64,000 nucleotides of DNA from Alphaproteobacteria bacterium (GTDB lineage Bacteria; Pseudomonadota; Alphaproteobacteria; RF32; CAG-239): positions 58,614 through 122,613 of the forward strand of contig JAFUEX010000001.1 of NCBI GenBank assembly GCA_017470165.1. Reading direction: 5' to 3'. The notes below the pieces were generated by a model. That model had not been told where the DNA came from. It did no database searches and worked only from the letters and a program-made list of their open reading frames with translations. A program made the position numbers and the translations under genes. Below, in pieces: positions 1 to 64,000 of this stretch (position 1 is its first letter; every line of letters starts with the position of its first letter).

Positions 1-962
1 ATGTTGGTATTGTTACGGCCAAAGACAGTATACTTGTAAAAGAAACAGCTGATGAACTTTCATCTTCTGTTGCGTCTTATTACAATATTGAGGCTGATAG
101 CAGTAAAATACAGTCAGTTACATATCGTCCATTTGATAACAAATATGTTTATTATGATACCACCTATATTGAACGCCCTCGTGAAGCTGTTATGAAACAT
201 TTTCTTCATAGATATAATTTAGGATTAATAGCAAAAAGAGGATTTACTCAACTAGAGGCAATGAGTGGTTTTATTACAAAATCCATTATTGATTTTAGAA
301 GTTGGTCATGTGCAGGAATGCAAGGTGGTGACTATATTTTTCCACTTTACATTTATGAAGATTTGGATAATTCTCGGCATCCGAACTTTAATAACGAGAT
401 TATTCAAAAGGTTGCTGAAGGATTAAAATTAAAGTTTACAGAAGAAAAAACGGATGAAAAAGATACTTTTGCTCCGATAGATGTTTTGGATTACATTTAT
501 GCTGTGTTACACTCACCCAAATATCGTGAAACCTATAAAGAGTTCTTAAAGATTGATTTCCCGAAAATTCCATATCCAACCGATAAAACAAAATTCTGGA
601 AGTTGGTTGATTTAGGTTCGCAAATTCGCAAAATACATTTACTTGAAAGCGATAAATTAAACACTTTAACCATCGGCTACCCGATAAGTGGCGATAATAT
701 TGTAACAAAATTGAGCTATTCGGATGAAAAAGTGTTTATTAACGACATCCAATATTTTGATAAGGTTCCGGAAGTCGCTTGGAATTTTTATATCGGAGGT
801 TACCAACCGGCACAAAAATGGCTCAAAGACCGTAAAGGTAAGGAATTATCCTTTGATGATATCAAACACTATTCGCAAATCATCAATGCTCTTTACCTAA
901 CCAACCAACTTATGCAACAAATTGATGAGATAGTAAACCAGGTTTTTATAAACGGAAAATAG
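1..962 (+). CDS. Type ISP-like restriction-modification enzyme, C-terminal part (5' end outside window)
   Basis: The frame is open from base 3 to the stop at 960-962, so this is the last 319 codons or so of a gene that begins upstream. It carries the signature of the target-recognition end of Type ISP-like restriction-modification/helicase enzymes: YRPFDNKYVYYDTTYIERPR (residues about 42-61 of the visible part), followed later by YQPAQKWLKDRKGKELSFDD and a closing helix with QLMQQID. In that family the missing N-terminal part holds nuclease, helicase and N6-adenine methyltransferase domains, and this part reads the DNA target. The DUF3644 gene starts 2 bp after its stop, so the two are probably co-transcribed. 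The family call is fairly secure; whether the full enzyme is intact cannot be seen here. Confidence 0.75.
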   Translation, partial: VGIVTAKDSILVKETADELSSSVASYYNIEADSSKIQSVTYRPFDNKYVYYDTTYIERPREAVMKHFLHRYNLGLIAKRGFTQLEAMSGFITKSIIDFRSWSCAGMQGGDYIFPLYIYEDLDNSRHPNFNNEIIQKVAEGLKLKFTEEKTDEKDTFAPIDVLDYIYAVLHSPKYRETYKEFLKIDFPKIPYPTDKTKFWKLVDLGSQIRKIHLLESDKLNTLTIGYPISGDNIVTKLSYSDEKVFINDIQYFDKVPEVAWNFYIGGYQPAQKWLKDRKGKELSFDDIKHYSQIINALYLTNQLMQQIDEIVNQVFINGK

Positions 963-964
963 TG

Positions 965-2161
965 ATGTTACAAAATATAAAGCCAAATCGTAAGAAATCA
1001 AAAGCAGGTGGTCTAACTTTAGAAGAAAAAAGACTAGTAAAAGGTTTGTTAAAAAAAGGATATATTCCTCAAGATATTGTTCATATTGTCAATCAAGGAA
1101 GATTACAAACAACTAATCTAGGCAGAATTTCTGAGATTTCCAAAGATAATACTATATTAGAAGCACCTGATGAAGAGGTAAATAAATATTTGGTAATTCA
1201 GTCCTCTTATGATTCAAAAACATTATTAAATCCCTATAAAGATTGTCGTTTAATTCGTTCCAGAGAAGCTATGATGGCGGCAGTTGAGATATTCAATAAC
1301 CCTAATATGTTTTTTAGAATAGAAATGTTCTGTGTTTTATCTAATATTGCATGGACTTATTTATTCCAAGAAAAATTAGAACGTACGAAATTAGGTTCAT
1401 CTAAACGACACAACGGAGATTCAAAATCATTAAATGAAATGCTCCGGTCTGCCGATTGTCCTATAAGCAATAAAGCAGTTTGTGAAAATATTAATAAAAT
1501 TATTGATATAAGAGATAAAGTTGAACATGTTTTATTTTCTGGCGGAGACGAAAAGTTTGGTGCTTTGTTTCAATCAAATTGTCTAAATTTTGACCACTAT
1601 TTAACAGAATGGTTTGGCGAAAATTTAACATTATCTAATAATTTATCATTGGCATTGCAATTTGTTGGATTACAAAAAGAACAGATAGTAGATATGGATT
1701 TATCAACCTGGCCTAAAGAGATAAAAGCCATATACAATGGCATTGAGACAAATGAATTCGCGGACAATAATGCCTTTAAGATAAAAGTTTATTATGGAAC
1801 AGAAATAACATCCAAGACCAAGAGTGATATAACGCAATTAATTGATTATAGTACAACTCCAAATGTTTCTCAAACAGTAATAAAAAAAGTTAGAATAGAT
1901 AAATTATCCGACTATCCTTTGTCCTATACTCAAGTTGCTAAGCAAATTAAGATAAAGAATGATAAGATAACAACAAATGACATCAATAAAATTATATCAG
2001 AAAAAAATATCAAAAAAAATGCAGAGTATTCGTATATCAATTTTAGAAATAAAAAACAGGAAGAAAAATATGAAAAAGATAAAAATATTCCCAAAGGAGT
2101 TCCTGTTATCTATAAAGAATCTGTAATTGACTATATTATTTCAGTATATAATGAAAAATAA
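965..2161 (+). CDS. DUF3644-domain protein in the defence island
   Basis: A 398-residue protein. An in-frame GTG lies 3 bp upstream and overlaps the preceding stop by one base; I chose the ATG. Residues about 100-150 (RSREAMMAAVEIFNNPNMFF, then a helix with IAWTYLFQEKL) match the start of DUF3644, a helical family often found near restriction genes. The next region, with RDKVEHVLF, resembles HEPN-like helical domains, but I see no clear RX4-6H nuclease motif. The last 100 residues are very lysine-rich and may bind nucleic acid. Its position directly behind the Type ISP-like enzyme suggests an accessory role in the same system. No biochemical function is assigned. Confidence 0.6.
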   Translation: MLQNIKPNRKKSKAGGLTLEEKRLVKGLLKKGYIPQDIVHIVNQGRLQTTNLGRISEISKDNTILEAPDEEVNKYLVIQSSYDSKTLLNPYKDCRLIRSREAMMAAVEIFNNPNMFFRIEMFCVLSNIAWTYLFQEKLERTKLGSSKRHNGDSKSLNEMLRSADCPISNKAVCENINKIIDIRDKVEHVLFSGGDEKFGALFQSNCLNFDHYLTEWFGENLTLSNNLSLALQFVGLQKEQIVDMDLSTWPKEIKAIYNGIETNEFADNNAFKIKVYYGTEITSKTKSDITQLIDYSTTPNVSQTVIKKVRIDKLSDYPLSYTQVAKQIKIKNDKITTNDINKIISEKNIKKNAEYSYINFRNKKQEEKYEKDKNIPKGVPVIYKESVIDYIISVYNEK

Positions 2162-2270
2162 AGGTTATAAATTAAGCCGCTTGCATCTCCATCATCTGTC
2201 CAATCATCATATCAATCTGTTCTTTGGTGACACCTTGAAAATATGAGCAAAACATTGCATGTAATGAATT

Positions 2271-2290
2271 GTTAACATTTGCATGTTAAC
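2271..2290. promoter_or_regulatory. Perfect inverted repeat, candidate operator of the toxin-antitoxin operon
   Basis: GTTAACAT and ATGTTAAC form an 8+8 bp perfect palindrome around a 4-bp spacer (TTGC). It ends 5 bp upstream of the -35 hexamer of the following promoter. The first downstream gene encodes an XRE-type helix-turn-helix protein, so this is a natural autorepression site. That role is inferred from position. Confidence 0.6.
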
Positions 2291-2295
2291 AATAC

Positions 2296-2324
2296 TTGAC
2301 ATTTTAAGAGAATTATGTTATAAT
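2296..2324 (+). promoter_or_regulatory. Consensus sigma-70 promoter for the PanA-toxin operon
   Basis: TTGACA (2296-2301), a 17-bp spacer and TATAAT (2319-2324), with a TG at 2316-2317 giving an extended -10. Both hexamers are exact consensus. An AAAGGAG ribosome-binding site (2335-2341) lies 6 bp before the ATG at 2348. Confidence 0.85.
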
Positions 2325-2347
2325 TATAGCATATAAAGGAGCTCCCC

Positions 2348-3121
2348 ATGACAAATATTCTAAAAACACTACGAGAAAATGAAAATATTTCTCAAGATGA
2401 ATTGGCTGCTATGCTAGGAATTAGTCGCCAAACATTGGGAAAATATGAAAATGGCGAAAATAACTTTTCATTGGATATCATTAAAAAACTTTCCAAGATT
2501 TTTAGTGTTGATTATTCGTGTTTTATTGATAACAAAATGCCGACTACACCTCAATATAATATCATAACTTCAGATAATGTTGAACCGAAAACAGATATTC
2601 GCATAGATATTCCGCAAGTAAATATTACAAAATTCAAGCAAGTGTTGCTCTATATTTTGAATAAGGTTGGAGCAAAGCCTAATGTTGGGCAAACAGTTAT
2701 CTATAAATTGCTTTATTTTATAGATTTTGACTACTATGAACTGTTTGAAGAACAGCTCATGGGGTTGAAATACATCAAAAACACTTATGGACCAACACCG
2801 GTTGATTTTGCGAAATTGATAAAAGAAATGGAAAAAGACGGTGAATTGGAAGAAATTAAAACAAAATATTTTAATAAAGAACAAACCAAATATTTGCCTA
2901 TTAAGGAACCGGATTTGACACTTTTATCGGCTCAAGAATTAAAACATATTGATAAAGAGCTTGAACGCCTTTCTGATAAGTCAGGTAAAGAGCTTTCTGA
3001 ATTCTCTCATAAAGATATTCCGTGGATCGGAGCAGAGATGGGAGAAATTATGGATTATGAAGCTGTTTTTTACAGAAATAATGACACATCACTTCGGGAG
3101 TATACGGACGAAAATGATTAA
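2348..3121 (+). CDS. XRE-family antitoxin with Panacea (DUF4065/SocA-like) domain
   Basis: A 257-residue protein. Residues 5-58 are an XRE helix-turn-helix (SQDELAAMLGISRQTLGKYE). Residues about 95-200 form a Panacea domain, recognisable from VGQTVIYKLLYFIDFDYYE, then GLKYIKNTYGPTP. Panacea domains are known as versatile antitoxin modules that neutralise unrelated toxins; the HTH part usually represses the operon. The next gene starts inside this one (ATG at 3114, stop at 3119-3121), typical of translational coupling in toxin-antitoxin pairs. The start is supported by AAAGGAG and by a consensus promoter. The domain call is strong; the antitoxin role follows from the family and the neighbour. 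Confidence 0.85.
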   Translation: MTNILKTLRENENISQDELAAMLGISRQTLGKYENGENNFSLDIIKKLSKIFSVDYSCFIDNKMPTTPQYNIITSDNVEPKTDIRIDIPQVNITKFKQVLLYILNKVGAKPNVGQTVIYKLLYFIDFDYYELFEEQLMGLKYIKNTYGPTPVDFAKLIKEMEKDGELEEIKTKYFNKEQTKYLPIKEPDLTLLSAQELKHIDKELERLSDKSGKELSEFSHKDIPWIGAEMGEIMDYEAVFYRNNDTSLREYTDEND

Positions 3122-3488
3122 CTATGTGACTACCCCCGAATTTAATAAAGATTTTAAATCACTTTTGAAACGTTTTAAGTCTTTAGAAAAAGATTTTGAA
3201 AATATGAAAAAATATACGTTGGAGACTTTTTATGAAAAAGGTCAGCCAACGACAGCTTTTGTCCCTATAGAAGGTTTTTGCTCCGATGATTATACATCTA
3301 ATAAAGTTCGCAAATTTTCGTGTATGGCACTTAAAGGGCGCGGAGCAGCCTCCGGTATTAGAGTTATTTTTGTATGGGAAGAAAACAAAAGACAAATAAC
3401 TTTTGTGGAAATGTATTTCAAAGGTGACAAAGATAACGAAAATCGTGAGCGTCTGAGCGATTTTCTTAATAAGCATGAAGGAAATTAG
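3114..3488 (+). CDS. RelE/ParE-like toxin partner of the Panacea antitoxin
   Basis: A 124-residue protein overlapping the antitoxin by 8 bp. An earlier in-frame start exists far upstream but would lie inside the antitoxin gene. The sequence begins with a strand (INYVTTPEF), then two lysine-rich helices, then strands around KVRKFSCMALKGRGAASGIR and RQITFVEMYFKGDK. This layout and the basic surface fit RelE/ParE-fold mRNA interferase or gyrase toxins, although similarity to named families is weak. The toxin role is mainly inferred from size, gene order and the overlap. Target unknown. Confidence 0.65.
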   Translation: MINYVTTPEFNKDFKSLLKRFKSLEKDFENMKKYTLETFYEKGQPTTAFVPIEGFCSDDYTSNKVRKFSCMALKGRGAASGIRVIFVWEENKRQITFVEMYFKGDKDNENRERLSDFLNKHEGN

Positions 3489-3498
3489 GAAAATATAA

Positions 3499-6400
3499 AT
3501 GACAGAACAACAAATAGAAAAAAATTGTAAATATTTAGATGATGAACCAGTTGCTGTAACGGATTCTTTAGTCACAAAAGCCATTGTAGAAGAAATAACC
3601 AATAAAGACAAACACGGAAAAATAATAGGAATTCTTGGTGGGTGGGGAAGTGGTAAATCTTCTATTATAGAGGGTGTAAAGGCTGAAATTTCTGATAAAA
3701 ATAAGAAAAACAATTGTCAGGTTATTGAATATGATGCATGGAAGAATGAAAAATTTCCATTCAAACTAGGTTTTTTAGAAGAATTGTTAAAAAAATATAA
3801 AGAATGCTCTCATGATAATTCTCAAATTAAAAGTTTTGAAGATGATTTATCTGAATTAAAACAATTAAAAGAAATCCAAAGATCTCAAGAATATTCTTTA
3901 ATAAATCTTCCAAATGCGCTTATTGCAATTTCATTTTTATTTTACCCTCTTGCATTTGACTTGCTTTCTAATGGAAGAAAAGACGAAATTTTATATAATT
4001 TTAGTGCTTTTGCATATGAGGATTTTAAAATATATAATTCTGCATTATGGATCTTTTTTGGAGGTATAATAGCCTTAGTTTCAAATTACTTTTTAGATAG
4101 GCAACGAGGACTTAAGAAATACTTTAACTCTCTTTGGGAGAATATTAAAGGTAGTGATTGGGGAAACTTGGTCTCTTTACTACTAATATCCTTAATAACT
4201 GGGATATATGGCTCTGTAATAAACTATGCGTTTCTGTTATATATGCCGTTAATTATATGGTCAATTTTTAATTTGAAAAATTTTGTTTCAAAAATATTTA
4301 ATGATGAAAAGGTCTTTTATATTTTATCTGGAACAAAACCTCATACAGAAAGTTTAATAACTATAAATAAAACTCCAGATCCTAGTTATAAGGAGTTTTC
4401 TGATTTATACAACAAAATTGTTGAGAAAATTATAGAAAATAATCAAAATAAAAACTTAGTTATAGTTATAGATAATATTGATAGAGTAGAGCCAGATGAT
4501 GCAAAGTCAATATGGTCGTCATTAAAAGGAATGCTTCTTAAGAATAAATCTGTGCATATAATCGTTCCTATAGATGAAGAACAGGCTGGTAAAATATTCA
4601 AAGATAATGAAGATGATGTATCAAATATCAAAGCTGATTCCTTTATTCAAAAAACTTTTGACATTTTATATAGGGTCCCTCCAAGACATTTGGTTGATGC
4701 AGATAAAATATGGAAAGAAAAATTAGAGGAAGCATTTAATAAGGAATTTACAGAAGAAGAGATTAGTCAAATCGTTAGTATCTTTGAAACTCGCAATTTT
4801 GAAGAAAAGGATTTTTATGCATCATCATATAAAGGACAAGAAACTCCTCGTAAAATCATAAAGATTATTAATGAAGTAGTATCATATGAGAAAGATGAAT
4901 TATTTTCATCTATCCACCTTAATACTAAATTTGCCTTCGTAATACATTATAATAATATAAGCAATCAGCTTATAAAGGGGAATATAACAAATCTGTTGCC
5001 AACTAGTAATGTTTTAACAAGTTCTATAGATAATATTCAATTAGCTCAATTATATTATCAATCGGAGGCTAATGAGGCTTTAATGTTAGTTAAAAGAGAT
5101 GATTTATATAAAAAAATTACCTCTGATCGCATTAATATAAATGATAAAGATTTTAGACATGATTGGGTATGGAGAGTATTGTCTAATACCCTTCCTCAAA
5201 AACAATATGAAAGTTTTGAAATATTATTAAATACAGCTAATAATTTAGTTAGTTTAACAGAATTTAATAAGAATGAAAAATTAGCATCTTATATGTTGCA
5301 GCAGACAATGGATAAATTATTAGGACTAAAAGATTTAATAGCTATTCCAACCAATGCTTCTAGCAAAATAAAATCTATATTAAAGAGTGTAAGTAATCCC
5401 AAACAATATAAAAAGTTAATTTCCCTTATGTATTCAATAAAAAGCAACACAGATTTAGAAAGAGGACTAGGCGCAAAAGAATGGATCAGAACTCTGACAG
5501 CCATTATAGAGGAATTAGACATATCAAAAGATGAATTATATGAGATGGAGCTTGATTCAATTTCAGAAGATTTATATTTAGGAGCTATTCCATTTATAGA
5601 AGAAAAAGACATAAGTAAGTATGATTTGAGTATTTTGCATCCTAATGTAAAATCAGTAGAAAAATGGAGCCAACTTTCTACTGAAGATCAGTATGTGCAT
5701 TGTAAATTTTTTATTCAAAAAGGTAATGATGAATATACGGCTTGGAATAATTTAGAGACTACAATATATCAAATAATAAAAAGCAAAAGCAAAGAACCTA
5801 GATATCTTAATCTTATAGCAGATTCTATAAAAAATGATCATCTTTCAAGCGTTGAATCATATATAAAGGATACCAGTTATATTAATGTAATGCGATATTT
5901 TTATGATAATGATCATAATTCTTTTGCAACAGCTCTAGCTGTTTATGCGACAGTTTCTCCTGAATTTAAAGAATTTAAAAATAATGCTAATATTCGTATA
6001 TTAGAAACTTCAATGTTTAACAATAGAGATATACTAAATAAATTTATTGTGGAGTATTTAGATTTAAATAATCATAATATCAATAAGTTATTAGATTTAT
6101 CGGTAGGTAAATCTCAAATTATAGAATATATGAACGAGGAAAATTTAGCTAAATTAGATATTTCTGGAACAAATATTGATGAATATTTACGAAGGTATTG
6201 TGGAATCTCAAATGTAGAAGCATATAGAATTTTAAGAAAAATTGCAAAAGAGCAAGATATAATTCCTCATATAAGAAATGTAGAATTTAGTAAAGAAAAT
6301 GAACTTCTTATAAGTGATTTATCGTTAGTAATAGACTATAGGTTATGTGATAGTTTTTATAATTATCTCTCAACAATAGAAGATTGGAAAGAAGAAATAA

Positions 6401-6888
6401 TTAATATAACAGAAACATTTAAGACAGCTATTTATACGGGATATTCAAGTAAAGAATTTAAAACAGCCTTGAAAGATTACATACCAGAAGTCATTATTAA
6501 TAAATTTAACAGCTTCATGAAACTAGAAAATGCCTATCTAAACAAAATTGCAGGTTTAAGTATCACTAATCAAATAATTAATGATCTATTTAATCAAAAC
6601 ATAAGGAATGAAAACCTAAGTGATACAAAGTTTATTAGGTTATTCAATAAGCAAATTATTAATTGGTTGAAGAAAACAGAAAATAACAAAGATGAAGTTT
6701 TCGTAGATTTTATTGCTAAAATTAAAGATGAAAAATGGTTGTGTGAAAACAAAGATATTGTTATTAAATATATAAAATCTTCGGAAATTAATCAAAAGAA
6801 TTTTGTAGAAATGTGGAGCGAAAACGAGCAAATTAAGAAGTCATATAATGATTTATTCTTGAAAGATATGAACGATTCTGAAAACTAA
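3499..6888 (+). CDS. Large KAP-family P-loop NTPase with membrane insert
   Basis: An 1129-residue protein. The Walker A motif GGWGSGKS is at residues 47-54 and a Walker B-like strand, LVIVIDNIDRV, at about 318-328. Between them lie three or more hydrophobic segments (about 134-156, 177-198 and 225-257). A membrane-spanning insert between the Walker motifs is the hallmark of KAP NTPases, which are often found in phage-defence loci. Residues after about 560 are a long, mostly helical region with no family I recognise, probably a sensor or effector. The gene starts 11 bp after the toxin stop, so it may share its operon. Strongly AT-rich. The KAP assignment is good; a defence role is inferred from context. 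Confidence 0.75.
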   Translation: MTEQQIEKNCKYLDDEPVAVTDSLVTKAIVEEITNKDKHGKIIGILGGWGSGKSSIIEGVKAEISDKNKKNNCQVIEYDAWKNEKFPFKLGFLEELLKKYKECSHDNSQIKSFEDDLSELKQLKEIQRSQEYSLINLPNALIAISFLFYPLAFDLLSNGRKDEILYNFSAFAYEDFKIYNSALWIFFGGIIALVSNYFLDRQRGLKKYFNSLWENIKGSDWGNLVSLLLISLITGIYGSVINYAFLLYMPLIIWSIFNLKNFVSKIFNDEKVFYILSGTKPHTESLITINKTPDPSYKEFSDLYNKIVEKIIENNQNKNLVIVIDNIDRVEPDDAKSIWSSLKGMLLKNKSVHIIVPIDEEQAGKIFKDNEDDVSNIKADSFIQKTFDILYRVPPRHLVDADKIWKEKLEEAFNKEFTEEEISQIVSIFETRNFEEKDFYASSYKGQETPRKIIKIINEVVSYEKDELFSSIHLNTKFAFVIHYNNISNQLIKGNITNLLPTSNVLTSSIDNIQLAQLYYQSEANEALMLVKRDDLYKKITSDRININDKDFRHDWVWRVLSNTLPQKQYESFEILLNTANNLVSLTEFNKNEKLASYMLQQTMDKLLGLKDLIAIPTNASSKIKSILKSVSNPKQYKKLISLMYSIKSNTDLERGLGAKEWIRTLTAIIEELDISKDELYEMELDSISEDLYLGAIPFIEEKDISKYDLSILHPNVKSVEKWSQLSTEDQYVHCKFFIQKGNDEYTAWNNLETTIYQIIKSKSKEPRYLNLIADSIKNDHLSSVESYIKDTSYINVMRYFYDNDHNSFATALAVYATVSPEFKEFKNNANIRILETSMFNNRDILNKFIVEYLDLNNHNINKLLDLSVGKSQIIEYMNEENLAKLDISGTNIDEYLRRYCGISNVEAYRILRKIAKEQDIIPHIRNVEFSKENELLISDLSLVIDYRLCDSFYNYLSTIEDWKEEIINITETFKTAIYTGYSSKEFKTALKDYIPEVIINKFNSFMKLENAYLNKIAGLSITNQIINDLFNQNIRNENLSDTKFIRLFNKQIINWLKKTENNKDEVFVDFIAKIKDEKWLCENKDIVIKYIKSSEINQKNFVEMWSENEQIKKSYNDLFLKDMNDSEN

Positions 6889-7088
6889 ATAATAGATTCT
6901 TTTTTTATTTTAACCAATTTCAGACGGCTAAACTCACTTTGTTCGTTTGTCCGTAAACTTCGCAATCTAACGATTGCTCATTTGTTTTTTGTTTTATTTT
7001 ATTTCAAAGAATATCATTTTATAACATATTTTAACAAATCAATTTATTTAAATTCATTTATTTGTATCAATGTATTTTCGTTAGATTT

Positions 7089-7490
7089 GCTCTTTTTACC
7101 TCCATTCCCGAGGTAAAATAGAGCGTCAGCATTTTCGCCTGATTCGCTTCTTCATTCCAGATATAGTATGTATAATTCCATACAACTCGCACACCGCCGA
7201 TACGAGCCTTCCTCTTGCCTTACGGTTGGCACTTGTTGCAATCCAAATGAAGACTAAATTGCATCAAGCCGAGGTTGTCAATGAGCCCAGACAGAGCCTC
7301 ATATTTCTAACGGACATCGTCCGCCGTGCCCTATTTATATTCCGCCAGCCGCCTTTGGAGGGGTTATTTTGCGGTGCCTCTACCAATGGAAAGGACATCA
7401 TAGGATTTCAGTTTGTTCCCTGCTTGAGGGTGCCCCAGAAAGGCCTGGTTCCCGTTTTATGGCACAAGTAATAAACTTGCGATTGGTATG
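7089..7490. ncRNA. Candidate structured non-coding RNA, family and strand unknown
   Basis: This block has clearly higher GC than its AT-rich flanks and is full of potential stems. GCTCTTTTTACCTC (7089-7102) pairs with GAGGTAAAATAGAGC (7110-7124) with one bulge. Another hairpin has arms around ATTGCAAC and the matching GATGCAAT near 7230-7270. A short GGACATCGTCC palindrome lies near 7312. I compared it by eye with tmRNA, RNase P RNA, 6S RNA, SRP RNA and group II intron ends and found no match. It could be an OMEGA/HEARO-type or other mobile-element RNA relic, but no nuclease gene is adjacent. Confidence 0.3.
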
Positions 7491-7577
7491 TCGTTTTATG
7501 AGATTATTATAACATAGGAGCTGGAAAAATAGCAAAAATATAATGACCTCACATGATTATTTATCATTTAACTTCGC

Positions 7578-7612
7578 AAAAATAAAAAAGCAGCATAACA
7601 GGGATATGCTGC
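7578..7612 (-). terminator. Rho-independent terminator-like hairpin (minus orientation)
   Basis: GCAGCATA (7590-7597) and TATGCTGC (7605-7612) form a perfect 8-bp stem with a 7-base loop. Read on the minus strand it is followed by a T-rich run. No minus-strand gene is evident to its right before the ankyrin gene, so it may end transcription of the RNA-like block or be a relic. Confidence 0.5.
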
Positions 7613-7801
7613 CGTTTAAAATGAAATTTATTTTGAAACAAAAACAGGTCATTGATTTTGCTATCATGAGTATTTATCAGCAAATATCAACTTTTTGAAA
7701 TAAAAATTTTCAATTTTATTTTTTTTCAAATCAAATTTCCGCATCCACACCCAATAAATATTTTTGTAAGAAATCAATTTATTTTGGAATAGGAGATTAA
7801 A

Positions 7802-8401
7802 ATGATAAAAAAATACAATAAAATTGATAATAGCTATACCCGTTACATACACATTTCAGAAATAGAGGCTGCTTTAGAGAAAATGAAGAAAATAAGTAGC
7901 CGAGTTCAATACAAATCAATTGATGACATTCCGGATGGAAACCAAGTAGAAGATTACCATTTAACCATTGATGATGCCAAGAGCTTGGAAAAAATGTTTA
8001 CTGACAATCCTACTTTCAAATTGGAAAGCCCAATGGATACTATGAGAAGAACCATATTTTTGGTTGCTTGTGGTATGAGTGAAGATACTGAAGGGATTGA
8101 ATACTTAATTAACAGAGGTGCCGAAATTAACCGAAATGACTTGCTTGGCGAAAATGCTTTAATGTATGTCATTCAAAATCAAAATATGCCAACAGAAGAA
8201 AAATTAAAAGCAGTTCAATTACTGATAGACCATGGAATTGATGTCAATTGGATTAACACACGCTTTGAAACCCCATTGATGATGGCATTAAACCAGATAG
8301 AAATTGAAGTTGCCGACCTTTTAATAGACAATGGTGGAATTGTTTATAAACCGCCATTTAGACCACAAGAACCTAATACCGAAGAAGAAAACAAAGAATA
8401 A
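7802..8401 (+). CDS. Ankyrin-repeat protein
   Basis: A 199-residue protein with no signal peptide, behind a good AGGAG site. Residues about 98-185 carry three ankyrin-type repeats: EYLINRGAEINRNDLLGENA, then QLLIDHGIDVNWINTRFETP, then ADLLIDNGG. The N-terminal 95 residues are charged and lack a recognisable domain. Ankyrin repeats mediate protein binding; small ankyrin proteins occur as effectors or as immunity-like genes in accessory islands, but nothing here identifies a partner. It is followed directly by a terminator and is probably a single-gene unit. Confidence 0.8.
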   Translation: MIKKYNKIDNSYTRYIHISEIEAALEKMKKISSRVQYKSIDDIPDGNQVEDYHLTIDDAKSLEKMFTDNPTFKLESPMDTMRRTIFLVACGMSEDTEGIEYLINRGAEINRNDLLGENALMYVIQNQNMPTEEKLKAVQLLIDHGIDVNWINTRFETPLMMALNQIEIEVADLLIDNGGIVYKPPFRPQEPNTEEENKE

Positions 8402-8427
8402 CTCCTGACATTAACTTTCCTACCAAG

Positions 8428-8455
8428 CCGCTACAAGAAATTGTGGCGGTTTTTT
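8428..8455 (+). terminator. Rho-independent terminator after the ankyrin gene
   Basis: CCGCTAC (8428-8434) pairs with GTGGCGG (8443-8449), including one G-U pair, followed by six T. Confidence 0.8.
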
Positions 8456-8477
8456 AGTTTATATGGTCTCACAGGAA

Positions 8478-9776
8478 TTATTCTGCAGCATTTTTAATCA
8501 TATAAAGAGGGATATTGAATAATCCGTTGTTTTCCTCAAATCCTGCTAAGGATGTACGAATAACCTTTTGGGGATTATATTTCTGGCGATAAGATGCAAG
8601 ACTCTTGGCTTTCAAATTAACGGATGCTTTCACTTCAATAGGAATAATCTTTTCCTTGTCCTGAATTACAAAATCAACTTCAGCTGTCCCGCTATCCGTT
8701 CCCCAATAAGCAATAGGCAGATTATCTTTTATCTTAAGTTCTTGCAGAACATACTGTTCGGTTAAAGCTCCTTTGAATTCTTCAAATATCCGATTACCTT
8801 CAATAATTGTCTTAGCTTCTAACAGAGCTTTAGCACATAATAAACCTGTATCTATCATATACATCTTAAAAGCAGAGCTATCCTCATAACCGCTTAATGG
8901 TAAATCAGGTTTGGTGATTTTATGAACAATATAAACAAGTCCTGTTAATGCTAACCATTCTACTGCAGCCTCATATTCACGGGCTCTTGCTCCAGATTGT
9001 ATATCTTTGTAAGTAAATTTCTTGTTTTCTTTAGCTAACTGCGTAGGTATAGAATTCCATACAGCTGTAATTTTGGCAACATTGGAGCTTTCCGTATATT
9101 TGGAAAAATCCTCCGCATAACCTGTTAAAATAGCATTTTGTATCTTTCTGACTTCGGTCATATCTTTATTGTCAGCAAAAAACTTAACAACTTCAGGCAT
9201 ACCGCCGACAAACATATATTGTTTCAGAAGATTGATACATTTATCTTGGAAATTCTTTAATATTTCCCATTTGTTATCTAAAATAAGTTCAGAAACCTGT
9301 TTTTCTCCGATAGCTTCCAAAAATTCGCAAAAACTCAACGGATATAAATTCAAGAAATCAACTTGCCCGACAGGAAAAGAAAATTGTTTTTGCCGAACAG
9401 CAACGCCAAGCAAACTTCCAGCTGCAATAATGTGGTAATCCGGAGCATTTTCATTGAAAAATTTAAGAGCATTCAGGGCTCTTTCACATTCTTGAATCTC
9501 ATCTAAAATAATCAATGTATCTTTAGGAGTGATTTGAACGCCGGTTAAGACATTTAATCCAAGCAAAATGTTGTTTAAGTTATAATTACCTTCAAAAATA
9601 TTTTTAGCATCCGGTGTATCAACAAAACTGATATATGCTGTTTTTTTGTAAGATTCTTTAGCGAATTTACGCATCAGCCAAGTTTTACCGACCTGTCTTG
9701 CTCCTCTGATAACCAAAGGCTTACGGTTTGGACTGTTTTTCCAGTTTTTTAGGTTTTCTAAAGCGTATCTTTTCAT
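8478..9776 (-). CDS. AAA ATPase of the DUF4143 family
   Basis: A 432-residue protein. Walker A GARQVGKT is at residues 25-32, the Walker B strand reads LIILDEIQE, and an IIAAGSLLG strand follows (sensor 1 type). The C-terminal third has the DUF4143 pattern: TGLVYIVHKI, YMIDTGLLCA, and a C-terminal nuclease-like core DSGTAEVDFVIQ with IEVKAS (the D...E.K arrangement of restriction-endonuclease-like folds). Such proteins are very common in gut bacteria and archaea; their function is poorly known. The start has a good GGAG site. Three 32-bp repeats lie just upstream and may control it. It is a single gene, convergent with the ankyrin gene. Confidence 0.85.
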   Translation of the reverse strand: MKRYALENLKNWKNSPNRKPLVIRGARQVGKTWLMRKFAKESYKKTAYISFVDTPDAKNIFEGNYNLNNILLGLNVLTGVQITPKDTLIILDEIQECERALNALKFFNENAPDYHIIAAGSLLGVAVRQKQFSFPVGQVDFLNLYPLSFCEFLEAIGEKQVSELILDNKWEILKNFQDKCINLLKQYMFVGGMPEVVKFFADNKDMTEVRKIQNAILTGYAEDFSKYTESSNVAKITAVWNSIPTQLAKENKKFTYKDIQSGARAREYEAAVEWLALTGLVYIVHKITKPDLPLSGYEDSSAFKMYMIDTGLLCAKALLEAKTIIEGNRIFEEFKGALTEQYVLQELKIKDNLPIAYWGTDSGTAEVDFVIQDKEKIIPIEVKASVNLKAKSLASYRQKYNPQKVIRTSLAGFEENNGLFNIPLYMIKNAAE

Positions 9777-9814
9777 TGAAATCTCCTTATTATTAAGGAT
9801 ATTATAAGCATTTA

Positions 9815-9903
9815 ATCACATTTTAGCAAGGAAAATTTGAAAAAAAATCACATTTTTATAAGGAAAAATTTAGGAATTATCACATTTTTATAGGGAAAGT
9901 TTT
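9815..9903. repeat. Three direct repeats with exact 32-bp period (iteron-like)
   Basis: Copies start at 9847, 9879 and (weaker) 9815. Each begins ATCACATTTT and continues through an AAGGAAAA or AGGGAAAG block to an AATTT-like end. The period is exactly 32 bp twice, about three helical turns, so all copies face the same side of the DNA. They lie 39-127 bp upstream of the minus-strand ATPase start and 36 bp before the next plus-strand gene, so they could act on either. Confidence 0.8.
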
Positions 9904-9938
9904 ATTTAATAGCATTTACAAAGAATATAATACCCACC

Positions 9939-10379
9939 ATGCCCCAAGTACGTTATAGTATGAAAACAGTTGATAGAGTTTGGTTTTTAAGCCATTGTGA
10001 ATGGATTTATAACAATCGGCACAGGTTGGAGGGCAGACCTTGTGCTGATTTTGTGCTGACAGGATTTGTTATTAATTCCTTTGCCTGCCCATATTACGGC
10101 TATGCTATTGATAAAATAACTATCGGGAATTTAATAAAACTGTGGAACAATGGCTTTGTTTATAACAATTTACCGCTAATCCATTACCGAATATCCCATG
10201 GCGACAGCTCCACTAATATCTCCTACATCTATCGTGGAAAGGTGTTCAGCCATAGATTTTTATGGAATGATGAAAAGAAATATGTTCCAACTGAAGAAGT
10301 TAAGAGAATTTTGAAAGAGTTAAGATTAATGACAGAATGTGGCAAAACACAAAAAATTCATATTGAATGTAAAATTTAA
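9939..10379 (+). CDS. Hypothetical protein, 146 residues
   Basis: I do not recognise this protein. It is rich in aromatic residues (W, Y, F) and histidine, with no signal peptide or membrane segment. Segments such as SCEWIY-like HCEWIYNNRHRLEG and SYIYRGKVFSHRFLWNDEKK suggest a small alpha/beta domain. No convincing ribosome-binding site precedes the ATG at 9939; an alternative ATG at 9960 is equally weak. It starts 36 bp after the three 32-bp repeats, so it may be driven from that region. Composition matches the surrounding AT-rich accessory DNA. Confidence 0.5.
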   Translation: MPQVRYSMKTVDRVWFLSHCEWIYNNRHRLEGRPCADFVLTGFVINSFACPYYGYAIDKITIGNLIKLWNNGFVYNNLPLIHYRISHGDSSTNISYIYRGKVFSHRFLWNDEKKYVPTEEVKRILKELRLMTECGKTQKIHIECKI

Positions 10380-10428
10380 TTATAATAGGCTCTCAATGCG
10401 GATTTGAACAAATATTGAGGGGCTAAAT

Positions 10429-11802
10429 ATGGAAATCTTAATTGTTATAGGCATTTTAATAATTTTAATCGTTATTAAGAATAACAAATCTTCAGATGAT
10501 ATGCCTGGGATTGCAAAGGCGTATGATGATTTGCAGGGACTCCCCACAATGGAGAAGAATATTGCTGAAACTTATATAGATGATTTAGTTGAAATAGTAC
10601 ATAGCAATATAAAATATTTGCCGCAAGAGGTATTAGAAATGGAATATACTAAAAAAGCAATCAATGCTTTTTTATGGTATTATGTCACAGAAAACTTCTT
10701 TAAAAAAAATAATATGAAGTTAGGTTTTATTATACTAACGATAGTTATAGATAAACTTGATAAAGAAGGAATAATTAAACACAAAGAGTTTGATGCAAGA
10801 ATATACAAAGACGAAAGATTTATTCCTATGCCACAAATGATGTCTATATTTAGTGGACAACCAGCAAGTGGAAACACATTGATTCTAGTTTTCATTGAAA
10901 AATATATGGAAAGTCTTACTGGGCAAAAGGTTAGATATATGAACCAAAGCACAAGGGAAAAAGAGAAAAGAAAAACAGTTAGTGTAAATGGGATAGATAC
11001 AGCTAATGACAGTAAATTAGACATGTTAGATAGACCTGATAAAACAGAAGATTATTGGGAAGCAAGAAATATGGTTGGTAGTTTTTTAGAAGAGAGATTT
11101 AAAAAACATAAGGGATTTAGTTGGATAAGAGTTGAGCCAATGTCTCCGAAATTTGACGATATGTCATTTGCATACAAAAATAAAATATTTTCTGTTTTAA
11201 TTGACGTAGGTTATAGCAAAAGTGAAAATCTGACGATACAAGAAAAAGATAGATTTATCAAAGAATGTACTACTCACAACTTAATTCCGTGTATTTTTCC
11301 TATAAAGAATAAGAAAACACTATCATCATTGTCCGATGATGAATGGAATTTATATGATATAAGAACAAATGAACTGGTAAATCCACGGGTCGTTGCCACA
11401 GATGAGAAAATAATGATGTCCGATTATGAATTTAATAATATGGCTGTAGGTATAGTAAAAGACTATATAAGAAAAGAAAAAATGAAATTTGAATCTTATT
11501 GCGACATAATTGGTATATATCCACAGATATGGTTTAAGGATGAAAACAATGAAATGTCTTGGATATATGTGATATATTCAACAAATGGAAAATTTAATAA
11601 TGTAAGTAAAGAGTTAGACAAGCTGATTACAGGTATGACGCAGTTTAATGGGTATATTGCACAAGTAGGACTTGCCTGTGCAGAAAAAGACGGTCCTTAT
11701 AGAGGAGCTGGTTTCTATATAAAATTTAATGGAATAGAAAAAATATACTCGGCTCATAGAGATACTGGACATGGTTATGGAATAGATGCAAAAGTTAAAT
11801 AG
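10429..11802 (+). CDS. Hypothetical N-terminally anchored protein, 457 residues
   Basis: Behind a GAGGGG site. Residues 1-20 (MEILIVIGILIILIVIKNN) are one membrane anchor; the rest appears soluble. A helical region spans residues 25-150. Between about 205 and 330 there is an alpha/beta segment (SWIRVEPMSPKFDDMSFAYK, then FSVLIDVGYSK, then LIPCIFPIKNKK) whose strand-turn-strand layout could suit a restriction-endonuclease-like fold, but I cannot point to a full catalytic set. The C-terminal 120 residues form another alpha/beta region. No family recognised. It is 49 bp behind the previous gene and ends before a terminator. Confidence 0.6.
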   Translation: MEILIVIGILIILIVIKNNKSSDDMPGIAKAYDDLQGLPTMEKNIAETYIDDLVEIVHSNIKYLPQEVLEMEYTKKAINAFLWYYVTENFFKKNNMKLGFIILTIVIDKLDKEGIIKHKEFDARIYKDERFIPMPQMMSIFSGQPASGNTLILVFIEKYMESLTGQKVRYMNQSTREKEKRKTVSVNGIDTANDSKLDMLDRPDKTEDYWEARNMVGSFLEERFKKHKGFSWIRVEPMSPKFDDMSFAYKNKIFSVLIDVGYSKSENLTIQEKDRFIKECTTHNLIPCIFPIKNKKTLSSLSDDEWNLYDIRTNELVNPRVVATDEKIMMSDYEFNNMAVGIVKDYIRKEKMKFESYCDIIGIYPQIWFKDENNEMSWIYVIYSTNGKFNNVSKELDKLITGMTQFNGYIAQVGLACAEKDGPYRGAGFYIKFNGIEKIYSAHRDTGHGYGIDAKVK

Positions 11803-11830
11803 CAACCATTAAGTATCTTATACAAATACA

Positions 11831-11966
11831 AAATGTTAAACAATGTTTGTAATCCGAACAAAGTTTAACATTTTTTTATTTGTGGTATTTTAGCCATTTT
11901 CAAAAGTGCCGATTTTTCGGGCAATTCAAAAGAAAATGTTAAAAAATGTAGGTTCTTTAACATTTT
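11831..11966 (+). terminator. Twin terminator-like hairpins (AATGTTAAAC / GTTTAACATT)
   Basis: AAATGTTAAAC (11831-11841) pairs with GTTTAACATTT (11863-11873), followed by a T run. A second, related hairpin (arms AAATGTTAAA at 11934 and TTTAACATTT at 11956) follows about 90 bp later. The same pair of hairpins, in the same order, recurs at 16586-16720. Confidence 0.6.
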
Positions 11967-11980
11967 TATTTTATTTAAAT

Positions 11981-12010
11981 AAGTTTAATTTTTTCTTGTT
12001 TTCTAAACTT
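11981..12010. repeat. 30-bp palindromic unit upstream of fic
   Basis: Arms AAGTTTA and TAAACTT at the ends of a 30-bp unit with a T-rich centre. It is the same unit as the long members of the 13218-13427 array and ends 51 bp before the fic start codon. Possible binding site for the Fic protein's own C-terminal helix-turn-helix; this is inference. Confidence 0.6.
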
Positions 12011-12061
12011 ACGTGATGTAAACTAACAAAAAAAATGGAATAGATAAAGGATATACATAAC

Positions 12062-13180
12062 ATGGTTAATGCTGGAAGATTAGTTGATTCTGGGCGAGGT
12101 TATAAAACATTTCAACCTAATTCTTTACAAGAAATTGAAGAGGAGTTGGATATCTCATCATTATTTACGGAAATAACGGATGCTACATTAGCTCTTGGTG
12201 AGTTAAAGGCTATTAACTCATTGCTGCCTAATCCCGATCTTTTAATAGAGAAATATGCCTTGAGAGAAGCTGTTTTATCTTCTCAAATAGAAGGAACACA
12301 ATCCACAATGGTAGAGGTTTTGCAAAACGAAACCATTATAAATGCTAAAATGGACATTTTGGAAGTTAGAAATTATCAAAGAGCTTTATCTTATGGAATA
12401 GATCAAATAAAAAATGATGGTTTGCCTTTATCTACGAGATTATTGCGAAATTGTCATAAAATACTTATGGATAAAGTTAGAGGTGGTGAAGAGGAAAAGA
12501 CACCTGGAGAATTTAGAAGGAGCCAGAACTATATAGGGGGTAATAATCCGTCAACAGCCGTATATGTTCCACCAAAAGAGGATAGTGTCAATGAATTGAT
12601 GAGTGATTTTGAAAAATATATTCATTCTGGTAAATCATTGGATGTGGTGAAGCTAGCTTTATTGCATTATCAATTTGAAACAATCCATCCCTTTTTAGAT
12701 GGTAATGGTAGAATCGGAAGATTACTTATCAGTCTGTTCTTGGTTAATAGAAATATATTACAGCAACCAACATTGTATTTAAGTTTGTATTTGAAAAAAC
12801 ATAAAACTGAATATTATGAACTGTTGATAGCTGTTCGTGAGAAAAATGACTTTAATAAGTGGATAGAGTTCTTTTTGAAAGGAATAACACTTGTTAGCAA
12901 GCAAATTATTGATACAACAAAGAAAATTACAGCACTGAAAGAGGAACTTATTAAAATCGTTAAGAGCGATAATGAACATAAGTTATTAGAGTTATTGTTT
13001 ATCAATCCGACCCTAACGATTTTAGAGGTTCAAAAAAAGTTAGGTATCAGTAAAGCAACCGCCAATAAGATAGTTAATGATTTTGTTCAAAAAAATATAC
13101 TGATCCAAACAAATAAAGGACAAAGATACAAGCAGTTCCTTTTTAAGCAGTATATGGATTTAATTGAAGCAGAACTATAG
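12062..13180 (+). CDS. Fic-domain protein with N-terminal inhibitory motif and C-terminal winged helix
   Basis: A 372-residue protein. The Fic catalytic motif HPFLDGNGR is at residues 209-217, complete for AMP-transfer chemistry (His, Asp, Arg present). An N-terminal SSQIEG (73-78) fits the (S/T)xxxE(G/N) inhibitory helix of class II Fic proteins, which keep themselves switched off. Residues about 305-355 form a winged helix-turn-helix (TILEVQKKLGISKATANKIV), as in many Fic regulators. Known Fic enzymes attach AMP or similar groups to target proteins; the target here is unknown. A palindromic unit precedes the gene and five follow it, so autoregulation through these sites is possible. AT-rich like the island. 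Confidence 0.9.
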   Translation: MVNAGRLVDSGRGYKTFQPNSLQEIEEELDISSLFTEITDATLALGELKAINSLLPNPDLLIEKYALREAVLSSQIEGTQSTMVEVLQNETIINAKMDILEVRNYQRALSYGIDQIKNDGLPLSTRLLRNCHKILMDKVRGGEEEKTPGEFRRSQNYIGGNNPSTAVYVPPKEDSVNELMSDFEKYIHSGKSLDVVKLALLHYQFETIHPFLDGNGRIGRLLISLFLVNRNILQQPTLYLSLYLKKHKTEYYELLIAVREKNDFNKWIEFFLKGITLVSKQIIDTTKKITALKEELIKIVKSDNEHKLLELLFINPTLTILEVQKKLGISKATANKIVNDFVQKNILIQTNKGQRYKQFLFKQYMDLIEAEL

Positions 13181-13217
13181 TATGGTTTTCAAGACTTATA
13201 ATGCTTGTTTTTGGAGT

Positions 13218-13427
13218 AAGTTTAATTTTTACTTGTTTTCTAAACTTATTTTGTCTTTTTGAACTGTAAGTACGAGAAATTAAACTTAAACGACAACTCA
13301 GCTCTGTAAGTTTAATTTTTGCGCGATTCTTAAACTTATTTGGATTTCTGTTATTGTAAGTATGACTAGCTAAACTTAGAATGAAATAAAATATTTTAAG
13401 TCTAGTTTTTGCGCATTTTCTAAACTT
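13218..13427. repeat. Array of five palindromes with exact 20-bp spacing
   Basis: Units run 13218-13247, 13268-13287, 13308-13337, 13358-13377 and 13398-13427. Each begins AAGT and ends AAACTT. Long (30-bp) and short (20-bp) units alternate, and all four gaps are exactly 20 bp, giving a 90-bp super-period. All offsets are multiples of 10 bp, so the arms are nearly in helical phase. The long units share a T-rich centre in one orientation. This suggests a cooperative protein-binding array. Confidence 0.85.
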
Positions 13428-13494
13428 ATCCAGATTTTGAGAGCTCTAAAAAAACTTAAAAACAGCTATATTTCCATAAAGTATAAAAATAGGA

Positions 13495-13523
13495 TTGACA
13501 CCTTGAAAATCATGGGTTATACA
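13495..13523 (+). promoter_or_regulatory. Promoter-like sequence reading into the integrase remnant region
   Basis: TTGACA (13495-13500), a 17-bp spacer and TATACA (13518-13523). A near-identical block ending GGCTTGACACCT lies at 16830-16844 but without a -10 hexamer. It would drive the former integrase region. Confidence 0.45.
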
Positions 13524-13535
13524 TACCCTCAAGAG

Positions 13536-13730
13536 TGTGATACAAGACAACTTAAAAGCCCTTGTTTTTGGAAGAATTATTAAGAATTATCAATAAGTTG
13601 GAAAAAAATATGACAGCGGTTCTTACTGCCCCTGCCATAATTAGCCTAACTAATTGATTTAGTTAGGCAATTTTTTTGAATTTTTAAGGAAACTGCCAAA
13701 AATCAAGGTGTATCACAAGGGTGTATCACA
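13536..13730. repeat. TGTATCACA sites: one inverted, two tandem
   Basis: TGTGATACA occurs at 13536-13544, and its reverse complement TGTATCACA at 13709-13717 and 13722-13730 (13-bp period). The tandem pair ends 15 bp before the integrase remnant. Possible integrase arm or operator sites. Confidence 0.4.
13644..13677 (+). terminator. Strong terminator hairpin between promoter and integrase remnant
   Basis: GCCTAACTAA (13644-13653) and TTAGTTAGGC (13659-13668) form a perfect 10-bp stem with a 5-base loop, followed by seven T. Confidence 0.75.
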
Positions 13731-13745
13731 AGAGGTTGAAAACCC

Positions 13746-13850
13746 ATGAACGGACACAACAGATTGATAAGGAGAAACCACACCTACTATTTGAGGGCAC
13801 GAGTCCCTGTAGGAACGACCGCTGCAAAGGTTAGTTGTTCGCGCAAGTAA
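13746..13850 (+). pseudogene. Tyrosine integrase N-terminal fragment (DUF6538-like)
   Basis: Thirty-four codons from an ATG to TAA. The translation includes RLIRRNHTYYLRARVPVG, which matches the start of integrases with a DUF6538 N-terminal domain (pattern: basic, then YYLRARVP). The catalytic domain is absent, and the sequence changes abruptly after residue 24. The remnant shows that an integrative element once ended here. Confidence 0.7.
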
Positions 13851-14022
13851 GAACGCAAAGCGTTCCGTAGCGGCGCAATTTAGAGCCTTTGAATACAAGG
13901 GTCGCAAAGTGTTTTGGAAGATTGATAACTACGATAAGGCATTTCTGTACCTCTCGCCAGATGTATCAAATCCAAAGGTTACAAATAAGGTGCTTACAGT
14001 AATGTACATACCACAACGATAG
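13851..14022 (+). pseudogene. DUF3768 C-terminal fragment
   Basis: The frame ending at the TAG at 14020-14022 encodes GRKVFWKIDNYDKAFLYLSP followed by a segment ending NKVLTVMYIPQR. This matches the conserved end of DUF3768, a small alphaproteobacterial family found on mobile elements (pattern: WKIDYYD ... RVLTIM). No start codon or N-terminal half is present, and the fragment is joined directly to the integrase remnant. A GAACGC...GCGTTC hairpin lies at the junction. Confidence 0.6.
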
Positions 14023-14037
14023 AGGCTGTTGTTTTAG

Positions 14038-14316
14038 AAGATAGAAAAGTCCAAGCAAAAAAAGCGCGGCAAAGCCAGAGATAATAAGTATGCACCATTC
14101 AGAGAATATTTTAAGAATTTGCAATATCAAAAATTTATTGAATATCAAAAGCAAGGCAAGAAAATGTCTGCTAATGGTTTTGTTACAAGGTTTTTAGCTT
14201 ATCACCAAAAAGATATTGAGATACCGTATCGTCCAAGCAATCTAAAAAACAAATTAATACAATTAGCACAAGCAAACAATCGTGAATTTAAAAAAGCTTT
14301 TGTTGGCAAAAGTTGA
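14038..14316 (+). pseudogene. 5'-truncated copy of the 31373-31873 gene
   Basis: The frame is open from 14038 but has no ATG before 14164. It encodes RGKARDNKYAPFREYFKNLQ and continues with clear similarity to residues about 80-166 of the gene at 31373-31873 (KFIEYQKQGKKMSANGFVT in both). The first half is missing and replaced by unrelated sequence. A TTG at 14119 could allow a 65-residue peptide, but the gene is best read as broken. In both loci this gene sits just before a candidate effector gene. Confidence 0.75.
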
Positions 14317-14406
14317 TTGGTTGCTAACTATGGCGGATTGTCAAAGTTTTTTCTTATAGCTAAAGTGAAAGTGTAAGTTTCTAATTTTAGCTAAAGGAGA
14401 AAAACA

Positions 14407-15186
14407 ATGACAGAATTTACAAGAGAACTGATGTTCGGCAAACGTCCGGTGCGCCGAACAGATCCTAAACCCGGACAAAGCGAATGGTATTATCTTGACC
14501 CACGCGGAACTGATAGATTTGCTGATATGAAAGAAATCGATGTGCCGAGCGAGAATTCGCCCAATCCGTATGCCAACGAAATACAGAACTACCTGTATAA
14601 AAATGATGAGTATAATTATAAACGACTTTATGGTAATACTCCGCCGCCACCGCTGCAAACGCAAAGCAATAATACACAAAGTGGTTATCCAGAATTGAGG
14701 GATGATAAAAGGAATACTTTTAATTCCGCAATTGAAAGTTTTGTTCGTGCATCTGATACACCTCAATCAGATAACAGTTTTACAAATCAGATTGCTGGAG
14801 CTGCAAGAGATTTAGGTGAAAACTATATAAACATGGTGAATGCCAATTATAAAAGTACACCAGAAATGCAAAAACAAGGCACAACCATTGATAATTACTA
14901 TCATTGTGTCGGAAATTATGATGCAGCGCAAAGAGGAACTTTGGGCTCGGCGACAGCGGGTGCAATCGGTTTAGGAAGAGAATTAATTGACTATCCTAAA
15001 AATGTGCTTTTTAAAGGAAAAACTTTCCAACAGGCTAATGATGATTTTCGTAATGATATGGCAGTAAATGCTGATGGTCGCCAAATGGCGAGAAGCGGTC
15101 GTTATGATTCGGCTTTTGATGCTTGTGATAAATATCGTCCGGCAGGATATGATCCGCTCGATCGATTTAGGTATTATAAAAAATAA
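14407..15186 (+). CDS. Candidate contact-toxin (effector-like) protein
   Basis: A 259-residue protein behind a strong AAGGAG. It starts MTEFTRELMFGKRPVRRTDP and has a Pro/Gln/Asn-rich linker at about 50-100 (DEYNYKRLYGNTPPPPLQTQ). A closely similar linker survives just before the Tlde1 domain at 33300-33410, so both genes probably shared an N-terminal delivery part. The C-terminal part (about 150-259) has conserved-looking NYYHCVGNYDAAQRG and GLGRELIDYP, a pattern with His, Cys and Asp that I associate with polymorphic-toxin C-termini and phage/Rhs-linked proteins. No signal peptide. The activity is unknown. The next gene encodes a membrane protein that could be its immunity partner. Confidence 0.55.
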   Translation: MTEFTRELMFGKRPVRRTDPKPGQSEWYYLDPRGTDRFADMKEIDVPSENSPNPYANEIQNYLYKNDEYNYKRLYGNTPPPPLQTQSNNTQSGYPELRDDKRNTFNSAIESFVRASDTPQSDNSFTNQIAGAARDLGENYINMVNANYKSTPEMQKQGTTIDNYYHCVGNYDAAQRGTLGSATAGAIGLGRELIDYPKNVLFKGKTFQQANDDFRNDMAVNADGRQMARSGRYDSAFDACDKYRPAGYDPLDRFRYYKK

Positions 15187-15255
15187 TTATTTAATCTTGT
15201 CTTATTATTCAAAGTATTTATACTAAAGCAAAGATGGCAACAAAAGAGGTATAGA

Positions 15256-16038
15256 ATGATAAATTCATTATATATATTTTTGTTTTTGGTACTGATTGGC
15301 GCTGTTTTATTTAATATGCGTATTTGCCATTATTTTAATCAACAAATGCAGGCATTGCGTTGGAGCTTCCGCAAGCAGAGATGTTTTAATATTTTATCAA
15401 CTGCACTCTGTGCAACACCTATCATTTTATTGTTGCCCTTTTTGTTTGGGTATAATGATATCTGGTTTGTCTGTTCAGCTTTAAGTTTTTTGGCTATTCT
15501 AAGTGTGTTAAGTTATTGCGATTATCAGATATTTATGCAAAATGGAAAGTATAATGTTTGGTGGAATAAAATAACATATTTTGATAAAACAATTAGTTGT
15601 ATAATTATTGCGTTATCAATTTGCTTGCTTTATTTTTATCTATCGCTTCGAAATATCTCCATCATAATAGGCATCAATTCTTTTTTTGTTTATATATTGT
15701 TTCTGAAAAAAATCAAAGAACAACATAAAATTTTGCAATTATTTACAAATAAATTTATTTGGTATCTTGAAGCGATTATCAGCAATTTGTTTTATTACAT
15801 ATCATGGCTGGTAATTGGAATATATATTCTGAGCACGAGCATCAATATAATTTCTTCATTCTTTGATCCTTATGATACAGACGGTTGTATGGATACCGGA
15901 ATATGTAAAGAAGGTTTTACCTTTAATGATTGCGGAGATGGTAAGTCTTGTACAATAACGAAAGAAAGCTGCCTTAAAAACAATAATATTTGGATTGAAG
16001 ATATTCGCAGTTGCGACACCAGACATACATCTCGTTAA
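15256..16038 (+). CDS. Polytopic membrane protein with Cys-rich tail (candidate immunity protein)
   Basis: A 260-residue protein behind an AGAGG site. About six hydrophobic segments fill residues 3-205. The last 50 residues are hydrophilic, with six cysteines (in GCMDTGICKE, NDCGDGKSC, ESC and RSC), probably a disulfide-bonded periplasmic tail. No family recognised. It lies 69 bp behind the candidate effector, in the place where immunity genes sit. A remnant of a Tlde1 gene follows it. The immunity role is inferred from position alone. Confidence 0.55.
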   Translation: MINSLYIFLFLVLIGAVLFNMRICHYFNQQMQALRWSFRKQRCFNILSTALCATPIILLLPFLFGYNDIWFVCSALSFLAILSVLSYCDYQIFMQNGKYNVWWNKITYFDKTISCIIIALSICLLYFYLSLRNISIIIGINSFFVYILFLKKIKEQHKILQLFTNKFIWYLEAIISNLFYYISWLVIGIYILSTSINIISSFFDPYDTDGCMDTGICKEGFTFNDCGDGKSCTITKESCLKNNNIWIEDIRSCDTRHTSR

Positions 16039-16056
16039 TTAATATATAATATACAG

Positions 16057-16155
16057 GACATTACGGATTTTTCAATCAACTTGCCGATTATCGGATTGAA
16101 TTCTTCTTTGCGATATTCTGTTCCTGTATATGTAAAATATCCGAAGAATTGGTAA
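16057..16155 (+). pseudogene. Remnant of a Tlde1 effector C-terminus
   Basis: The last 32 codons end YSVPVYVKYPKNW, identical in their last 12 residues to the end of the intact Tlde1 gene at 33414-33875 (DSVPVYVKYPKNW). The preceding DITDFSINLP resembles the residues that follow the catalytic Cys in this family. The His and Cys catalytic residues are lost. DNA identity with the other locus continues through the stop codon and the terminator. Confidence 0.75.
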
Positions 16156-16168
16156 TATTAAAAGCAAG

Positions 16169-16193
16169 GGCAAGGACTTCCTCCTTGCCTTTT
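16169..16193 (+). terminator. Terminator between Tlde1 remnant and membrane gene
   Basis: GGCAAGGA (16169-16176) pairs with TCCTTGCC (16182-16189), then TTTT. The same hairpin occurs at 33889-33919. Confidence 0.75.
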
Positions 16194-16242
16194 GTATATA
16201 TTGTTGTATTATTGTAATAATTAAAACCTCTAGGATAACAAT

Positions 16243-16587
16243 ATGCATCAAGAAAAAATAAGACAAGCGATATCAGATACCTTCAGACTCTTGTGGTCGT
16301 TTAAATGGTATGTTGGATTATATCTGTTATATTGTACTATAAATATTATATCATTATTTGATATACCGGCAGCAGATGATAAAATATTCCATGCGGAAGC
16401 GACTTCGCAAGCTTGGGCATATGCCAATCAAGAAGTTTATATCGGTAGTCTAAGGTTAGAAATCATAATACTGATTTTGCTTTTTCTGTTGGGAACGAGT
16501 AATATGCGTAATCATCCTTTGTTAGCAAAAGCTATATTTTTATCACCTTGGGTGTATATGATAATATGCTTAGGAAGGTTATTTTAA
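16243..16587 (+). CDS. Small membrane protein, paralogue of 33968-34294 (orphan immunity candidate)
   Basis: A 114-residue protein with three hydrophobic segments (about 18-38, 65-87 and 95-112). It shares LLWSFKWY and the stretch FLLGTSNMRNHPLLAKAIFL with the protein at 33968-34294 (FLVGTSNMRNHPVLAKMIFL). In the other locus this gene follows an intact Tlde1 toxin; here it follows only a Tlde1 remnant. The simplest reading is an immunity gene retained after its toxin was lost. The family is otherwise unknown to me. Ribosome-binding site weak (AGGATAAC). Confidence 0.65.
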   Translation: MHQEKIRQAISDTFRLLWSFKWYVGLYLLYCTINIISLFDIPAADDKIFHAEATSQAWAYANQEVYIGSLRLEIIILILLFLLGTSNMRNHPLLAKAIFLSPWVYMIICLGRLF

Positions 16588-16720
16588 AATGTTAAACAAT
16601 CCTCTTCATCACGCACAAAGTTTAACATTTTTTTTGTTTGGGACATTTTAGGCGTTTTCAAAAGTATAGTATTTTCGGGCTTTTCCAAGATAATGTTAAA
16701 AAATGCCACTTCTTTAACAT
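16586..16720 (+). terminator. Twin terminator-like hairpins, second copy
   Basis: AAAATGTTAAAC (16586-16597) pairs with GTTTAACATTTT (16620-16631); a second related hairpin follows near 16692-16722. Order and spacing copy those at 11831-11966. Confidence 0.6.
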
Positions 16721-16737
16721 TTATATTTTATTTTAAT

Positions 16738-16767
16738 AAGTTTAGTTTTTGCGTATTTTCTAAACTT
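16738..16767. repeat. 30-bp palindromic unit, right-hand copy
   Basis: Same arms (AAGTTTA / TAAACTT), length and T-rich centre as the long units of the 13218-13427 array. The following 100 bp (AGAGCTCT palindrome, then AACAGGCTTGACACCT) repeats the tail of that array. Confidence 0.7.
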
Positions 16768-16997
16768 ATTTAAATTTTAAGAGCTCTCAACGTCTTTGAA
16801 AATAGCCACATCTTAACGATGTTTAAAAACAGGCTTGACACCTAGTTGAGTCCGTATGAGGTGTGTCAAATGAGGCAGTTTCCCGTTTATTACACGTACT
16901 ATTCCTAGTATAATCCTTGTGTTTTACAAGCCGTTAATCAAGTTCTAATTCTATCGGGGTTCGAGATAGCATATTTATTTATAAGTTAAAACAACAA

Positions 16998-17396
16998 TTA
17001 TTTGCTTATTTGCTTTTTTCTGACAAAGGCGATAATTAGTGAGGCAATTGCCAAATAAATTGTTGTGTATGGATAAGACATAATATTTGTACTGTATTCT
17101 ACCATAGTATCAGAGTAATCTATAATATATCCGCCGCCAATTAACATAACAAAAACAATAAACATAAAGTATGGTATCCAACCGATAGCACATAAGTAAT
17201 ACGATGTTTTTGGGTAATTCGATATAAAATTTGATAAAAACTTTGGTGCTTTATTAAAACAAAGCATAAACATACCGAGGATAAACAATAAAAATAAGAT
17301 GCCGGTAGTGGTTTCACATCCTAAAAAGGAAAGAAGAGTTTCTAAAATACCATATATTCCGCCTAATATTAAAGCTTCTTTTGAGTATAATTTCAT
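16998..17396 (-). CDS. Small polytopic membrane protein (candidate immunity protein)
   Basis: A 132-residue protein behind AAGGAG. Four hydrophobic segments: ILGGIYGILETLLSFLGC (about 10-27), a second at 31-47, GWIPYFMFIVFVMLIGGGYI (about 73-92) and a last one near 108-125. No family recognised. It lies 53 bp downstream of the small basic protein encoded at 17450-17743 on the same strand. That toxin-sized gene followed by a membrane protein repeats the effector-immunity layout seen elsewhere in the island, but the role is inferred only from that. Confidence 0.55.
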   Translation of the reverse strand: MKLYSKEALILGGIYGILETLLSFLGCETTTGILFLLFILGMFMLCFNKAPKFLSNFISNYPKTSYYLCAIGWIPYFMFIVFVMLIGGGYIIDYSDTMVEYSTNIMSYPYTTIYLAIASLIIAFVRKKQISK

Positions 17397-17449
17397 TGTT
17401 TGTACTCCTTTTCCAAATTGAGGTAAGTTAGTTTATAATAATTATCTCT

Positions 17450-17743
17450 TTATTTTTTCCTATGATTGCGACAACTTTCATTGTAAGCATTAATACCATG
17501 TGCAATGTGAGCTCCAACCTGAGGCGGGATATTAATAGCTTTTATTTCATAGCCAACATAAGGTGCTTTACTGGCTACTCTTGATTGTAAGACATAGTCT
17601 AACATTTTGTTTCCAGTTGTTAATGTTTTAGGAACAGCAGCGTCTTTTCTGATTTTTAAGAAATTTGATGCAATTCCTTTAGCAGAGCAATCGCTGTTAT
17701 AACGAGATGATGCTTTGGTTGATGTTGATAATTTTTTAGGCAT
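17450..17743 (-). CDS. Small basic hypothetical protein (possible toxin fragment)
   Basis: A 97-residue protein behind AAAGGA. Serine- and lysine-rich at the N-terminus and with a C-terminal VGAHIAHGINAYNESCRNHR containing His and Cys residues that could be catalytic or metal-binding. No family recognised and no signal peptide. Length and position before a membrane protein suggest either a short toxin domain or the surviving C-terminus of a larger effector. Confidence 0.5.
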   Translation of the reverse strand: MPKKLSTSTKASSRYNSDCSAKGIASNFLKIRKDAAVPKTLTTGNKMLDYVLQSRVASKAPYVGYEIKAINIPPQVGAHIAHGINAYNESCRNHRKK

Positions 17744-18410
17744 TTAAATTTCCTTTTTCTAATAGTTAAACATAATGATAGCGCTATCAACGATTATATA
17801 GGTAAAAAGTTTTATTAAAATCAAGGATTGTTTAAAAAATTTTTTATATTTTTATTTGTTATTGTTTGTATGTCGCACAATGTATTCTGTCAAAACAATA
17901 AATCAGACGCAAAAGCTGTTTTATTGTAGAAATGAGTTAATTAGTATTTACTTTTGCTATCTAATAGGCTAAACATTTTTTAAATCTACAGGGTTAAATA
18001 TCTTTTAAATTCGATAAATGCTGATGTTATAACATCTAAATCATCATTAAAAGTTCGAATGATACTAAGTTGGCGCTGCCAGTCAAAGAACCATCCGAAA
18101 GGGTGGTGACACAGGAATACGGGACGGGACAGCATAATGAAAAGCGGTGGCAGCATAAAAAGGAGTGATGACATAAAAAAGGCGGCGCTTTTCTTTTTCT
18201 TCTACCCGAGGGGCAAAAAATCTGTTGAAATTTAATTTCAAGAGTGTATTGTGAGGACAATTTTTTTAATAAGCTGGCCTAAAAAAGGGATGAACCTGCC
18301 CACTGATGCCGGTTGCAGCCCCAATCCTAATGATAATCGCCTTGTGCGCTTTAGCTCGTGCCAAAGGAAAACTTGGCGATAAGGGCAGCCTTTGAGGAGA
18401 AAAACAAAAT
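17744..18410. other. Spacer between the accessory block and typA
   Basis: About 670 bp without a supported gene. The left half is AT-rich like the island and the right half has core-like composition, so the junction between accessory and core DNA lies near 18050-18250. Short open frames occur on the minus strand (17986-18174, 18266-18496) but have no ribosome-binding sites. The last bases carry TTGAGGAG before the typA start. Confidence 0.6.
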
Positions 18411-20231
18411 ATGGAAATGCGAAATATTGCTATTATCGCCCACGTTGACCACGGCAAAACCACTATGGTGGACGGCCTGCTCAAGCAAAGCGGCACTTTC
18501 AGAGAAAATCAGCAGGTAGAAACTTGTGTTATGGACAGCAACGAGCTGGAGCGCGAAAGGGGTATTACCATCCTTTCCAAATGTACCTCGGTCAACTGGA
18601 AGGGCACGCATATCAATATCGTTGACACCCCCGGCCACGCTGATTTCGGCGGTGAGGTCGAGCGTATTTTGTCTATGGTTGACGGGGTGGTTTTGCTGGT
18701 TGATGCCTCAGAGGGACCGATGCCGCAAACCAAGTTTGTGCTGGGCAAAGCCCTCAAATTGGGACTGTGCCCGATTGTCGTTATCAACAAGGCCGACAAG
18801 CCTGATGCACGCTGTGATGAGGTTTTGAACGAGGTTTTTGACCTGTTCGTCAGTTTGGATGCTAATGATAAGCAGCTTGATTTTCCGGTTTTGTATGCGT
18901 CCGGCCGCAACGGATGGGCAGTGAATGATTTGTCCGACGAAAAGAAAGACCTAACTCCACTGTTTACAATGATTTGCTCTTATGTACCGGCGCCGGATTG
19001 TCAGCCGGATGCGCCGTTTTCGATGCTGGCCACCACTTTGGAGGCCGACAAGTTTATCGGTCGTCTGCTCACCGGCAAAGTTCAAAGCGGCACTTTGCGC
19101 GTCAATGACACTATCAAAGTGCTCAACGGCGATTCTCAAGAGATTGAGCGGGTGCGTATCAGCAAAATTTTGGCCTATCGCGGGCTCAATCGCGAGTCGC
19201 TGGAGGTCGCTCATGCCGGTGATATTATTGCTGTGGCCGGAGTGGTAAAAGGAACGGTGGCTGATACCTTGTGCGCGTTTGAGGTAACGCAGGCCATTCA
19301 TGCGCAGCCGATTGACCCGCCGACATTGGCAATGACCTTTTCGATTAACGATTCGCCGCTCTCCGGCCGTGAGGGCGACAAAGTTACCTCGCGCGTTATT
19401 TGGGATAGATTGTGCAAAGAGGCCGAGGGTAATATTGCCCTGAAAATCTCACGCACTAATACATCCGATTCCTTTGAGGTCGCCGGCCGCGGCGAGTTGC
19501 AGCTCGGCGTCTTGATTGAAACTATGCGCCGCGAAGGTTTTGAGCTTTCGATTTCCCGTCCGCGTGTTTTGATGAAAAAAGATGATAACGGGCAGCTTTT
19601 GGAGCCGATAGAAGAGGTAGTGGTCGACGTTGACGAAGAGTTTTCCGGCGCGGTGGTCGAAAAACTGGGGCGCCGCCGCGGTGAATTAATTGAGATGATT
19701 CCCTCTCAGGTGGGCAACAAAACGCGGTTAATTTTTAATGCTCCGTCACGCGGGCTTATCGGCTATCACTCCGAGTTTTTGACCGACACGCGCGGCACCG
19801 GAGTAATGAACCGCTTATTTAAGTGCTACGAGCCTTTTAAGGGCGAAATTGAAAGCCGCCGTACCGGAGTGTTGATTTCCTCCGAAACCGGCACCGCGAT
19901 AGCCTACTCGCTGTGGAAATTGCAAGAACGCGGGCCGATGTTTATTGACGCCGGCGTGCCGGTCTATACCGGTATGATTATCGGTGAGCACACCAAACCC
20001 AACGACATTGAGGTTAATCCCTGCAAGGCCAAGCAGCTTACCAACATCCGTGCTGCCGGCAAAGATGATGCGATTGACCTGATTCCGCCGCGCAAAATGA
20101 GCTTGGAGCAGGGCCTGTCTTATATCCAAGATGATGAACTTTTGGAGGTCACGCCAAAGTCGTTGCGTCTGCGCAAGCGTATTCTCGACCCGTTGGCTCG
20201 CAAGCGTGCCAAACCGGAAATTATCGCCTGA
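18411..20231 (+). CDS. typA: GTP-binding translation factor TypA/BipA
   Basis: A 606-residue protein, normal family length. It begins MEMRNIAIIAHVDHGKTT, with G1 motif AHVDHGKT at residues 10-17, followed by RGITIL (G2), DTPGHADFGG (G3) and NKAD (G4). The C-terminal half has the EF-G-like domains and the BipA-specific end (RGPMFIDAGVPVYTGMIIGE, then AAGKDDAIDLIPPRKMSLEQ). BipA is a ribosome-associated GTPase that aids 50S assembly and stress or cold adaptation. GAGGAG precedes the ATG and a strong terminator follows the stop, so it is a single-gene unit. Composition marks the return to core DNA. Confidence 0.97.
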   Translation: MEMRNIAIIAHVDHGKTTMVDGLLKQSGTFRENQQVETCVMDSNELERERGITILSKCTSVNWKGTHINIVDTPGHADFGGEVERILSMVDGVVLLVDASEGPMPQTKFVLGKALKLGLCPIVVINKADKPDARCDEVLNEVFDLFVSLDANDKQLDFPVLYASGRNGWAVNDLSDEKKDLTPLFTMICSYVPAPDCQPDAPFSMLATTLEADKFIGRLLTGKVQSGTLRVNDTIKVLNGDSQEIERVRISKILAYRGLNRESLEVAHAGDIIAVAGVVKGTVADTLCAFEVTQAIHAQPIDPPTLAMTFSINDSPLSGREGDKVTSRVIWDRLCKEAEGNIALKISRTNTSDSFEVAGRGELQLGVLIETMRREGFELSISRPRVLMKKDDNGQLLEPIEEVVVDVDEEFSGAVVEKLGRRRGELIEMIPSQVGNKTRLIFNAPSRGLIGYHSEFLTDTRGTGVMNRLFKCYEPFKGEIESRRTGVLISSETGTAIAYSLWKLQERGPMFIDAGVPVYTGMIIGEHTKPNDIEVNPCKAKQLTNIRAAGKDDAIDLIPPRKMSLEQGLSYIQDDELLEVTPKSLRLRKRILDPLARKRAKPEIIA

Positions 20232-20241
20232 TACGAAAACA

Positions 20242-20272
20242 CCCCCGAGTTTAATGCTCGGGGGCGATTTTT
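20242..20272 (+). terminator. Rho-independent terminator of typA
   Basis: CCCCCGAG (20242-20249) and CTCGGGGG (20257-20264) form an 8-bp GC-rich stem, followed by CGA and eight T. It may also serve the convergent gene at 20286-20561. Confidence 0.9.
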
Positions 20273-20285
20273 TTTAAGAAAAGTA

Positions 20286-20561
20286 TTATCGTGATTTTAA
20301 TCCTAAGAAAACCCGTTGTATAGGATTACCATTATTTTGATTAAGCACACTTTCAACGTTTTTTGATAACTTTTTGGCAACAATCCTGTTTGTGATTTCG
20401 CGGTCTTTTCCTTCTCCCAAATGTTTACCGAATTCTTCCTGCAGATCGGATAGAGCCTGAGGCGCATAATTCACTGCGGCATCCTTCGTACCTCCGCTCG
20501 CTATGGTAGTATACTCCGGATGTCTTTTTTTTGCTATTTCACCTAAATTTCCACCGCTCAT
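20286..20561 (-). CDS. Small hypothetical protein, 91 residues
   Basis: Behind a strong GGAGG site (start MSGGNLGEIAKKRHPEYTTI). Mainly helical and charged, without a signal peptide or membrane segment. No family recognised. It lies 73 bp downstream of the gene at 20635-21150 on the same strand and may be co-transcribed. Its cytoplasmic role is unknown. Confidence 0.6.
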   Translation of the reverse strand: MSGGNLGEIAKKRHPEYTTIASGGTKDAAVNYAPQALSDLQEEFGKHLGEGKDREITNRIVAKKLSKNVESVLNQNNGNPIQRVFLGLKSR

Positions 20562-20634
20562 AATTCAGCCTCCTATCTCAGTTCATCACTTTTGTCTATT
20601 ATGACATATTTTTGCCCAAATGTCAAGCTGTCCT

Positions 20635-21150
20635 TTATCGGCCGCCCCTTCCGCGCAGATTGTTCAATCCCTTGGTGGATGCGTTGTTCATTCCATTATC
20701 GGTGCCTTTGCTCAGCGATGTCCAAACCTCTTTCAAAAAGCGATTGTTCATCATCAGCATTCCTTGTAAATTGTCATGAATTTTTCGCGCCAAAATACCG
20801 GTCAACTCGCGGTAAGTCCCGTTGATAAGCAGACTGTAACCTCTTACCACATCGGCCCTAAACTTTACCCCTGCCATCTGTTGGGCGGCAGCTGCTTGTT
20901 CGCGGTGTTTGGCCACCACTTTGGCCTGATCTTTAATCTCGCCGAACATCGCCTCCAAATCAGCTCTTTCTTCTATCGTCAAGGCCACCCCCTCGGGCAA
21001 AACTAAAGTATTAGAATTGGCATCCCACATAAAGGTCTTAGCCTTACGCAACAACCATCCCTTCAGCCCGCCGACTTGCTTGATTTGGGCTGTGTTTTTT
21101 TTCTTGAGTTTATTTTTTTCGTTTTTTTCGGTCTCTTCGCCAGAATCCAT
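20635..21150 (-). CDS. Hypothetical cytoplasmic protein, 171 residues
   Basis: Starts MDSGEETEKNEKNKLKKKNT with a GGAG site. A lysine-rich N-terminus (1-25) is followed by a helical region with alternating charged residues (about 60-150) and a Gly/Arg tail ending LRGRGGR, which might touch nucleic acid. No family recognised. It is the first gene of a likely pair with 20286-20561 and is divergent from murJ. Confidence 0.6.
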   Translation of the reverse strand: MDSGEETEKNEKNKLKKKNTAQIKQVGGLKGWLLRKAKTFMWDANSNTLVLPEGVALTIEERADLEAMFGEIKDQAKVVAKHREQAAAAQQMAGVKFRADVVRGYSLLINGTYRELTGILARKIHDNLQGMLMMNNRFLKEVWTSLSKGTDNGMNNASTKGLNNLRGRGGR

Positions 21151-21332
21151 CCGTGATTCTCCAATTATTAATTTTTGTCCATTATTTCCGCGATTTTATT
21201 TTTTGTCAAGCCCCAAACCCGCAGGTTGCCTTAAAAAAATCTCTTAACAGCCTCAAATTTCTTATTCCAATATGCAAAAGTATAATATATAATCGGTTAA
21301 CATCAGATTAATTTATCGGGTTTAGCGAAAAA

Positions 21333-22913
21333 ATGAACCTATTTAAAGCAATTGCCACTTTCGGCGGTTTTACTCTTCTCTCGCGCATCAGCGGATTCGT
21401 ACGCGACATTATTTTGGCCGGCTTTTTGGGCGCCGGAGCTATGGCCGATGCCTTTTTTGTTGCCTTTAAGCTGCCCAATTTGTTTCGCTCGCTTTTTGCC
21501 GAAGGGGCTTTTACCACAGCTTTTGTGCCGATGCTCTCACAAAAACTTTGCGCCGGTTCTCGCAAAAAAGCTCTGCTTTTCGCTTCGGCAGCGATTACTG
21601 TTTTGGCATTTTTTGTGGGTATTTTTGTTGTGCTGATGGAGTTGGCAATGCCTTATGTGGTGCAGGTTTTGGCTCCCGGTTTTGCTGATGATGCCGAAAA
21701 AATGTCGCTAGCCGCATCGCTTTGCCGCATTACTTTTCCGTTTTTGTTGTTTATCTCCGTGGTTTCGTTTCAATCCGGCATTCTCAACTCTTTTAACAAA
21801 TTTGCCGCACCGGCAGCAGCGCCGATAATCCTCAACCTGATGATTATTATCTCACTTTTTCTTTTTGTGCCTTTTGCTCCATCAACTGCGCACGGACTGG
21901 CGTGGGGTATCACTTTTGCCGGTGTTGCCGAGATTTTGTGGCTGCGGCATTTTCTGCTCAAGCAAAAGATTTATCTTCGTCCGCAGCTTAACTTGCTTAA
22001 ATTGCTCAAAGATGACGATATTCGCACATTGTTCAAGCGGGTGGCTCCGGGGGTTTTGGGCGCCGGTATTTATCAAATAAATATGGTCGTCGACACAATA
22101 CTTGTCTCATTGGTCGGCACTGGCGCCATCTCGTGGTTGTATTATGCCAACCGTCTTCAACAGCTTCCTTTAGGGGTGGTCGGTGCTGCTATCAGCGTGG
22201 CAGTGTTGCCCATCCTCTCCCGCCATATCAAGTCGCAAGAGATTGAGCAGGCGCAAGTAGTGCAAAACAAAGCGGTTGAATATGGAGCAATTTTGTCGAT
22301 TCCCTGCGCTTTTGCCCTGATAATTTTGGCCGAACCGATTATCAATATCCTGTTCCAGCACGGTAAATTCGGATTCTCCCAAACGGTTATGACTGCCAAA
22401 GCGGTGGTGGCTTATGCGGTGGGCTTGCCGGCTTACGTAATGGTCAAGGCTTTGGCGCCCAACTTTTTTGCCCGCGGCGATACCAAAACACCGGTTAAAT
22501 ATTCGGCGGTTGTGCTTTTGACTAATTTGGTTTTCGCAGTTGTTTTGATGTCGCCTTTCGGCCATGTCGGCATTGCCTGCGCCACCACTATCGCGGCGTT
22601 TGTATCGCTGTTTATGTATTTGCGCGGTCTGAAAAAACGTGCCTATTGGCAGCCGTCCGCCCATCTTTTGGGGAAAATTATCCGCATTATTATCTGCTCG
22701 GGCGTGATGAATGTTGTCATTATGCTGAGCCTTAAGTTATACGATTTTTATTTTGACAATTGGCTGCGGCTTACCATTTTGCCCAAATCCGTCCTGCTGG
22801 CGTTTGCCTGCATTATGGGCGGAGCGGCCTTTGTTGTGTCGGCGGCGTTGCTGCGGGTTCTCAATCTGCGCGAATTAGCGGCATCTCTCCTAAATCGAAA
22901 GCAAAAAATATGA
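21333..22913 (+). CDS. murJ: Lipid II flippase MurJ
   Basis: A 526-residue polytopic membrane protein of normal length with about 14 hydrophobic segments. The N-terminus has the MurJ/MviN hallmark SRISGFVRDIILAGFLGAG (about residues 17-35), then ADAFFVAFKLPNLFRSLFAE and GAFTTAFVPM. MurJ moves lipid II across the inner membrane for peptidoglycan synthesis. Its stop overlaps the next start (ATGA), so it leads an operon with the DUF2333, Nfu and Bax-like genes. The ATG has only a weak ribosome-binding site. Confidence 0.97.
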   Translation: MNLFKAIATFGGFTLLSRISGFVRDIILAGFLGAGAMADAFFVAFKLPNLFRSLFAEGAFTTAFVPMLSQKLCAGSRKKALLFASAAITVLAFFVGIFVVLMELAMPYVVQVLAPGFADDAEKMSLAASLCRITFPFLLFISVVSFQSGILNSFNKFAAPAAAPIILNLMIIISLFLFVPFAPSTAHGLAWGITFAGVAEILWLRHFLLKQKIYLRPQLNLLKLLKDDDIRTLFKRVAPGVLGAGIYQINMVVDTILVSLVGTGAISWLYYANRLQQLPLGVVGAAISVAVLPILSRHIKSQEIEQAQVVQNKAVEYGAILSIPCAFALIILAEPIINILFQHGKFGFSQTVMTAKAVVAYAVGLPAYVMVKALAPNFFARGDTKTPVKYSAVVLLTNLVFAVVLMSPFGHVGIACATTIAAFVSLFMYLRGLKKRAYWQPSAHLLGKIIRIIICSGVMNVVIMLSLKLYDFYFDNWLRLTILPKSVLLAFACIMGGAAFVVSAALLRVLNLRELAASLLNRKQKI

Positions 22914-23929
22914 CCTCAAAAAACTTAAATTTTCGCAAGCTGCTCAAACAAGCACGTCCTTATCTCAAAATGCTGCTCCGGATAGGAACTTCGAGGCTTT
23001 CTCGCCTGTCGCACCTAATCAAAAGCAAAATTACTGCTTGGTGGCAAGTGGCTTTGGCTGTGGTTTTTGCCATAGTATTTTTGTATTATCCTATCGGCGG
23101 CTATATGATAAACTCAATCGACACTTCGCCCTATCATGCCAAAAGCCGTAACACCAGCCTATATACCATTGATTCGCTGAGTTATCTCATCAACCGCGAA
23201 GTGCACCATCATATCTGGACGCCCAATCTGCCGGTGTTGTTTCCCTCGTATTTTCTTGATAATATGCCTAATTTTCAAACCGGTATTATCTCGGCGGTTG
23301 CACATACGGCGGGTGGATTGAAACAAATGAGTTTTACCACCTCGGCCTCATCGCCTTCTGCTGATTTGGATGAGGCAGCGCGTCTTTTGCGTTATCCGGC
23401 CGATATTTGGCTGTTTTCTAAACAAAACCGCCTTACTCCGGCCACTTCATCCAACACCCAATACAAAAAAGGACGTCGTCATCTCAATAATTTTAACAAT
23501 GATATTGCCTCAGGCAAAATAATGTTATCCCGCGATGCGAGTAATTTTGTTCCGATTTTGGAGGCTGTTCGCCGCGACTTGCTCAATTTGATTAAACGCA
23601 ACTCCGACCACATCCGCGAAAATAATACCAACCTCCTCGATTTTAAGGCGGACGATGTCTTTTATTATGCTTATGGCAAATTATATGCTTATTCGCAAAT
23701 CGCCTCGTCGTTAAGTCTCGATTTCAAAGAAACTTTGGTCAGTCGCGACATTTATCAACAATGGACATCATTTATCCGTCTGTTGACCGGAGCTTCTGAG
23801 ATAACTCCGTTGATTGTGCGCAATGGCTCGCTGAGCTCCGGTTTTGCTCCCAATCATTTGGCCTATCTCAATGACCTGACTGCTCAGGCGCTCACGTATC
23901 TTGATGCTATTTTGTGTCAGCTTCACTAA
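22910..23929 (+). CDS. DUF2333 family inner-membrane protein
   Basis: A 339-residue protein starting at the ATG that overlaps the murJ stop by 4 bp; an upstream in-frame start would lie within murJ. One membrane segment (about 42-62) precedes YYPIGGYMINSID, the conserved entry to the DUF2333 periplasmic region. The remainder includes DDVFYYAYGKLYAYSQIASS, another conserved stretch. DUF2333 is a proteobacterial family of unknown function. Coupling to murJ suggests an envelope role. Confidence 0.85.
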   Translation: MTSKNLNFRKLLKQARPYLKMLLRIGTSRLSRLSHLIKSKITAWWQVALAVVFAIVFLYYPIGGYMINSIDTSPYHAKSRNTSLYTIDSLSYLINREVHHHIWTPNLPVLFPSYFLDNMPNFQTGIISAVAHTAGGLKQMSFTTSASSPSADLDEAARLLRYPADIWLFSKQNRLTPATSSNTQYKKGRRHLNNFNNDIASGKIMLSRDASNFVPILEAVRRDLLNLIKRNSDHIRENNTNLLDFKADDVFYYAYGKLYAYSQIASSLSLDFKETLVSRDIYQQWTSFIRLLTGASEITPLIVRNGSLSSGFAPNHLAYLNDLTAQALTYLDAILCQLH

Positions 23930-23948
23930 AATTAAGGAGCCTTTGCTT

Positions 23949-24491
23949 ATGAATATCGAAATTCAAACTACGCCGGATGCCAATATCGTCAACTTCTTTC
24001 CCGAACAACCGCTTTTGCGCTCCGGTTCGGCTGAGTTTATCGACCGCAAGTCGCTGCGCAAATCTCCTTTGGCCGAGCAGATATTTGACCTTGGCGGCAT
24101 TGCTTCGTTGTTTATCACCGCGGATATGATATCCGTCACCAAAACCGATGATGCCGATTGGGCAGAGTTGGAACCCCTGATTATGGCCGAAATTATGGAT
24201 TATTTGGCCTTGGGCGACCAAGCTCAGGTTGCCGCTGAGGATGGCTCTGATAATATTGTCGAGCAAATAAATGCATTGCTCAATGCCCGTATCCGCCCTG
24301 CAGTCAAGCGCGATGGCGGCGATATTAAGTTTGTCGATTTTCAAGATGGTATTGTCACTGTCGAGATGCAAGGCTCTTGCAAGGGCTGCCCTTATGCCAT
24401 GCGCACCCTCAAAGACGGCGTGGAAAAAATCCTCAAAACCTACATTCCGCAAATAAACGAGGTTCGTAATGCCTCAGCCGACGATGCTTAA
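23949..24491 (+). CDS. Nfu-type iron-sulfur cluster carrier protein
   Basis: A 180-residue protein behind AAGGAG. Residues about 1-90 match the Nfu N-terminal domain, and about 100-170 the NifU-like domain with the cluster-binding motif GSCKGCPYA (CXXC) and the preceding RPAVKRDGGDIKFVDF. Nfu proteins carry assembled Fe-S clusters to target enzymes. Several Fe-S enzymes are encoded nearby in the window (NrdG, SdaA, FrhB-like). It is in the murJ operon, 19 bp after the DUF2333 gene. Confidence 0.92.
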   Translation: MNIEIQTTPDANIVNFFPEQPLLRSGSAEFIDRKSLRKSPLAEQIFDLGGIASLFITADMISVTKTDDADWAELEPLIMAEIMDYLALGDQAQVAAEDGSDNIVEQINALLNARIRPAVKRDGGDIKFVDFQDGIVTVEMQGSCKGCPYAMRTLKDGVEKILKTYIPQINEVRNASADDA

Positions 24492-25410
24492 AAAAATCAT
24501 CTTATACGCTGTCTGCCTTATGGCCTTTTCCGGCCGTGGCAATGCCGAGGAGCTGTGGCTGCGCAATATTCCTTTGAGCGCCCTCAACCGGCTTTATGCC
24601 GATGTCGGTTATCAGGGAGAAAAGGATTATTTGATGCTGGATACTCTCAAATATCCGCCGATATTTCTCAAAAATTTTCCCGCTGAATTTTTTGCCATTG
24701 AAGATGAACAGCAACGCAACCGAATGTTTATCAAAATTTTGGCACCTCTGACCCTCAAGCTCAATCAGGATATTTTGGCCAAGCGGCGTAATATTGAAGA
24801 TATTGCAAAGCGTTCCCCTACGTTGCTTTCGCTTGAGGATATTGCAGTCCTTGAGAGCGCAAGCAAAAAATATGACATATTTAGCCGCCTGAAAGGAACG
24901 GAACGTTATAATTATCTCACCAAGGAGCTGCTGCGGCGGGTTGATGTAATTCCGCCCTCGGTAATGATAACCGCCGCGGCTATTGATACTGATTTTGGTG
25001 CGTCGCGTGCCCTTAAACAAGGCAATTCGCTTTATAAAATTCTCAATTGGAACACCGCCGAGGGGCTTAAACCGATTGGTGATGAAAATGCCGAATATCG
25101 TTTGCGCACCTATCCCGATATCTATGCCTCATTGCAAGATTTCGCCTATCGAATTAATACTTCGCCAAATTTTGAGTTCTTTCGCATCACTCGCGAGCAA
25201 ACACGTGCTGAGGCCTCAACCTATCGCATCTCGGGACATCAGATTGCCACCTATTTGTTCACCAACTCCGAGCTCAAAAATTATGCCGGTGTTTTTGATT
25301 ATACGATGTCTTATTACGAGCTGCCCATTATTGACCGGTCGCTTTTGGATGAGCAAATGGTCTCATCCGATATTGTCCGCAAGTATACAAAGTTCAAAAC
25401 CGCGCCCTAA
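24469..25410 (+). CDS. Bax-like glucosaminidase-family protein, exported
   Basis: A 313-residue protein. GAGG supports the ATG at 24469; an ATG at 24484 would give a cleaner signal peptide (MLKKIILYAVCLMAFSGRGN). It overlaps the nfu gene by 23 bp (8 bp with the later start). Residues about 160-260 match the Bax/FlgJ-type glucosaminidase core: VIPPSVMITAAAIDTDFGAS, then SLYKILNW. In active GH73 enzymes the second block reads AA-x-E-S-x-G; here the Glu position is Asp (AAIDTDFG). The protein should act on peptidoglycan in the periplasm, but activity is uncertain because of that change. Confidence 0.8.
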   Translation: MPQPTMLKKIILYAVCLMAFSGRGNAEELWLRNIPLSALNRLYADVGYQGEKDYLMLDTLKYPPIFLKNFPAEFFAIEDEQQRNRMFIKILAPLTLKLNQDILAKRRNIEDIAKRSPTLLSLEDIAVLESASKKYDIFSRLKGTERYNYLTKELLRRVDVIPPSVMITAAAIDTDFGASRALKQGNSLYKILNWNTAEGLKPIGDENAEYRLRTYPDIYASLQDFAYRINTSPNFEFFRITREQTRAEASTYRISGHQIATYLFTNSELKNYAGVFDYTMSYYELPIIDRSLLDEQMVSSDIVRKYTKFKTAP

Positions 25411-25464
25411 ACAGCGTTGGGTTGTTCTGCCGTTGTCAGATTAAACACAAGAGGAGAAACAAAA

Positions 25465-26016
25465 ATGGAAGAGTGGTTGTCCAAATTGCTGACGTTTTTT
25501 ATTATTAACAAGCAAAAAAGGCGCAGTGCTCGTCGCAAAATTCGTAGTTTTTTATATGCTCAAAGGGTGTATAAAACCGCCCGCAGCGTTGGTAAAAATT
25601 TGCACGTAAGGGGGTATACGACAGTTACGAAAACCACGATTCTGGGCGATAACGTGAGCTTTAACGGTATGAAAATCAGTGGTGGGGGGGGGGTAAAAAT
25701 AGGCGACTGGTTTCATTCGGGTGAGGAATGTGTGATTATCACCCAAAATCACAATTATGATACTGGCAACGCTATTCCCTATGATGATACTTATGCTTAC
25801 AAAGATGTCGAAATAGGTGATTTTGTGTGGTTGGGCACCCGAGTTATGATATTACCCGGAACCACCATAGGCGAGGGGGCGATTATTCAGGCAGGCGCCG
25901 TCGTGCACGGAAATATTCCGCCCTATGCCATCGTCGGCGGCAATCCGGCCAAAGTTTTTAAGTATCGGGATATCGAACATTTTAAGGCACTGAAGGCAGC
26001 CGGCAAATTTTATTGA
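25465..26016 (+). CDS. Hexapeptide-repeat O-acyltransferase, with G10 tract
   Basis: A 183-residue protein behind AGAGGAG. It has left-handed beta-helix hexapeptide repeats and the typical end VGGNPAKVFKYRDIEHF of the CatB/NodL/WcaF-type acetyltransferases; HNYDTG has the catalytic His. These enzymes acetylate sugars of surface glycans. Residues 73-76 are four glycines encoded through a run of ten G (25684-25693). Gain or loss of one G would truncate the protein, so the gene may be phase-variable; it is currently in frame. It is 54 bp behind the Bax-like gene. Confidence 0.88.
   Translation: MEEWLSKLLTFFIINKQKRRSARRKIRSFLYAQRVYKTARSVGKNLHVRGYTTVTKTTILGDNVSFNGMKISGGGGVKIGDWFHSGEECVIITQNHNYDTGNAIPYDDTYAYKDVEIGDFVWLGTRVMILPGTTIGEGAIIQAGAVVHGNIPPYAIVGGNPAKVFKYRDIEHFKALKAAGKFY
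25684..25693 (+). repeat. Homopolymeric G10 tract (in frame)
   Basis: Ten consecutive G inside the acyltransferase gene, far longer than expected by chance in this composition and of the length that slips in phase-variable genes. Confidence 0.85.
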
Positions 26017-26139
26017 GCGAAAAACAACACTGTCTTTGTGGTATCAGGCGTCGCCTTGTGAGCTAAATTTAAAAAATGGTTTATTTTTTTTATTTTTATG
26101 TTATAGCAAAAAATATAGTTCAATTTTAACTGTTAAAAT

Positions 26140-27351
26140 ATGAAATACAAAAAGAAACTCAAACGTGCGTACAGCCCGCATTACGCGGAGAAGAAGTCGC
26201 TGTTTTCCGAGAAGGAGATTATTTTTCGTTCTTCGGGAAAGGCGCGGGCTGTAAAGATTTCGTCCCGTTCGCAGCTTATTGGCACGGTGGTGCTGATTCT
26301 GCTGGCAATATGGGGCGCGCACGCCTATCATATTTATCACAAATCCGACCGCATAATCTACAAGAAGGATATGGAGCTGGTGCGGGCCAAAAATGCCTAC
26401 GAAGACCTGATGGGCGATTTTATGGCAATCCAGCGCAACATCGACGAGGTTTTGAGCTCCAGCAAAAATAAGGAGATTGAGACTTACAAGAAAAAAGCGA
26501 TGATTGTGGAAGATAAAATAAAGCAGATAAGCTCGTCCAAGGGCTGGAACGAAAAGACGGTCAATGAGAAGGCTGATATAAACGAGGCTTTGTTGCAGCG
26601 CGATTTGGCGGCGGCCGAGCGGGATGCGCTGAAGGAGCAGCTCGCCGAGATGGAAGATGCCGTACAGAATATTAAGAAGGCCGAGCTGGAGGTTTTTAAG
26701 AAAGTGGAGGCTATCGCCTCTAAAGAGGTGGATAAGATTAAGAGCGCGTTTTCACAAGCAAACGGCGCTCTGAAAGCGCAAGGCGTTTACTTTAATCCTT
26801 TGGCCAATTCCGGCAAGCGGGATTCCAAGGGTGGTTTGTTTGAAAAAGATTCTTCCATCGAACTGCGCGACAAAGAGATTATTGAGCGGATAAGCAATAT
26901 CTATAAGGCAGTTGACGATGTGGAATATTACCGCGAGGTGGCCAAGGCAGTGCCTTTCGGCAAGCCGGTTTGGAGCTATTGGGTCAGCTCGAAATTCGGC
27001 GCGCGTAGCGACCCGTTCAATCGTAAAGTTACCGGTCATAAAGGAGTGGATTTGGCAGCCAGAATGGGCAACAAAATCAGAATTATGGCCAAGGGAAGAG
27101 TGATAAAAACCGAGCACTCTAACAAAGGCTATGGCAATTTGGTGGTAGTGGATCACGGTAATGGTTTTAAGACCAAGTATGCGCATCTTTCTAAAATCTA
27201 TGTCAAGGAAGGCGATAATTTGAATATTAATGACGCTGTCGGTGAGGTCGGGTCTACGGGGCGTTCGACCGGTCCGCATTTGCACTATGAGGTTTTATAT
27301 CAGGGCAAACCGGTGGATCCGATGCCGTTTATTCAAGCGAAATTATCTTAA
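26140..27351 (+). CDS. M23 (LytM-type) peptidoglycan endopeptidase, membrane-anchored
   Basis: A 403-residue protein. One N-terminal membrane segment (about 47-65), a coiled coil (about 80-200), and an M23 domain at about 290-395 with intact zinc motifs HKGVD and GPHLHYEV. The domain should cut peptide cross-links in the periplasm. The coiled-coil plus M23 layout resembles EnvC/MepM-type proteins. The next gene encodes a bactofilin 19 bp downstream; M23 peptidase and bactofilin pairs are known to cooperate in cell-shape control. Confidence 0.93.
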   Translation: MKYKKKLKRAYSPHYAEKKSLFSEKEIIFRSSGKARAVKISSRSQLIGTVVLILLAIWGAHAYHIYHKSDRIIYKKDMELVRAKNAYEDLMGDFMAIQRNIDEVLSSSKNKEIETYKKKAMIVEDKIKQISSSKGWNEKTVNEKADINEALLQRDLAAAERDALKEQLAEMEDAVQNIKKAELEVFKKVEAIASKEVDKIKSAFSQANGALKAQGVYFNPLANSGKRDSKGGLFEKDSSIELRDKEIIERISNIYKAVDDVEYYREVAKAVPFGKPVWSYWVSSKFGARSDPFNRKVTGHKGVDLAARMGNKIRIMAKGRVIKTEHSNKGYGNLVVVDHGNGFKTKYAHLSKIYVKEGDNLNINDAVGEVGSTGRSTGPHLHYEVLYQGKPVDPMPFIQAKLS

Positions 27352-27369
27352 AAAACAAGGGGAATTGGT

Positions 27370-27861
27370 ATGAAAAACTTAAAAAGGCTGATTTATGTAA
27401 AGCTGGCTCGCCGGATGAGCAAAAATGACGGCGCTCCGGTGCCGACGATTATCGGGGAGAGCTCTCGTCTGTTGGGAAATATCGAGAGCGACGGGATGAT
27501 TCACGTCGATGGCACCATCGAGGGTGATGTAACCTGCGATGAGTTGATTATCGGAGTAAAAGGTATGGTGGCTGGCTCGGTTACTACCTCTAATTTGCAA
27601 TTGTTCGGCACCTTGAAAGGCAAAGCCAAGGCAGACAATTTGTTTATCGCCAAATCGGCCAAGCTGATGGGAGATGCCACGCATAATACCATAGCGATTG
27701 AGCCTGGGGCTTATATTGATGGTCACTGCATTCGCAACAACAATGTAGTGGCGTTTGAGCAAAAGCAAGAGGTAGTGGTGCCGATTGTTGTAAAAAGTGC
27801 GGCGGTTGGCGCGGATAATCTTTCGGCCAAGAAAAATTCGGCGCATCAACGCAAAAAATAA
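27370..27861 (+). CDS. Bactofilin (polymer-forming cytoskeletal protein)
   Basis: A 163-residue protein. The central beta-helix (about 28-125) has the regular bactofilin repeats, for example LLGNIESDGMIHVDGTIEGD and the repeated KGMVAGSVTTSNLQLFGTLK. Bactofilins form membrane-associated filaments that position peptidoglycan enzymes. Adjacent to the M23 peptidase and followed by a terminator, so the two make an operon. Confidence 0.93.
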   Translation: MKNLKRLIYVKLARRMSKNDGAPVPTIIGESSRLLGNIESDGMIHVDGTIEGDVTCDELIIGVKGMVAGSVTTSNLQLFGTLKGKAKADNLFIAKSAKLMGDATHNTIAIEPGAYIDGHCIRNNNVVAFEQKQEVVVPIVVKSAAVGADNLSAKKNSAHQRKK

Positions 27862-27900
27862 TTGTCTTCTCAGCGCGGCACAGCGTTTGGTATAATGACT

Positions 27901-27930
27901 AAAGCCTCCCCAAGCAATGGGAGGCTTTTA
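27901..27930. terminator. Bidirectional terminator between bactofilin and mutT
   Basis: GCCTCCC (27904-27910) and GGGAGGC (27919-27925) form the core stem, flanked by AAA on the left and TTTT on the right; it can serve both convergent genes. Confidence 0.88.
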
Positions 27931-27948
27931 TGCATAAAAATGCGTTTT

Positions 27949-28344
27949 TTAGATTTCCGCTGTCAAATGTTTCAAGAGAGGAATATCCGCCGGTGCAAAG
28001 TCATAATTACTCAGTTCATTGCGAAAAACCCAAGCAACCGCCGTATGCTCGGTGTCAACAATCGTGACATTTTCATCTTGCATCGTGGCATAAAATAAAT
28101 TGATTTCCACCTGCGCAAAATCATAAATATATGTAGTTTGTGCAATAAAATCGCCGATAACAGTTTCGATTCCCAGTTCCTCTCGCAGCTCGCGTTTAAG
28201 GGCTTGGGGCAGGGTTTCGCCGGCCTCAGGCTTGCCTCCGGGAAACTCCCATTTGAGCGGCGGCAGTTTGTTTGCCGGCCGTTGAGCAATAAATATTTTG
28301 CCGTCTTTTTGCAGCACAGCGGCTGCCACCTGTATATGCTTCAT
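27949..28344 (-). CDS. mutT: NUDIX hydrolase, MutT (8-oxo-dGTP diphosphatase)
   Basis: A 131-residue protein. The Nudix box GX5EX7REUXEEXGU is complete at residues 37-59 (G37, E43, R51-E52, E55-E56, G58). It has the MutT-like N-terminus VAAAVLQKDGKIFIAQRP and KWEFPGGK. MutT removes oxidised dGTP from the nucleotide pool. A TTG just upstream is an alternative start but ATG is preferred. Confidence 0.9.
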   Translation of the reverse strand: MKHIQVAAAVLQKDGKIFIAQRPANKLPPLKWEFPGGKPEAGETLPQALKRELREELGIETVIGDFIAQTTYIYDFAQVEINLFYATMQDENVTIVDTEHTAVAWVFRNELSNYDFAPADIPLLKHLTAEI

Positions 28345-28452
28345 CAACCATATCCCAAAGTTAAAGTTGTTATTTCAGATTAATATTTTATATTGATAAG
28401 TCAAATAAATAAGTTTATCTTAAGACAAGTTTTTATCTAAAGAGAGGTTGCA

Positions 28453-28944
28453 ATGTTGAGATTGTGGACAATAGCGTTGGTTTTGCTTCTTGCCGGTACG
28501 GCGCAGGCTCAAGTCAGTACGACCGCCACACCTGAGGATATTAAGCAAGAAGCAGCGGATATTGTTAAGGCAGAAGAACAGGCTGCCTTAGACGGTGAGG
28601 AGTTGATGAGCAAAAAAGCACGGCGGCGCGCCAAATATCTTGAACAGGTAAAAGCCGAGCGCGCGCAGGAAACCAACCGGTTCAAGCTCAAAGCTATTGC
28701 CAATGCCGAGGCTCGCGAGAAAAAATATGAGGAAAAATTGAAACGAATGGAAGAAAAAGAATCTCGTTTCCAAAAAGCCGCTCGTCTCGAGATGGAAGAA
28801 AAAGATCAAGAGGAGCTGGAAAAATTGCAAGAGCCGTCTCAGTCGCGTTTTAAGGAATTAGCTAAACAGCGAGCCCAAGAGCGCGCACTTAAGCAAGAAC
28901 TCAAGGAGCAGCGTTTGCACCGCAACCGCAAAACCGAGCAGTAA
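28453..28944 (+). CDS. Exported coiled-coil protein, unknown function
   Basis: A 163-residue protein behind GAGAGG. It has a signal peptide, MLRLWTIALVLLLAGTAQAQ, with likely cleavage after AQA. The rest is almost entirely charged helix, rich in Lys, Glu and Arg, with heptad-like repeats (about 45-160), so a periplasmic coiled coil. No family recognised. Convergent neighbours none; divergent from mutT. Confidence 0.65.
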   Translation: MLRLWTIALVLLLAGTAQAQVSTTATPEDIKQEAADIVKAEEQAALDGEELMSKKARRRAKYLEQVKAERAQETNRFKLKAIANAEAREKKYEEKLKRMEEKESRFQKAARLEMEEKDQEELEKLQEPSQSRFKELAKQRAQERALKQELKEQRLHRNRKTEQ

Positions 28945-29055
28945 ATTTATTTTCATTGGGCGATTTTTATAAACTTTTTTTTAACCAAATAAGCGTATTT
29001 AGGTTAGATGAGAACAGAACGTAACCTTTTTATTTTTTTTATTTGGAGAACTATA

Positions 29056-29379
29056 ATGTACAAGTTTAATGAAGATGCAATCAGAGAGGCTGCTTATTAT
29101 ATTTGGAAAAACAATGGCTGTCAGCAGGGAACCAGCTTGAGTGATTGGGATGCGGCGATTAATCAATTGTCGGCTCAGGCGGCCTTTTCGGTTAAGATGG
29201 CCAATAAGTCGTCGGCAACCTTGAAAAAGACTGCTTCTTCAACCGCCAAGAAAACAGCGTCATTGAGAAATGTTAAGTCGATTGTACTGAGCCCGATTTC
29301 GGCATTGAAATCTTCGGTAGCTACCAAAAAATCGACCACTAAAAAATGCAACACCTGCAAAACAACCAAAAAGAAGTAG
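29056..29379 (+). CDS. DUF2934 protein with histone-like Lys-rich tail
   Basis: A 107-residue protein starting at the ATG behind GGAG; an upstream non-ATG start is unlikely. Residues 6-42 match DUF2934 (IREAAYYIWKNNGCQQGTSL then SDWDAAINQL). The remainder is a low-complexity tail rich in Lys, Ser, Thr and Ala (KKTASSTAKKTASLRN, then KKSTTKKCNTCKTTKKK), like H1-type DNA-binding tails. A role in nucleoid binding is an inference from the tail. Followed by a strong terminator. Confidence 0.75.
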   Translation: MYKFNEDAIREAAYYIWKNNGCQQGTSLSDWDAAINQLSAQAAFSVKMANKSSATLKKTASSTAKKTASLRNVKSIVLSPISALKSSVATKKSTTKKCNTCKTTKKK

Positions 29380-29412
29380 TTTTTAATCTGCTGACTTCAG
29401 GTGAAAGTTTAG

Positions 29413-29443
29413 ACCCTCCGAAAAATTCTTCGGAGGGTTTTTT
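29413..29443 (+). terminator. Rho-independent terminator after the DUF2934 gene
   Basis: ACCCTCCGAA (29413-29422) pairs with TTCGGAGGGT (29429-29438), then a T run. It overlaps the end of the convergent GtrA gene. Confidence 0.9.
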
Positions 29444-29873
29444 AGTGCTTAAAAGCAAAATATTTCATCAGGATATAGCTGGAAACGGTGGTGGCCGAAA
29501 CGGCGATTATCTGCGCCCAATAAGGATTGATACTGCATACATCAACCAGCATTTTTAAGAGACCGGCATTGATGACATAAGCCACGGCCCACACATTGAT
29601 ACACTTAAGATACTCCTTAAGCCAAACGCGCCAAGAGCCCGCAGTGCAAAAGACAAAAATTTTTTGCGTGCTGAATGATGACAGCGTAGATATTATCCAC
29701 GAAAGCGACAAGGCAATCTGATAATGTGCATCGCCCAAAAGCAACAGCAGCAAAACATACAGCACATATTGCACACAGGCATTAAACCCGCCCACCAAAA
29801 CAAAGCGAACTTTATCGGGCAGAGTAAACCAATATTTCCATATCAGCCAAAACAATTTGACAGGGCTTAGCAT
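29442..29873 (-). CDS. GtrA-family membrane protein
   Basis: A 143-residue protein with four hydrophobic segments. KVRFVLVGGFNACVQYVLYV (about 20-39) is the typical GtrA opening, and the family-typical end has QIIAVSATTVSSYILMKYFAF. GtrA-like proteins help pass lipid-linked sugars across the inner membrane. The gene follows flgE by a few bases on the same strand, although the functions are not obviously linked. A GTG 3 bp upstream is an alternative start. Confidence 0.85.
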   Translation of the reverse strand: MLSPVKLFWLIWKYWFTLPDKVRFVLVGGFNACVQYVLYVLLLLLLGDAHYQIALSLSWIISTLSSFSTQKIFVFCTAGSWRVWLKEYLKCINVWAVAYVINAGLLKMLVDVCSINPYWAQIIAVSATTVSSYILMKYFAFKH

Positions 29874-29877
29874 CACA

Positions 29878-31089
29878 TCAGCTCTTCAAATCAATCAGCA
29901 AAGACAGCATTTCGTCATTAACGGTAAAACTTTGCGCATTAAGCGAATAGGTGCGCTGCGTTACAATCATCTTAGAAAATTCTTCAGCCAAATCAACAGT
30001 AGAGCGTTCGATTGACGAAGGAACAATCAGGCCTTGGGTATCCACAAAAAAGCTGTTTCCCACCTCACCGTTGGCAGTAAACAAAGTTGTGTTATAAGCA
30101 TTAAGGTTTTCGGGTGCGGTAAATCCGGTGATAGCCAGCTTGGCTATGTTATACGGCGAGGCATTGTCATATTTGGCCTGCAACACTCCGTCGACATCAA
30201 AGGCCAAACCAATCAGGTTGGCAGAGGGTGAACCGTTTTGCTCTATTTTGGTAACCTGCGATGACGAGGCATATTGTGTCAGTTCGCTCAAATCGATTTT
30301 GACACTGCTTCGGCTGCCATCATCCCAGTTGATGGAGGCGGTAACATTTTCCGGTGAGCGAATAGAACCGTCAGTGTTGAAAATCACCTCCGCAGCATCA
30401 GACGATGCGCTGCCGTCTTGCAGTTGAAAACTCAACAGCCAAGCGTTTTCCTTTTCCGGATTTTGCTTAAAAATCATATTAAGGTCAGCTCCGTCATAAT
30501 TATCCGAATAAATACGGATGGTATAAATGCTGCTGTCTACGTCGCTTGCCGGCACATTGGCGATAATTTTGGCTTCGGTGGTCTCCCGCTGGGGTATGCG
30601 CTGCGGGGCATCCAAAATTATGTCGCTGTATGTGTTGGCAAATTCATCCCCGCCGTCAACCGACTTAAATCCCTGAACATTCATTCCGCCGGTGGTAATC
30701 AGATAGGTGGTATCACCTTGGGTTATCTTGGAAAAATCACCGGCGCGGGTGTAGAAAATATTGCCGAATTCATCTTCCACGGTAAAAAAAGCATTCTTGT
30801 TGCCGCTGATGGCCACATCAAAAGTATTGCCGGTAGACGAGACCAGCCCTTCCTGCAAAATATTGTTACGGTCCCAATAATTGACACCGGTAATAGCTGC
30901 GCGCGAAGAGTGAAGCCCGCTTTGCGCTCCATAGTTAAATCCCGAACCTCCCAGCATGGTATTAAACAGTGTCTCGTGTTGTTTATAGCCGGTGGTGTTC
31001 ATATTTACGATGTTATCAGAAACCGTGTTGAGCGAGTGGCTCATAGCATTGAGACCGGTAACCGAGGGAATAAAACTGGCAATAGTCAT
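29878..31089 (-). CDS. flgE: Flagellar hook protein FlgE-like
   Basis: A 403-residue protein starting at the ATG behind GAGG; a GTG at 31101 is possible but less likely. The N-terminus (SVTGLNAMSHSLNTVSDNIV, then NMNTTGYK) is the conserved rod/hook coiled-coil segment, and the C-terminus (STVDLAEEFSKMIVTQRTYS, then NDEMLSLLIDLK) is the matching end segment. Length and C-terminus favour FlgE over the shorter rod proteins. It forms the extracellular hook and is exported by the flagellar type III system. No other flagellar gene lies in the window, so it is isolated from the main cluster. Confidence 0.85.
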   Translation of the reverse strand: MTIASFIPSVTGLNAMSHSLNTVSDNIVNMNTTGYKQHETLFNTMLGGSGFNYGAQSGLHSSRAAITGVNYWDRNNILQEGLVSSTGNTFDVAISGNKNAFFTVEDEFGNIFYTRAGDFSKITQGDTTYLITTGGMNVQGFKSVDGGDEFANTYSDIILDAPQRIPQRETTEAKIIANVPASDVDSSIYTIRIYSDNYDGADLNMIFKQNPEKENAWLLSFQLQDGSASSDAAEVIFNTDGSIRSPENVTASINWDDGSRSSVKIDLSELTQYASSSQVTKIEQNGSPSANLIGLAFDVDGVLQAKYDNASPYNIAKLAITGFTAPENLNAYNTTLFTANGEVGNSFFVDTQGLIVPSSIERSTVDLAEEFSKMIVTQRTYSLNAQSFTVNDEMLSLLIDLKS

Positions 31090-31372
31090 TGGCAACCTCA
31101 CAAGGTTAGGATTAATCTATAATTTACAATAGCTATATGCAATTTTCGTGCCACTTAACCCAAACCGCTGCTGGGTAACTCAAGAAAACTTTTGTAGTTT
31201 GCAAATCTCATTATAGGTTTGTCGGGCAATAAATCCGGTTTTCCGCAAATTGAAACTTCTATTCCAACCTTTAATGATTGGGGCGCACCTAATTAACCTC
31301 ATTATAATAAAAGGAATGTCCTAAAACAAATAAAAATTCCCTCAAAACTTGCATCGGCTTAAAATTGAACCT

Positions 31373-31873
31373 ATGTATAAAAAAGAAGTACAAATTTTAG
31401 TGAGAATCAAAATGCCAGATAAAGAAGAATTTATGCCATTTCAAGCGGCAAGAAAACTTAATATGATCTTTTTGCATAGTGAGGTTTTGCGCAATGATAA
31501 AAGCCTGCAAGAAAAAATAATTAATTGGGGCTTAGAGATGTTATCAGAAGCCCGAGTTGACTGGAGCGATATGCACAAGACGGTATTAGACGCCGTGATA
31601 ACCTGCGACCGCAAAAAAGAGGCAATAAAAAGAGGACAGGCTCGCGACAAAAAATATGCACCATTCAGAGAATATTTTAAGAATTTGCAACATCAAAAAT
31701 TTATTGAGTATAAAAAACAAGGTAAGAAAATGTCTGCCAACGGTTTTGTTACATGGTTTCTGGAAAATATACCCAATGATGTTATAATTCCTTATAAAGA
31801 AAGTAATCAATATCATAAATTGGTAGGATTAGCCGAAGAAAACAATCGGGGATTTAGAAAAAAACACCCATAG
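31373..31873 (+). CDS. Conserved island protein, intact paralogue of the 14038 remnant
   Basis: A 166-residue protein starting at ATG (MYKKEVQILVRIKMPDKEEF). Mostly helical and basic. The segment KKYAPFREYFKNLQHQKFIE and KKMSANGFVTWFL is nearly identical to the truncated copy at 14038-14316. The second half (SANGFVTWFLENIP) looks like a small DNA-binding or adaptor helix bundle, but no family is recognised. In both loci it sits 90-113 bp before a candidate effector gene, so it may be an adaptor, chaperone or regulator of that module. Composition is AT-rich. Confidence 0.65.
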   Translation: MYKKEVQILVRIKMPDKEEFMPFQAARKLNMIFLHSEVLRNDKSLQEKIINWGLEMLSEARVDWSDMHKTVLDAVITCDRKKEAIKRGQARDKKYAPFREYFKNLQHQKFIEYKKQGKKMSANGFVTWFLENIPNDVIIPYKESNQYHKLVGLAEENNRGFRKKHP

Positions 31874-31942
31874 AAAGCAACGGGGGATTTTTACAACCTC
31901 TGCGGGATAGACAGGGATTTTGCTCCTTGTTAAAGTAATAGT

Positions 31943-31956
31943 TGCAAAATTTTGCA
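31943..31956. promoter_or_regulatory. Perfect 14-bp palindrome upstream of the effector-like gene
   Basis: TGCAAAATTTTGCA lies 30 bp before the ATG at 31986, between the candidate adaptor gene and the effector-like gene. Possible operator; AT-rich DNA makes chance palindromes likelier. Confidence 0.35.
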
Positions 31957-31985
31957 CTAACTTTAATTAATAGGAGTAAAAAACA

Positions 31986-32885
31986 ATGGATATGTATTCG
32001 AAATATACTTCGCCGTTCGGATATCAAACTGGCGACAACGGGATTGACAGTTACGGAGTTGACCACAGTGGTTTTAGCTTGCGTGATGAGCTGCAATATC
32101 AAGCTGCCCGCACCGATAAAGAAAATCAGCTAAAACAAACCTACGCCGCGCAAGGTCTGTCTGCAGCTAACTACCCGCAGTATACCACCAACTTTTGGGG
32201 CAACAATGCCGCAAACAACTACGGCTTCGGTGCTTCAAATATCGAGAATAATATTGCTAATATGCAAAATATGACGCCGATACCCCAAGCTATGGTTGTG
32301 CCACAAATGATGACACAACCAATTACTTCACAAGTTCAACAACCAAATAAAAGTGCTTGGGATACTATTAAACAGTGGGGGAATGCCATAGCCGATGCAA
32401 CTGAGGCCGGAGTTGTAGGTTACGCCACAGGAGTATCTTTGGGTAATTTTGATGAGGCAATGGGCGGAGCCGCAACGGCATTTGGAGTTGATTATAAAGG
32501 AGCAAGAGATGCCGTTCGTCAGCTCCAAAATAATTTAAGTCAGCAACATCCATGGGCTTATGGTGTCGGTGAATTTACTGGTGCAATGACTACCCCGATG
32601 CATCTTTTTAGGGATACTGCGAAAGTCTATAAAGCCTTAAATGCACTAACAGATACTCTAAATGCCTCTGCCGGCTATGCTGAAAATTGGAACGATTTTG
32701 GAACCAATTTAGCAGTAAACGGAGTTGCGAATATTGTGGGATTAAAGGCCGAACAATTGCCAATATTCAGAGCATCGGCAAGACCTCTTGTGCAGTTTGG
32801 CAAAAAATTTATTAAGCAAGGGATAAATTTTTCTGCTGACAAAATGAAAAATGTGTATTACAAAAATGAGGAGAAATACTACTAG
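31986..32885 (+). CDS. Effector-like or phage-structural-like protein, 299 residues
   Basis: Behind TAGGAG. N-terminal 120 residues are rich in Gln, Asn, Tyr and Pro, low in charge, a delivery-like disordered region (TNFWGNNAANNYGFGASNIE). Residues about 130-200 have VGYATGVSLGNFDEAMGGAA followed by an Arg-containing helix and HPWAYGVGEFTGAMTTP. That pattern (FxDE ... P.A...GE..G) occurs in phage-linked structural or ejected proteins of alphaproteobacteria. The C-terminus is helical and basic. No signal peptide. I read it as an effector or virion-like protein; the next gene encodes a small membrane protein. Confidence 0.5.
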   Translation: MDMYSKYTSPFGYQTGDNGIDSYGVDHSGFSLRDELQYQAARTDKENQLKQTYAAQGLSAANYPQYTTNFWGNNAANNYGFGASNIENNIANMQNMTPIPQAMVVPQMMTQPITSQVQQPNKSAWDTIKQWGNAIADATEAGVVGYATGVSLGNFDEAMGGAATAFGVDYKGARDAVRQLQNNLSQQHPWAYGVGEFTGAMTTPMHLFRDTAKVYKALNALTDTLNASAGYAENWNDFGTNLAVNGVANIVGLKAEQLPIFRASARPLVQFGKKFIKQGINFSADKMKNVYYKNEEKYY

Positions 32886-32912
32886 AAATAAAATATAATC
32901 AAGGAACAGAAT

Positions 32913-33257
32913 ATGGACAAAGAGGCGATAATAAAAAGAATAAAAGAATTAGCATTAGAAGCAATAACGGATGTTATTTGTGTGCTCATTTTATGTGGGT
33001 TGATGATTATTTTGATATTTCATAAAATTTGTCCTTTTTTTCCTGTTTTGTTCTTGTTTGATTTTTGTTTCATAGTTGGACACCCATTGTTTTTGCGATA
33101 CGTTCTAAAACGAAAATGGGATGAGTGTACGAAAGATTATTATCTTAAAATAAAATATATTCTGTTTCCATGGCTGATTATGGAACTCTTAGTTTTGTTA
33201 TATTATCATAAGGTAACACTCTTTATCATCAAAACTGTTATGGAAAACAGTAATTAA
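32913..33257 (+). CDS. Small membrane protein (candidate immunity protein)
   Basis: A 114-residue protein, 27 bp after the effector-like gene. Hydrophobic segments lie at about 18-37, 42-62 and 84-103. The N-terminus MDKEAIIKRIKELALEAITD is an amphipathic helix. No family recognised and no clear similarity to the other small membrane proteins of the island. The effector-followed-by-membrane-protein layout suggests immunity. Confidence 0.5.
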   Translation: MDKEAIIKRIKELALEAITDVICVLILCGLMIILIFHKICPFFPVLFLFDFCFIVGHPLFLRYVLKRKWDECTKDYYLKIKYILFPWLIMELLVLLYYHKVTLFIIKTVMENSN

Positions 33258-33413
33258 TAAGCCAAAAATACCACTATTAGTAAAGCATAACAAAAAACAG
33301 AATATGGATATATCAATAATCCTTATGATAATGATGAGTATAATTATAAACAACTTTATGGGGATACACAACCACCGGAGCAAACACAAAATAATAATGA
33401 CCCAAATTGTTAC

Positions 33414-33875
33414 ATGACATTTGATGGTCAAAACCTAGGTCTTTACAACAATACAGGGCAAGTTGGAAGTTTAGATGCGCAGTCGGGACGTGATGAGTAC
33501 CAAAGTGCTCAATATCAAAATATACCTAATAAAGGTCCTATACCTGAAGGAACATATTATGCCAATCAAAATCAACGACAAAGTTTGACGCTTAAGAATA
33601 TTGCTCTTAAAACTGCGGAGAAATTAGGTATAAATACTAACCAAAAGAGCAGTTGGAGCGGGAATCCTATTTCATGGGGAACAAAGCGTGTTTGGTTACA
33701 ACCTGATGCTAATACTAATACATATGGGCGTTCAGGATTTACAATTCATGGTGGATTAACCAAAGGTTCTGCGGGCTGTATTGATATTCCATGGCAAACA
33801 GGAAAATTGAGTAATTATTTGGATGACTGTCAAGATTCCGTTCCGGTATATGTAAAATATCCGAAGAATTGGTAA
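33414..33875 (+). CDS. Tlde1 (DUF2778) L,D-transpeptidase-like toxin domain, probably 5'-truncated
   Basis: A 153-residue protein from the ATG. The frame is open back to 33291, and that upstream part encodes NPYDNDEYNYKQLYGDTQPP, similar to the linker of the protein at 14407, but has no start codon or ribosome-binding site. The domain itself looks complete: MTFDGQNLGLYNNTGQV, GPIPEGTYYA, then FTIHGGLTKGSAGCIDI with the catalytic His and Cys. Tlde1 proteins are known secreted effectors that exchange or cut peptidoglycan stems of rival cells. The paralogous small membrane protein at 33968 follows after a terminator. The original N-terminal delivery part seems to be lost or recombined. Confidence 0.8.
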   Translation: MTFDGQNLGLYNNTGQVGSLDAQSGRDEYQSAQYQNIPNKGPIPEGTYYANQNQRQSLTLKNIALKTAEKLGINTNQKSSWSGNPISWGTKRVWLQPDANTNTYGRSGFTIHGGLTKGSAGCIDIPWQTGKLSNYLDDCQDSVPVYVKYPKNW

Positions 33876-33888
33876 TATTAAAAGCAAG

Positions 33889-33919
33889 GGCAAGGACTTC
33901 CTCCTTGCCTTTTTATTTT
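33889..33919 (+). terminator. Terminator after the Tlde1 gene
   Basis: GGCAAGGA (33889-33896) pairs with TCCTTGCC (33902-33909), followed by a T run; identical hairpin to 16169-16193. Confidence 0.8.
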
Positions 33920-33967
33920 TTTTATATACTATTATGATATTAAGTTTTATTTTAAGGATATATCACG

Positions 33968-34294
33968 ATGAACAATTCTATAAAAAAACAAATATTCGGA
34001 ACTGTTGAATTGCTATGGTCTTTCAAATGGTATATACTTCCCTATATAGTGTTTTATTTTGTTCTATTATCATTTTATCTATCACCTTCGCCAAAACAAT
34101 ATAATATATGGATAAATGAAGTTTGGTTTGTATATAGCCAGCCCCTTTATCTGGCATTAACCGAATTAACGCTGATTATATTCGCACTATTATTTCTTGT
34201 CGGAACAAGCAATATGCGTAACCATCCGGTATTAGCAAAAATGATATTTTTATCATCATTGTTTTTTTGTGCTGTTTTTTTGGGAATTATATAA
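33968..34294 (+). CDS. Small membrane protein next to Tlde1 (immunity candidate)
   Basis: A 108-residue protein with three hydrophobic segments (about 21-40, 58-80 and 88-106). It shares LLWSFKWY and GTSNMRNHP with the protein at 16243-16587. In both loci it follows a Tlde1 gene or its remnant with the same terminator between, so the association is conserved. That favours an immunity role, although known Tlde1 immunity proteins that I am aware of are not of this family. Confidence 0.65.
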   Translation: MNNSIKKQIFGTVELLWSFKWYILPYIVFYFVLLSFYLSPSPKQYNIWINEVWFVYSQPLYLALTELTLIIFALLFLVGTSNMRNHPVLAKMIFLSSLFFCAVFLGII

Positions 34295-34375
34295 CATTTA
34301 ATAAAGGAATAAAACAAAAATGGCCTAAATTATTATGGTATAATTTGTCACACAATGTGCTTTGGGAGATACAAA

Positions 34376-35404
34376 ATGAACATTAATGATTTTGAAGATT
34401 TAATTTCTTTTAGTGACATAGAAGCAGAAAATGGCACTGTTGATTTTGTTGCTTACAATGGTAAAGAGGCTGTTATTGCCAAGTTAATCAAAAAAAATCA
34501 TCTTGAAAATGTATCAATGGAAAAATTTATTGAACTAGCCGAGCAATATATGCCGATTATTCAAGCAAAGAGAACAATAAGAGAAAAGAAAATTAATGAT
34601 TTTAAGAATATGCCCACGCAAAATATCGCTCAACTTTCTTTAGAACAAAAAATTGAATACCTTGAAACTATTTTTCATAGGTATCAAACAGTAGGTAAAA
34701 TGTCTGAAATTCTCTCCCAAAATAATGATAAGTTAAAAGCGTTGCTTTATAGTATCCAGTTACCGAAAGATTTTTGGCAAAGTGAAGAACAACAAGCTAA
34801 TCGCTTTGTCGCGTTGGTCGCCAATAATAGAAAAATTACCGATAATATGAAAAATTGGCAAAACATCAGTCTAGAAGATAAAAAAGCAACGATACAAGGA
34901 ACCGCAAAAATTATTGAGTATGTATATGGTACACCTTTGGAAATAGGCTTTTATACTTCAGACGAATTTAGAAAAGAAAATAATCTCGATGATAAAGCAC
35001 CGACGTTTGGAGCCTATACTGAAAACGGTAAAATATTTTTTAATACTGACCGTTTAGAAAATAGTGATAATTATATGGGGGTTTCTGTTGTATTTCATGA
35101 ATTTACTCATAAAAGACAAGAAGAAACGGAATTTGATAATCCATTGATAAACAGGTTGTTTGCCTGTAAAGTGTATAATGCAGTTGCTTATGAGAATATT
35201 GATACTTCTTCTCCAGAATATGGAGATATGTATTCGCTAATACCGGCAGAAGTGCACGCGTATGCTATGCAAAAATATGTTGAGGATAATATTGCTGAAA
35301 AAACAGGCATAGAAAAAACTCAGGTAAGAGAAACAAAATCTGTGCAACAGGTGCACACTAAATCTTTTGCAATGGCTGCAATAGCAAAGTATCGTTCACT
35401 TTAA
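34376..35404 (+). CDS. HEXXH metallopeptidase-like protein (candidate effector)
   Basis: A 342-residue protein; GGGAG before the ATG at 34376 is preferred over an ATG at 34355. The zinc motif HEFTH lies near residue 245 (SVVFHEFTHKRQEE), with a downstream Glu in LIPAEVHAYAMQK that could be the third zinc ligand (gluzincin type). The first 200 residues are helical and charged, with no signal peptide. An extended -10 (TGGTATAAT) lies at 34336-34344. Such a layout in a toxin block suggests a protease effector; no family recognised. No obvious immunity gene follows; tRNA-Pro is next. Confidence 0.6.
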   Translation: MNINDFEDLISFSDIEAENGTVDFVAYNGKEAVIAKLIKKNHLENVSMEKFIELAEQYMPIIQAKRTIREKKINDFKNMPTQNIAQLSLEQKIEYLETIFHRYQTVGKMSEILSQNNDKLKALLYSIQLPKDFWQSEEQQANRFVALVANNRKITDNMKNWQNISLEDKKATIQGTAKIIEYVYGTPLEIGFYTSDEFRKENNLDDKAPTFGAYTENGKIFFNTDRLENSDNYMGVSVVFHEFTHKRQEETEFDNPLINRLFACKVYNAVAYENIDTSSPEYGDMYSLIPAEVHAYAMQKYVEDNIAEKTGIEKTQVRETKSVQQVHTKSFAMAAIAKYRSL

Positions 35405-35517
35405 TAACTACTTGATTTTGCAAGAATGTTATTATAAATGGTTCGTATAAATTGTAAAAACTGCATTTTTAAAAACACATAACACGAACCAACTTAAGGC
35501 GTTGAAAATAAAAGAAA

Positions 35518-35541
35518 AAGTCGCCCTTAAAGACGACTTGT
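35518..35541 (-). terminator. Terminator of tRNA-Pro (minus)
   Basis: AAGTCG (35518-35523) and CGACTT (35534-35539) pair; read on the minus strand the stem is followed by a T-rich run just after the tRNA 3' end. Confidence 0.75.
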
Positions 35542-35547
35542 TAAGTT

Positions 35548-35624
35548 TGGTCGGGACGAGAGGATTCGAACCTCCGACTTCTTGCACCCCATGCAAGCGC
35601 TCTACCAGACTGAACTACGTCCCG
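35548..35624 (-). tRNA. tRNA-Pro (anticodon GGG)
   Basis: Read on the minus strand it starts CGGGACG (acceptor 5' strand) and ends CGTCCCG plus ACCA, so the CCA end is encoded. The anticodon arm is CTTGC-ATGGGGT-GCAAG, giving anticodon GGG; the T arm is GGAGG-TTCGAAT-CCTCT. Length 77 bases including CCA. Its 3' end faces the accessory block to the left. Confidence 0.95.
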
Positions 35625-35767
35625 ATATCTCAAATGTCAACGCTATATCTAGCACATTATTTTTATTATGCAACAAATTTTTTGCAAAATAACTGATATC
35701 TTCAGCGGACACTGAAAAGGGCGGTGAATATCCGCCCTTGATGTAACCGATTTGCGCCAATAAAGAC

Positions 35768-36130
35768 TTATTGCTTCATCACCGTGTTGGCATCAATTTC
35801 CACTGACCCTTTATCTTTGTCAACTTCGCCGATGATAATAACAGTGTCCTGTTCGGTGATGGTGTTTCCGTTCCACTCATCCGAGTCGATTTCCACCACC
35901 ACGGTTCCGGTGCCGTCATCCAACATATATTTGTCTTTTTTGAGCTGCTTCGTAATCTTGCCCGTAACCTTAACCGGCGTATCGTCTTCCAATACCATAA
36001 CCTCGGCAACGGTCAAGGTCGGCATGGTCGTGTTTTGATAACCGCCGTTGTGTTTGCTCAGTGCTTTGGAAATTTGTGCCGCACTCAATACTGCGGCCAT
36101 ACAAAATACAAATACAAGTTTTTTCATCAT
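35768..36130 (-). CDS. YgiW/YdeI-family (BOF domain) periplasmic protein
   Basis: A 120-residue protein behind GGAG. Signal peptide at 1-22 (KKLVFVFCMAAVLSAAQ). Residues about 38-118 form an OB-fold BOF domain (TPVKVTGKITKQLKKDKYML, then DGTGTVVVEIDSDEWNG, then VDKDKGSVEIDANTV). Relatives in enterobacteria aid tolerance to peroxide, metals and other envelope stress. Either of two adjacent ATG codons could be the start. Single gene, divergent from nrdD. Confidence 0.85.
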   Translation of the reverse strand: MMKKLVFVFCMAAVLSAAQISKALSKHNGGYQNTTMPTLTVAEVMVLEDDTPVKVTGKITKQLKKDKYMLDDGTGTVVVEIDSDEWNGNTITEQDTVIIIGEVDKDKGSVEIDANTVMKQ

Positions 36131-36502
36131 TTTTTTTCTCCGTTTGTTAATCAGGTACGTGCAAATATATATGCGGTATCTGGGGTTTTTAAAGGCGAAT
36201 CCGGCAATTAATCTTTATTTGAATATGCAATTGAGTATTATGAATGCGAGTCGCATTTTTTTATTTTTTAACCTTTGCCGAATTAGCGCTAAAAGACTTA
36301 ATTTTTTGCTTAAATTTTCCAAAAAAACGGCTCATTTCTGCGCCTTTGCCGATTGTTAAGAAATTTATCCTCACCTTGAAAAAAATTTTATGACACATTT
36401 TTAAATAGATAGATGAGAATCCAAATTATGCACAAAATTTTATCATTGAGGGCTGAAAAATTATCTGTAAAACTATGCCCAACAGTTTCGCAAAAAAATG
36501 TG

Positions 36503-36549
36503 CATACTATATATAGTGTATTTACTTTTTATTAAGACTATATATTGTA
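36503..36549 (+). promoter_or_regulatory. Pair of NrdR-box-like sites upstream of nrdD
   Basis: Two 16-bp near-palindromes, ATACTATATATAGTGT (36503-36518) and AGACTATATATTGTAT (36534-36549), match the NrdR box pattern (ACACWATATATWGTGT). They are 31 bp apart start to start, three helical turns, as is usual for paired boxes. NrdR represses ribonucleotide reductase genes when dATP is plentiful. Confidence 0.75.
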
Positions 36550-36612
36550 TGTTCTCAATAAAGAAACCGGAAAAATGACTGTAATATACAATCAAGAGTG
36601 AAAGAACAGAAA

Positions 36613-38673
36613 ATGACCGAATCAACCTCAAAAATACCATCCGCTGCCGAAGAAAATATCGGCATTGCTCAGGTGTCAAAACGCGATGGAACTTTAGCTC
36701 CTTTCGATTCTAACAAAATTTATAATGCAATATGCAAAGCCGGTGCCAGCACCAAAGAGTTCGGCGAGGACGAAAGTTGGCTTTTGACCGCACAAGTGCT
36801 GAAAGTTCTCAAGCATAAGTTTGATGCCAAAAACCTGCCATCTATTGAACAAATTCAAGATGTGGTGGAACAAGTGTTGATTTCGGCCAATTATTTCAAT
36901 ACGGCCAAAGCCTATATTTTGTATCGCGACCAGCGCACCCGTACCCGCGAGGATAAAAAGGTGATGGTTGATGTCGAGAGCTCGATTAACGAATATTTGG
37001 AGCGTTTGGACTGGCGTATTAACGAGAACGCCAATCAGGGTTATTCCAACGGCGGTCTGATCCTCAATGTCTCCGGCAAAGTTACGGCTAATTATTGGCT
37101 CAGCCATGTTTATCCGGCGGCCATCGGCGAGGCGCATCGCAACGGAGATTTCCATATTCACGATTTGAGTATGTTGGCTGCTTATTGCGCCGGATGGTCG
37201 TTGAAGAACTTGTTGCACGAAGGTTTTAACGGTGTCCCCGGAAAGGCCGAAGCCGGTCCGGCCAAACATCTGAGTGCCGCCATCGGGCAAATGGTCAATT
37301 TTATGGGTACCTTGCAAAACGAGTGGGCCGGTGCACAGGCGTTTTCTTCGGTGGATACTTATCTGGCTCCCTATATCCGCAAGGACAAACTCTCCTATAA
37401 GCAAGTTTATCAAAGTATGCAAGAATTGGTTTATAATTTGAACGTGCCGTCGCGCTGGGGCTCGCAAACACCGTTTACCAACTTTACTTTCGATTGGGTT
37501 TGCCCCGAGGATTTGCGCGACAAACACCCGCTGATTGCCGGTGTTGAGCAGCCTTTCACCTATGGCGAACTGCAAGAAGAAATGCATATGATTAACAAGG
37601 CCTATATGGAAGTTATGATGAAAGGCGACATCAAAGGGCGTCCGTTCACTTTCCCGATTCCCACTTACAATATGACACCGGATTTCCCTTGGGAAGACGA
37701 GAATACCGAGCTGTTGTTTGAGATGACCGCCAAATACGGACTGCCTTATTTCCAAAACTTTATTAATTCGGTTTTGAAACCCGGTCAGATTCGTTCTATG
37801 TGCTGTCGTTTGCAATTAGACTTGCGTGAGTTGTTGGCTCGCGGCAATGGTTTGTTCGGCTCGGCTGAACAGACCGGCTCCATCGGCGTGGTTACCATCA
37901 ATTGCGCTCGTTTGGGCTATGTTTATAAAGGCAATGAGGCCGGACTTTATGCGCGCTTGGACGAGCTGTTGGAGTTGGCAAAAGTTTCCTTGGAAATCAA
38001 ACGCAAGCTCATCCAGCGGCTGATTGACGGCGGATTGTTCCCCTATACCAAACGTTATCTTGGTACTTTGCGCAACCACTTCTCGACCATCGGTGTTAAC
38101 GGTATGAACGAGATGATTCGCAACTACACCAATGACGAGCACGAAATTGCCGATGAATGGGGGCAGAATTTTGCCATCAAATTCTTGGATTATATTCGTG
38201 ACAAGTTGGTCAAGATTCAAGAAGAAACCGGCCATATGTACAACTTGGAGGCCACTCCGGCCGAAGGCGCTACCACTCGTTTTGCACGGGCTGATAAAAA
38301 GCGCTATCTCGACATTATCCAAGCCGGAACTAAAGAAAATCCTTTTTATACCAATTCATCACAGCTGCCGGTCGGCTATACCGACGATCCGTTCGAGGCC
38401 TTGGACTTGCAGTCCACCTTGCAAACCAAATATACCGGTGGCACCGTGCTGCACCTTTATATGGGGCAGCGCATCTCCTCGGCTAAGGTATGCCGTGACA
38501 TTGTCAAACGTGTCTTAACCAACTATCGTTTGCCATATATTACTATTACTCCCACTTTTTCCATTTGCCCCAAGCATGGATATATCTCGGGAGAACACAA
38601 ATACTGCCCGATTTGTGATGAAGAAAAGAAGGCAGCCAAACGCGCCGCGGCATCCAGAAAAGATGTTGCTTAA
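36613..38673 (+). CDS. nrdD: Anaerobic ribonucleoside-triphosphate reductase NrdD, lacking its glycyl-radical end
   Basis: A 686-residue protein (ATG at 36613; a GTG lies 15 bp upstream). An ATP cone at about 12-100 (VSKRDGTLAPFDSNKIYNAI) precedes the class III reductase core: NVPSRWGSQTPFTNFTFDW, SMCCRLQLDL, TLRNHFSTIGVNGMNEM. A zinc site follows near the C-terminus (ICPKHGYISGEHKYCPIC). In other NrdD proteins the glycyl-radical hairpin follows the zinc site in the same chain; here the protein stops after KKAAKRAAASRKDVA, and the radical segment is encoded by the next gene. It makes dNTPs without oxygen, and depends on NrdG for radical formation. Confidence 0.93.
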   Translation: MTESTSKIPSAAEENIGIAQVSKRDGTLAPFDSNKIYNAICKAGASTKEFGEDESWLLTAQVLKVLKHKFDAKNLPSIEQIQDVVEQVLISANYFNTAKAYILYRDQRTRTREDKKVMVDVESSINEYLERLDWRINENANQGYSNGGLILNVSGKVTANYWLSHVYPAAIGEAHRNGDFHIHDLSMLAAYCAGWSLKNLLHEGFNGVPGKAEAGPAKHLSAAIGQMVNFMGTLQNEWAGAQAFSSVDTYLAPYIRKDKLSYKQVYQSMQELVYNLNVPSRWGSQTPFTNFTFDWVCPEDLRDKHPLIAGVEQPFTYGELQEEMHMINKAYMEVMMKGDIKGRPFTFPIPTYNMTPDFPWEDENTELLFEMTAKYGLPYFQNFINSVLKPGQIRSMCCRLQLDLRELLARGNGLFGSAEQTGSIGVVTINCARLGYVYKGNEAGLYARLDELLELAKVSLEIKRKLIQRLIDGGLFPYTKRYLGTLRNHFSTIGVNGMNEMIRNYTNDEHEIADEWGQNFAIKFLDYIRDKLVKIQEETGHMYNLEATPAEGATTRFARADKKRYLDIIQAGTKENPFYTNSSQLPVGYTDDPFEALDLQSTLQTKYTGGTVLHLYMGQRISSAKVCRDIVKRVLTNYRLPYITITPTFSICPKHGYISGEHKYCPICDEEKKAAKRAAASRKDVA

Positions 38674-38717
38674 GAACAAACTTTGTATTACAATTTATCA
38701 AAACATTGGAGAAAAAA

Positions 38718-38936
38718 ATGACAACTATTAATTTTGAAGACATTACCTTAAAAGACGAAGAAAGACAACCCTGCGAAGTTTGGACCCGTGTAATGGGATA
38801 TCTCCGCCCTTATTCTGAGTTCAATGTAGGTAAAAAGTCTGAGTTCGATTCTCGCGTATGTTTTTCTGAACTTAAAGCGGTAGAAGGATGCGCTTGTCAT
38901 TGTGATTGTGATGCTGAAGCGATTGCGGCAGAATAA
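38718..38936 (+). CDS. Separately encoded glycyl-radical subunit of NrdD
   Basis: A 72-residue protein with its own GGAG site 6 bp before the ATG, 44 bp after the nrdD stop. Residues 18-50 (PCEVWTRVMGYLRPYSEFNV, then GKKSEFDSRVCF) match the C-terminal glycyl-radical hairpin of class III reductases (pattern RVMGYLRP ... FN.GK..E...R); the radical Gly would be G27. The last 20 residues are Cys-rich (EGCACHCDCDAEAI). Together with NrdD it would make a complete enzyme. A stand-alone glycyl-radical domain recalls GrcA/YfiD, the spare part for pyruvate formate-lyase. nrdG follows 6 bp later. Confidence 0.88.
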   Translation: MTTINFEDITLKDEERQPCEVWTRVMGYLRPYSEFNVGKKSEFDSRVCFSELKAVEGCACHCDCDAEAIAAE

Positions 38937-38942
38937 CCTCAA

Positions 38943-39647
38943 ATGAACAATTCTAAGATTGTTATCGGCGGCGTTGAGAAATTCAGCGCCGTTGATTTTC
39001 CCAATACTCTCAGCGCGGTTATCTTTATGCAGGGCTGTCCGTGGAAATGTCCGTTCTGCCACAATGCCTCCATTCGTGATATTCTGCCTGAAAATGACTT
39101 TTCGTGGGACAAGTTTTACGCCTTTTTGCAAAAAAGAGTAGGGCGGTTGGATGCGGTTACCTTCTCCGGTGGCGAACCTTTGTTGCAAGATTGTTTGGCT
39201 GATTATATGCGTCAAGTCCGCTCGCTGGGCTTCAAGATAGGTTTGCATACCGGAGGATATCGCCCCGAACATTTGGCCGATGTGCTTTCGTTGGTTGATT
39301 GGGTGGGTCTGGATATCAAAACCGATTTTGATGCGCGTAAATATCAAGTTATCACTGGCGCCAATCATCTCAAAAATGTGCAAAAAAGTTTGGATTTACT
39401 GTTGTCTTGGGGCGGAAATTTCGAATGCCGCACCACTTGCGACCCGCGTTTTTTAACCATCGACGACCTGTATGCTATCGCCCAAAACCTTCACGCCAAA
39501 GGGGTGAAAAAATATTTTCTGCAAAAATACCGCCCGATAGCCTCCGATACCTCAACCAGTGATGATATGTGCGAAAAACTACTTAGTGATGAGCGCTTGT
39601 TGAGCTATCTGCGTAGCAACTTCAGTGAGTTTGCCGTGCGCCGCTGA
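38943..39647 (+). CDS. nrdG: NrdD-activating radical SAM enzyme NrdG
   Basis: A 234-residue protein. The radical SAM cluster motif is C32-x3-C36-x2-C39 (GCPWKCPFCHN), followed by TFSGGEPLLQ (SAM binding) and GLDIKTDFD. It generates the glycyl radical on the NrdD system. The start is 6 bp after the glycyl-radical gene, so nrdD, that gene and nrdG form an operon controlled by the upstream NrdR-like boxes. Confidence 0.93.
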   Translation: MNNSKIVIGGVEKFSAVDFPNTLSAVIFMQGCPWKCPFCHNASIRDILPENDFSWDKFYAFLQKRVGRLDAVTFSGGEPLLQDCLADYMRQVRSLGFKIGLHTGGYRPEHLADVLSLVDWVGLDIKTDFDARKYQVITGANHLKNVQKSLDLLLSWGGNFECRTTCDPRFLTIDDLYAIAQNLHAKGVKKYFLQKYRPIASDTSTSDDMCEKLLSDERLLSYLRSNFSEFAVRR

Positions 39648-39651
39648 TTTT

Positions 39652-39804
39652 TTACCAAGCCACCCCGTTAATACATCTGTCCGGCTGATGCTCGCAATTT
39701 GGTTTGCCATATTCGTGTAATGCGTGACGCTCCGGCGTAAATTTTCCGACCTCAATACATCCGCACAATACTAATATCAATGCCAAAATACCAACTTTTT
39801 TCAT
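39652..39804 (-). CDS. Small lipoprotein, 50 residues
   Basis: Starts MKKVGILALILVLCGCIEVG: a signal peptide with lipobox LCGC, so Cys16 would be lipidated. The mature peptide (about 35 residues) has two more cysteines (NCEHQPDRC). It starts 6 bp after the stop of the membrane-protein gene at 39811-40182 on the same strand, which supports real translation despite its size. Function unknown. Confidence 0.6.
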   Translation of the reverse strand: MKKVGILALILVLCGCIEVGKFTPERHALHEYGKPNCEHQPDRCINGVAW

Positions 39805-39810
39805 TGCTGA

Positions 39811-40182
39811 TTATCCATATATAATCATATACCACATCCACGCCACCGCAACGAGAATGCCGATGCGGGCCAACTGCGCCAGCCAAATACTTTTTTCATA
39901 ATTCGCCGCAGTTTTAAAAACCGCTTTAATGATACCGCACGAATAAATCACGGCAAACAAGGCTACTGTCCAATAAGCCAACAGCCAAAAAACATTCAAA
40001 CTGGCAACTCCGGTCACATTAAGGTTGCGAAAAGCATTGATAACCCCGTAACCGTCCGCATTACTGCCGGCCATCCGCCGCAGCATCTTGTACGCATAAT
40101 ACAAAATTACCAAGCCGAAAATACCAAACTTCCAAAAAGTTGCTCTCAAAGCATATTCACCGTTAAACAATTTTTTCAACAT
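39811..40182 (-). CDS. Small membrane protein, 123 residues
   Basis: Three hydrophobic segments (about 17-34, 63-88 and 103-121) and a short basic N-terminus. The second includes VFWLLAYWTVALFAVIYSCG. No family recognised. It lies 81 bp downstream of sdaA on the same strand and forms a pair with the small lipoprotein gene, which suggests a joint envelope role. Confidence 0.6.
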   Translation of the reverse strand: MLKKLFNGEYALRATFWKFGIFGLVILYYAYKMLRRMAGSNADGYGVINAFRNLNVTGVASLNVFWLLAYWTVALFAVIYSCGIIKAVFKTAANYEKSIWLAQLARIGILVAVAWMWYMIIYG

Positions 40183-40263
40183 AGTCCCAACCTCAATTCC
40201 GCTGTTGCCAACACCTCAATTAAACCATCAATCAAAATTTACGCAAGCAAATAATGCATCCTT

Positions 40264-41643
40264 TTAACAAGTGGCAATATTCACCGCCAGTCCGCCGGTA
40301 GATGTTTCCTTATAGCGCGAGCTCATATCGCGACCAGTAACATACATTGTTCGGATAGCGTCATCCAGCGACACATTGTGCTCACCGCGTCCGTTCATTG
40401 CCAGTCGGGCGGCGTTTACAGCTTTTACCGCCCCCATCGCATTGCGCTCGATACAAGGAATTTGTACCAAGCCGCATACCGGATCACAAGTTAGACCCAA
40501 GTTATGTTCAATGGCAATTTCTGCCGCCTGCTCAATTTGACGGTTGCTTCCGCCCATCGCCGCCACCAATCCGGCAGCTGCCATCGAACAAGCCACGCCC
40601 ACCTCGCCTTGACATCCGACCTCGGCACCGGATATGGATGCATTGGTGCGATAGAGCGAACATATTGCCACTGCGGTGGCAAAAAATTTTACCACCCCAT
40701 CTTCAACCTGCAGAGGGGATTTATGTGCCGCAAACCTTTTGTAATAACGCAGTACCGCCGGCAAAATTCCCGAAGAGCCCATCGTCGGCGCCGTCACAAT
40801 TCGGCTGCCCGCAGCATTTTCTTCGGCAACGGCAAAACCCCACAGATTTATCCAGTCAATTATTTCCATTCCGTCTTGCCGATTGGTCAAAAAGTTTTGC
40901 TTCATCTTGCGATATATTTCCGGTGCGCGCCGTCTTACTCTCAACCCACCGGGCAACACCCCACCGGCGCGCATCCCTGCGTCAATTGCCTCATCCATAA
41001 TCATCTCGATTTTTTGCAAATAGGCGAAAACCTCTTTTTGCGGCTGAAGGCATACCTCATTTTGCAACACTGCATCCGCTATGCTTAAGTCATATTTTTC
41101 GCATATTTCCTGCAGCTCGCGGCAACTGTCAAATTGGTGCGGCACATCGTAAACCACGCGCTTGCTTTCCTGCGACATTTCGTCTGCGCGCAACACCTCT
41201 CCCCCGCCGATGGAAAAATATACCTCACTTAAGATTGGTTTTTGCTTGTTATAAGCGCTGAATTTCATTCCGTTGGCGTGTTCCGGCAAAAATTTATCCT
41301 TGTGCAACACCATATCTTTGTTCACATCAAATTTGATTTCTTTTTTGCCGTTTAACGTTAGTTTTTTTGTCTGTTCTACTTCGGCGTAATATTGTCGTTT
41401 GGTGTCAATCTCTTCGGCGCACAGCCCCATCAAACCGTAAACAACCGCCCTCAAAGTTCCATGGCCGATTCCCGTCAACGCCAGCGAGCCGTACAACTCA
41501 ACTTTAATTCTTGATATCTGTTCAATTGGCACCGCCTTGAGCAAATTATCCGCAAAACGCTTGGCCGCCCGCATCGGTCCTACCGTATGCGAGCTCGAAG
41601 GCCCGATACCGATGGCAAAAATATCTTTCATCCGAAAATACAT
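40264..41643 (-). CDS. sdaA: L-serine ammonia-lyase (serine dehydratase), iron-sulfur type
   Basis: A 459-residue single-chain enzyme of normal length. N-terminal beta domain begins FAIGIGPSSSHTVGPMRAA; the alpha domain has TAPTMGSSGILPAVLRYY and the cluster-binding cysteines in the region CDPVCGLVQIPCIERNAMGA. It converts L-serine to pyruvate and ammonia and needs a [4Fe-4S] cluster, fitting a low-oxygen lifestyle. Its start overlaps the M49-like stop by one base (TAATG), so it is translationally coupled to the peptidase genes upstream: peptide breakdown could feed serine catabolism. Confidence 0.95.
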   Translation of the reverse strand: MYFRMKDIFAIGIGPSSSHTVGPMRAAKRFADNLLKAVPIEQISRIKVELYGSLALTGIGHGTLRAVVYGLMGLCAEEIDTKRQYYAEVEQTKKLTLNGKKEIKFDVNKDMVLHKDKFLPEHANGMKFSAYNKQKPILSEVYFSIGGGEVLRADEMSQESKRVVYDVPHQFDSCRELQEICEKYDLSIADAVLQNEVCLQPQKEVFAYLQKIEMIMDEAIDAGMRAGGVLPGGLRVRRRAPEIYRKMKQNFLTNRQDGMEIIDWINLWGFAVAEENAAGSRIVTAPTMGSSGILPAVLRYYKRFAAHKSPLQVEDGVVKFFATAVAICSLYRTNASISGAEVGCQGEVGVACSMAAAGLVAAMGGSNRQIEQAAEIAIEHNLGLTCDPVCGLVQIPCIERNAMGAVKAVNAARLAMNGRGEHNVSLDDAIRTMYVTGRDMSSRYKETSTGGLAVNIATC

Positions 41644-43358
41644 TACAAATATGTCCTGATATCTTTGTAAGGTTTAATGCCGATTCTTTGCAAGGTTGAG
41701 GCAATATATTCGTGCAGCTCTCCCCACTCGCCGTTTTCTTCAATAAATTGCCGCGCGCGCTTTGGCGATTTTGACAGTTGCACCTCTATGGTTTCAACCA
41801 AGATTTGCCGCATCACCTTCGGCATCAAAGCAAAATCTATGCGTAGTTTATTATCCGCAGTGATAACAATGGCACCATGTTTTATTAGCCAGTTAAAGTG
41901 AATTAAATCACCCATACGATGCGGATGACTGGGTTGCGGCTTAGCTTTCAGCAGCAATCGCATAATCCAAGTCGTATAAACCTTGCGCAGCGTTTCTTCA
42001 TTGATTACACCGGATTTAACATATTCCGGCATCATAGAAATCGAGACCACATCGGCTTTATTTTCTTCAATAGTGTGCTGGTATAATCCCAAAGCGGTTT
42101 TATATCCGGCATCCGGCCCCAACGAGTGTCCGTTTTCATGCCCGATAACAAATATATGTTCGGCCTCATCATCATAATAGCGATGAAATTCTTGCTCCAG
42201 CAGGGCATCAAGCATTTTTTTAGTGCGGTCTTTATCTCCCGACATCCGCACTTGCCTGTGAAAAACGTTGCGCCTGCCGCCGCCGGTCTTAACCGCCAAT
42301 TTGTCATCATTCGGCAGATTCTGTGCGGTGGTAATCCCACCGCGGCATTGGGCATAGTCACCCTGCAAAGTTGCCAAATCGACATCCACCATTGTTTGTT
42401 TGACCTCTTCGTCCGATTCGATTTTTTGCTCATATTTATCTGCCAGCGGCATTAATTTTGCCAGTTGAGCCATCTGTGACTTAAACTTTAAGATAAGCTC
42501 GGTGCCCTTTTGGTTAACAATACCAGCGCGCGCTCCCAGCATATCTTTAGGCGTAACTTCAATATTATGCTCTTCCAACAGCTTAACCAAATCGGAATCA
42601 TCAAAAATCGTCGGGGTCATTTCGTCATCATAATTTTCCCGCGACAAAGTAAATTCCAAAGGTGTATTTTGCAATACCGCCCAGTGTTTGTCGGCCAGCA
42701 TATCCATATCCTCGTTGTTTTGCAGCAGCGCTTGTGCTTGCCATCCGAGATAATCCTTAAATTCCTCATTGGTTGAATAATGGGCGGCCACTTCCAATTC
42801 ATTGGCAGCCTTGCTAAAAATATCGGCAAAATATTCGGTGTAATCTATCGCGATTAGTTCATCCCCTTGGCGCCGTACCATACTGCGCGCCGACAAAATT
42901 TTGCGCAGCTGTTCGGTTTTGCCTCGCGCCAGCATCCGGCGTATAATCTGATGAAATTCCTCTGCACTCAAATCTGTCGGATAAAAGTTGCGGCCTTTGT
43001 AGATATGCACACCGGCAAATATTTCTATCGGCTGTGGGGCAATTCCGTTGAAGCCGGCCACTCCGTTGAGCGAATTAAAAATCTTCAAAGCCTTGGCGGC
43101 ATAAGTATTGGAAGAAGCCGCCTTTTCCAATTCTTTTTTCATCACAAGATTCAGCGGATGGTCTTGTTCCAAAGCCGCATCATTAATTATTCTGGCCGCC
43201 ATCACCAAATGAGCCAACGCCTTTTTATCCCCTTCAGCCAATTTTTTATATCCGTCAAAATCGGTATCAATCATCTCAACAGGCATCATCTGTTCATTAA
43301 TCATCTTGTCCAATTGTTCTTCGCTCAACGCTATTTCAAATCCGTTTATTGTAGTCAT
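41643..43358 (-). CDS. M49-like zinc peptidase
   Basis: A 571-residue protein without signal peptide. The zinc motif HENGH is at residues 407-411 and EENKAD at about 431-436, matching the HEXX(X)H and EECRAE/D pair of the dipeptidyl-peptidase III (M49) family; the five-residue HEXXH form is known in some bacterial members. The N-terminal 350 residues are helical and match no other family I recognise. It should trim dipeptides from oligopeptides. Overlaps the Memo/AMMECR1 gene by 4 bp and sdaA by 1 bp. Confidence 0.75.
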   Translation of the reverse strand: MTTINGFEIALSEEQLDKMINEQMMPVEMIDTDFDGYKKLAEGDKKALAHLVMAARIINDAALEQDHPLNLVMKKELEKAASSNTYAAKALKIFNSLNGVAGFNGIAPQPIEIFAGVHIYKGRNFYPTDLSAEEFHQIIRRMLARGKTEQLRKILSARSMVRRQGDELIAIDYTEYFADIFSKAANELEVAAHYSTNEEFKDYLGWQAQALLQNNEDMDMLADKHWAVLQNTPLEFTLSRENYDDEMTPTIFDDSDLVKLLEEHNIEVTPKDMLGARAGIVNQKGTELILKFKSQMAQLAKLMPLADKYEQKIESDEEVKQTMVDVDLATLQGDYAQCRGGITTAQNLPNDDKLAVKTGGGRRNVFHRQVRMSGDKDRTKKMLDALLEQEFHRYYDDEAEHIFVIGHENGHSLGPDAGYKTALGLYQHTIEENKADVVSISMMPEYVKSGVINEETLRKVYTTWIMRLLLKAKPQPSHPHRMGDLIHFNWLIKHGAIVITADNKLRIDFALMPKVMRQILVETIEVQLSKSPKRARQFIEENGEWGELHEYIASTLQRIGIKPYKDIRTYL

Positions 43359-44857
43359 TGTTTCACCTCTACTGTTCTAAATCTGAAAATTTTTACATCG
43401 TCTGACCAATAAGTCGGGCTCAGACCGGCTTTAATTTTTAAGTTAGTCAAAAATTCTTCTTTGGTTTTGTAATTTTTCCAGCTTGCCGGCGGCAACATTC
43501 CCTCACGCTCGCCGCTGCGAATAACCACTCCGTCCTTGTGCGGAATAATTTGCGCGAGCAGGTCATCCAAGCTGTCATACTCAACCTCTTCCAAATCTGT
43601 CAGCAGCTCAATACTGATAGCATCAAGCCCGCCCTTGGTTTTCAGCGCCTCATTTTCCATCAGCAGACGATATATATTGTCCGATATATCAGCCGCAATT
43701 GCCTTAAGCCCCACCAACGAGCCGAAGGATAAGCTCTCGTTGTTGCTGAAATATGCCGTTATCAGCGAGGCTCCGCGATTAAACATATAGTCACTATATT
43801 GTTTGCGTTTTACGCGATAGTGTCGATGCTTTTTGGCCGATTTAATGCTGTTGTTGACTACTTGCAACAGGTCACTGTGTTGGTGTCGGGCAAAATTCTG
43901 CACATTATGGTCATATAACTCCAGCCCTTGCAACTCAACCACCGGCATAGTCTCCTCATACACCCAACCGCTACCGGCAAACCCATCTGACAATCGTTGT
44001 TCGGTTGCGGTATTTGTCACATCAATCATTTGCGGCACCAATCCCAAACTTTTGGCCAGCAATTTAGCTGTCTCAATGGCAGCGTTTCCGCAATCATTAT
44101 GCGGATTTATCGTCATATCCGTATCGGTGTTTTCTTGTGGTTTGTCGTTGCCGGTAATGCTCTGGTTCAAATCTGCCGAAATTATTAACAAACTTTGAGG
44201 CTCTTTCAGATACGCCGACAAAATCTCTGCCAGTTCCTTTGCAACTATCTTGCCATAACTGAGCGGCACCACTTTGAAATTATGCAAAGTTTGTTGCAAA
44301 TAAACCAACTGAATTTTTAAGGCCGAATTTTGCTGTAAAATATGTTTCTTTTTGCGAAATATCGCATCATTAGCGGCCAGCTCGCCGACAATTTCCTTAT
44401 TAACTTTTATTTCTCCCCGCGGGGTTTTTAAAACAGTCGCTTTCGGCAGCCACACCGCCTCAATTTCACTATGCGCCGGAGTTAGTATAAATACTGTTTT
44501 GATTTTATCGGCACAAGAGGCCAGCCGCCGATAGCTGCTGTTGGCAATCTTTGATGCATAGCGATAGCCAAAGTGCGGTAACACCATAATCTTCGGACAA
44601 TACGGATTAGCGGCCGGCTGTTGCTTGATAAATCCGTCCGCTCCGCGCTGCTGATAAATATCTGCCGGATAAAAAATCCCTGCCGTAGCCGCATCTTCCG
44701 GCGGAGCAACATCTTCGTCACTCAAATCATATTCGGAAATACTCTGCGGATTGCTGGAAATACGGTGGCTGAAATACGACACATTAAACCATATCACCAC
44801 CAGTGCAATCGTGCCTAGCATCAAATATGACGGGATTTTTTTTCTCTTAAACTCCAT
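43355..44857 (-). CDS. Membrane-anchored Memo-AMMECR1 fusion protein
   Basis: A 500-residue protein with an N-terminal anchor (about 12-30). Residues about 85-290 match the Memo-like family (AmmeMemoRadiSam system protein B): MVLPHFGYRYASKIANSSYR, FILTPAHSEIEAVW, LIISADLNQS, with His and Asp at the expected metal-site positions. Residues about 350-495 match AMMECR1 (system protein A): DAISIELLTDLEEVEYDSLD, DGVVIRSGEREGMLPPASW, FLTNLKIKAGL; its usual LRGCIG motif is not evident. The radical SAM partner (protein C) is not in the neighbourhood. The biochemical role of the family is still unclear. Part of an operon with M49-like and sdaA. Confidence 0.82.
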   Translation of the reverse strand: MEFKRKKIPSYLMLGTIALVVIWFNVSYFSHRISSNPQSISEYDLSDEDVAPPEDAATAGIFYPADIYQQRGADGFIKQQPAANPYCPKIMVLPHFGYRYASKIANSSYRRLASCADKIKTVFILTPAHSEIEAVWLPKATVLKTPRGEIKVNKEIVGELAANDAIFRKKKHILQQNSALKIQLVYLQQTLHNFKVVPLSYGKIVAKELAEILSAYLKEPQSLLIISADLNQSITGNDKPQENTDTDMTINPHNDCGNAAIETAKLLAKSLGLVPQMIDVTNTATEQRLSDGFAGSGWVYEETMPVVELQGLELYDHNVQNFARHQHSDLLQVVNNSIKSAKKHRHYRVKRKQYSDYMFNRGASLITAYFSNNESLSFGSLVGLKAIAADISDNIYRLLMENEALKTKGGLDAISIELLTDLEEVEYDSLDDLLAQIIPHKDGVVIRSGEREGMLPPASWKNYKTKEEFLTNLKIKAGLSPTYWSDDVKIFRFRTVEVKQ

Positions 44858-44905
44858 GTCTTATCCACTTTAAGCGTCTTTACCCTAAAGACCGGCAATC
44901 ATTTA

Positions 44906-46798
44906 TCAATACGCCGATTTGTAAACGTCCTCGCCGATAATCTCCTCACTGATATATTCATCGGTGCATTGTGCGCCAAGGCAGCGTTTCAATACCAAAG
45001 CCTCACGCCCTTCGCTCAAACCGCGCAGTTTAACCGAGGGCACATAAACATCTTTGATGCGGATAGTAAAAGTTATATATCCGGTGGTGCCCTCCGCATC
45101 GGTCAAATAAGCCTTAATGGTGTATTTTCCTACTCCGCCCGGCATCGCCTGTCCCACAAAGCTCTTGCGTGCCTCATCATACATAATCCACTCCGGCAAC
45201 GGCGAATCATCAATCAATCCGGCCTTAACTGTAACCGGTCCGCTGAAATTCATTTTTTTGAACACACTCTCCGGAATTACCACTTCAAACCGTCTGCCGC
45301 TTTCCAAATCCAAATCAGGCATCAATTTCGGTGATGACAAATTAACCGGAGGCCGTTTGGCCGGAACATCCAACAAATACGGCCGATTGTCGGGTAAAAA
45401 TTCACCCTTGCGCCATTTTTCCAATACACCGCGCAAATATACCGCAATCTGCGAGGGTTTTTCGTTCAGCATATAATAAGGTATCGCGTCCATCCCCAAA
45501 GTGGAATACAAGCTGCCCAAAGCATCCTGCAAGTCGACATAAGCCAGCATGGCATTTGCCTCATCCTCAATAGCAGAGGCGGCCTCAAACTGCGATTTGG
45601 TCGAACGCGCACCGGTCGATACTGCCACATCTTCGGCAATATCTTCCGAGGCTTTGGCCAGTTCGTGCGCAATGCGATAATCTTCGGTTGCTGACATATA
45701 TCTCGCCCAAGCTACATAAACCTGCGTCAATATCAAATTGGTCATCCGCTGACGGCGCAGGGATTCTGCTTCGAAATATTTGGGATCCCTCACATTTTCA
45801 AACACTTCCAACCCTATTTCTTTGGCCTTTTTGGACCATACGCGGTTATAATAATTGGAGTCATTCAAATATTTTTCATTCCCCGGATTCGCCAGCACCT
45901 TAAACGAGGCGATAACTTCATCTACATTGGTCACCAAATCCCGTGCCCTCAACTCCGGACGATTATTCAGTGCTACCCACTCCATTTCGGAGAGCGAACT
46001 TTTGATTTCCGGCAAATCATAGTTGCCGTCTTCTTTGCCCACCAGCTTAAATTCGGTCGACGGATGGAAGCCCATCAAAGAGGCCAGCCGCACATTTGCC
46101 GTCTCCAAATCGCGTTTGATGGCGGTCAGATTCTTGATTGCTGTCATAAACTTGCGCTTTTTATCCAGTTGCTCCACCGACAAGCTCTTGCCGGCCTTGG
46201 CCAATTCGGAGGTCGAGGCGTTCATCTCGTCAATATCAAGCGACATATACTCAATCATATCATCAATCACCGGCAGTATACGCTGGGCACTCAGTGCCTT
46301 CCAATACAAAGTGCGGGTCTCTTGCATCAGGTTGTGTATTACTTTGCGGCTCTGCTCATAGGCCACACTGGCCTGATACCAAGCATCTTTGCTCTGATAA
46401 TATACGGTGCTGACATCCAGTATATTCCACGCCAGCTTCAGTTCGGAATCCATTGCCGAACGATTTTCCGTGTTGACATATCCCGCAGAAGAGAAAATTT
46501 CCGGCAGACGATTTTCCGGCGACATCCCCATCTCAATCATACTTTGCTGATAGCTGGTCAGCCGGCGGGTATAATTGTATTTCAGCGCCAAGGCAAAAGC
46601 CATATACATATCAATCGGCTTGGTAATCTTCGAGGGGGTGTTGGCATACATCGCCTGCATATCCGTATCAATTCTTATGGCTCTGTCCCAATCGGTATAA
46701 GAGGCCGGCGCCGGCACGCTCACATCCTCATATCCGCTACCCTGACAAGCGGTTATCAACAACACTGCAGCCAAGCCCAAAATCTGTATTTTTCTCAT
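44906..46798 (-). CDS. TolC-family outer-membrane lipoprotein with C-terminal Ig-like domain
   Basis: A 630-residue protein. Lipobox ITAC at Cys18 (MRKIQILGLAAVLLITACQG). Residues about 50-430 are long helices with the outer-membrane efflux (TolC/OEP) pattern, repeated twice. Residues about 480-600 form beta strands resembling a Cadherin/Ig-like fold (GVGKYTIKAYLTDAEGTTGY), an unusual addition. TolC proteins are outer-membrane exit channels for efflux pumps or type I secretion. It heads the minus-strand operon and is divergent from two VirB8-like genes, hinting at a joint envelope-spanning machine. Confidence 0.8.
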   Translation of the reverse strand: MRKIQILGLAAVLLITACQGSGYEDVSVPAPASYTDWDRAIRIDTDMQAMYANTPSKITKPIDMYMAFALALKYNYTRRLTSYQQSMIEMGMSPENRLPEIFSSAGYVNTENRSAMDSELKLAWNILDVSTVYYQSKDAWYQASVAYEQSRKVIHNLMQETRTLYWKALSAQRILPVIDDMIEYMSLDIDEMNASTSELAKAGKSLSVEQLDKKRKFMTAIKNLTAIKRDLETANVRLASLMGFHPSTEFKLVGKEDGNYDLPEIKSSLSEMEWVALNNRPELRARDLVTNVDEVIASFKVLANPGNEKYLNDSNYYNRVWSKKAKEIGLEVFENVRDPKYFEAESLRRQRMTNLILTQVYVAWARYMSATEDYRIAHELAKASEDIAEDVAVSTGARSTKSQFEAASAIEDEANAMLAYVDLQDALGSLYSTLGMDAIPYYMLNEKPSQIAVYLRGVLEKWRKGEFLPDNRPYLLDVPAKRPPVNLSSPKLMPDLDLESGRRFEVVIPESVFKKMNFSGPVTVKAGLIDDSPLPEWIMYDEARKSFVGQAMPGGVGKYTIKAYLTDAEGTTGYITFTIRIKDVYVPSVKLRGLSEGREALVLKRCLGAQCTDEYISEEIIGEDVYKSAY

Positions 46799-46977
46799 AT
46801 TTCAACCCTTACGGAATAAAATTAACTGCCGTCATAATATACCGTTATTTTGAATATTAACAGTATTTATTTGCTTTTATTCAACTTTGTTGTATAAAAT
46901 TAATAAAAAAGATACTCCTCAAAGCCTATACTGTAACGGTAACAGTTTGTGTAACCTCTTACATCGGACAAAACAAT

Positions 46978-47706
46978 ATGTTGGATTTATTGCAAGCCGT
47001 CTTCAAATACAAGCAAAAACGCAGTCCCGATCAACTCGGGCTCTATCCGGAGGCCGTTCACGTCAATGCCATTCCCGAACGCCGCTATTTGTGGAGTTCG
47101 CGTTTGCTGGTCATCTTTGCGTGTTTAAGCATATGCTTTAATTTGATGTTGGTTTCCACTATCTATGTTATGTTGCCGCAGCGCGGCGCCAATCCGCGTA
47201 TTTTCACGGTGGATGAGGATACCGATGCCTTAAGAATGTTGCCTGCCTTAGAAGTTAAAACTCAGCCCAAGGAGCTCTTAAACGAGTATTTCGTGCGTGA
47301 ATATGTTTTGGCGCGTCATCGTATTTATGCCAATCGTAGTCTGACCCGCTTAAATCAAATGGTCGGCTCCAAATTGTATTGGATGTCTTCTTCGGATGTT
47401 TATAACAGATTTAAGGTCGAAAATCCGGAAGTTTCAAATTATCCCATAGGAATGCGCCGCGAAGTTGATATCAAATGGGTGCGGCCGATTTCCATGGGCG
47501 CATGGCAAGTCAGGTTTGCCACTTTGGACTATTATCCCAATGTTTCTTTGCCGCAAATCTCCTTTTGGCAGGCCTATCTGCGCACGGCTTTTGCGCTGGT
47601 TGACTACGACAACAAATATACGCGGGAGAATAATCCTACAGGCTTTGTGGTCTATGGCTACCATCTGCTGTTTCTCGGCTCTCCGGACGGTTTTGAGGAT
47701 TATTAA
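46978..47706 (+). CDS. VirB8/IcmL-like bitopic inner-membrane protein 1
   Basis: A 242-residue protein. A cytoplasmic N-terminus (about 1-40, SPDQLGLYPEAVHVNAIPER) precedes a single membrane segment (about 44-66) and a periplasmic domain. The domain ends ENNPTGFVVYGYHLLF, matching the NPxGF.V..Y signature of VirB8-type type IV secretion proteins. The neighbour at 47725 has the same layout and similar N-terminal words. No other VirB gene is in the window, so these may belong to a distant secretion cluster or a smaller envelope complex. Confidence 0.7.
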   Translation: MLDLLQAVFKYKQKRSPDQLGLYPEAVHVNAIPERRYLWSSRLLVIFACLSICFNLMLVSTIYVMLPQRGANPRIFTVDEDTDALRMLPALEVKTQPKELLNEYFVREYVLARHRIYANRSLTRLNQMVGSKLYWMSSSDVYNRFKVENPEVSNYPIGMRREVDIKWVRPISMGAWQVRFATLDYYPNVSLPQISFWQAYLRTAFALVDYDNKYTRENNPTGFVVYGYHLLFLGSPDGFEDY

Positions 47707-47724
47707 TCGACAGGGGAAAAGCGG

Positions 47725-48465
47725 ATGTTTGAGGGAATTGTCGCACTTTTTCACTACAAAGATGCCCAAAGCCCCGATAAACTGGGGTTGTACCCTGCCG
47801 TATGCCACATCAACGCCATGCCGGAGCGCCGCTATCTTTGGTCTTCGCGGATTTTGGTAATTTTGGGGGCCATCAATATATGTTTTACCGTGATTTTGAG
47901 CTTGACCATCTATTTGCTTATTCCGCTGGAGGGAGCCAAACCGCATTTGCTGCGGCAGCAAAATGATGAGCTGCGCAATATGCCCTCGACCATGGTTCAA
48001 ACCTCGGCCTTGGGACTGCAAAGCGAAAGTTTTATCCGCCAATATATTTCTCTTCGACATACTTTGCCCGATTCTTATGTCGACTTGCATACTCGTTTTA
48101 GCGAAAAATCGCTGTTTCGCGCCTATAACAGTTCCGATGTCTGGGGAAAATTTTTGACCCAGTTTGATATTGACAAGTTGCGCAAATATCTGCGCAAAGG
48201 TTATCGTTCTACGGTGATTATAGATGACATTACCCCGCTGGGCAACGGACTGTATCAGGTCAGGTTTCGCAACCTGATTACCAAAAACGGGCAACCGACC
48301 TCCTCAAGCTCGGCTTGGCAGGCTCACTTGCGCATCGCCTACGAGGGGTATGCTCCCGATGCACCACTGGCTGCTTACGAACTCAATCCTTTTGGTTTCC
48401 ATGTGGTAAGCTACGCTTTGAACTACAACGGCAGGCTTCCTGTCTCCAAGTCTAAGCACCCATAA
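47725..48465 (+). CDS. VirB8/IcmL-like bitopic inner-membrane protein 2
   Basis: A 246-residue protein, 18 bp after its paralogue. It repeats the N-terminal motif SPDKLGLYPAVCHINAMPER and RRYLWSSR, has one membrane segment (about 48-70), and ends LNPFGFHVVSYALNY, again the VirB8-type NPxGF signature. The two proteins are clearly paralogous but well diverged, as if forming a hetero-oligomer. The last 14 bp overlap the convergent DUF2207-like gene. Confidence 0.7.
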   Translation: MFEGIVALFHYKDAQSPDKLGLYPAVCHINAMPERRYLWSSRILVILGAINICFTVILSLTIYLLIPLEGAKPHLLRQQNDELRNMPSTMVQTSALGLQSESFIRQYISLRHTLPDSYVDLHTRFSEKSLFRAYNSSDVWGKFLTQFDIDKLRKYLRKGYRSTVIIDDITPLGNGLYQVRFRNLITKNGQPTSSSSAWQAHLRIAYEGYAPDAPLAAYELNPFGFHVVSYALNYNGRLPVSKSKHP

Positions 48466-50494
48466 TTTTGACAATTTCTTCCATCACCGGTATCTTATAA
48501 AACTCGGCAGTCTTCAACGGCTTGATTTCATTTTCCAAGTCCAAAGCCCAAATCGCCGATTGATAGTTCAAAAAGTTTTTGCCCAGTACGATATTCTCGG
48601 CATTCTGCGCCACTCCGTCGCGATACTGTTTCACATCATTTATGTAGTATTGAATAAGCCCGTAACGTTTGGCATAAAAATGCAGTGCTACACTGATAAG
48701 TATGATAGTCATCAGCAAAAATACCGCCGCCAAAGGATGAACCACGGCCGACATTATTATCAGCGATAGCGCGAAAATATCTGCCACCAACAGCTTAACC
48801 GCCGCGCCGATTATCTTCGGCAAGGTAATATTCCACAGCCATATGGCGCAAAAACATATCAGCGAGGTAACAGCCAAAACGGCAAACACATACCCTGAAG
48901 CAATTTTGAAATAGGCAATAAAAGCCTCGGCCAGCAGCACAAACAACACACTCATCAGCGCATATCCGAAGTTGAGCTTCATCGCAAAAATTTTCATCTG
49001 CTTAAGCAGCCCCTTGCGCAAGATTTTGGCAAATCGCTCCATAACCAGTTTGGTATTTTTATTGACATTAAAGATGGTCTCATGCGCGGGGAACAGGGCT
49101 TTCAAAGCCTTTTGCGAGGTATTGTCCAGCGTTTTGAGATTATCGGTTCGTTTAATCAGTAAAATGGTCGATTCGGCCTGCTGAATATCAATAATATTCT
49201 TCTTATACATTTCCAGCAAAAATCCGCACACCGACTTGCTGTCAAATTTATTGTTCAGCAGATAGCGCATCACCATCGCAGTCTTGGGCAGGGTGTATTT
49301 GGCCAGTTTCTTTTGTGCACGGATATAACGCCACGACAGCCACATCGATCCGATGATAAATATTCCGCCCAATATGCTCAAAATTACATCGCCGTAATCA
49401 TAAAAGCTATGCATAAACCTTTGCCAGCCGCTGAACGGATAAATCGCCTGTTTGTCAATCTCGGCCGTCAGGTACATTCCTTCGCCCACAAACAGCGGCC
49501 GTCCCGCCACGTACGATGTTCCCAACAGCCCGTTTTTCATAATTTGTACACTGTCTTGATACAGATTAAGCGCATTGCCGAAAAATACATTATGCCCCAG
49601 CAAAGCATCCTTCTGCGGCAACAGCAAAGTAGCGCCCAGCCGGTCTACCACCAGATTCCATCCGCCGCCTCCCACATTCCAATACATCCGGTAGGCATCA
49701 TCGCCTTCAATCAGCAGATTATCCACCAAATATTCGAAGTTATAAGTATAAACCCCCGGAACCAGCGGTGCATCATCATCCGGCACCATCAAAATATTGG
49801 TGCCGTTGGTAGCCAAATGATAGGCAATCGGCTCATTATTAACCGATACATTTACAATAGAATAATCCAAAGTTTGTACCTTGCCGTCGGTGGTAAAAAC
49901 CTTAGCAGGGACAATTTTGGTCAAACCGTTTTTCAGTTTTTGGCCGTTGGCTATAACCACCACCGTTTCGCGAATACGCGTCAAACCATTGTTCAGCACT
50001 TCGACCACACTCATCATATAGGGGATATGTTCAATCGCCGGAGCTTTCGCTTTTTTGTTATAAGGTGGCAGAGTAACGGTAATGGTTGGCACACTGCCGT
50101 CATCCCAAGTTTGTTGCTTTTGCGCGGCATCCATCTGCACATATTCCATCGGCATTGATACATCTTGGCGCTGTGTATCACGGCTTGAGGCCACGCGTGA
50201 TATTGCATCATCATAAATTTTTTGAAAAATGCCTTTATCATCTTCCTTAGAATGTCTGTCCCACGGAACCACGCTGGTATTGCTGCTGCTGATATCCTCG
50301 CGTTTCATCAACACCACGTGGCGCGGCTGCTTTTCCAAGAAATCCGAAAATTCCTCATAGCTGAGCACCCTCACCTTAGGGGATGAACTCGATTGTTGCC
50401 GCAACGAGCCGGAATATTGCGAAATCGGAGTAATTCGCGCCCACGCCGTGCCGCACATCAGACAGAAACATATTGCAACAAAAAATTTCTTCAT
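48452..50494 (-). CDS. DUF2207-like membrane protein
   Basis: A 680-residue protein. Signal peptide at 1-19 (MKKFFVAICFCLMCGTAWAR). A long periplasmic region (about 20-370) includes the DUF2207-type beta domain (VVEVLNNGLTRIRETVVVIA, then PGVYTYNFEYLVDN). Membrane segments follow at about 380-400 and in a cluster at 520-620, with a cytoplasmic stretch between. DUF2207 proteins are widespread, of unknown function. It is divergent from the GlmU-like gene and convergent with the VirB8-like pair. Confidence 0.75.
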   Translation of the reverse strand: MKKFFVAICFCLMCGTAWARITPISQYSGSLRQQSSSSPKVRVLSYEEFSDFLEKQPRHVVLMKREDISSSNTSVVPWDRHSKEDDKGIFQKIYDDAISRVASSRDTQRQDVSMPMEYVQMDAAQKQQTWDDGSVPTITVTLPPYNKKAKAPAIEHIPYMMSVVEVLNNGLTRIRETVVVIANGQKLKNGLTKIVPAKVFTTDGKVQTLDYSIVNVSVNNEPIAYHLATNGTNILMVPDDDAPLVPGVYTYNFEYLVDNLLIEGDDAYRMYWNVGGGGWNLVVDRLGATLLLPQKDALLGHNVFFGNALNLYQDSVQIMKNGLLGTSYVAGRPLFVGEGMYLTAEIDKQAIYPFSGWQRFMHSFYDYGDVILSILGGIFIIGSMWLSWRYIRAQKKLAKYTLPKTAMVMRYLLNNKFDSKSVCGFLLEMYKKNIIDIQQAESTILLIKRTDNLKTLDNTSQKALKALFPAHETIFNVNKNTKLVMERFAKILRKGLLKQMKIFAMKLNFGYALMSVLFVLLAEAFIAYFKIASGYVFAVLAVTSLICFCAIWLWNITLPKIIGAAVKLLVADIFALSLIIMSAVVHPLAAVFLLMTIILISVALHFYAKRYGLIQYYINDVKQYRDGVAQNAENIVLGKNFLNYQSAIWALDLENEIKPLKTAEFYKIPVMEEIVKIMGA

Positions 50495-50581
50495 AACTTT
50501 AAACTCACTGTTAACTGTTTGGTTATATTTGTTAATATAAATTATAAGTTATTAAAAAGTTATAAAAAAGGAGCATAAAAA

Positions 50582-51325
50582 ATGATAAATTCACAAGAAA
50601 TCGGCGCCATTATTTTGGGAGCGGGCAAGGGCACTCGAATGAAGTCGGATTTACCCAAGGTTTTGATGCCGGTGGGCGGCAAGCCGATGATACGTCACAT
50701 TATCGACACCTTGGAAGAACTGAAAATCAACAAAATCGTCACGGTAATTTCGCCCGACGGTGCAGCAGTTAAGCAAGTGGTTGCTCCTCATACCACCTGT
50801 GTTCAGGAAAAACAGCTCGGCACCGGTCATGCAGTGCTGGCGGCCAGTTCTGAATTTGTCGGTTTTAAGGGCGATATTTTGGTTATTTTCGGCGACCAGC
50901 CGCTCTATACCAAGGCCAGCATCCGCAAATTGCTCAAGCGCCGTGCTCAGGGCTATTCGGTAGTTTGTATGGGCTTTCGTCCGGCTGATCCGGCTCGTTA
51001 CGGGCGTTTGGTGATGGAGGGTGACGAGCTCAAACGCATTGTTGAATTTAAAGATGCCACTGACGAAGAAAAGGCTATTACATTTTGCAATTCCGGTATT
51101 ATGTGTTTTGATGGTGCCAAAATGTTCGAAATTTTGAGCGCTATCAGCAATTCCAATGCCGCGCAAGAATATTACCTCACCGATGCAATCGAAATCGCTT
51201 TGCGCAAAGGGCTCAAGTGTTCAGCGGTGGAGTGTTCACTCGAAGAGGCGTCGGCCGCCAACACTTTGGAAGAGTTGGCTCTGTTGGAGGAACTTTATAA
51301 AAAACGTCAGCAAAATCAAGGATAA
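50582..51325 (+). CDS. GlmU-like nucleotidyltransferase, uridyltransferase part only
   Basis: A 247-residue protein behind AAGGAG. The nucleotide-binding signature LGAGKGTRMKSDLPKVL is at residues about 13-29, followed by QLGTGHAVLAAS and FGDQPLY. These are typical of the N-acetylglucosamine-1-phosphate uridyltransferase half of GlmU. The acetyltransferase beta-helix that normally follows is absent, so either the second activity is encoded elsewhere or the enzyme acts on another sugar phosphate. It is the first gene of a unit with 51329 and pepF. Confidence 0.85.
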   Translation: MINSQEIGAIILGAGKGTRMKSDLPKVLMPVGGKPMIRHIIDTLEELKINKIVTVISPDGAAVKQVVAPHTTCVQEKQLGTGHAVLAASSEFVGFKGDILVIFGDQPLYTKASIRKLLKRRAQGYSVVCMGFRPADPARYGRLVMEGDELKRIVEFKDATDEEKAITFCNSGIMCFDGAKMFEILSAISNSNAAQEYYLTDAIEIALRKGLKCSAVECSLEEASAANTLEELALLEELYKKRQQNQG

Positions 51326-51328
51326 TTG

Positions 51329-51796
51329 ATGAATTTTATCAAACAGCACTGGTTCGGCGGATTAGTCGGTGTAGTTACAGTTTTTTTTGTTCTGCTGATA
51401 ATTCTGGTGGCCATATCTCCCAAATACGATGCGCAAAATCGCGGGTTTGTCTATTGCACCGGAGAGCTTATTGAGCAGATTAATGACTGCGAACGTACGC
51501 TGTTTTGCAGCACCAAGGCAATCGTCAAAAGCACGGTTTGCGATATTTCGATTGTCGCGCAAGGTTTTTCTCGGTGGCTCGCCGGCCGGCAGCCTTATCC
51601 TTGGAGTAATTATCTTTTTACGCCCGAACCACCGGTTTTGTCTTTGGACAATCCGGATGTTCAAAGTTGGGAAGAATATTCCGCCAACCATCCGGACGAT
51701 GTCGTCGAATTGGAAAAACTCAAACAACTGCGAAAGGATTTAGACTATGTCGAAACCTCGATTGAACAAGACCTCAGCCGCCAACTCCCGCAATGA
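51329..51796 (+). CDS. Single-pass membrane protein, 155 residues
   Basis: Starts at the ATG 3 bp after the previous stop. One membrane segment at about 10-30 (FGGLVGVVTVFFVLLIILVA) and a periplasmic domain with cysteines (YCTGELIEQINDCERTLFCS, then STVCDIS), perhaps disulfide-bonded. The C-terminus is helical. No family recognised. It overlaps pepF by 50 bp and links the GlmU-like gene and pepF in one operon. Confidence 0.65.
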   Translation: MNFIKQHWFGGLVGVVTVFFVLLIILVAISPKYDAQNRGFVYCTGELIEQINDCERTLFCSTKAIVKSTVCDISIVAQGFSRWLAGRQPYPWSNYLFTPEPPVLSLDNPDVQSWEEYSANHPDDVVELEKLKQLRKDLDYVETSIEQDLSRQLPQ

Positions 51797-53582
51797 GAAA
51801 TTGCCGGCGTGGGATTTAAGCGATTTGTACCGCGGGCTTGATGACCCGCAAATCACCCGCGATTTGACCCTCTACCAAAAGTCGGCCACGGCCTTTGCCA
51901 AAAAGTACAAGGGCAAACTGGCACAACTGTCGGCTCAGGAATTTGCCGCAATGGCCGCCGATTGTGAAGCGCGCTCCGTTTTGGGCAACAAATTAGGCGT
52001 GTTTGCCTATCTGTCAATGGTCACCCAAATGAAAAATTCTGCAGCGATGACTTTTTATCAAAATATCTCCGAAAAACTCAATGATTACAGCAAACCCGTC
52101 ATTTTTCTTTCGCTTGAACTCAATGCCTTGCCGCAAAGCACCATTGACCTTTGGATGAAAGATGGTAAGGCCGCTTATTTCAAACCTTGGCTGATGCGGA
52201 TTCGCACTTTCAAAGATTATGAACTTTCCGAGGAAATAGAAGAAATTTTGCACGAAAAATCCGTTACTTCCGGCGAAGGATGGGAGCGTTTGTACGAGGA
52301 AACTTCGGCGCGTCTCAAATATGTGGTAGACGGCAAAGAGTATAATGATGCTGAAATTTCTAAGCTCACTTTGGACAAAGATGCGGCCGTGCGAGCCAAA
52401 GCCGGCCGCGAGATTGCCCGTGTATGCACCGAAAATGCACCGTTGTTTGTCCTCAATTACAATATGGTGATTAAAGACAAGGCCATAGAAGACATTAAAC
52501 GCGGTTTTAAGTCTCCGGTTTCTTCGCAAAACATTGCCAATCGGGTTGATGACAAATCAGTCGCGGCCCTGAGCGAGGCAGTGCGCTCCCGTTATAGTGA
52601 TATTGCCCACCGTTTTTACAAGCTGAAAGCCAAATGGCTGGGGGTTAAAAAATTGGAATATTGGGACCGTAATGCGCCGTTACCCTTTGAGGTTGACAAG
52701 CATTATTCTTGGGATGAGGCAGTGGCGGTGGTGCTCAAGGCCTATCAAGAATTTTCGCCGCGCCTTTATGAGCTGGCACAAGACTTTTTCAATCCGCAAA
52801 GATCGTGGATTGATGTTCCGCCGCGCGACGGCAAACGCAGCGGGGCTTTTGCCATGCCTTTGCCCGAGGCCTACCATCCCTATCTGTTTCTTAATTTTAC
52901 TGGCCGGCAAAATGACGTATTAACCTTGGCGCACGAGCTGGGGCATGGTTGCCATATGCGTCTGAGCTCCAAACAAGGCGACCTCAATGATGCCACTCCG
53001 CTGACTTTGGCCGAGGTGGCGTCGGTTTTTGCCGAGATGCTCACCTTCCAGTCACTGCTGCGGCAGGCCACCGATCCTAAAGAAAAACTTTGTCTGATTG
53101 CCGGAAAGGTTAATGATATGATTAACACTTCCATTCGGCAGATTGCCTTTCATTTCTTTGAAACCCGCGTGCACGCCGAGCGTCGTACAGGGGAGGTGTC
53201 TCAAACCCGATTGGCGCAAATTTGGCGCGAGGAGATGTCAGCCTCTTTAGGTAAATATGTCAATATTGACGCCGTCACCGAAAACAACTGGGCTCAGGTT
53301 GGTCATTTCTTTTGGAAGCCGTTTTATGTGTACGCTTATTCCTTTGCCGATTGCTTGGTCAATTCGCTTTATCAGGTTTATCAAAACAGCGGCGATGCAA
53401 GTTTTGCCGATAAATATCTTGATATGTTGTCAAAAACCGGTATCACCCGTTATGATGAGCTGCTCAAACCGTTCGGGCTGAATGCCAAGTCGCCCGAGTT
53501 TTGGGATTTCGGCCTCAACCTTATCTCGCGCTACATTGACGAGCTGGAGCGTTTAGATAAGCAGATTGCCAAAAACAAATAA
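51747..53582 (+). CDS. pepF: Oligoendopeptidase F (M3 family)
   Basis: A 611-residue protein of normal length. The zinc motif LAHELGHGCH (HEXXH) is near residue 395, and the third ligand region is TLAEVASVFAEMLTF. The N-terminus (PAWDLSDLYRGLDDPQITRD) is typical of PepF. It hydrolyses medium-length peptides in the cytoplasm. The 50-bp overlap with the preceding gene indicates co-translation. A terminator-like hairpin follows. Confidence 0.93.
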   Translation: MSKPRLNKTSAANSRNEKLPAWDLSDLYRGLDDPQITRDLTLYQKSATAFAKKYKGKLAQLSAQEFAAMAADCEARSVLGNKLGVFAYLSMVTQMKNSAAMTFYQNISEKLNDYSKPVIFLSLELNALPQSTIDLWMKDGKAAYFKPWLMRIRTFKDYELSEEIEEILHEKSVTSGEGWERLYEETSARLKYVVDGKEYNDAEISKLTLDKDAAVRAKAGREIARVCTENAPLFVLNYNMVIKDKAIEDIKRGFKSPVSSQNIANRVDDKSVAALSEAVRSRYSDIAHRFYKLKAKWLGVKKLEYWDRNAPLPFEVDKHYSWDEAVAVVLKAYQEFSPRLYELAQDFFNPQRSWIDVPPRDGKRSGAFAMPLPEAYHPYLFLNFTGRQNDVLTLAHELGHGCHMRLSSKQGDLNDATPLTLAEVASVFAEMLTFQSLLRQATDPKEKLCLIAGKVNDMINTSIRQIAFHFFETRVHAERRTGEVSQTRLAQIWREEMSASLGKYVNIDAVTENNWAQVGHFFWKPFYVYAYSFADCLVNSLYQVYQNSGDASFADKYLDMLSKTGITRYDELLKPFGLNAKSPEFWDFGLNLISRYIDELERLDKQIAKNK

Positions 53583-53610
53583 CCTTTACAGGCAAAATTC
53601 TTATATAACA

Positions 53611-53634
53611 GGGTGCTAAAATTTAGCACCCTTT
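53611..53634 (+). terminator. Terminator-like hairpin after pepF
   Basis: GGGTGCTAAA (53611-53620) and TTTAGCACCC (53622-53631) pair, with a short T stretch after. Confidence 0.65.
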
Positions 53635-53719
53635 GTTCGAAAAATGTTGTATATACAATCCCTCATTTCGCCGCTATATTGTTTTTGGTAAATAACCCCA
53701 ACAGGAAGGATTTTATAAT

Positions 53720-53923
53720 ATGTTGATAGGGACTGTAAAATGGTTTAACTGTAAAAAAGGCTATGGATTTATTGAGCCCGAAGCAGATAAAAAAGATGTG
53801 TTTGTTCATATAACCCAATTAGAAAAAATCGGGCTGCACCGCCTCAATGACGGCCAAAAAGTCGGTTATGAGCTCTATGATGACAGGGGCAGAATTGCCG
53901 CCGGCAACATTAAGATTCTCTAG
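53720..53923 (+). CDS. Cold-shock domain protein (CspA family)
   Basis: A 67-residue protein of normal CSD length. It has MLIGTVKWFNCKKGYGFIEP with RNP1-like KGYGFIEP and RNP2-like VFVHI. Such proteins bind single-stranded RNA or DNA and act as RNA chaperones. AGGAAGG lies upstream and a terminator downstream, so it is a single-gene unit. Confidence 0.95.
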   Translation: MLIGTVKWFNCKKGYGFIEPEADKKDVFVHITQLEKIGLHRLNDGQKVGYELYDDRGRIAAGNIKIL

Positions 53924-53963
53924 CCCGACCAATCATAAAAAAGCTGACTTCAAAAACAAAAAA

Positions 53964-53994
53964 AAGCTCTTGATGCGTGATTAAGAGCTTTTTT
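53964..53994 (+). terminator. Terminator after the cold-shock gene
   Basis: AAGCTCTT (53964-53971) pairs with AAGAGCTT (53983-53990), followed by a T run. Confidence 0.75.
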
Positions 53995-54315
53995 AGTCTT
54001 TACAAATGGTTTTAAATGATGTATTCACTCCGGCGTATTCATGTTATTAAACAATTATAGGGGTGAAAAATCAAAAGAAAATAATGCATTTTTGTGTTGT
54101 TTTTGATTAATAATTAAATGTTTAACTCTTAAAATTTACAGCTTATGTTAGTTACAATTTTAGTAAACGGCATTTTGGTATTCTGTATGTAATTCCAAGC
54201 CGCAGAGTTAACCGCAAATTCCGCTTCATTTCATAATTCAAGCTGAATTTGCTTCGGCGCTGATGTTGGCAACAATTTTCGCTTTCGCGATGGTTGTTAC
54301 ATTTTAGCGCCTTTT
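53995..54315. other. Spacer without recognisable feature
   Basis: About 320 bp of AT-rich DNA between the cold-shock terminator and the end of the FrhB-like gene. I see no gene, tRNA or clear repeat in it. Confidence 0.6.
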
Positions 54316-55536
54316 TTATTTTTTCTTGAGCTTAAACCATTTTTTTAATTTATCCAGCAGGGCGGTTTTTCTTATATCCCGCTGCACTGATTTATAAACA
54401 TCGGCTTTGTGTCCGATTTTAATTTTGCGCAGCGCTTGGGTATAACGGCGGCAATATTTTCTTTTTACGATTGGTTTTCCGTCTATCAAGCCTTTGAGGC
54501 GAGCAAACGCCAAATTTCTCTCGCGGTTTCCCAGCCCCAGCGAGCCGAGCAGTTGTTCTTCGCTGTTTTCAATCGCTGTAAAAGCATCTTTTGTGCTTTC
54601 AAAAACAACTCGGCCTGTTTTAGTGCGAACAATAAGACTGCTGCCGCCTTCTTTGTCTTCAAATTCTTTGATATAATTATCTCCAAAAGCAATATCACAC
54701 CGGAGGTTTAATTTATTCAGACAATATAAACAGCACTCCGGCATAAAAAAGTCTTTGACCTCCATTCGTGCTTGGCGCGGCAAATCCACGATTCGTCCAT
54801 CATCCAGCTCTATCCGCACATCCCCTGGCCATCCGGATTTGTCTTTGGTGCGAAAATACAATTTAGCAATCCCTGTGCCATAATCCTTCTTAATTTTTTG
54901 CTTGAAATATTCCACCACCCCGTAATGCATGGTCTTATCGCAAAACAGCCCCAATAACAGATAATTTTCTCGGTGCAGCTTTTTTAAGTCCATCAAATTG
55001 ACTAAACCGTTTATGGCGCATCCGGTGCCGACAATAATGATTTTTTCATCAGGATGTTGGCACATATATTCGGCGCATTTTTGATGCGAGATGGTCAGAT
55101 ATCGGCTTTTGGGCGTGTTGTTCAAATCATCACCCGCCTTAAATGCTTTAGTTTGCATTTGGGTCTCATAAGCATAACCATCCAGCAAAAAGGCCTTGCC
55201 GTAACCATTGCCCAGCATCCGCGTAACAATGGTGGTAATTGCTCCGCCGCTCATTCCCGAGGATAGGATTTTTTTGTCTTTGGACTTTACTGCCCAAATG
55301 CTGTCATATTCGCCCAAAATTTGTTGCGGTAGCGGAATTTTATCGTCGATGGGAAATCTCGTTTGTTGCGGACATACTCTCAGACAAACGCCGCAGTCAA
55401 CACAATCAGCATTTATTTGCGGCAAAAAATCATAAGCCTTTTTCTTTAACGTGATTGCCTTCTTGGGGCAAACCGCGGCGCAAATCCCGCATTGAATGCA
55501 CATATTTTCTGCCAATGTTTTGCCAATGCTATTCAT
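54316..55536 (-). CDS. FrhB-like Fe-S/F420-hydrogenase beta-subunit-type protein of a glycan cluster
   Basis: A 406-residue protein. The ATG at 55536 overlaps the preceding stop by 8 bp; an earlier ATG at 55563 is possible. Two 4Fe-4S ferredoxin motifs lie at the N-terminus, CIQCGICAAVCP and CVDCGVCLRVCP. The rest matches the coenzyme F420 hydrogenase beta-subunit family (MSGGAITTIVTRML, then GTGCAINGL, then DIAFGDNYIKE). Members next to polysaccharide pyruvyl transferases are common in exopolysaccharide and capsule clusters, where they probably modify glycans rather than F420. It is coupled to the phase-variable upstream gene. Confidence 0.85.
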   Translation of the reverse strand: MNSIGKTLAENMCIQCGICAAVCPKKAITLKKKAYDFLPQINADCVDCGVCLRVCPQQTRFPIDDKIPLPQQILGEYDSIWAVKSKDKKILSSGMSGGAITTIVTRMLGNGYGKAFLLDGYAYETQMQTKAFKAGDDLNNTPKSRYLTISHQKCAEYMCQHPDEKIIIVGTGCAINGLVNLMDLKKLHRENYLLLGLFCDKTMHYGVVEYFKQKIKKDYGTGIAKLYFRTKDKSGWPGDVRIELDDGRIVDLPRQARMEVKDFFMPECCLYCLNKLNLRCDIAFGDNYIKEFEDKEGGSSLIVRTKTGRVVFESTKDAFTAIENSEEQLLGSLGLGNRERNLAFARLKGLIDGKPIVKRKYCRRYTQALRKIKIGHKADVYKSVQRDIRKTALLDKLKKWFKLKKK

Positions 55537-56720
55537 CGCGCAAGCACTTCCACATTTTGTCAAAACAACTGTTTTTCTGAATTTTATTCACCGATTGCTT
55601 AATAATCAAAGATTGTTCGTCTCTGGAGCTAATCAGTTTTTGCAGTTTGGCAAAAAAATCATTTTGGTCGATTTGGGTGCGGCAATCAACCACAAATTGC
55701 ATCTGCTGCAAACTCCTCGTTAATTCCAAATATTTTTCCGCCCAACCTACTACCAAACAGGGAACATAATGTTTGTAGGCGTGCACAATGGAATGAAATC
55801 GCGATGAAATTAAAAAATCAAATTTGTCAAATAGTGAATCCCACTCAATGCAACTTATATCTTGGTCAATAAAACACACTTTGTCATAAGCGGCGAACCT
55901 TTGTTTCAGCTTTGCGCAGATATCGCGATCCCCCAAATCATAATAAGCGATATAAACATTATATCCGTCAGCCGACAAAGTTTCTATTGCTGCAGTATAT
56001 AATTTGTCAAATTCACCCTCTCTCAGGCGCTCTTTTACCCTCTCGGAGGGGATAATCAGTACGCTCCTACCCCCCCCCCATTACGGCCTTATTTTGCGCT
56101 ACAGTAAAGGGTTTTAGCGACTTCCAGATATGGTCATAAGGGGTGTTCATTTGCAGCACCATATCAGCCGAAAGAGCGACATTGGTTAATCCCTGTTGCG
56201 CCAACAACTCAAACCCTTCCTTCTCTCGGGCAAAAATCAAATCGCATTTCTTCAAAGTGCTTATCACCAAGCGGTTCATCTTTTCTTTATAATCAAAAGG
56301 ACCGAACGATTGCGGCATCAGAATAACTTTTTTGCCGAACCTCTTGGCCATATTAATGGTGGTCAGCAGTTTCAAATTCGTCGTTTTGCTCCAGTAAGAA
56401 GACAAAGCAAAGCCGCTTACATCAATCACGCAATCGCAGCTTTTCAACTCTTGATAAAGTTGCACTGTTTGCTTACGCCGTTTAAGCAGGTCAAAGCAGG
56501 TCTTAAGCCGACTGTTAAGCCGCTTTCGGGTTTTCAAAGAGGCCGTCACAATTTTTATGCGGTCAAAATTTGCCTTATCAATATTGGTGAAATCAACAAA
56601 GCATACCACGGTTATTTCGGCTTCCGGCTCAACTGCTCTTATCTTCGATATGGCTGTATATACCATCGATTCCGCGCCTTTGTTGCCGAAGCCGCCACCG
56701 GTTATTAAATATTTGCTCAT
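55529..56720 (-). CDS. Polysaccharide pyruvyl transferase, currently frameshifted at a G10 tract
   Basis: The N-terminal part (56720 down to 56067) begins KYLITGGGFGNKGAESMVYT and has VILMPQSFGPF, both typical of the polysaccharide pyruvyl transferase family. It then runs into ten G (minus strand; 56070-56079) and stops at TAG (MGGG then stop). With nine G the frame continues without a stop as RSVLIIPSERVKERL and joins the C-terminal part (55978 to 55529; FDFLISSRFHSIVHAYKHYV, the family's conserved RFH segment). The full product would be about 396 residues, the normal family length. The enzyme adds ketal pyruvate to surface sugars. I read it as phase-OFF rather than dead; an assembly error at the tract is the alternative. 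Confidence 0.85.
56070..56079 (-). repeat. Homopolymeric G10 tract (minus strand), frame OFF
   Basis: Ten C on the plus strand inside the pyruvyl transferase gene. One G fewer (or two more) restores the frame; one G more leads to another early stop. Confidence 0.9.
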
Positions 56721-56827
56721 AACAATTTCCGTTGGTTAGTATAAATTATTGTAAAAATAATCATACTTTATGAGCTAAAAGAGTCAATTTGATTTAATGT
56801 TTTTTCCCAACGATGTCAGGTATTATT

Positions 56828-57292
56828 TCAAAAGAACTTGAACCTTCCGAGATCCAGATATTTATACAATCCCCACACTAATAGAATTTCCATCACTATC
56901 ATCAGCCAGTAAATCCGTTGGAAACTTTTTTTGGCTGTTTTATGATGAAAAAAATTTTGCCCGACAAAAGCGCCGACCCAGCCGCCCAAAAACTCCAGCG
57001 TATGCAAATCGGCCTCCGGCACTCGCCACTGATGTTTGATGGCCGCTTTTTTATCCACCCCGTAAGCCACAAAAGTGGTGATATTGATGCACACTATATG
57101 AAACACTAACAGCAGCATCAACGACTTTACCGACAGCAAATTTTGCGGTGGAATACGCACCACATTATTTTCCGCATAATAGCTCACTACCATCACCAGT
57201 GCGGCATTAAGCAAATAGAACTTGTTTTTGCGCAAGGGAGGAATAACCGCGGCGCCCCCCAGCAAAATTATCATAAAAGCTAAGCTCATCAT
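56828..57292 (-). CDS. DUF1294 membrane protein
   Basis: A 154-residue protein with four hydrophobic segments. The DUF1294 signature is at about 75-125: TFVAYGVDKKAAIKHQWRVP, then TLEFLGGWVGAFVGQNFFHH with KTAKKSFQ. Function unknown; members are common in proteobacteria, sometimes fused to cold-shock domains. Single gene, divergent from the lipoprotein pair at 57446. Confidence 0.88.
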   Translation of the reverse strand: MMSLAFMIILLGGAAVIPPLRKNKFYLLNAALVMVVSYYAENNVVRIPPQNLLSVKSLMLLLVFHIVCINITTFVAYGVDKKAAIKHQWRVPEADLHTLEFLGGWVGAFVGQNFFHHKTAKKSFQRIYWLMIVMEILLVWGLYKYLDLGRFKFF

Positions 57293-57445
57293 CTCAATAG
57301 TCCTGCCTAAATCCTAAAAAAAACATTCATAAAATTAACGCGATATTAATATAACTTATGCTAAAAAGCAAACAGTGAATAATTTAAAATCTTATTTTAT
57401 TTTTTTATAACGCGTTTATAATAAATTCTATATGGAGTAAAAACA

Positions 57446-58057
57446 ATGAAAAAATCTTTAGCTTTGGGGTTGGGCGTTTTGGCATTGACAGCCTGCAGTG
57501 AGGTCAGAAGCCCCGATTTGTGCAATATGCTCGGCTGGTGTCGCACCAAAAGCAACGTCGAGTACATCAACGTCGAAACTCAGGAAAAAGTTATTTATAA
57601 CGATACTATGACCACCTCTTATCAGGGATATCAGCTGCCCAAGCGCGGCGAGCGTTATGAGGCGGCCAACTATGTCATAACTCCCGAGGTTTACAATGTT
57701 TTGGCCTCCAGAGTTGCCGGCAAGGTTTTGGATGATATGCCGGCCATTTTGGCCAATCAGCCCAATGCTACGGTGTATTTGGCCGAAACTACCCAAATCG
57801 ACCGCTATCTGCCCGACGCTCCCAATACTGTCGGTGCTTCGGTGCGGAATATTTTGGTCAATTCTAATCGTCTGAATTTGGTTTCGGATCCGAATGCCGC
57901 CGATTTTATTTTGGAGAGCTCGCTCACCAATTCCAACACTCCGGAAACTCCGGTTATATCTTATGAAATGCGCCTGTTTGACCGTGCCGGCAATATGCTC
58001 AACAGCTGGATGGACACCGTGCGTCAGGTGCAAAATGACGATGGGAGCTGGTGGTAA
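57446..58057 (+). CDS. Lipoprotein, FlgO/LpoB-like fold suspected
   Basis: A 203-residue protein with signal peptide and lipobox LTAC at Cys17 (MKKSLALGLGVLALTACSEV). Residues about 75-190 alternate helix and strand (VAGKVLDDMPAILANQPNAT, VRNILVNSNRLNLVSDPNAA, DFILESSL), like the CsgG/FlgO/LpoB group of outer-membrane lipoproteins. Overlaps the next gene by 7 bp, so the two probably act together at the outer membrane. The fold is inferred only from pattern. Confidence 0.65.
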   Translation: MKKSLALGLGVLALTACSEVRSPDLCNMLGWCRTKSNVEYINVETQEKVIYNDTMTTSYQGYQLPKRGERYEAANYVITPEVYNVLASRVAGKVLDDMPAILANQPNATVYLAETTQIDRYLPDAPNTVGASVRNILVNSNRLNLVSDPNAADFILESSLTNSNTPETPVISYEMRLFDRAGNMLNSWMDTVRQVQNDDGSWW

Positions 58058-59076
58058 TTTTGCTCAAGCATTTTGGCATTGTTTTAGGCTCAATAATTGC
58101 AATAGCGCCGTGTTTTTATCCCCGCGGCGCTATTGGCGCATCTAATCTCTTGCCGCTTTCCTCGCAGGCTTGTGAAAAAATTTCTCCCTCCGAGAGCCTG
58201 TCGTCCGCGCGCATTCGTGCTGCCGACGCCGCCTCGTTCAGGGCAGTGGATTCCCTGCCGCAAGTAGAAGCCTATCGTCGCCGACTTGAGGCGCAGGATT
58301 TTAACACCAAGGTTTATAATTTGGCCGATAATTATCTGCAGGATTTTCAACTGTCCACCTTGAGCCAAACGTCCGATAAAATATGTGTGACAATTTCGGC
58401 GCAGTTAAATTCTGCCCGTATTGGTGAGGTTTTTGCGCAAGCAAATCAACGTCCGACTATTCCCGATTCGCTCAACGATGATGAATTCAATATTGAGCTT
58501 CCGCCCAAGCCCAGCATTACCATAAACAGTGACATCGCTTATCAAGAGGCGATGCCTTCTGCCGCTGCAAAGGAACCATCTGCGCTTTCCTCTTCGGCTG
58601 CCACATCGCCGACAGAGGTGTCTCCGGCACACAACGACAGCGTATCAGCCGCCCCGTTGACCACACTGTTGGTTGAGCGTACGGAATTTTATGACGGTAA
58701 TTCGACCAATCAATTTTTCACTTATTTGCAAAAAGATTTGGCACAAATCAAAGGGTTAAAAGTGGTTGATACGGCTGCCTCGCCTGATTATATCCTCAAA
58801 ACCAAAGTGCTCAAGGCACAGGTCGACAGTCTTAATGCACAAACCAGCCGTATGCATATGGTAGTGTCATTAACCCTGACCGATGCCAAAACTCTCAAGA
58901 GTATCACCGAGCATCAAAATCGTTTTATTTTGTTCGAAGCAAAGGATGATGCGCAAAGAACGGCTTTTTCGTTAACCCGCAAATTGTTTACTGCCGGCAT
59001 CAACAAACTCACCCCGCATATAAAAACTGCCGATTCCCATTCATCGGTGCTTACTCCGGTCAAACAAAATCAGTAA
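58051..59076 (+). CDS. Exported protein, FlgT/LPP20-like, partner of the lipoprotein
   Basis: A 341-residue protein; GTG at 58051 overlaps the lipoprotein stop. Signal peptide at about 6-30. Residues about 35-130 (ARIRAADAASFRAVDSLPQV, then DKICVTISAQLNS) resemble the FlgT N-terminal/LPP20 pattern of amyloid-like or flagellar outer-membrane proteins. A Pro/Ser/Ala linker (about 175-215) leads to a second domain similar in layout to the lipoprotein (LLVERTEFYDGNSTNQFFTY, then SPDYILKTKVLKAQ). Its 3' end overlaps the convergent gene by 7 bp. Function unknown. Confidence 0.65.
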   Translation: MVILLKHFGIVLGSIIAIAPCFYPRGAIGASNLLPLSSQACEKISPSESLSSARIRAADAASFRAVDSLPQVEAYRRRLEAQDFNTKVYNLADNYLQDFQLSTLSQTSDKICVTISAQLNSARIGEVFAQANQRPTIPDSLNDDEFNIELPPKPSITINSDIAYQEAMPSAAAKEPSALSSSAATSPTEVSPAHNDSVSAAPLTTLLVERTEFYDGNSTNQFFTYLQKDLAQIKGLKVVDTAASPDYILKTKVLKAQVDSLNAQTSRMHMVVSLTLTDAKTLKSITEHQNRFILFEAKDDAQRTAFSLTRKLFTAGINKLTPHIKTADSHSSVLTPVKQNQ

Positions 59077-60296
59077 AAAGCATAAGCTAATCCGACAGCC
59101 GCCGTTATTCCCGCTGCGTCGGCCAATAGTGCCAGTGGTAGAGCCGCACCGGTTTTTTTCAGGTTCACCGCGCCGAAATAAACCGCCAGCACATAAAATG
59201 TAGTTTCGGTCGATCCTTGTACGATGGATGCTACAAATCCGGCAAAACTATCCGCTCCGTAAGTTTTAAATATATCCAGCATCATTGCTCGTGCCCCGCT
59301 GCCCGAGAGCGGTTTCATCAAGGCAGCCGGTAATGCCTTAACAAATTCGGCATCAAATCCCAAGTGCTCCGGTATAAATGCCGCGATTTTGCACAAAGCA
59401 TCAATGCCACCGGCTGCCCTAAAAACTCCTATTGCCGCCAGCATCGCCACCAAATAAGGAATAATCATCACCGCGGTCTTAAATCCGTCTTTGGCGCCTT
59501 CAATAAAATTTTCGTACACGTTCTGCTTTTTTATCAGTCCGAAAACAATAAAACTTAGAGCAATGCCAAACAAAATCGCATTGCTTGCCGCCGCTGTCAG
59601 GGTAGCCTTACCCGCATCATCAAGTCCGGCAAACCACCATCCCAGCGCGCCGGCCGTCAATACCGCTCCGGCAATATAAGCCAATACCACCGGCCGAAAA
59701 ATATTTATCTTTTGCCATATGGCGGTTGCTAAAAAACCAACCAAAGTCGATGTCAAAGTTGCCAACAAAATCGGAATAAACACCAACGCCGGATTCGCCG
59801 AGCCAAATTGGAATCGATACATCAAAATTGTCACCGGCAGCAGCGTCAGTGACGATGAATTGAGCACCATAAACATCACCTGCGGGTTGGAAGCTCGGTC
59901 TTTATGTGGATTTTCCGCCTGCATTTGCTCCATCGCCCGCAACCCCATCGGAGTTGCCGCATTATCCAGTCCCAAAATATTTGCCGCCATATTCAAGGCA
60001 ATCGAGCCGAAAGCCGGAGAATTGGGGCTCAAATCCGGCATCACAGCCCGCAGCCACGGCCGCAACAATTTGGCTAATATCGCGGTTAAGCCGGATTTTT
60101 CGGCCACTTTTAGCAGCCCCAGCCAAAAACACAGTACTCCGGTCAATCCCAGTGCGGTTTTCACCCCCATATCGGCCGAAACCCACAGCGCTTCGGTCAG
60201 CTTTTGCCAAATATCATAATTCCCCAGCAGCGACTGATAAATTCCGATACCTGCCGCTGCAATAAAAAAGCCGCTCCAAATCAGATTAAGTGCCAT
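59070..60296 (-). CDS. SpmA-SpmB fused nucleoside-recognition membrane protein
   Basis: A 408-residue polytopic membrane protein. The first half (WVSADMGVKTALGLTGVLCF, then NAATPMGLRAMEQMQAENP) matches SpmA, the second (PYLVAMLAAIGVFRAAGGID, then PALMKPLSGSGARAMMLDIF) matches SpmB; both are nucleoside-recognition (Gate) domains. In spore formers the two are separate and act in spore-core dehydration; fused versions in Gram-negatives have an unknown transport-like role. It lies 30 bp after the LOG gene. Confidence 0.88.
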   Translation of the reverse strand: MALNLIWSGFFIAAAGIGIYQSLLGNYDIWQKLTEALWVSADMGVKTALGLTGVLCFWLGLLKVAEKSGLTAILAKLLRPWLRAVMPDLSPNSPAFGSIALNMAANILGLDNAATPMGLRAMEQMQAENPHKDRASNPQVMFMVLNSSSLTLLPVTILMYRFQFGSANPALVFIPILLATLTSTLVGFLATAIWQKINIFRPVVLAYIAGAVLTAGALGWWFAGLDDAGKATLTAAASNAILFGIALSFIVFGLIKKQNVYENFIEGAKDGFKTAVMIIPYLVAMLAAIGVFRAAGGIDALCKIAAFIPEHLGFDAEFVKALPAALMKPLSGSGARAMMLDIFKTYGADSFAGFVASIVQGSTETTFYVLAVYFGAVNLKKTGAALPLALLADAAGITAAVGLAYAFY

Positions 60297-60326
60297 GGTT
60301 TTTGTTCCATTGAGCCTGTCATTATT

Positions 60327-61238
60327 TCAATCGCGCTTGTGCTGCGATTTTTTGAGCTTGGTTAGTTTGTCGCTGACAACCGCCGTGTCGCGGCCGGCTT
60401 TGGACAAACGATCATACATTCGCTCAATTTCTTTTTCCAAATAAGCCTGTTCAATTTCATCATTAAGCGCTTGCTTTTGCTCTTTGCTGCCGTTTTTCTC
60501 CACTTCGTCAATCTCGGCAATTAAATCCTCGACCCAAATATTTCCCACCTTTTTTTTGATAAAATAGGGCATCTCATAGGCCAATTTGCGCGCGTGATAA
60601 TAAGCCTCCTTAAAACTTTCGCAGCCATTGTATCGCAGTTTCAGCAGCCGGAAAGCAATTTCCAGCTCCTCAATATCATCCACCACAATAAATGGTACCG
60701 GCTGAGCAAATCCAGAAGCCACCATTTCTTTCAGATATTCCAAAATATGATAGAAAAATCCGTTCAAATTATAGAAAATGAAAGGTTTATTTTTGATAAA
60801 ACCGTCTTGCATTGCCACGCAATCATAAGCAAGCTCATCAAGCGTACCCACTCCCCCCGGTGCAAACACGATAATATCTGCATCAAACAATTTCTTTTTG
60901 CGATTCTCAATTGTGTCGGTCAATACCACATTGGTCACTTTTTCCAGCAACTCGTCTTTTTGATAAAGGTCATAATATTCCTGTGTAGTAATCCCCACAA
61001 TCGGACTGACATCGGCATAAAATTCCTGCTTGCGGCTTTCCCATTCATCAAGCATTCCGCGCGCCACTGCCCCCATTACACCGCTGTTGGAAAAACCGTA
61101 ATCAAGACAAAATCCCATTTTGGCAATCAATTTGCCCATTCTATAGGTCTCCTGCTCATATATCGGATCATTGCCCGCCGAATGTCCGCAAGACACGCAA
61201 ACTCTCAAGTTGTTTTTCTTAATCTCGCAATCTTCCAT
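60327..61238 (-). CDS. LOG-family protein (cytokinin-riboside phosphohydrolase fold) with C-terminal extension
   Basis: A 303-residue protein. The LOG motif PGGVGTLDE is present (about residues 128-136), with the upstream GFSNSGVMGAVARGMLDE and ENRKK elements. The family hydrolyses nucleoside monophosphate glycosidic bonds. The C-terminal 90 residues are a charged coiled coil (EKNGSKEQKQALNDEIEQAY) not found in short LOG proteins. It starts 2 bp after tgt. Confidence 0.87.
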   Translation of the reverse strand: MEDCEIKKNNLRVCVSCGHSAGNDPIYEQETYRMGKLIAKMGFCLDYGFSNSGVMGAVARGMLDEWESRKQEFYADVSPIVGITTQEYYDLYQKDELLEKVTNVVLTDTIENRKKKLFDADIIVFAPGGVGTLDELAYDCVAMQDGFIKNKPFIFYNLNGFFYHILEYLKEMVASGFAQPVPFIVVDDIEELEIAFRLLKLRYNGCESFKEAYYHARKLAYEMPYFIKKKVGNIWVEDLIAEIDEVEKNGSKEQKQALNDEIEQAYLEKEIERMYDRLSKAGRDTAVVSDKLTKLKKSQHKRD

Positions 61239-61240
61239 TT

Positions 61241-63096
<1,856 letters not shown>

Positions 63097-63106
63097 TGCT
63101 GTTTCC

Positions 63107-63742
63107 TTATCTCAAAAAGTTAATATTTTCTCTGATATTTGCGCCGGTAAATACCGCAGTTCCCGCCACCAGCATATCAGCACCGGCGCTTGCAGCATCA
63201 GGCGCGGTTTGTCGGTTAATGCCGCCGTCAACGCTCAGTATCAACCTTTTATCGCCTTTCATTTCCTTTAGAAGGCCAATTTTTGGTAGCATTTCGCGCA
63301 TAAACTTCTGCCCGCCAAACCCCGGCTCCACCGTCATCACCAAAACCAAATCAACCATTGCCAGCACCTCGCGCAAAACTTCCGGCTTTGTTTGAGGTTT
63401 CAATGCCACGCCGGCCTTAACTCCCAGCGCATGAATCTGCTCAATTGTTTGTCTCAGGTCGGCCACGGCCTCGGCGTGTACGGTAATATAATCAGCTCCG
63501 GCCTTAGCAAACCATCCTAGCATTTTTTCAGGTTTTTCCACCATCAGATGCACATCAAAAGGAAGCCGACTTGCTCCGCGCATTGCTTCGATAACCGGAA
63601 CCCCGAATGTCAAATTAGGCACAAAATGCCCGTCCATTACGTCCCAGTGCAGCATATCCGCGCCGGATGTTTCCAGCCTCTCAACCTCTTGGCGCAAATT
63701 TCCGAAATCGGCCGCCAATAATGATGGAGCAATCATCACCAT
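63107..63742 (-). CDS. rpe: Ribulose-phosphate 3-epimerase
   Basis: A 211-residue (beta/alpha)8 enzyme of normal length. It has APSLLAADFGNLRQEVE, DVMDGHFVPNLTFG (metal His and Asp), DVHLMVEKPE, VLVMTVEPGFGGQKF and SVDGGIN. It interconverts ribulose-5-phosphate and xylulose-5-phosphate. First gene of the rpe-phoB-tgt-LOG-spm operon. Confidence 0.97.
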   Translation of the reverse strand: MVMIAPSLLAADFGNLRQEVERLETSGADMLHWDVMDGHFVPNLTFGVPVIEAMRGASRLPFDVHLMVEKPEKMLGWFAKAGADYITVHAEAVADLRQTIEQIHALGVKAGVALKPQTKPEVLREVLAMVDLVLVMTVEPGFGGQKFMREMLPKIGLLKEMKGDKRLILSVDGGINRQTAPDAASAGADMLVAGTAVFTGANIRENINFLR

Positions 63743-63961
63743 TGTTTCTACCCCGTATATTTTTCAAACTTTTATCATCATATCAGCAAAACTCCGGCAA
63801 ATCAACTCATAATATCGATTTGTCAGTTTTTTGCGTTAATTATTTGTTCACTATTATGTGTTATAACCAAAGTCATATTACTAAAGAGAGAATTGTATGA
63901 GGGGTGTTTTTGAGCTATAGTAGAGCTATAAAGGCAAACAAATTTTTTAAGGAGAGGAACA

Positions 63962-64000
63962 ATGACAATATTTAAGCACACAGATGAGGCCGGACGTTCA
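63962..64000 (+). CDS. Start of a plus-strand gene, runs off the window
   Basis: AAGGAGAGG precedes an ATG; 13 codons are visible (MTIFKHTDEAGRS). Too short to assign a family. It is divergent from rpe, with about 219 bp between. Confidence 0.6.
   Translation, partial: MTIFKHTDEAGRS

Follow-up and report, generated by a model that had tools for sequence, protein, structure and literature searches.

Class III ribonucleotide reductase, NrdD, is described as a protein whose C-terminal part is its glycyl-radical domain (GRD) (PMC9531940, PMC9669993, PMC3019208, PMC11226230, PMC4009431, PMC12338860, PMC8683613, PMC12386605, PMC12288474, PMC4493059 and PMC4390871; papers given by PMC number are cited throughout from excerpts). 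Within the Thermotoga maritima lineage, the finger loop carries the double-cysteine motif MCCR (PMC9669993), and Gly621 is the radical glycine of the T. maritima enzyme itself (PMC4493059). In its one-chain form, NrdD combines an ATP-cone, which not all members possess, with the NRDD barrel, the zinc ribbon and the radical loop, and nrdG lies adjacent. One-chain architecture is also that of PDB entries 8p23 and 1h78, which we take to come from P. copri and phage T4, respectively.

Small stand-alone GRDs able to serve a large enzyme in trans are known for pyruvate formate-lyase, namely GrcA (YfiD) of E. coli and the phage-borne Y06I of phage T4 (PMC8683613). Spare radical domains have, in the excerpted text of Andorfer et al. 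(2021, PMC8683613), been validated only for pyruvate formate-lyase and are considered possible for other glycyl-radical enzymes. A reductase encoded by two consecutive genes is also known: NrdJa/NrdJb of Pseudomonas aeruginosa, which in contrast belongs to class II, is B12-dependent, lacks a glycyl radical and has a second chain composed of an IscU-like and a zinc-finger part (PMC4009431, PMC9669993).

The alphaproteobacterial locus analysed here departs from these precedents. Zinc ribbon and radical loop, which share a chain in NrdD as described, lie on two proteins. Unlike GrcA and Y06I, which belong to PF01228, its GRD matches PF13597 only and serves a ribonucleotide reductase; and whereas those proteins are spares for a complete enzyme, the GRD of the split lineage is the only radical domain.

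The split nrdD locus

The window, by which we mean the whole stretch of 64,000 nucleotides that was analysed, carries the genes for the catalytic core, the GRD and the activase in succession (Table 1).

Table 1. Features of the split nrdD locus, numbered by position in the window
Feature	Position	Strand	Basis
nrdD core, class III ribonucleotide reductase catalytic chain without GRD, 686 aa	36613..38673	+	ORF, ATG to TAA
ATP-cone, N-terminal, residues 20-109 of core	36670..36939	+	PF03477, E 6.9e-22
Finger-loop motif MCCR, residues 396-399, double-cysteine type	37798..37809	+	sequence
Zinc-ribbon ligands C652, H655, C665, C668, near chain end	38566..38616	+	sequence; motif CPKH...CPIC complete
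44-nt spacer with Shine-Dalgarno GGAG (38708-38711)	38674..38717	+	sequence
Stand-alone glycyl-radical domain gene, 72 aa	38718..38936	+	PF13597 positions 531-562, E 6.9e-8
Codon of radical glycine Gly27 (RVMGY)	38796..38798	+	alignment to T. maritima NrdD
nrdG2-type radical-SAM activase, 234 aa	38943..39647	+	TIGR02495 (NrdG2) 189 bits, cut-off 131; PF04055

An earlier note on this DNA had proposed that the reductase chain ends just after its zinc site and that the radical hairpin follows 44 bp later on a gene with its own ATG and GGAG, and both proposals were borne out. In a Pfam search the core matches, besides its ATP-cone, positions 1-532 of the 562 in PF13597 (NRDD) at 595 bits, and core and GRD pieces jointly span the whole model. 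The barrel bears the finger-loop and beta-A cysteines of a class III enzyme (C192, C397 and C398). Alone, the core reaches 1118.1 bits against NF006126 (PRK08270), above the cut-off of 548; that model includes a GRD at positions 649-682. An alternative GTG start upstream of the ATG would give a core of 691 aa (ORF scan). The four zinc-ribbon residues are presumed to act as ligands from the T. maritima motif (PMC4493059); all 95 distinct split or unlinked cores keep C192, C397, C398, C652, C665 and C668, and 92 keep C431. Most core tails run some 10-30 residues past the zinc site, the tail of locus L104 being longer. The window core ends 18 residues past the last zinc cysteine, C668, whereas in the one-chain structure 4coi the radical glycine is itself placed by alignment 13 residues after the last zinc cysteine of that protein.

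The small protein matched no Pfam family other than NRDD. Its GGAG lies 6 nt before the ATG, and the 44 nt that separate this ATG from the core stop are not a multiple of 3. A profile match to T. maritima NrdD (PDB 4coi), weak at E 0.42, pairs Gly27, which 26 residues precede, with Gly621; the glycine and the radical-loop residues are invariant in all 17 aligned GRDs. The nrdG gene, which supplies the activase expected of a class III system, starts 6 nt past the small gene's stop. The radical-glycine loop is encoded by the next gene of the same operon as the barrel, and not after the zinc ribbon on one chain. Since the zinc ribbon is present and the radical loop lies on a separate gene, we regard the window enzyme as a variant and not a canonical NrdD, a distinction of architecture rather than of chemistry. 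Within the window's own assembly (26 contigs, rated 89% complete), neither further PF13597 pieces besides the core and the GRD nor any protein with PF01228, the pyruvate formate-lyase-type radical domain, were found.

The cysteine-rich tail of the small protein, which the earlier note had called unusual, is indeed present in the window GRD. Across 115 distinct split GRD genes, however, the tail holds no cysteine in 50 and two or more in 47, and the feature is lineage-specific, not general. It might act as an electron carrier for a thioredoxin-type reductase.

Distribution and history of the separate radical domain

Of 35 genomes in the genus, counting that of the window, 33 encode the small protein; the two misses, G006 and G024, matched neither NRDD nor PF02867. 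In a sample of the order, NRDD was matched in 124 of 126 genomes, and among the matches listed no core extends into the GRD, none reaching past model position 544 of 562. Two genomes of this sample show a single NRDD match, in G135 a core and in G097 a weak match (E 1e-6) that is probably a GRD without core; an assembly gap is possible in both. ORF scans found all 40 further core ends from the same family to be split (G070, G081, G108 and G122 among them), and separate ORFs also in G056, G375, G314, G408, G175 and G215; L134 is likewise split. The search of related genomes that the earlier note had suggested thus favours the split. A continuous nrdD in sister genomes, which it had named as the sign of an artefact, is absent among the order matches listed and appears further out: in a sample of the class, NRDD was matched in 35 of 289 genomes, 10 of them fused and 25 not, by ORF scans and listed match ends (for G178, G231 and G289 by listed matches alone). 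Separate chains are not required, since some relatives (G378, G281 and L059) have one chain.

The two-gene layout is found on plasmid records of Cupriavidus necator H16 (pHG1), Bradyrhizobium ottawaense, Paracoccus ferrooxidans and Shinella zoogloeoides. The neighbour of 59-66 aa is already named nrdD in the Cupriavidus, Bradyrhizobium and Shinella records, where a two-subunit enzyme goes unmentioned, and the small gene is annotated 'hypothetical protein' in that of Paracoccus. Siedow and co-workers reportedly found in 1999 (J. Bacteriol.) that anaerobic growth of C. necator requires the nrdD/nrdG carried on its megaplasmid pHG1. The pieces have therefore been catalogued in annotation, and the two-subunit reading and the phage-borne GRDs discussed below are seemingly undescribed in the open literature; excerpts of that literature yielded no description of a separate NrdD radical domain or of a phage-borne copy, and a prior account in subscription papers is possible.

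Scanning GTDB species genomes for the GRD gave at least 576 encoding loci, of which 80 were examined. A core lies directly upstream in 62 (61 by script, together with L103, where the contig begins within the core), no same-strand core lies within about 2.6 kb or more upstream in 16, and a contig end is too near to judge in the remaining two (L074 and L084). At L100, one of the 16, a core is found at a distance of about 2 kb on the other strand.

Across 115 distinct split pairs the spacer measures -8 to 707 nt and is spread over the three frames (44/36/35). A Shine-Dalgarno-like 4-mer precedes the GRD start in 107 of these pairs against 10.7 expected in shuffles, a count that is somewhat inflated because starts were chosen partly by this signal where several were possible. 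With the out-of-frame spacer and the start site of the window's own small gene, these values uphold the earlier contention that the split is no simple frameshift. In a few pairs, for example in G193, G312 and G295, core and GRD are in frame with stops between them. Across 64 window-like GRD genes, pN/pS is 0.22 at a pS of 0.77, which is near saturation, and the small gene appears to be under purifying selection. Taken with the conservation in the genus, this ratio excludes a chance ORF.

In some genomes the GRD is encoded away from the core. G789 carries its core on a 51.6-kb contig with no GRD in the 5.2 kb that follow, and the only GRD found adjoins nrdG on another contig; in G396 no GRD follows within 7.6 kb of the core, and GRD and nrdG again lie together on another contig. 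G228 is similar and weaker, as only 1.4 kb separate its core from the contig end. Other genomes hold several GRD genes with a single core, four in G779, four in G786 and three in G783, among 17 genomes that were mostly picked for solitary GRDs and so do not give a frequency. In the class sample, GRDs beyond the enzyme's own chain were found in none of the 10 fused genomes and in at least 5 of the 25 others, small numbers in both cases. Because it is encoded away from the core in two, perhaps three, genomes, and because three or four GRD genes accompany one core in some, the GRD must act in trans.

A class I/II alpha subunit (PF02867) was matched in 26 of 105 order-sample genomes and gave no match in 79. 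Among 20 PF02867-negative genomes listed, 18 have two or more NRDD matches, the others being G006 and G024 with none. Because the window's own genome belongs to the 26 with a match, the split enzyme need not be its sole reductase, and the argument from missing class I/II enzymes does not apply to it directly.

A quick maximum-likelihood tree was built from 69 of 173 core ORFs, leaving out near-copies, one open-ended core, the spurious L109 match, and cores below 45% identity or of a second type. One group of 62 rows comprises 57 split, 3 unlinked and 2 fused cores, joined at a fork with an SH-aLRT of 94, slightly below the program's threshold of 95; 7 fused rows lie outside. The root is a midpoint root, and L155, L038 and L154 sit on long branches. 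Given this root, the simplest history would be one fission, at least two re-fusions (L024 and L059) and two or more gene separations. L024, the locus of G378, retains the RQxCEVW typical of free GRD starts, which is absent from the outer fused forms compared. L059 is an Actinomyces oris plasmid. G281, which bears the same family label as G378, is also one chain and stands outside the tree.

A second NrdD type is split independently. In L011, L012 and L023 its core also ends after the zinc site, and a gene of 60-63 aa with RRITGYLVGTLDRFN follows, and then an nrdG-like gene. L011 and L012 lie in the genomes G080 and G114 of the window's family, and L023 in G283.

Radical domains on viral contigs

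Both GRD types recur in IMG/VR, the first in 187 encoding stretches and the second in 360, and 80 of each were examined. For the first type, 79 of the 80 are stand-alone ORFs, tblastn queries of five cores and two NrdGs having revealed neither a core nor nrdG in the examined 4 to 16 kb. The exception, L239, has a core. When 50 of these 80 records were searched whole with PF13597, 49 lacked a core anywhere. The second-type loci comprise 75 stand-alone GRDs (two with nrdG), 4 with a core and one fused form, and 46 of 50 whole records are without a core. L358, a second-type locus with a core, retains the link between GRD and zinc ribbon; in G846 and G850, among the 46, the match begins at position 506-507 and may include a remnant of the region before the GRD. 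As viral contigs are often fragments, a missing core is no proof of its absence.

DNA polymerases, thymidylate synthase, dUTPase, dCMP deaminase, baseplate and endolysin genes neighbour the GRD on a few contigs, and a tally of 108 neighbouring proteins includes 9 integrases and two each of the terminase, tail and endolysin families. The viral nature of the GRD contigs is supported by such neighbours for a few of the 160 contigs. Solitary GRDs in bacterial genomes adjoin integrases in G779 and G782, and in G779 also an endolysin; others sit among apparently ordinary genes. We considered whether a phage GRD might mark integration in a host GRD gene. In L200 and L201, lysis-type genes flank the GRD on one side and the integrase on the other, a position that favours a phage gene.

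Without exception, the 80 first-type viral GRDs keep R, M, G, Y, RP, N, GK, E and R in the radical loop; WTRVM and N-GK-E had been part of the search patterns that found these GRDs. First-type phage GRDs match phrog_4132, whose listed function is unknown (E 4e-5 to 7e-7), and those of the second type match the C-terminal end of phrog_487, which is NrdD-like. Searches of an annotated phage collection yielded 14 records for the second type and a single weak match for the first.

A two-subunit reading and its alternatives

Taken together, our findings make it highly probable that the locus encodes a working two-subunit class III ribonucleotide reductase with an exchangeable radical subunit. The split, its conservation, the encoding in trans, the several GRD genes per core and the phage-borne copies are all read from sequence, and they support the GRD as a separate subunit gene that is conserved, has its own start site, lies sometimes far from the core and is sometimes multicopy. 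Non-covalent assembly, activation by NrdG in trans and exchange after oxygen damage are what we infer from one-chain NrdD and from GrcA/Y06I. The large chain would contribute the ATP-cone, the barrel with the MCCR finger loop and the zinc ribbon, and the small protein the glycyl-radical loop as its own subunit. NrdG would place the radical on Gly27, most likely while the small subunit is docked on the core, and the loop would then sit in the barrel beside the finger-loop cysteines and start catalysis as in the one-chain enzyme. Once damaged by oxygen, the radical subunit could be swapped for a new 72-aa protein without the 686-residue core being remade; since oxygen cleaves the protein at the radical glycine, exchange of the small subunit is proposed to suffice. 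Restoration of an oxygen-cleaved enzyme in trans would resemble that by GrcA, an analogy with which the genome distribution is in keeping. Gut or rumen samples are the source of many relatives, and such damage may be rare there; we count this against oxygen repair.

Fragmentation of the window's assembly and its incomplete rating might suggest that an ordinary one-chain nrdD has been broken by a sequencing, assembly or frameshift error. However, the same break recurs in the congeners and at every further junction in the family, plasmid records are annotated with two genes, spacers occupy all frames and some GRD genes lie at other loci; independent assemblies have already refuted the notion, and we give it practically no weight. 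It is also very improbable that the two genes are joined after all, whether by recoding (readthrough, frameshift or bypass) or by protein splicing or ligation. The few pairs that are in frame with intervening stops would suit such joining, but the window's spacer is out of frame, the frames are evenly spread over the 115 pairs, some GRDs lie on other contigs or in viral contigs without a core, and most core tails are too short for an intein half. Hardly more credible is a small GRD that persists as a relic or regulator beside a core no longer using a glycyl radical. The active site of the T. maritima type is unusual and debated (PMC4493059), and the window's genome does possess another reductase; nevertheless, the radical-loop residues are invariant in the aligned and viral GRDs alike (the motif being partly used in finding the latter), pN/pS is low, nrdG stays beside the GRD where the core lies elsewhere (G789 and G396), and most order-sample genomes gave no class I/II alpha match. 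A pseudogene reading of the split was rejected on the same evidence as these artefact and relic explanations.

A more serious contender is an old and neutral gene fission, in which the two-chain enzyme works but replacement of damaged parts has no role. The spread of the split would follow from one ancient origin, and one chain is found again in some lineages (L024/G378 and G281 of one family, and L059). Conversely, the extra GRD genes beside a single core, the second independent split and the viral GRDs without a core (154 of 160 loci examined) suggest that the GRD has a use of its own when free. We regard neutral fission as quite possible, while leaning against it.

If the exchangeable subunit is accepted, it is tempting to consider its use by phages, and we infer that phages supply the radical part to their hosts. 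We incline slightly towards the wider proposal that exchangeable GRDs operate in two independently split lineages and that probably hundreds of phages carry the GRD alone, which would dock onto the host NrdD core and use host NrdG to keep or restart dNTP synthesis.

The radical domain of an anaerobic DNA-precursor enzyme is thus naturally separate, with Cupriavidus necator and Paracoccus as cultivated examples, and the installation, docking and replacement of a glycyl radical become open to study by mixing two proteins. Reductase surveys built on the assumption that the radical loop belongs to the main chain would mistake split enzymes for truncated ones. Our findings also suggest a possible function for small phage genes such as phrog_4132. 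If the proposed phage role is true, phages would take over DNA-precursor supply by minimal means, and a second glycyl-radical enzyme would have a spare-part system.

Stand-alone glycyl-radical domains in viral and bacterial DNA

In IMG/VR viral contigs, glycyl-radical domains (GRDs) of NrdD, the class III ribonucleotide reductase, are encoded stand-alone and mostly without a core or nrdG; this holds for two types, the first resembling that of the window (L211-L290) and the second distinct (L291-L370, again 80 stretches). Some of these contigs (L223, L329, L346, L355 and L363) carry a longer open frame upstream of the GRD. The NrdD of the isolated Eggerthella phage EL753P1 contains an intein-like LAGLIDADG insert and its chain stops after the zinc site, with a separate GRD-like stretch lying approximately 0.4 kb downstream, its reading frame broken in the deposited record.

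Solitary GRDs also occur in bacterial DNA. That of Allochromatium vinosum adjoins a CHAP-domain gene, and no annotated core surrounds it within the 6 kb of the record examined. The two at L202 and L209 appear to sit among ordinary genes, as named by eye from sequence only.

Locations of solitary GRDs and of further NrdD forms
Feature	Location	Remarks
Solitary GRD, 69 aa	L057 2986-3195	A. vinosum plasmid pALVIN01; annotated nrdD
Solitary GRD	L202 4245-4457	Neighbours resemble ATP synthase genes (by eye)
Solitary GRD	L209 6684-6902	Neighbour ClpB-like (by eye)
EL753P1 NrdD	L371 3741-7172	OP172808.1
Second NrdD-like gene	G784:C29:727-3850	In pieces, with internal stops
One-chain NrdD	L372 (G281:C68:3000-5600)	Long extension C-terminal to GRD

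Variation in NrdD among bacterial genomes

Besides its fragmented NrdD-like gene, genome G784 encodes an NrdD of the split form and has GRDs at three places. The one-chain form with the C-terminal extension belongs to a family whose other sampled member, G378, likewise has a one-chain NrdD. Two genomes of the window's genus (G006 and G024), with assemblies rated 100% complete, gave zero matches to NRDD (PF13597) or to the class I/II alpha domain (PF02867), and no reductase was found in them.

A second split type

Another NrdD type is split too, independently of the split in the window. At three loci (L011 and L012, from the window's family, and L023), the core is followed by a GRD gene of 60-63 aa and then by an nrdG-like gene.
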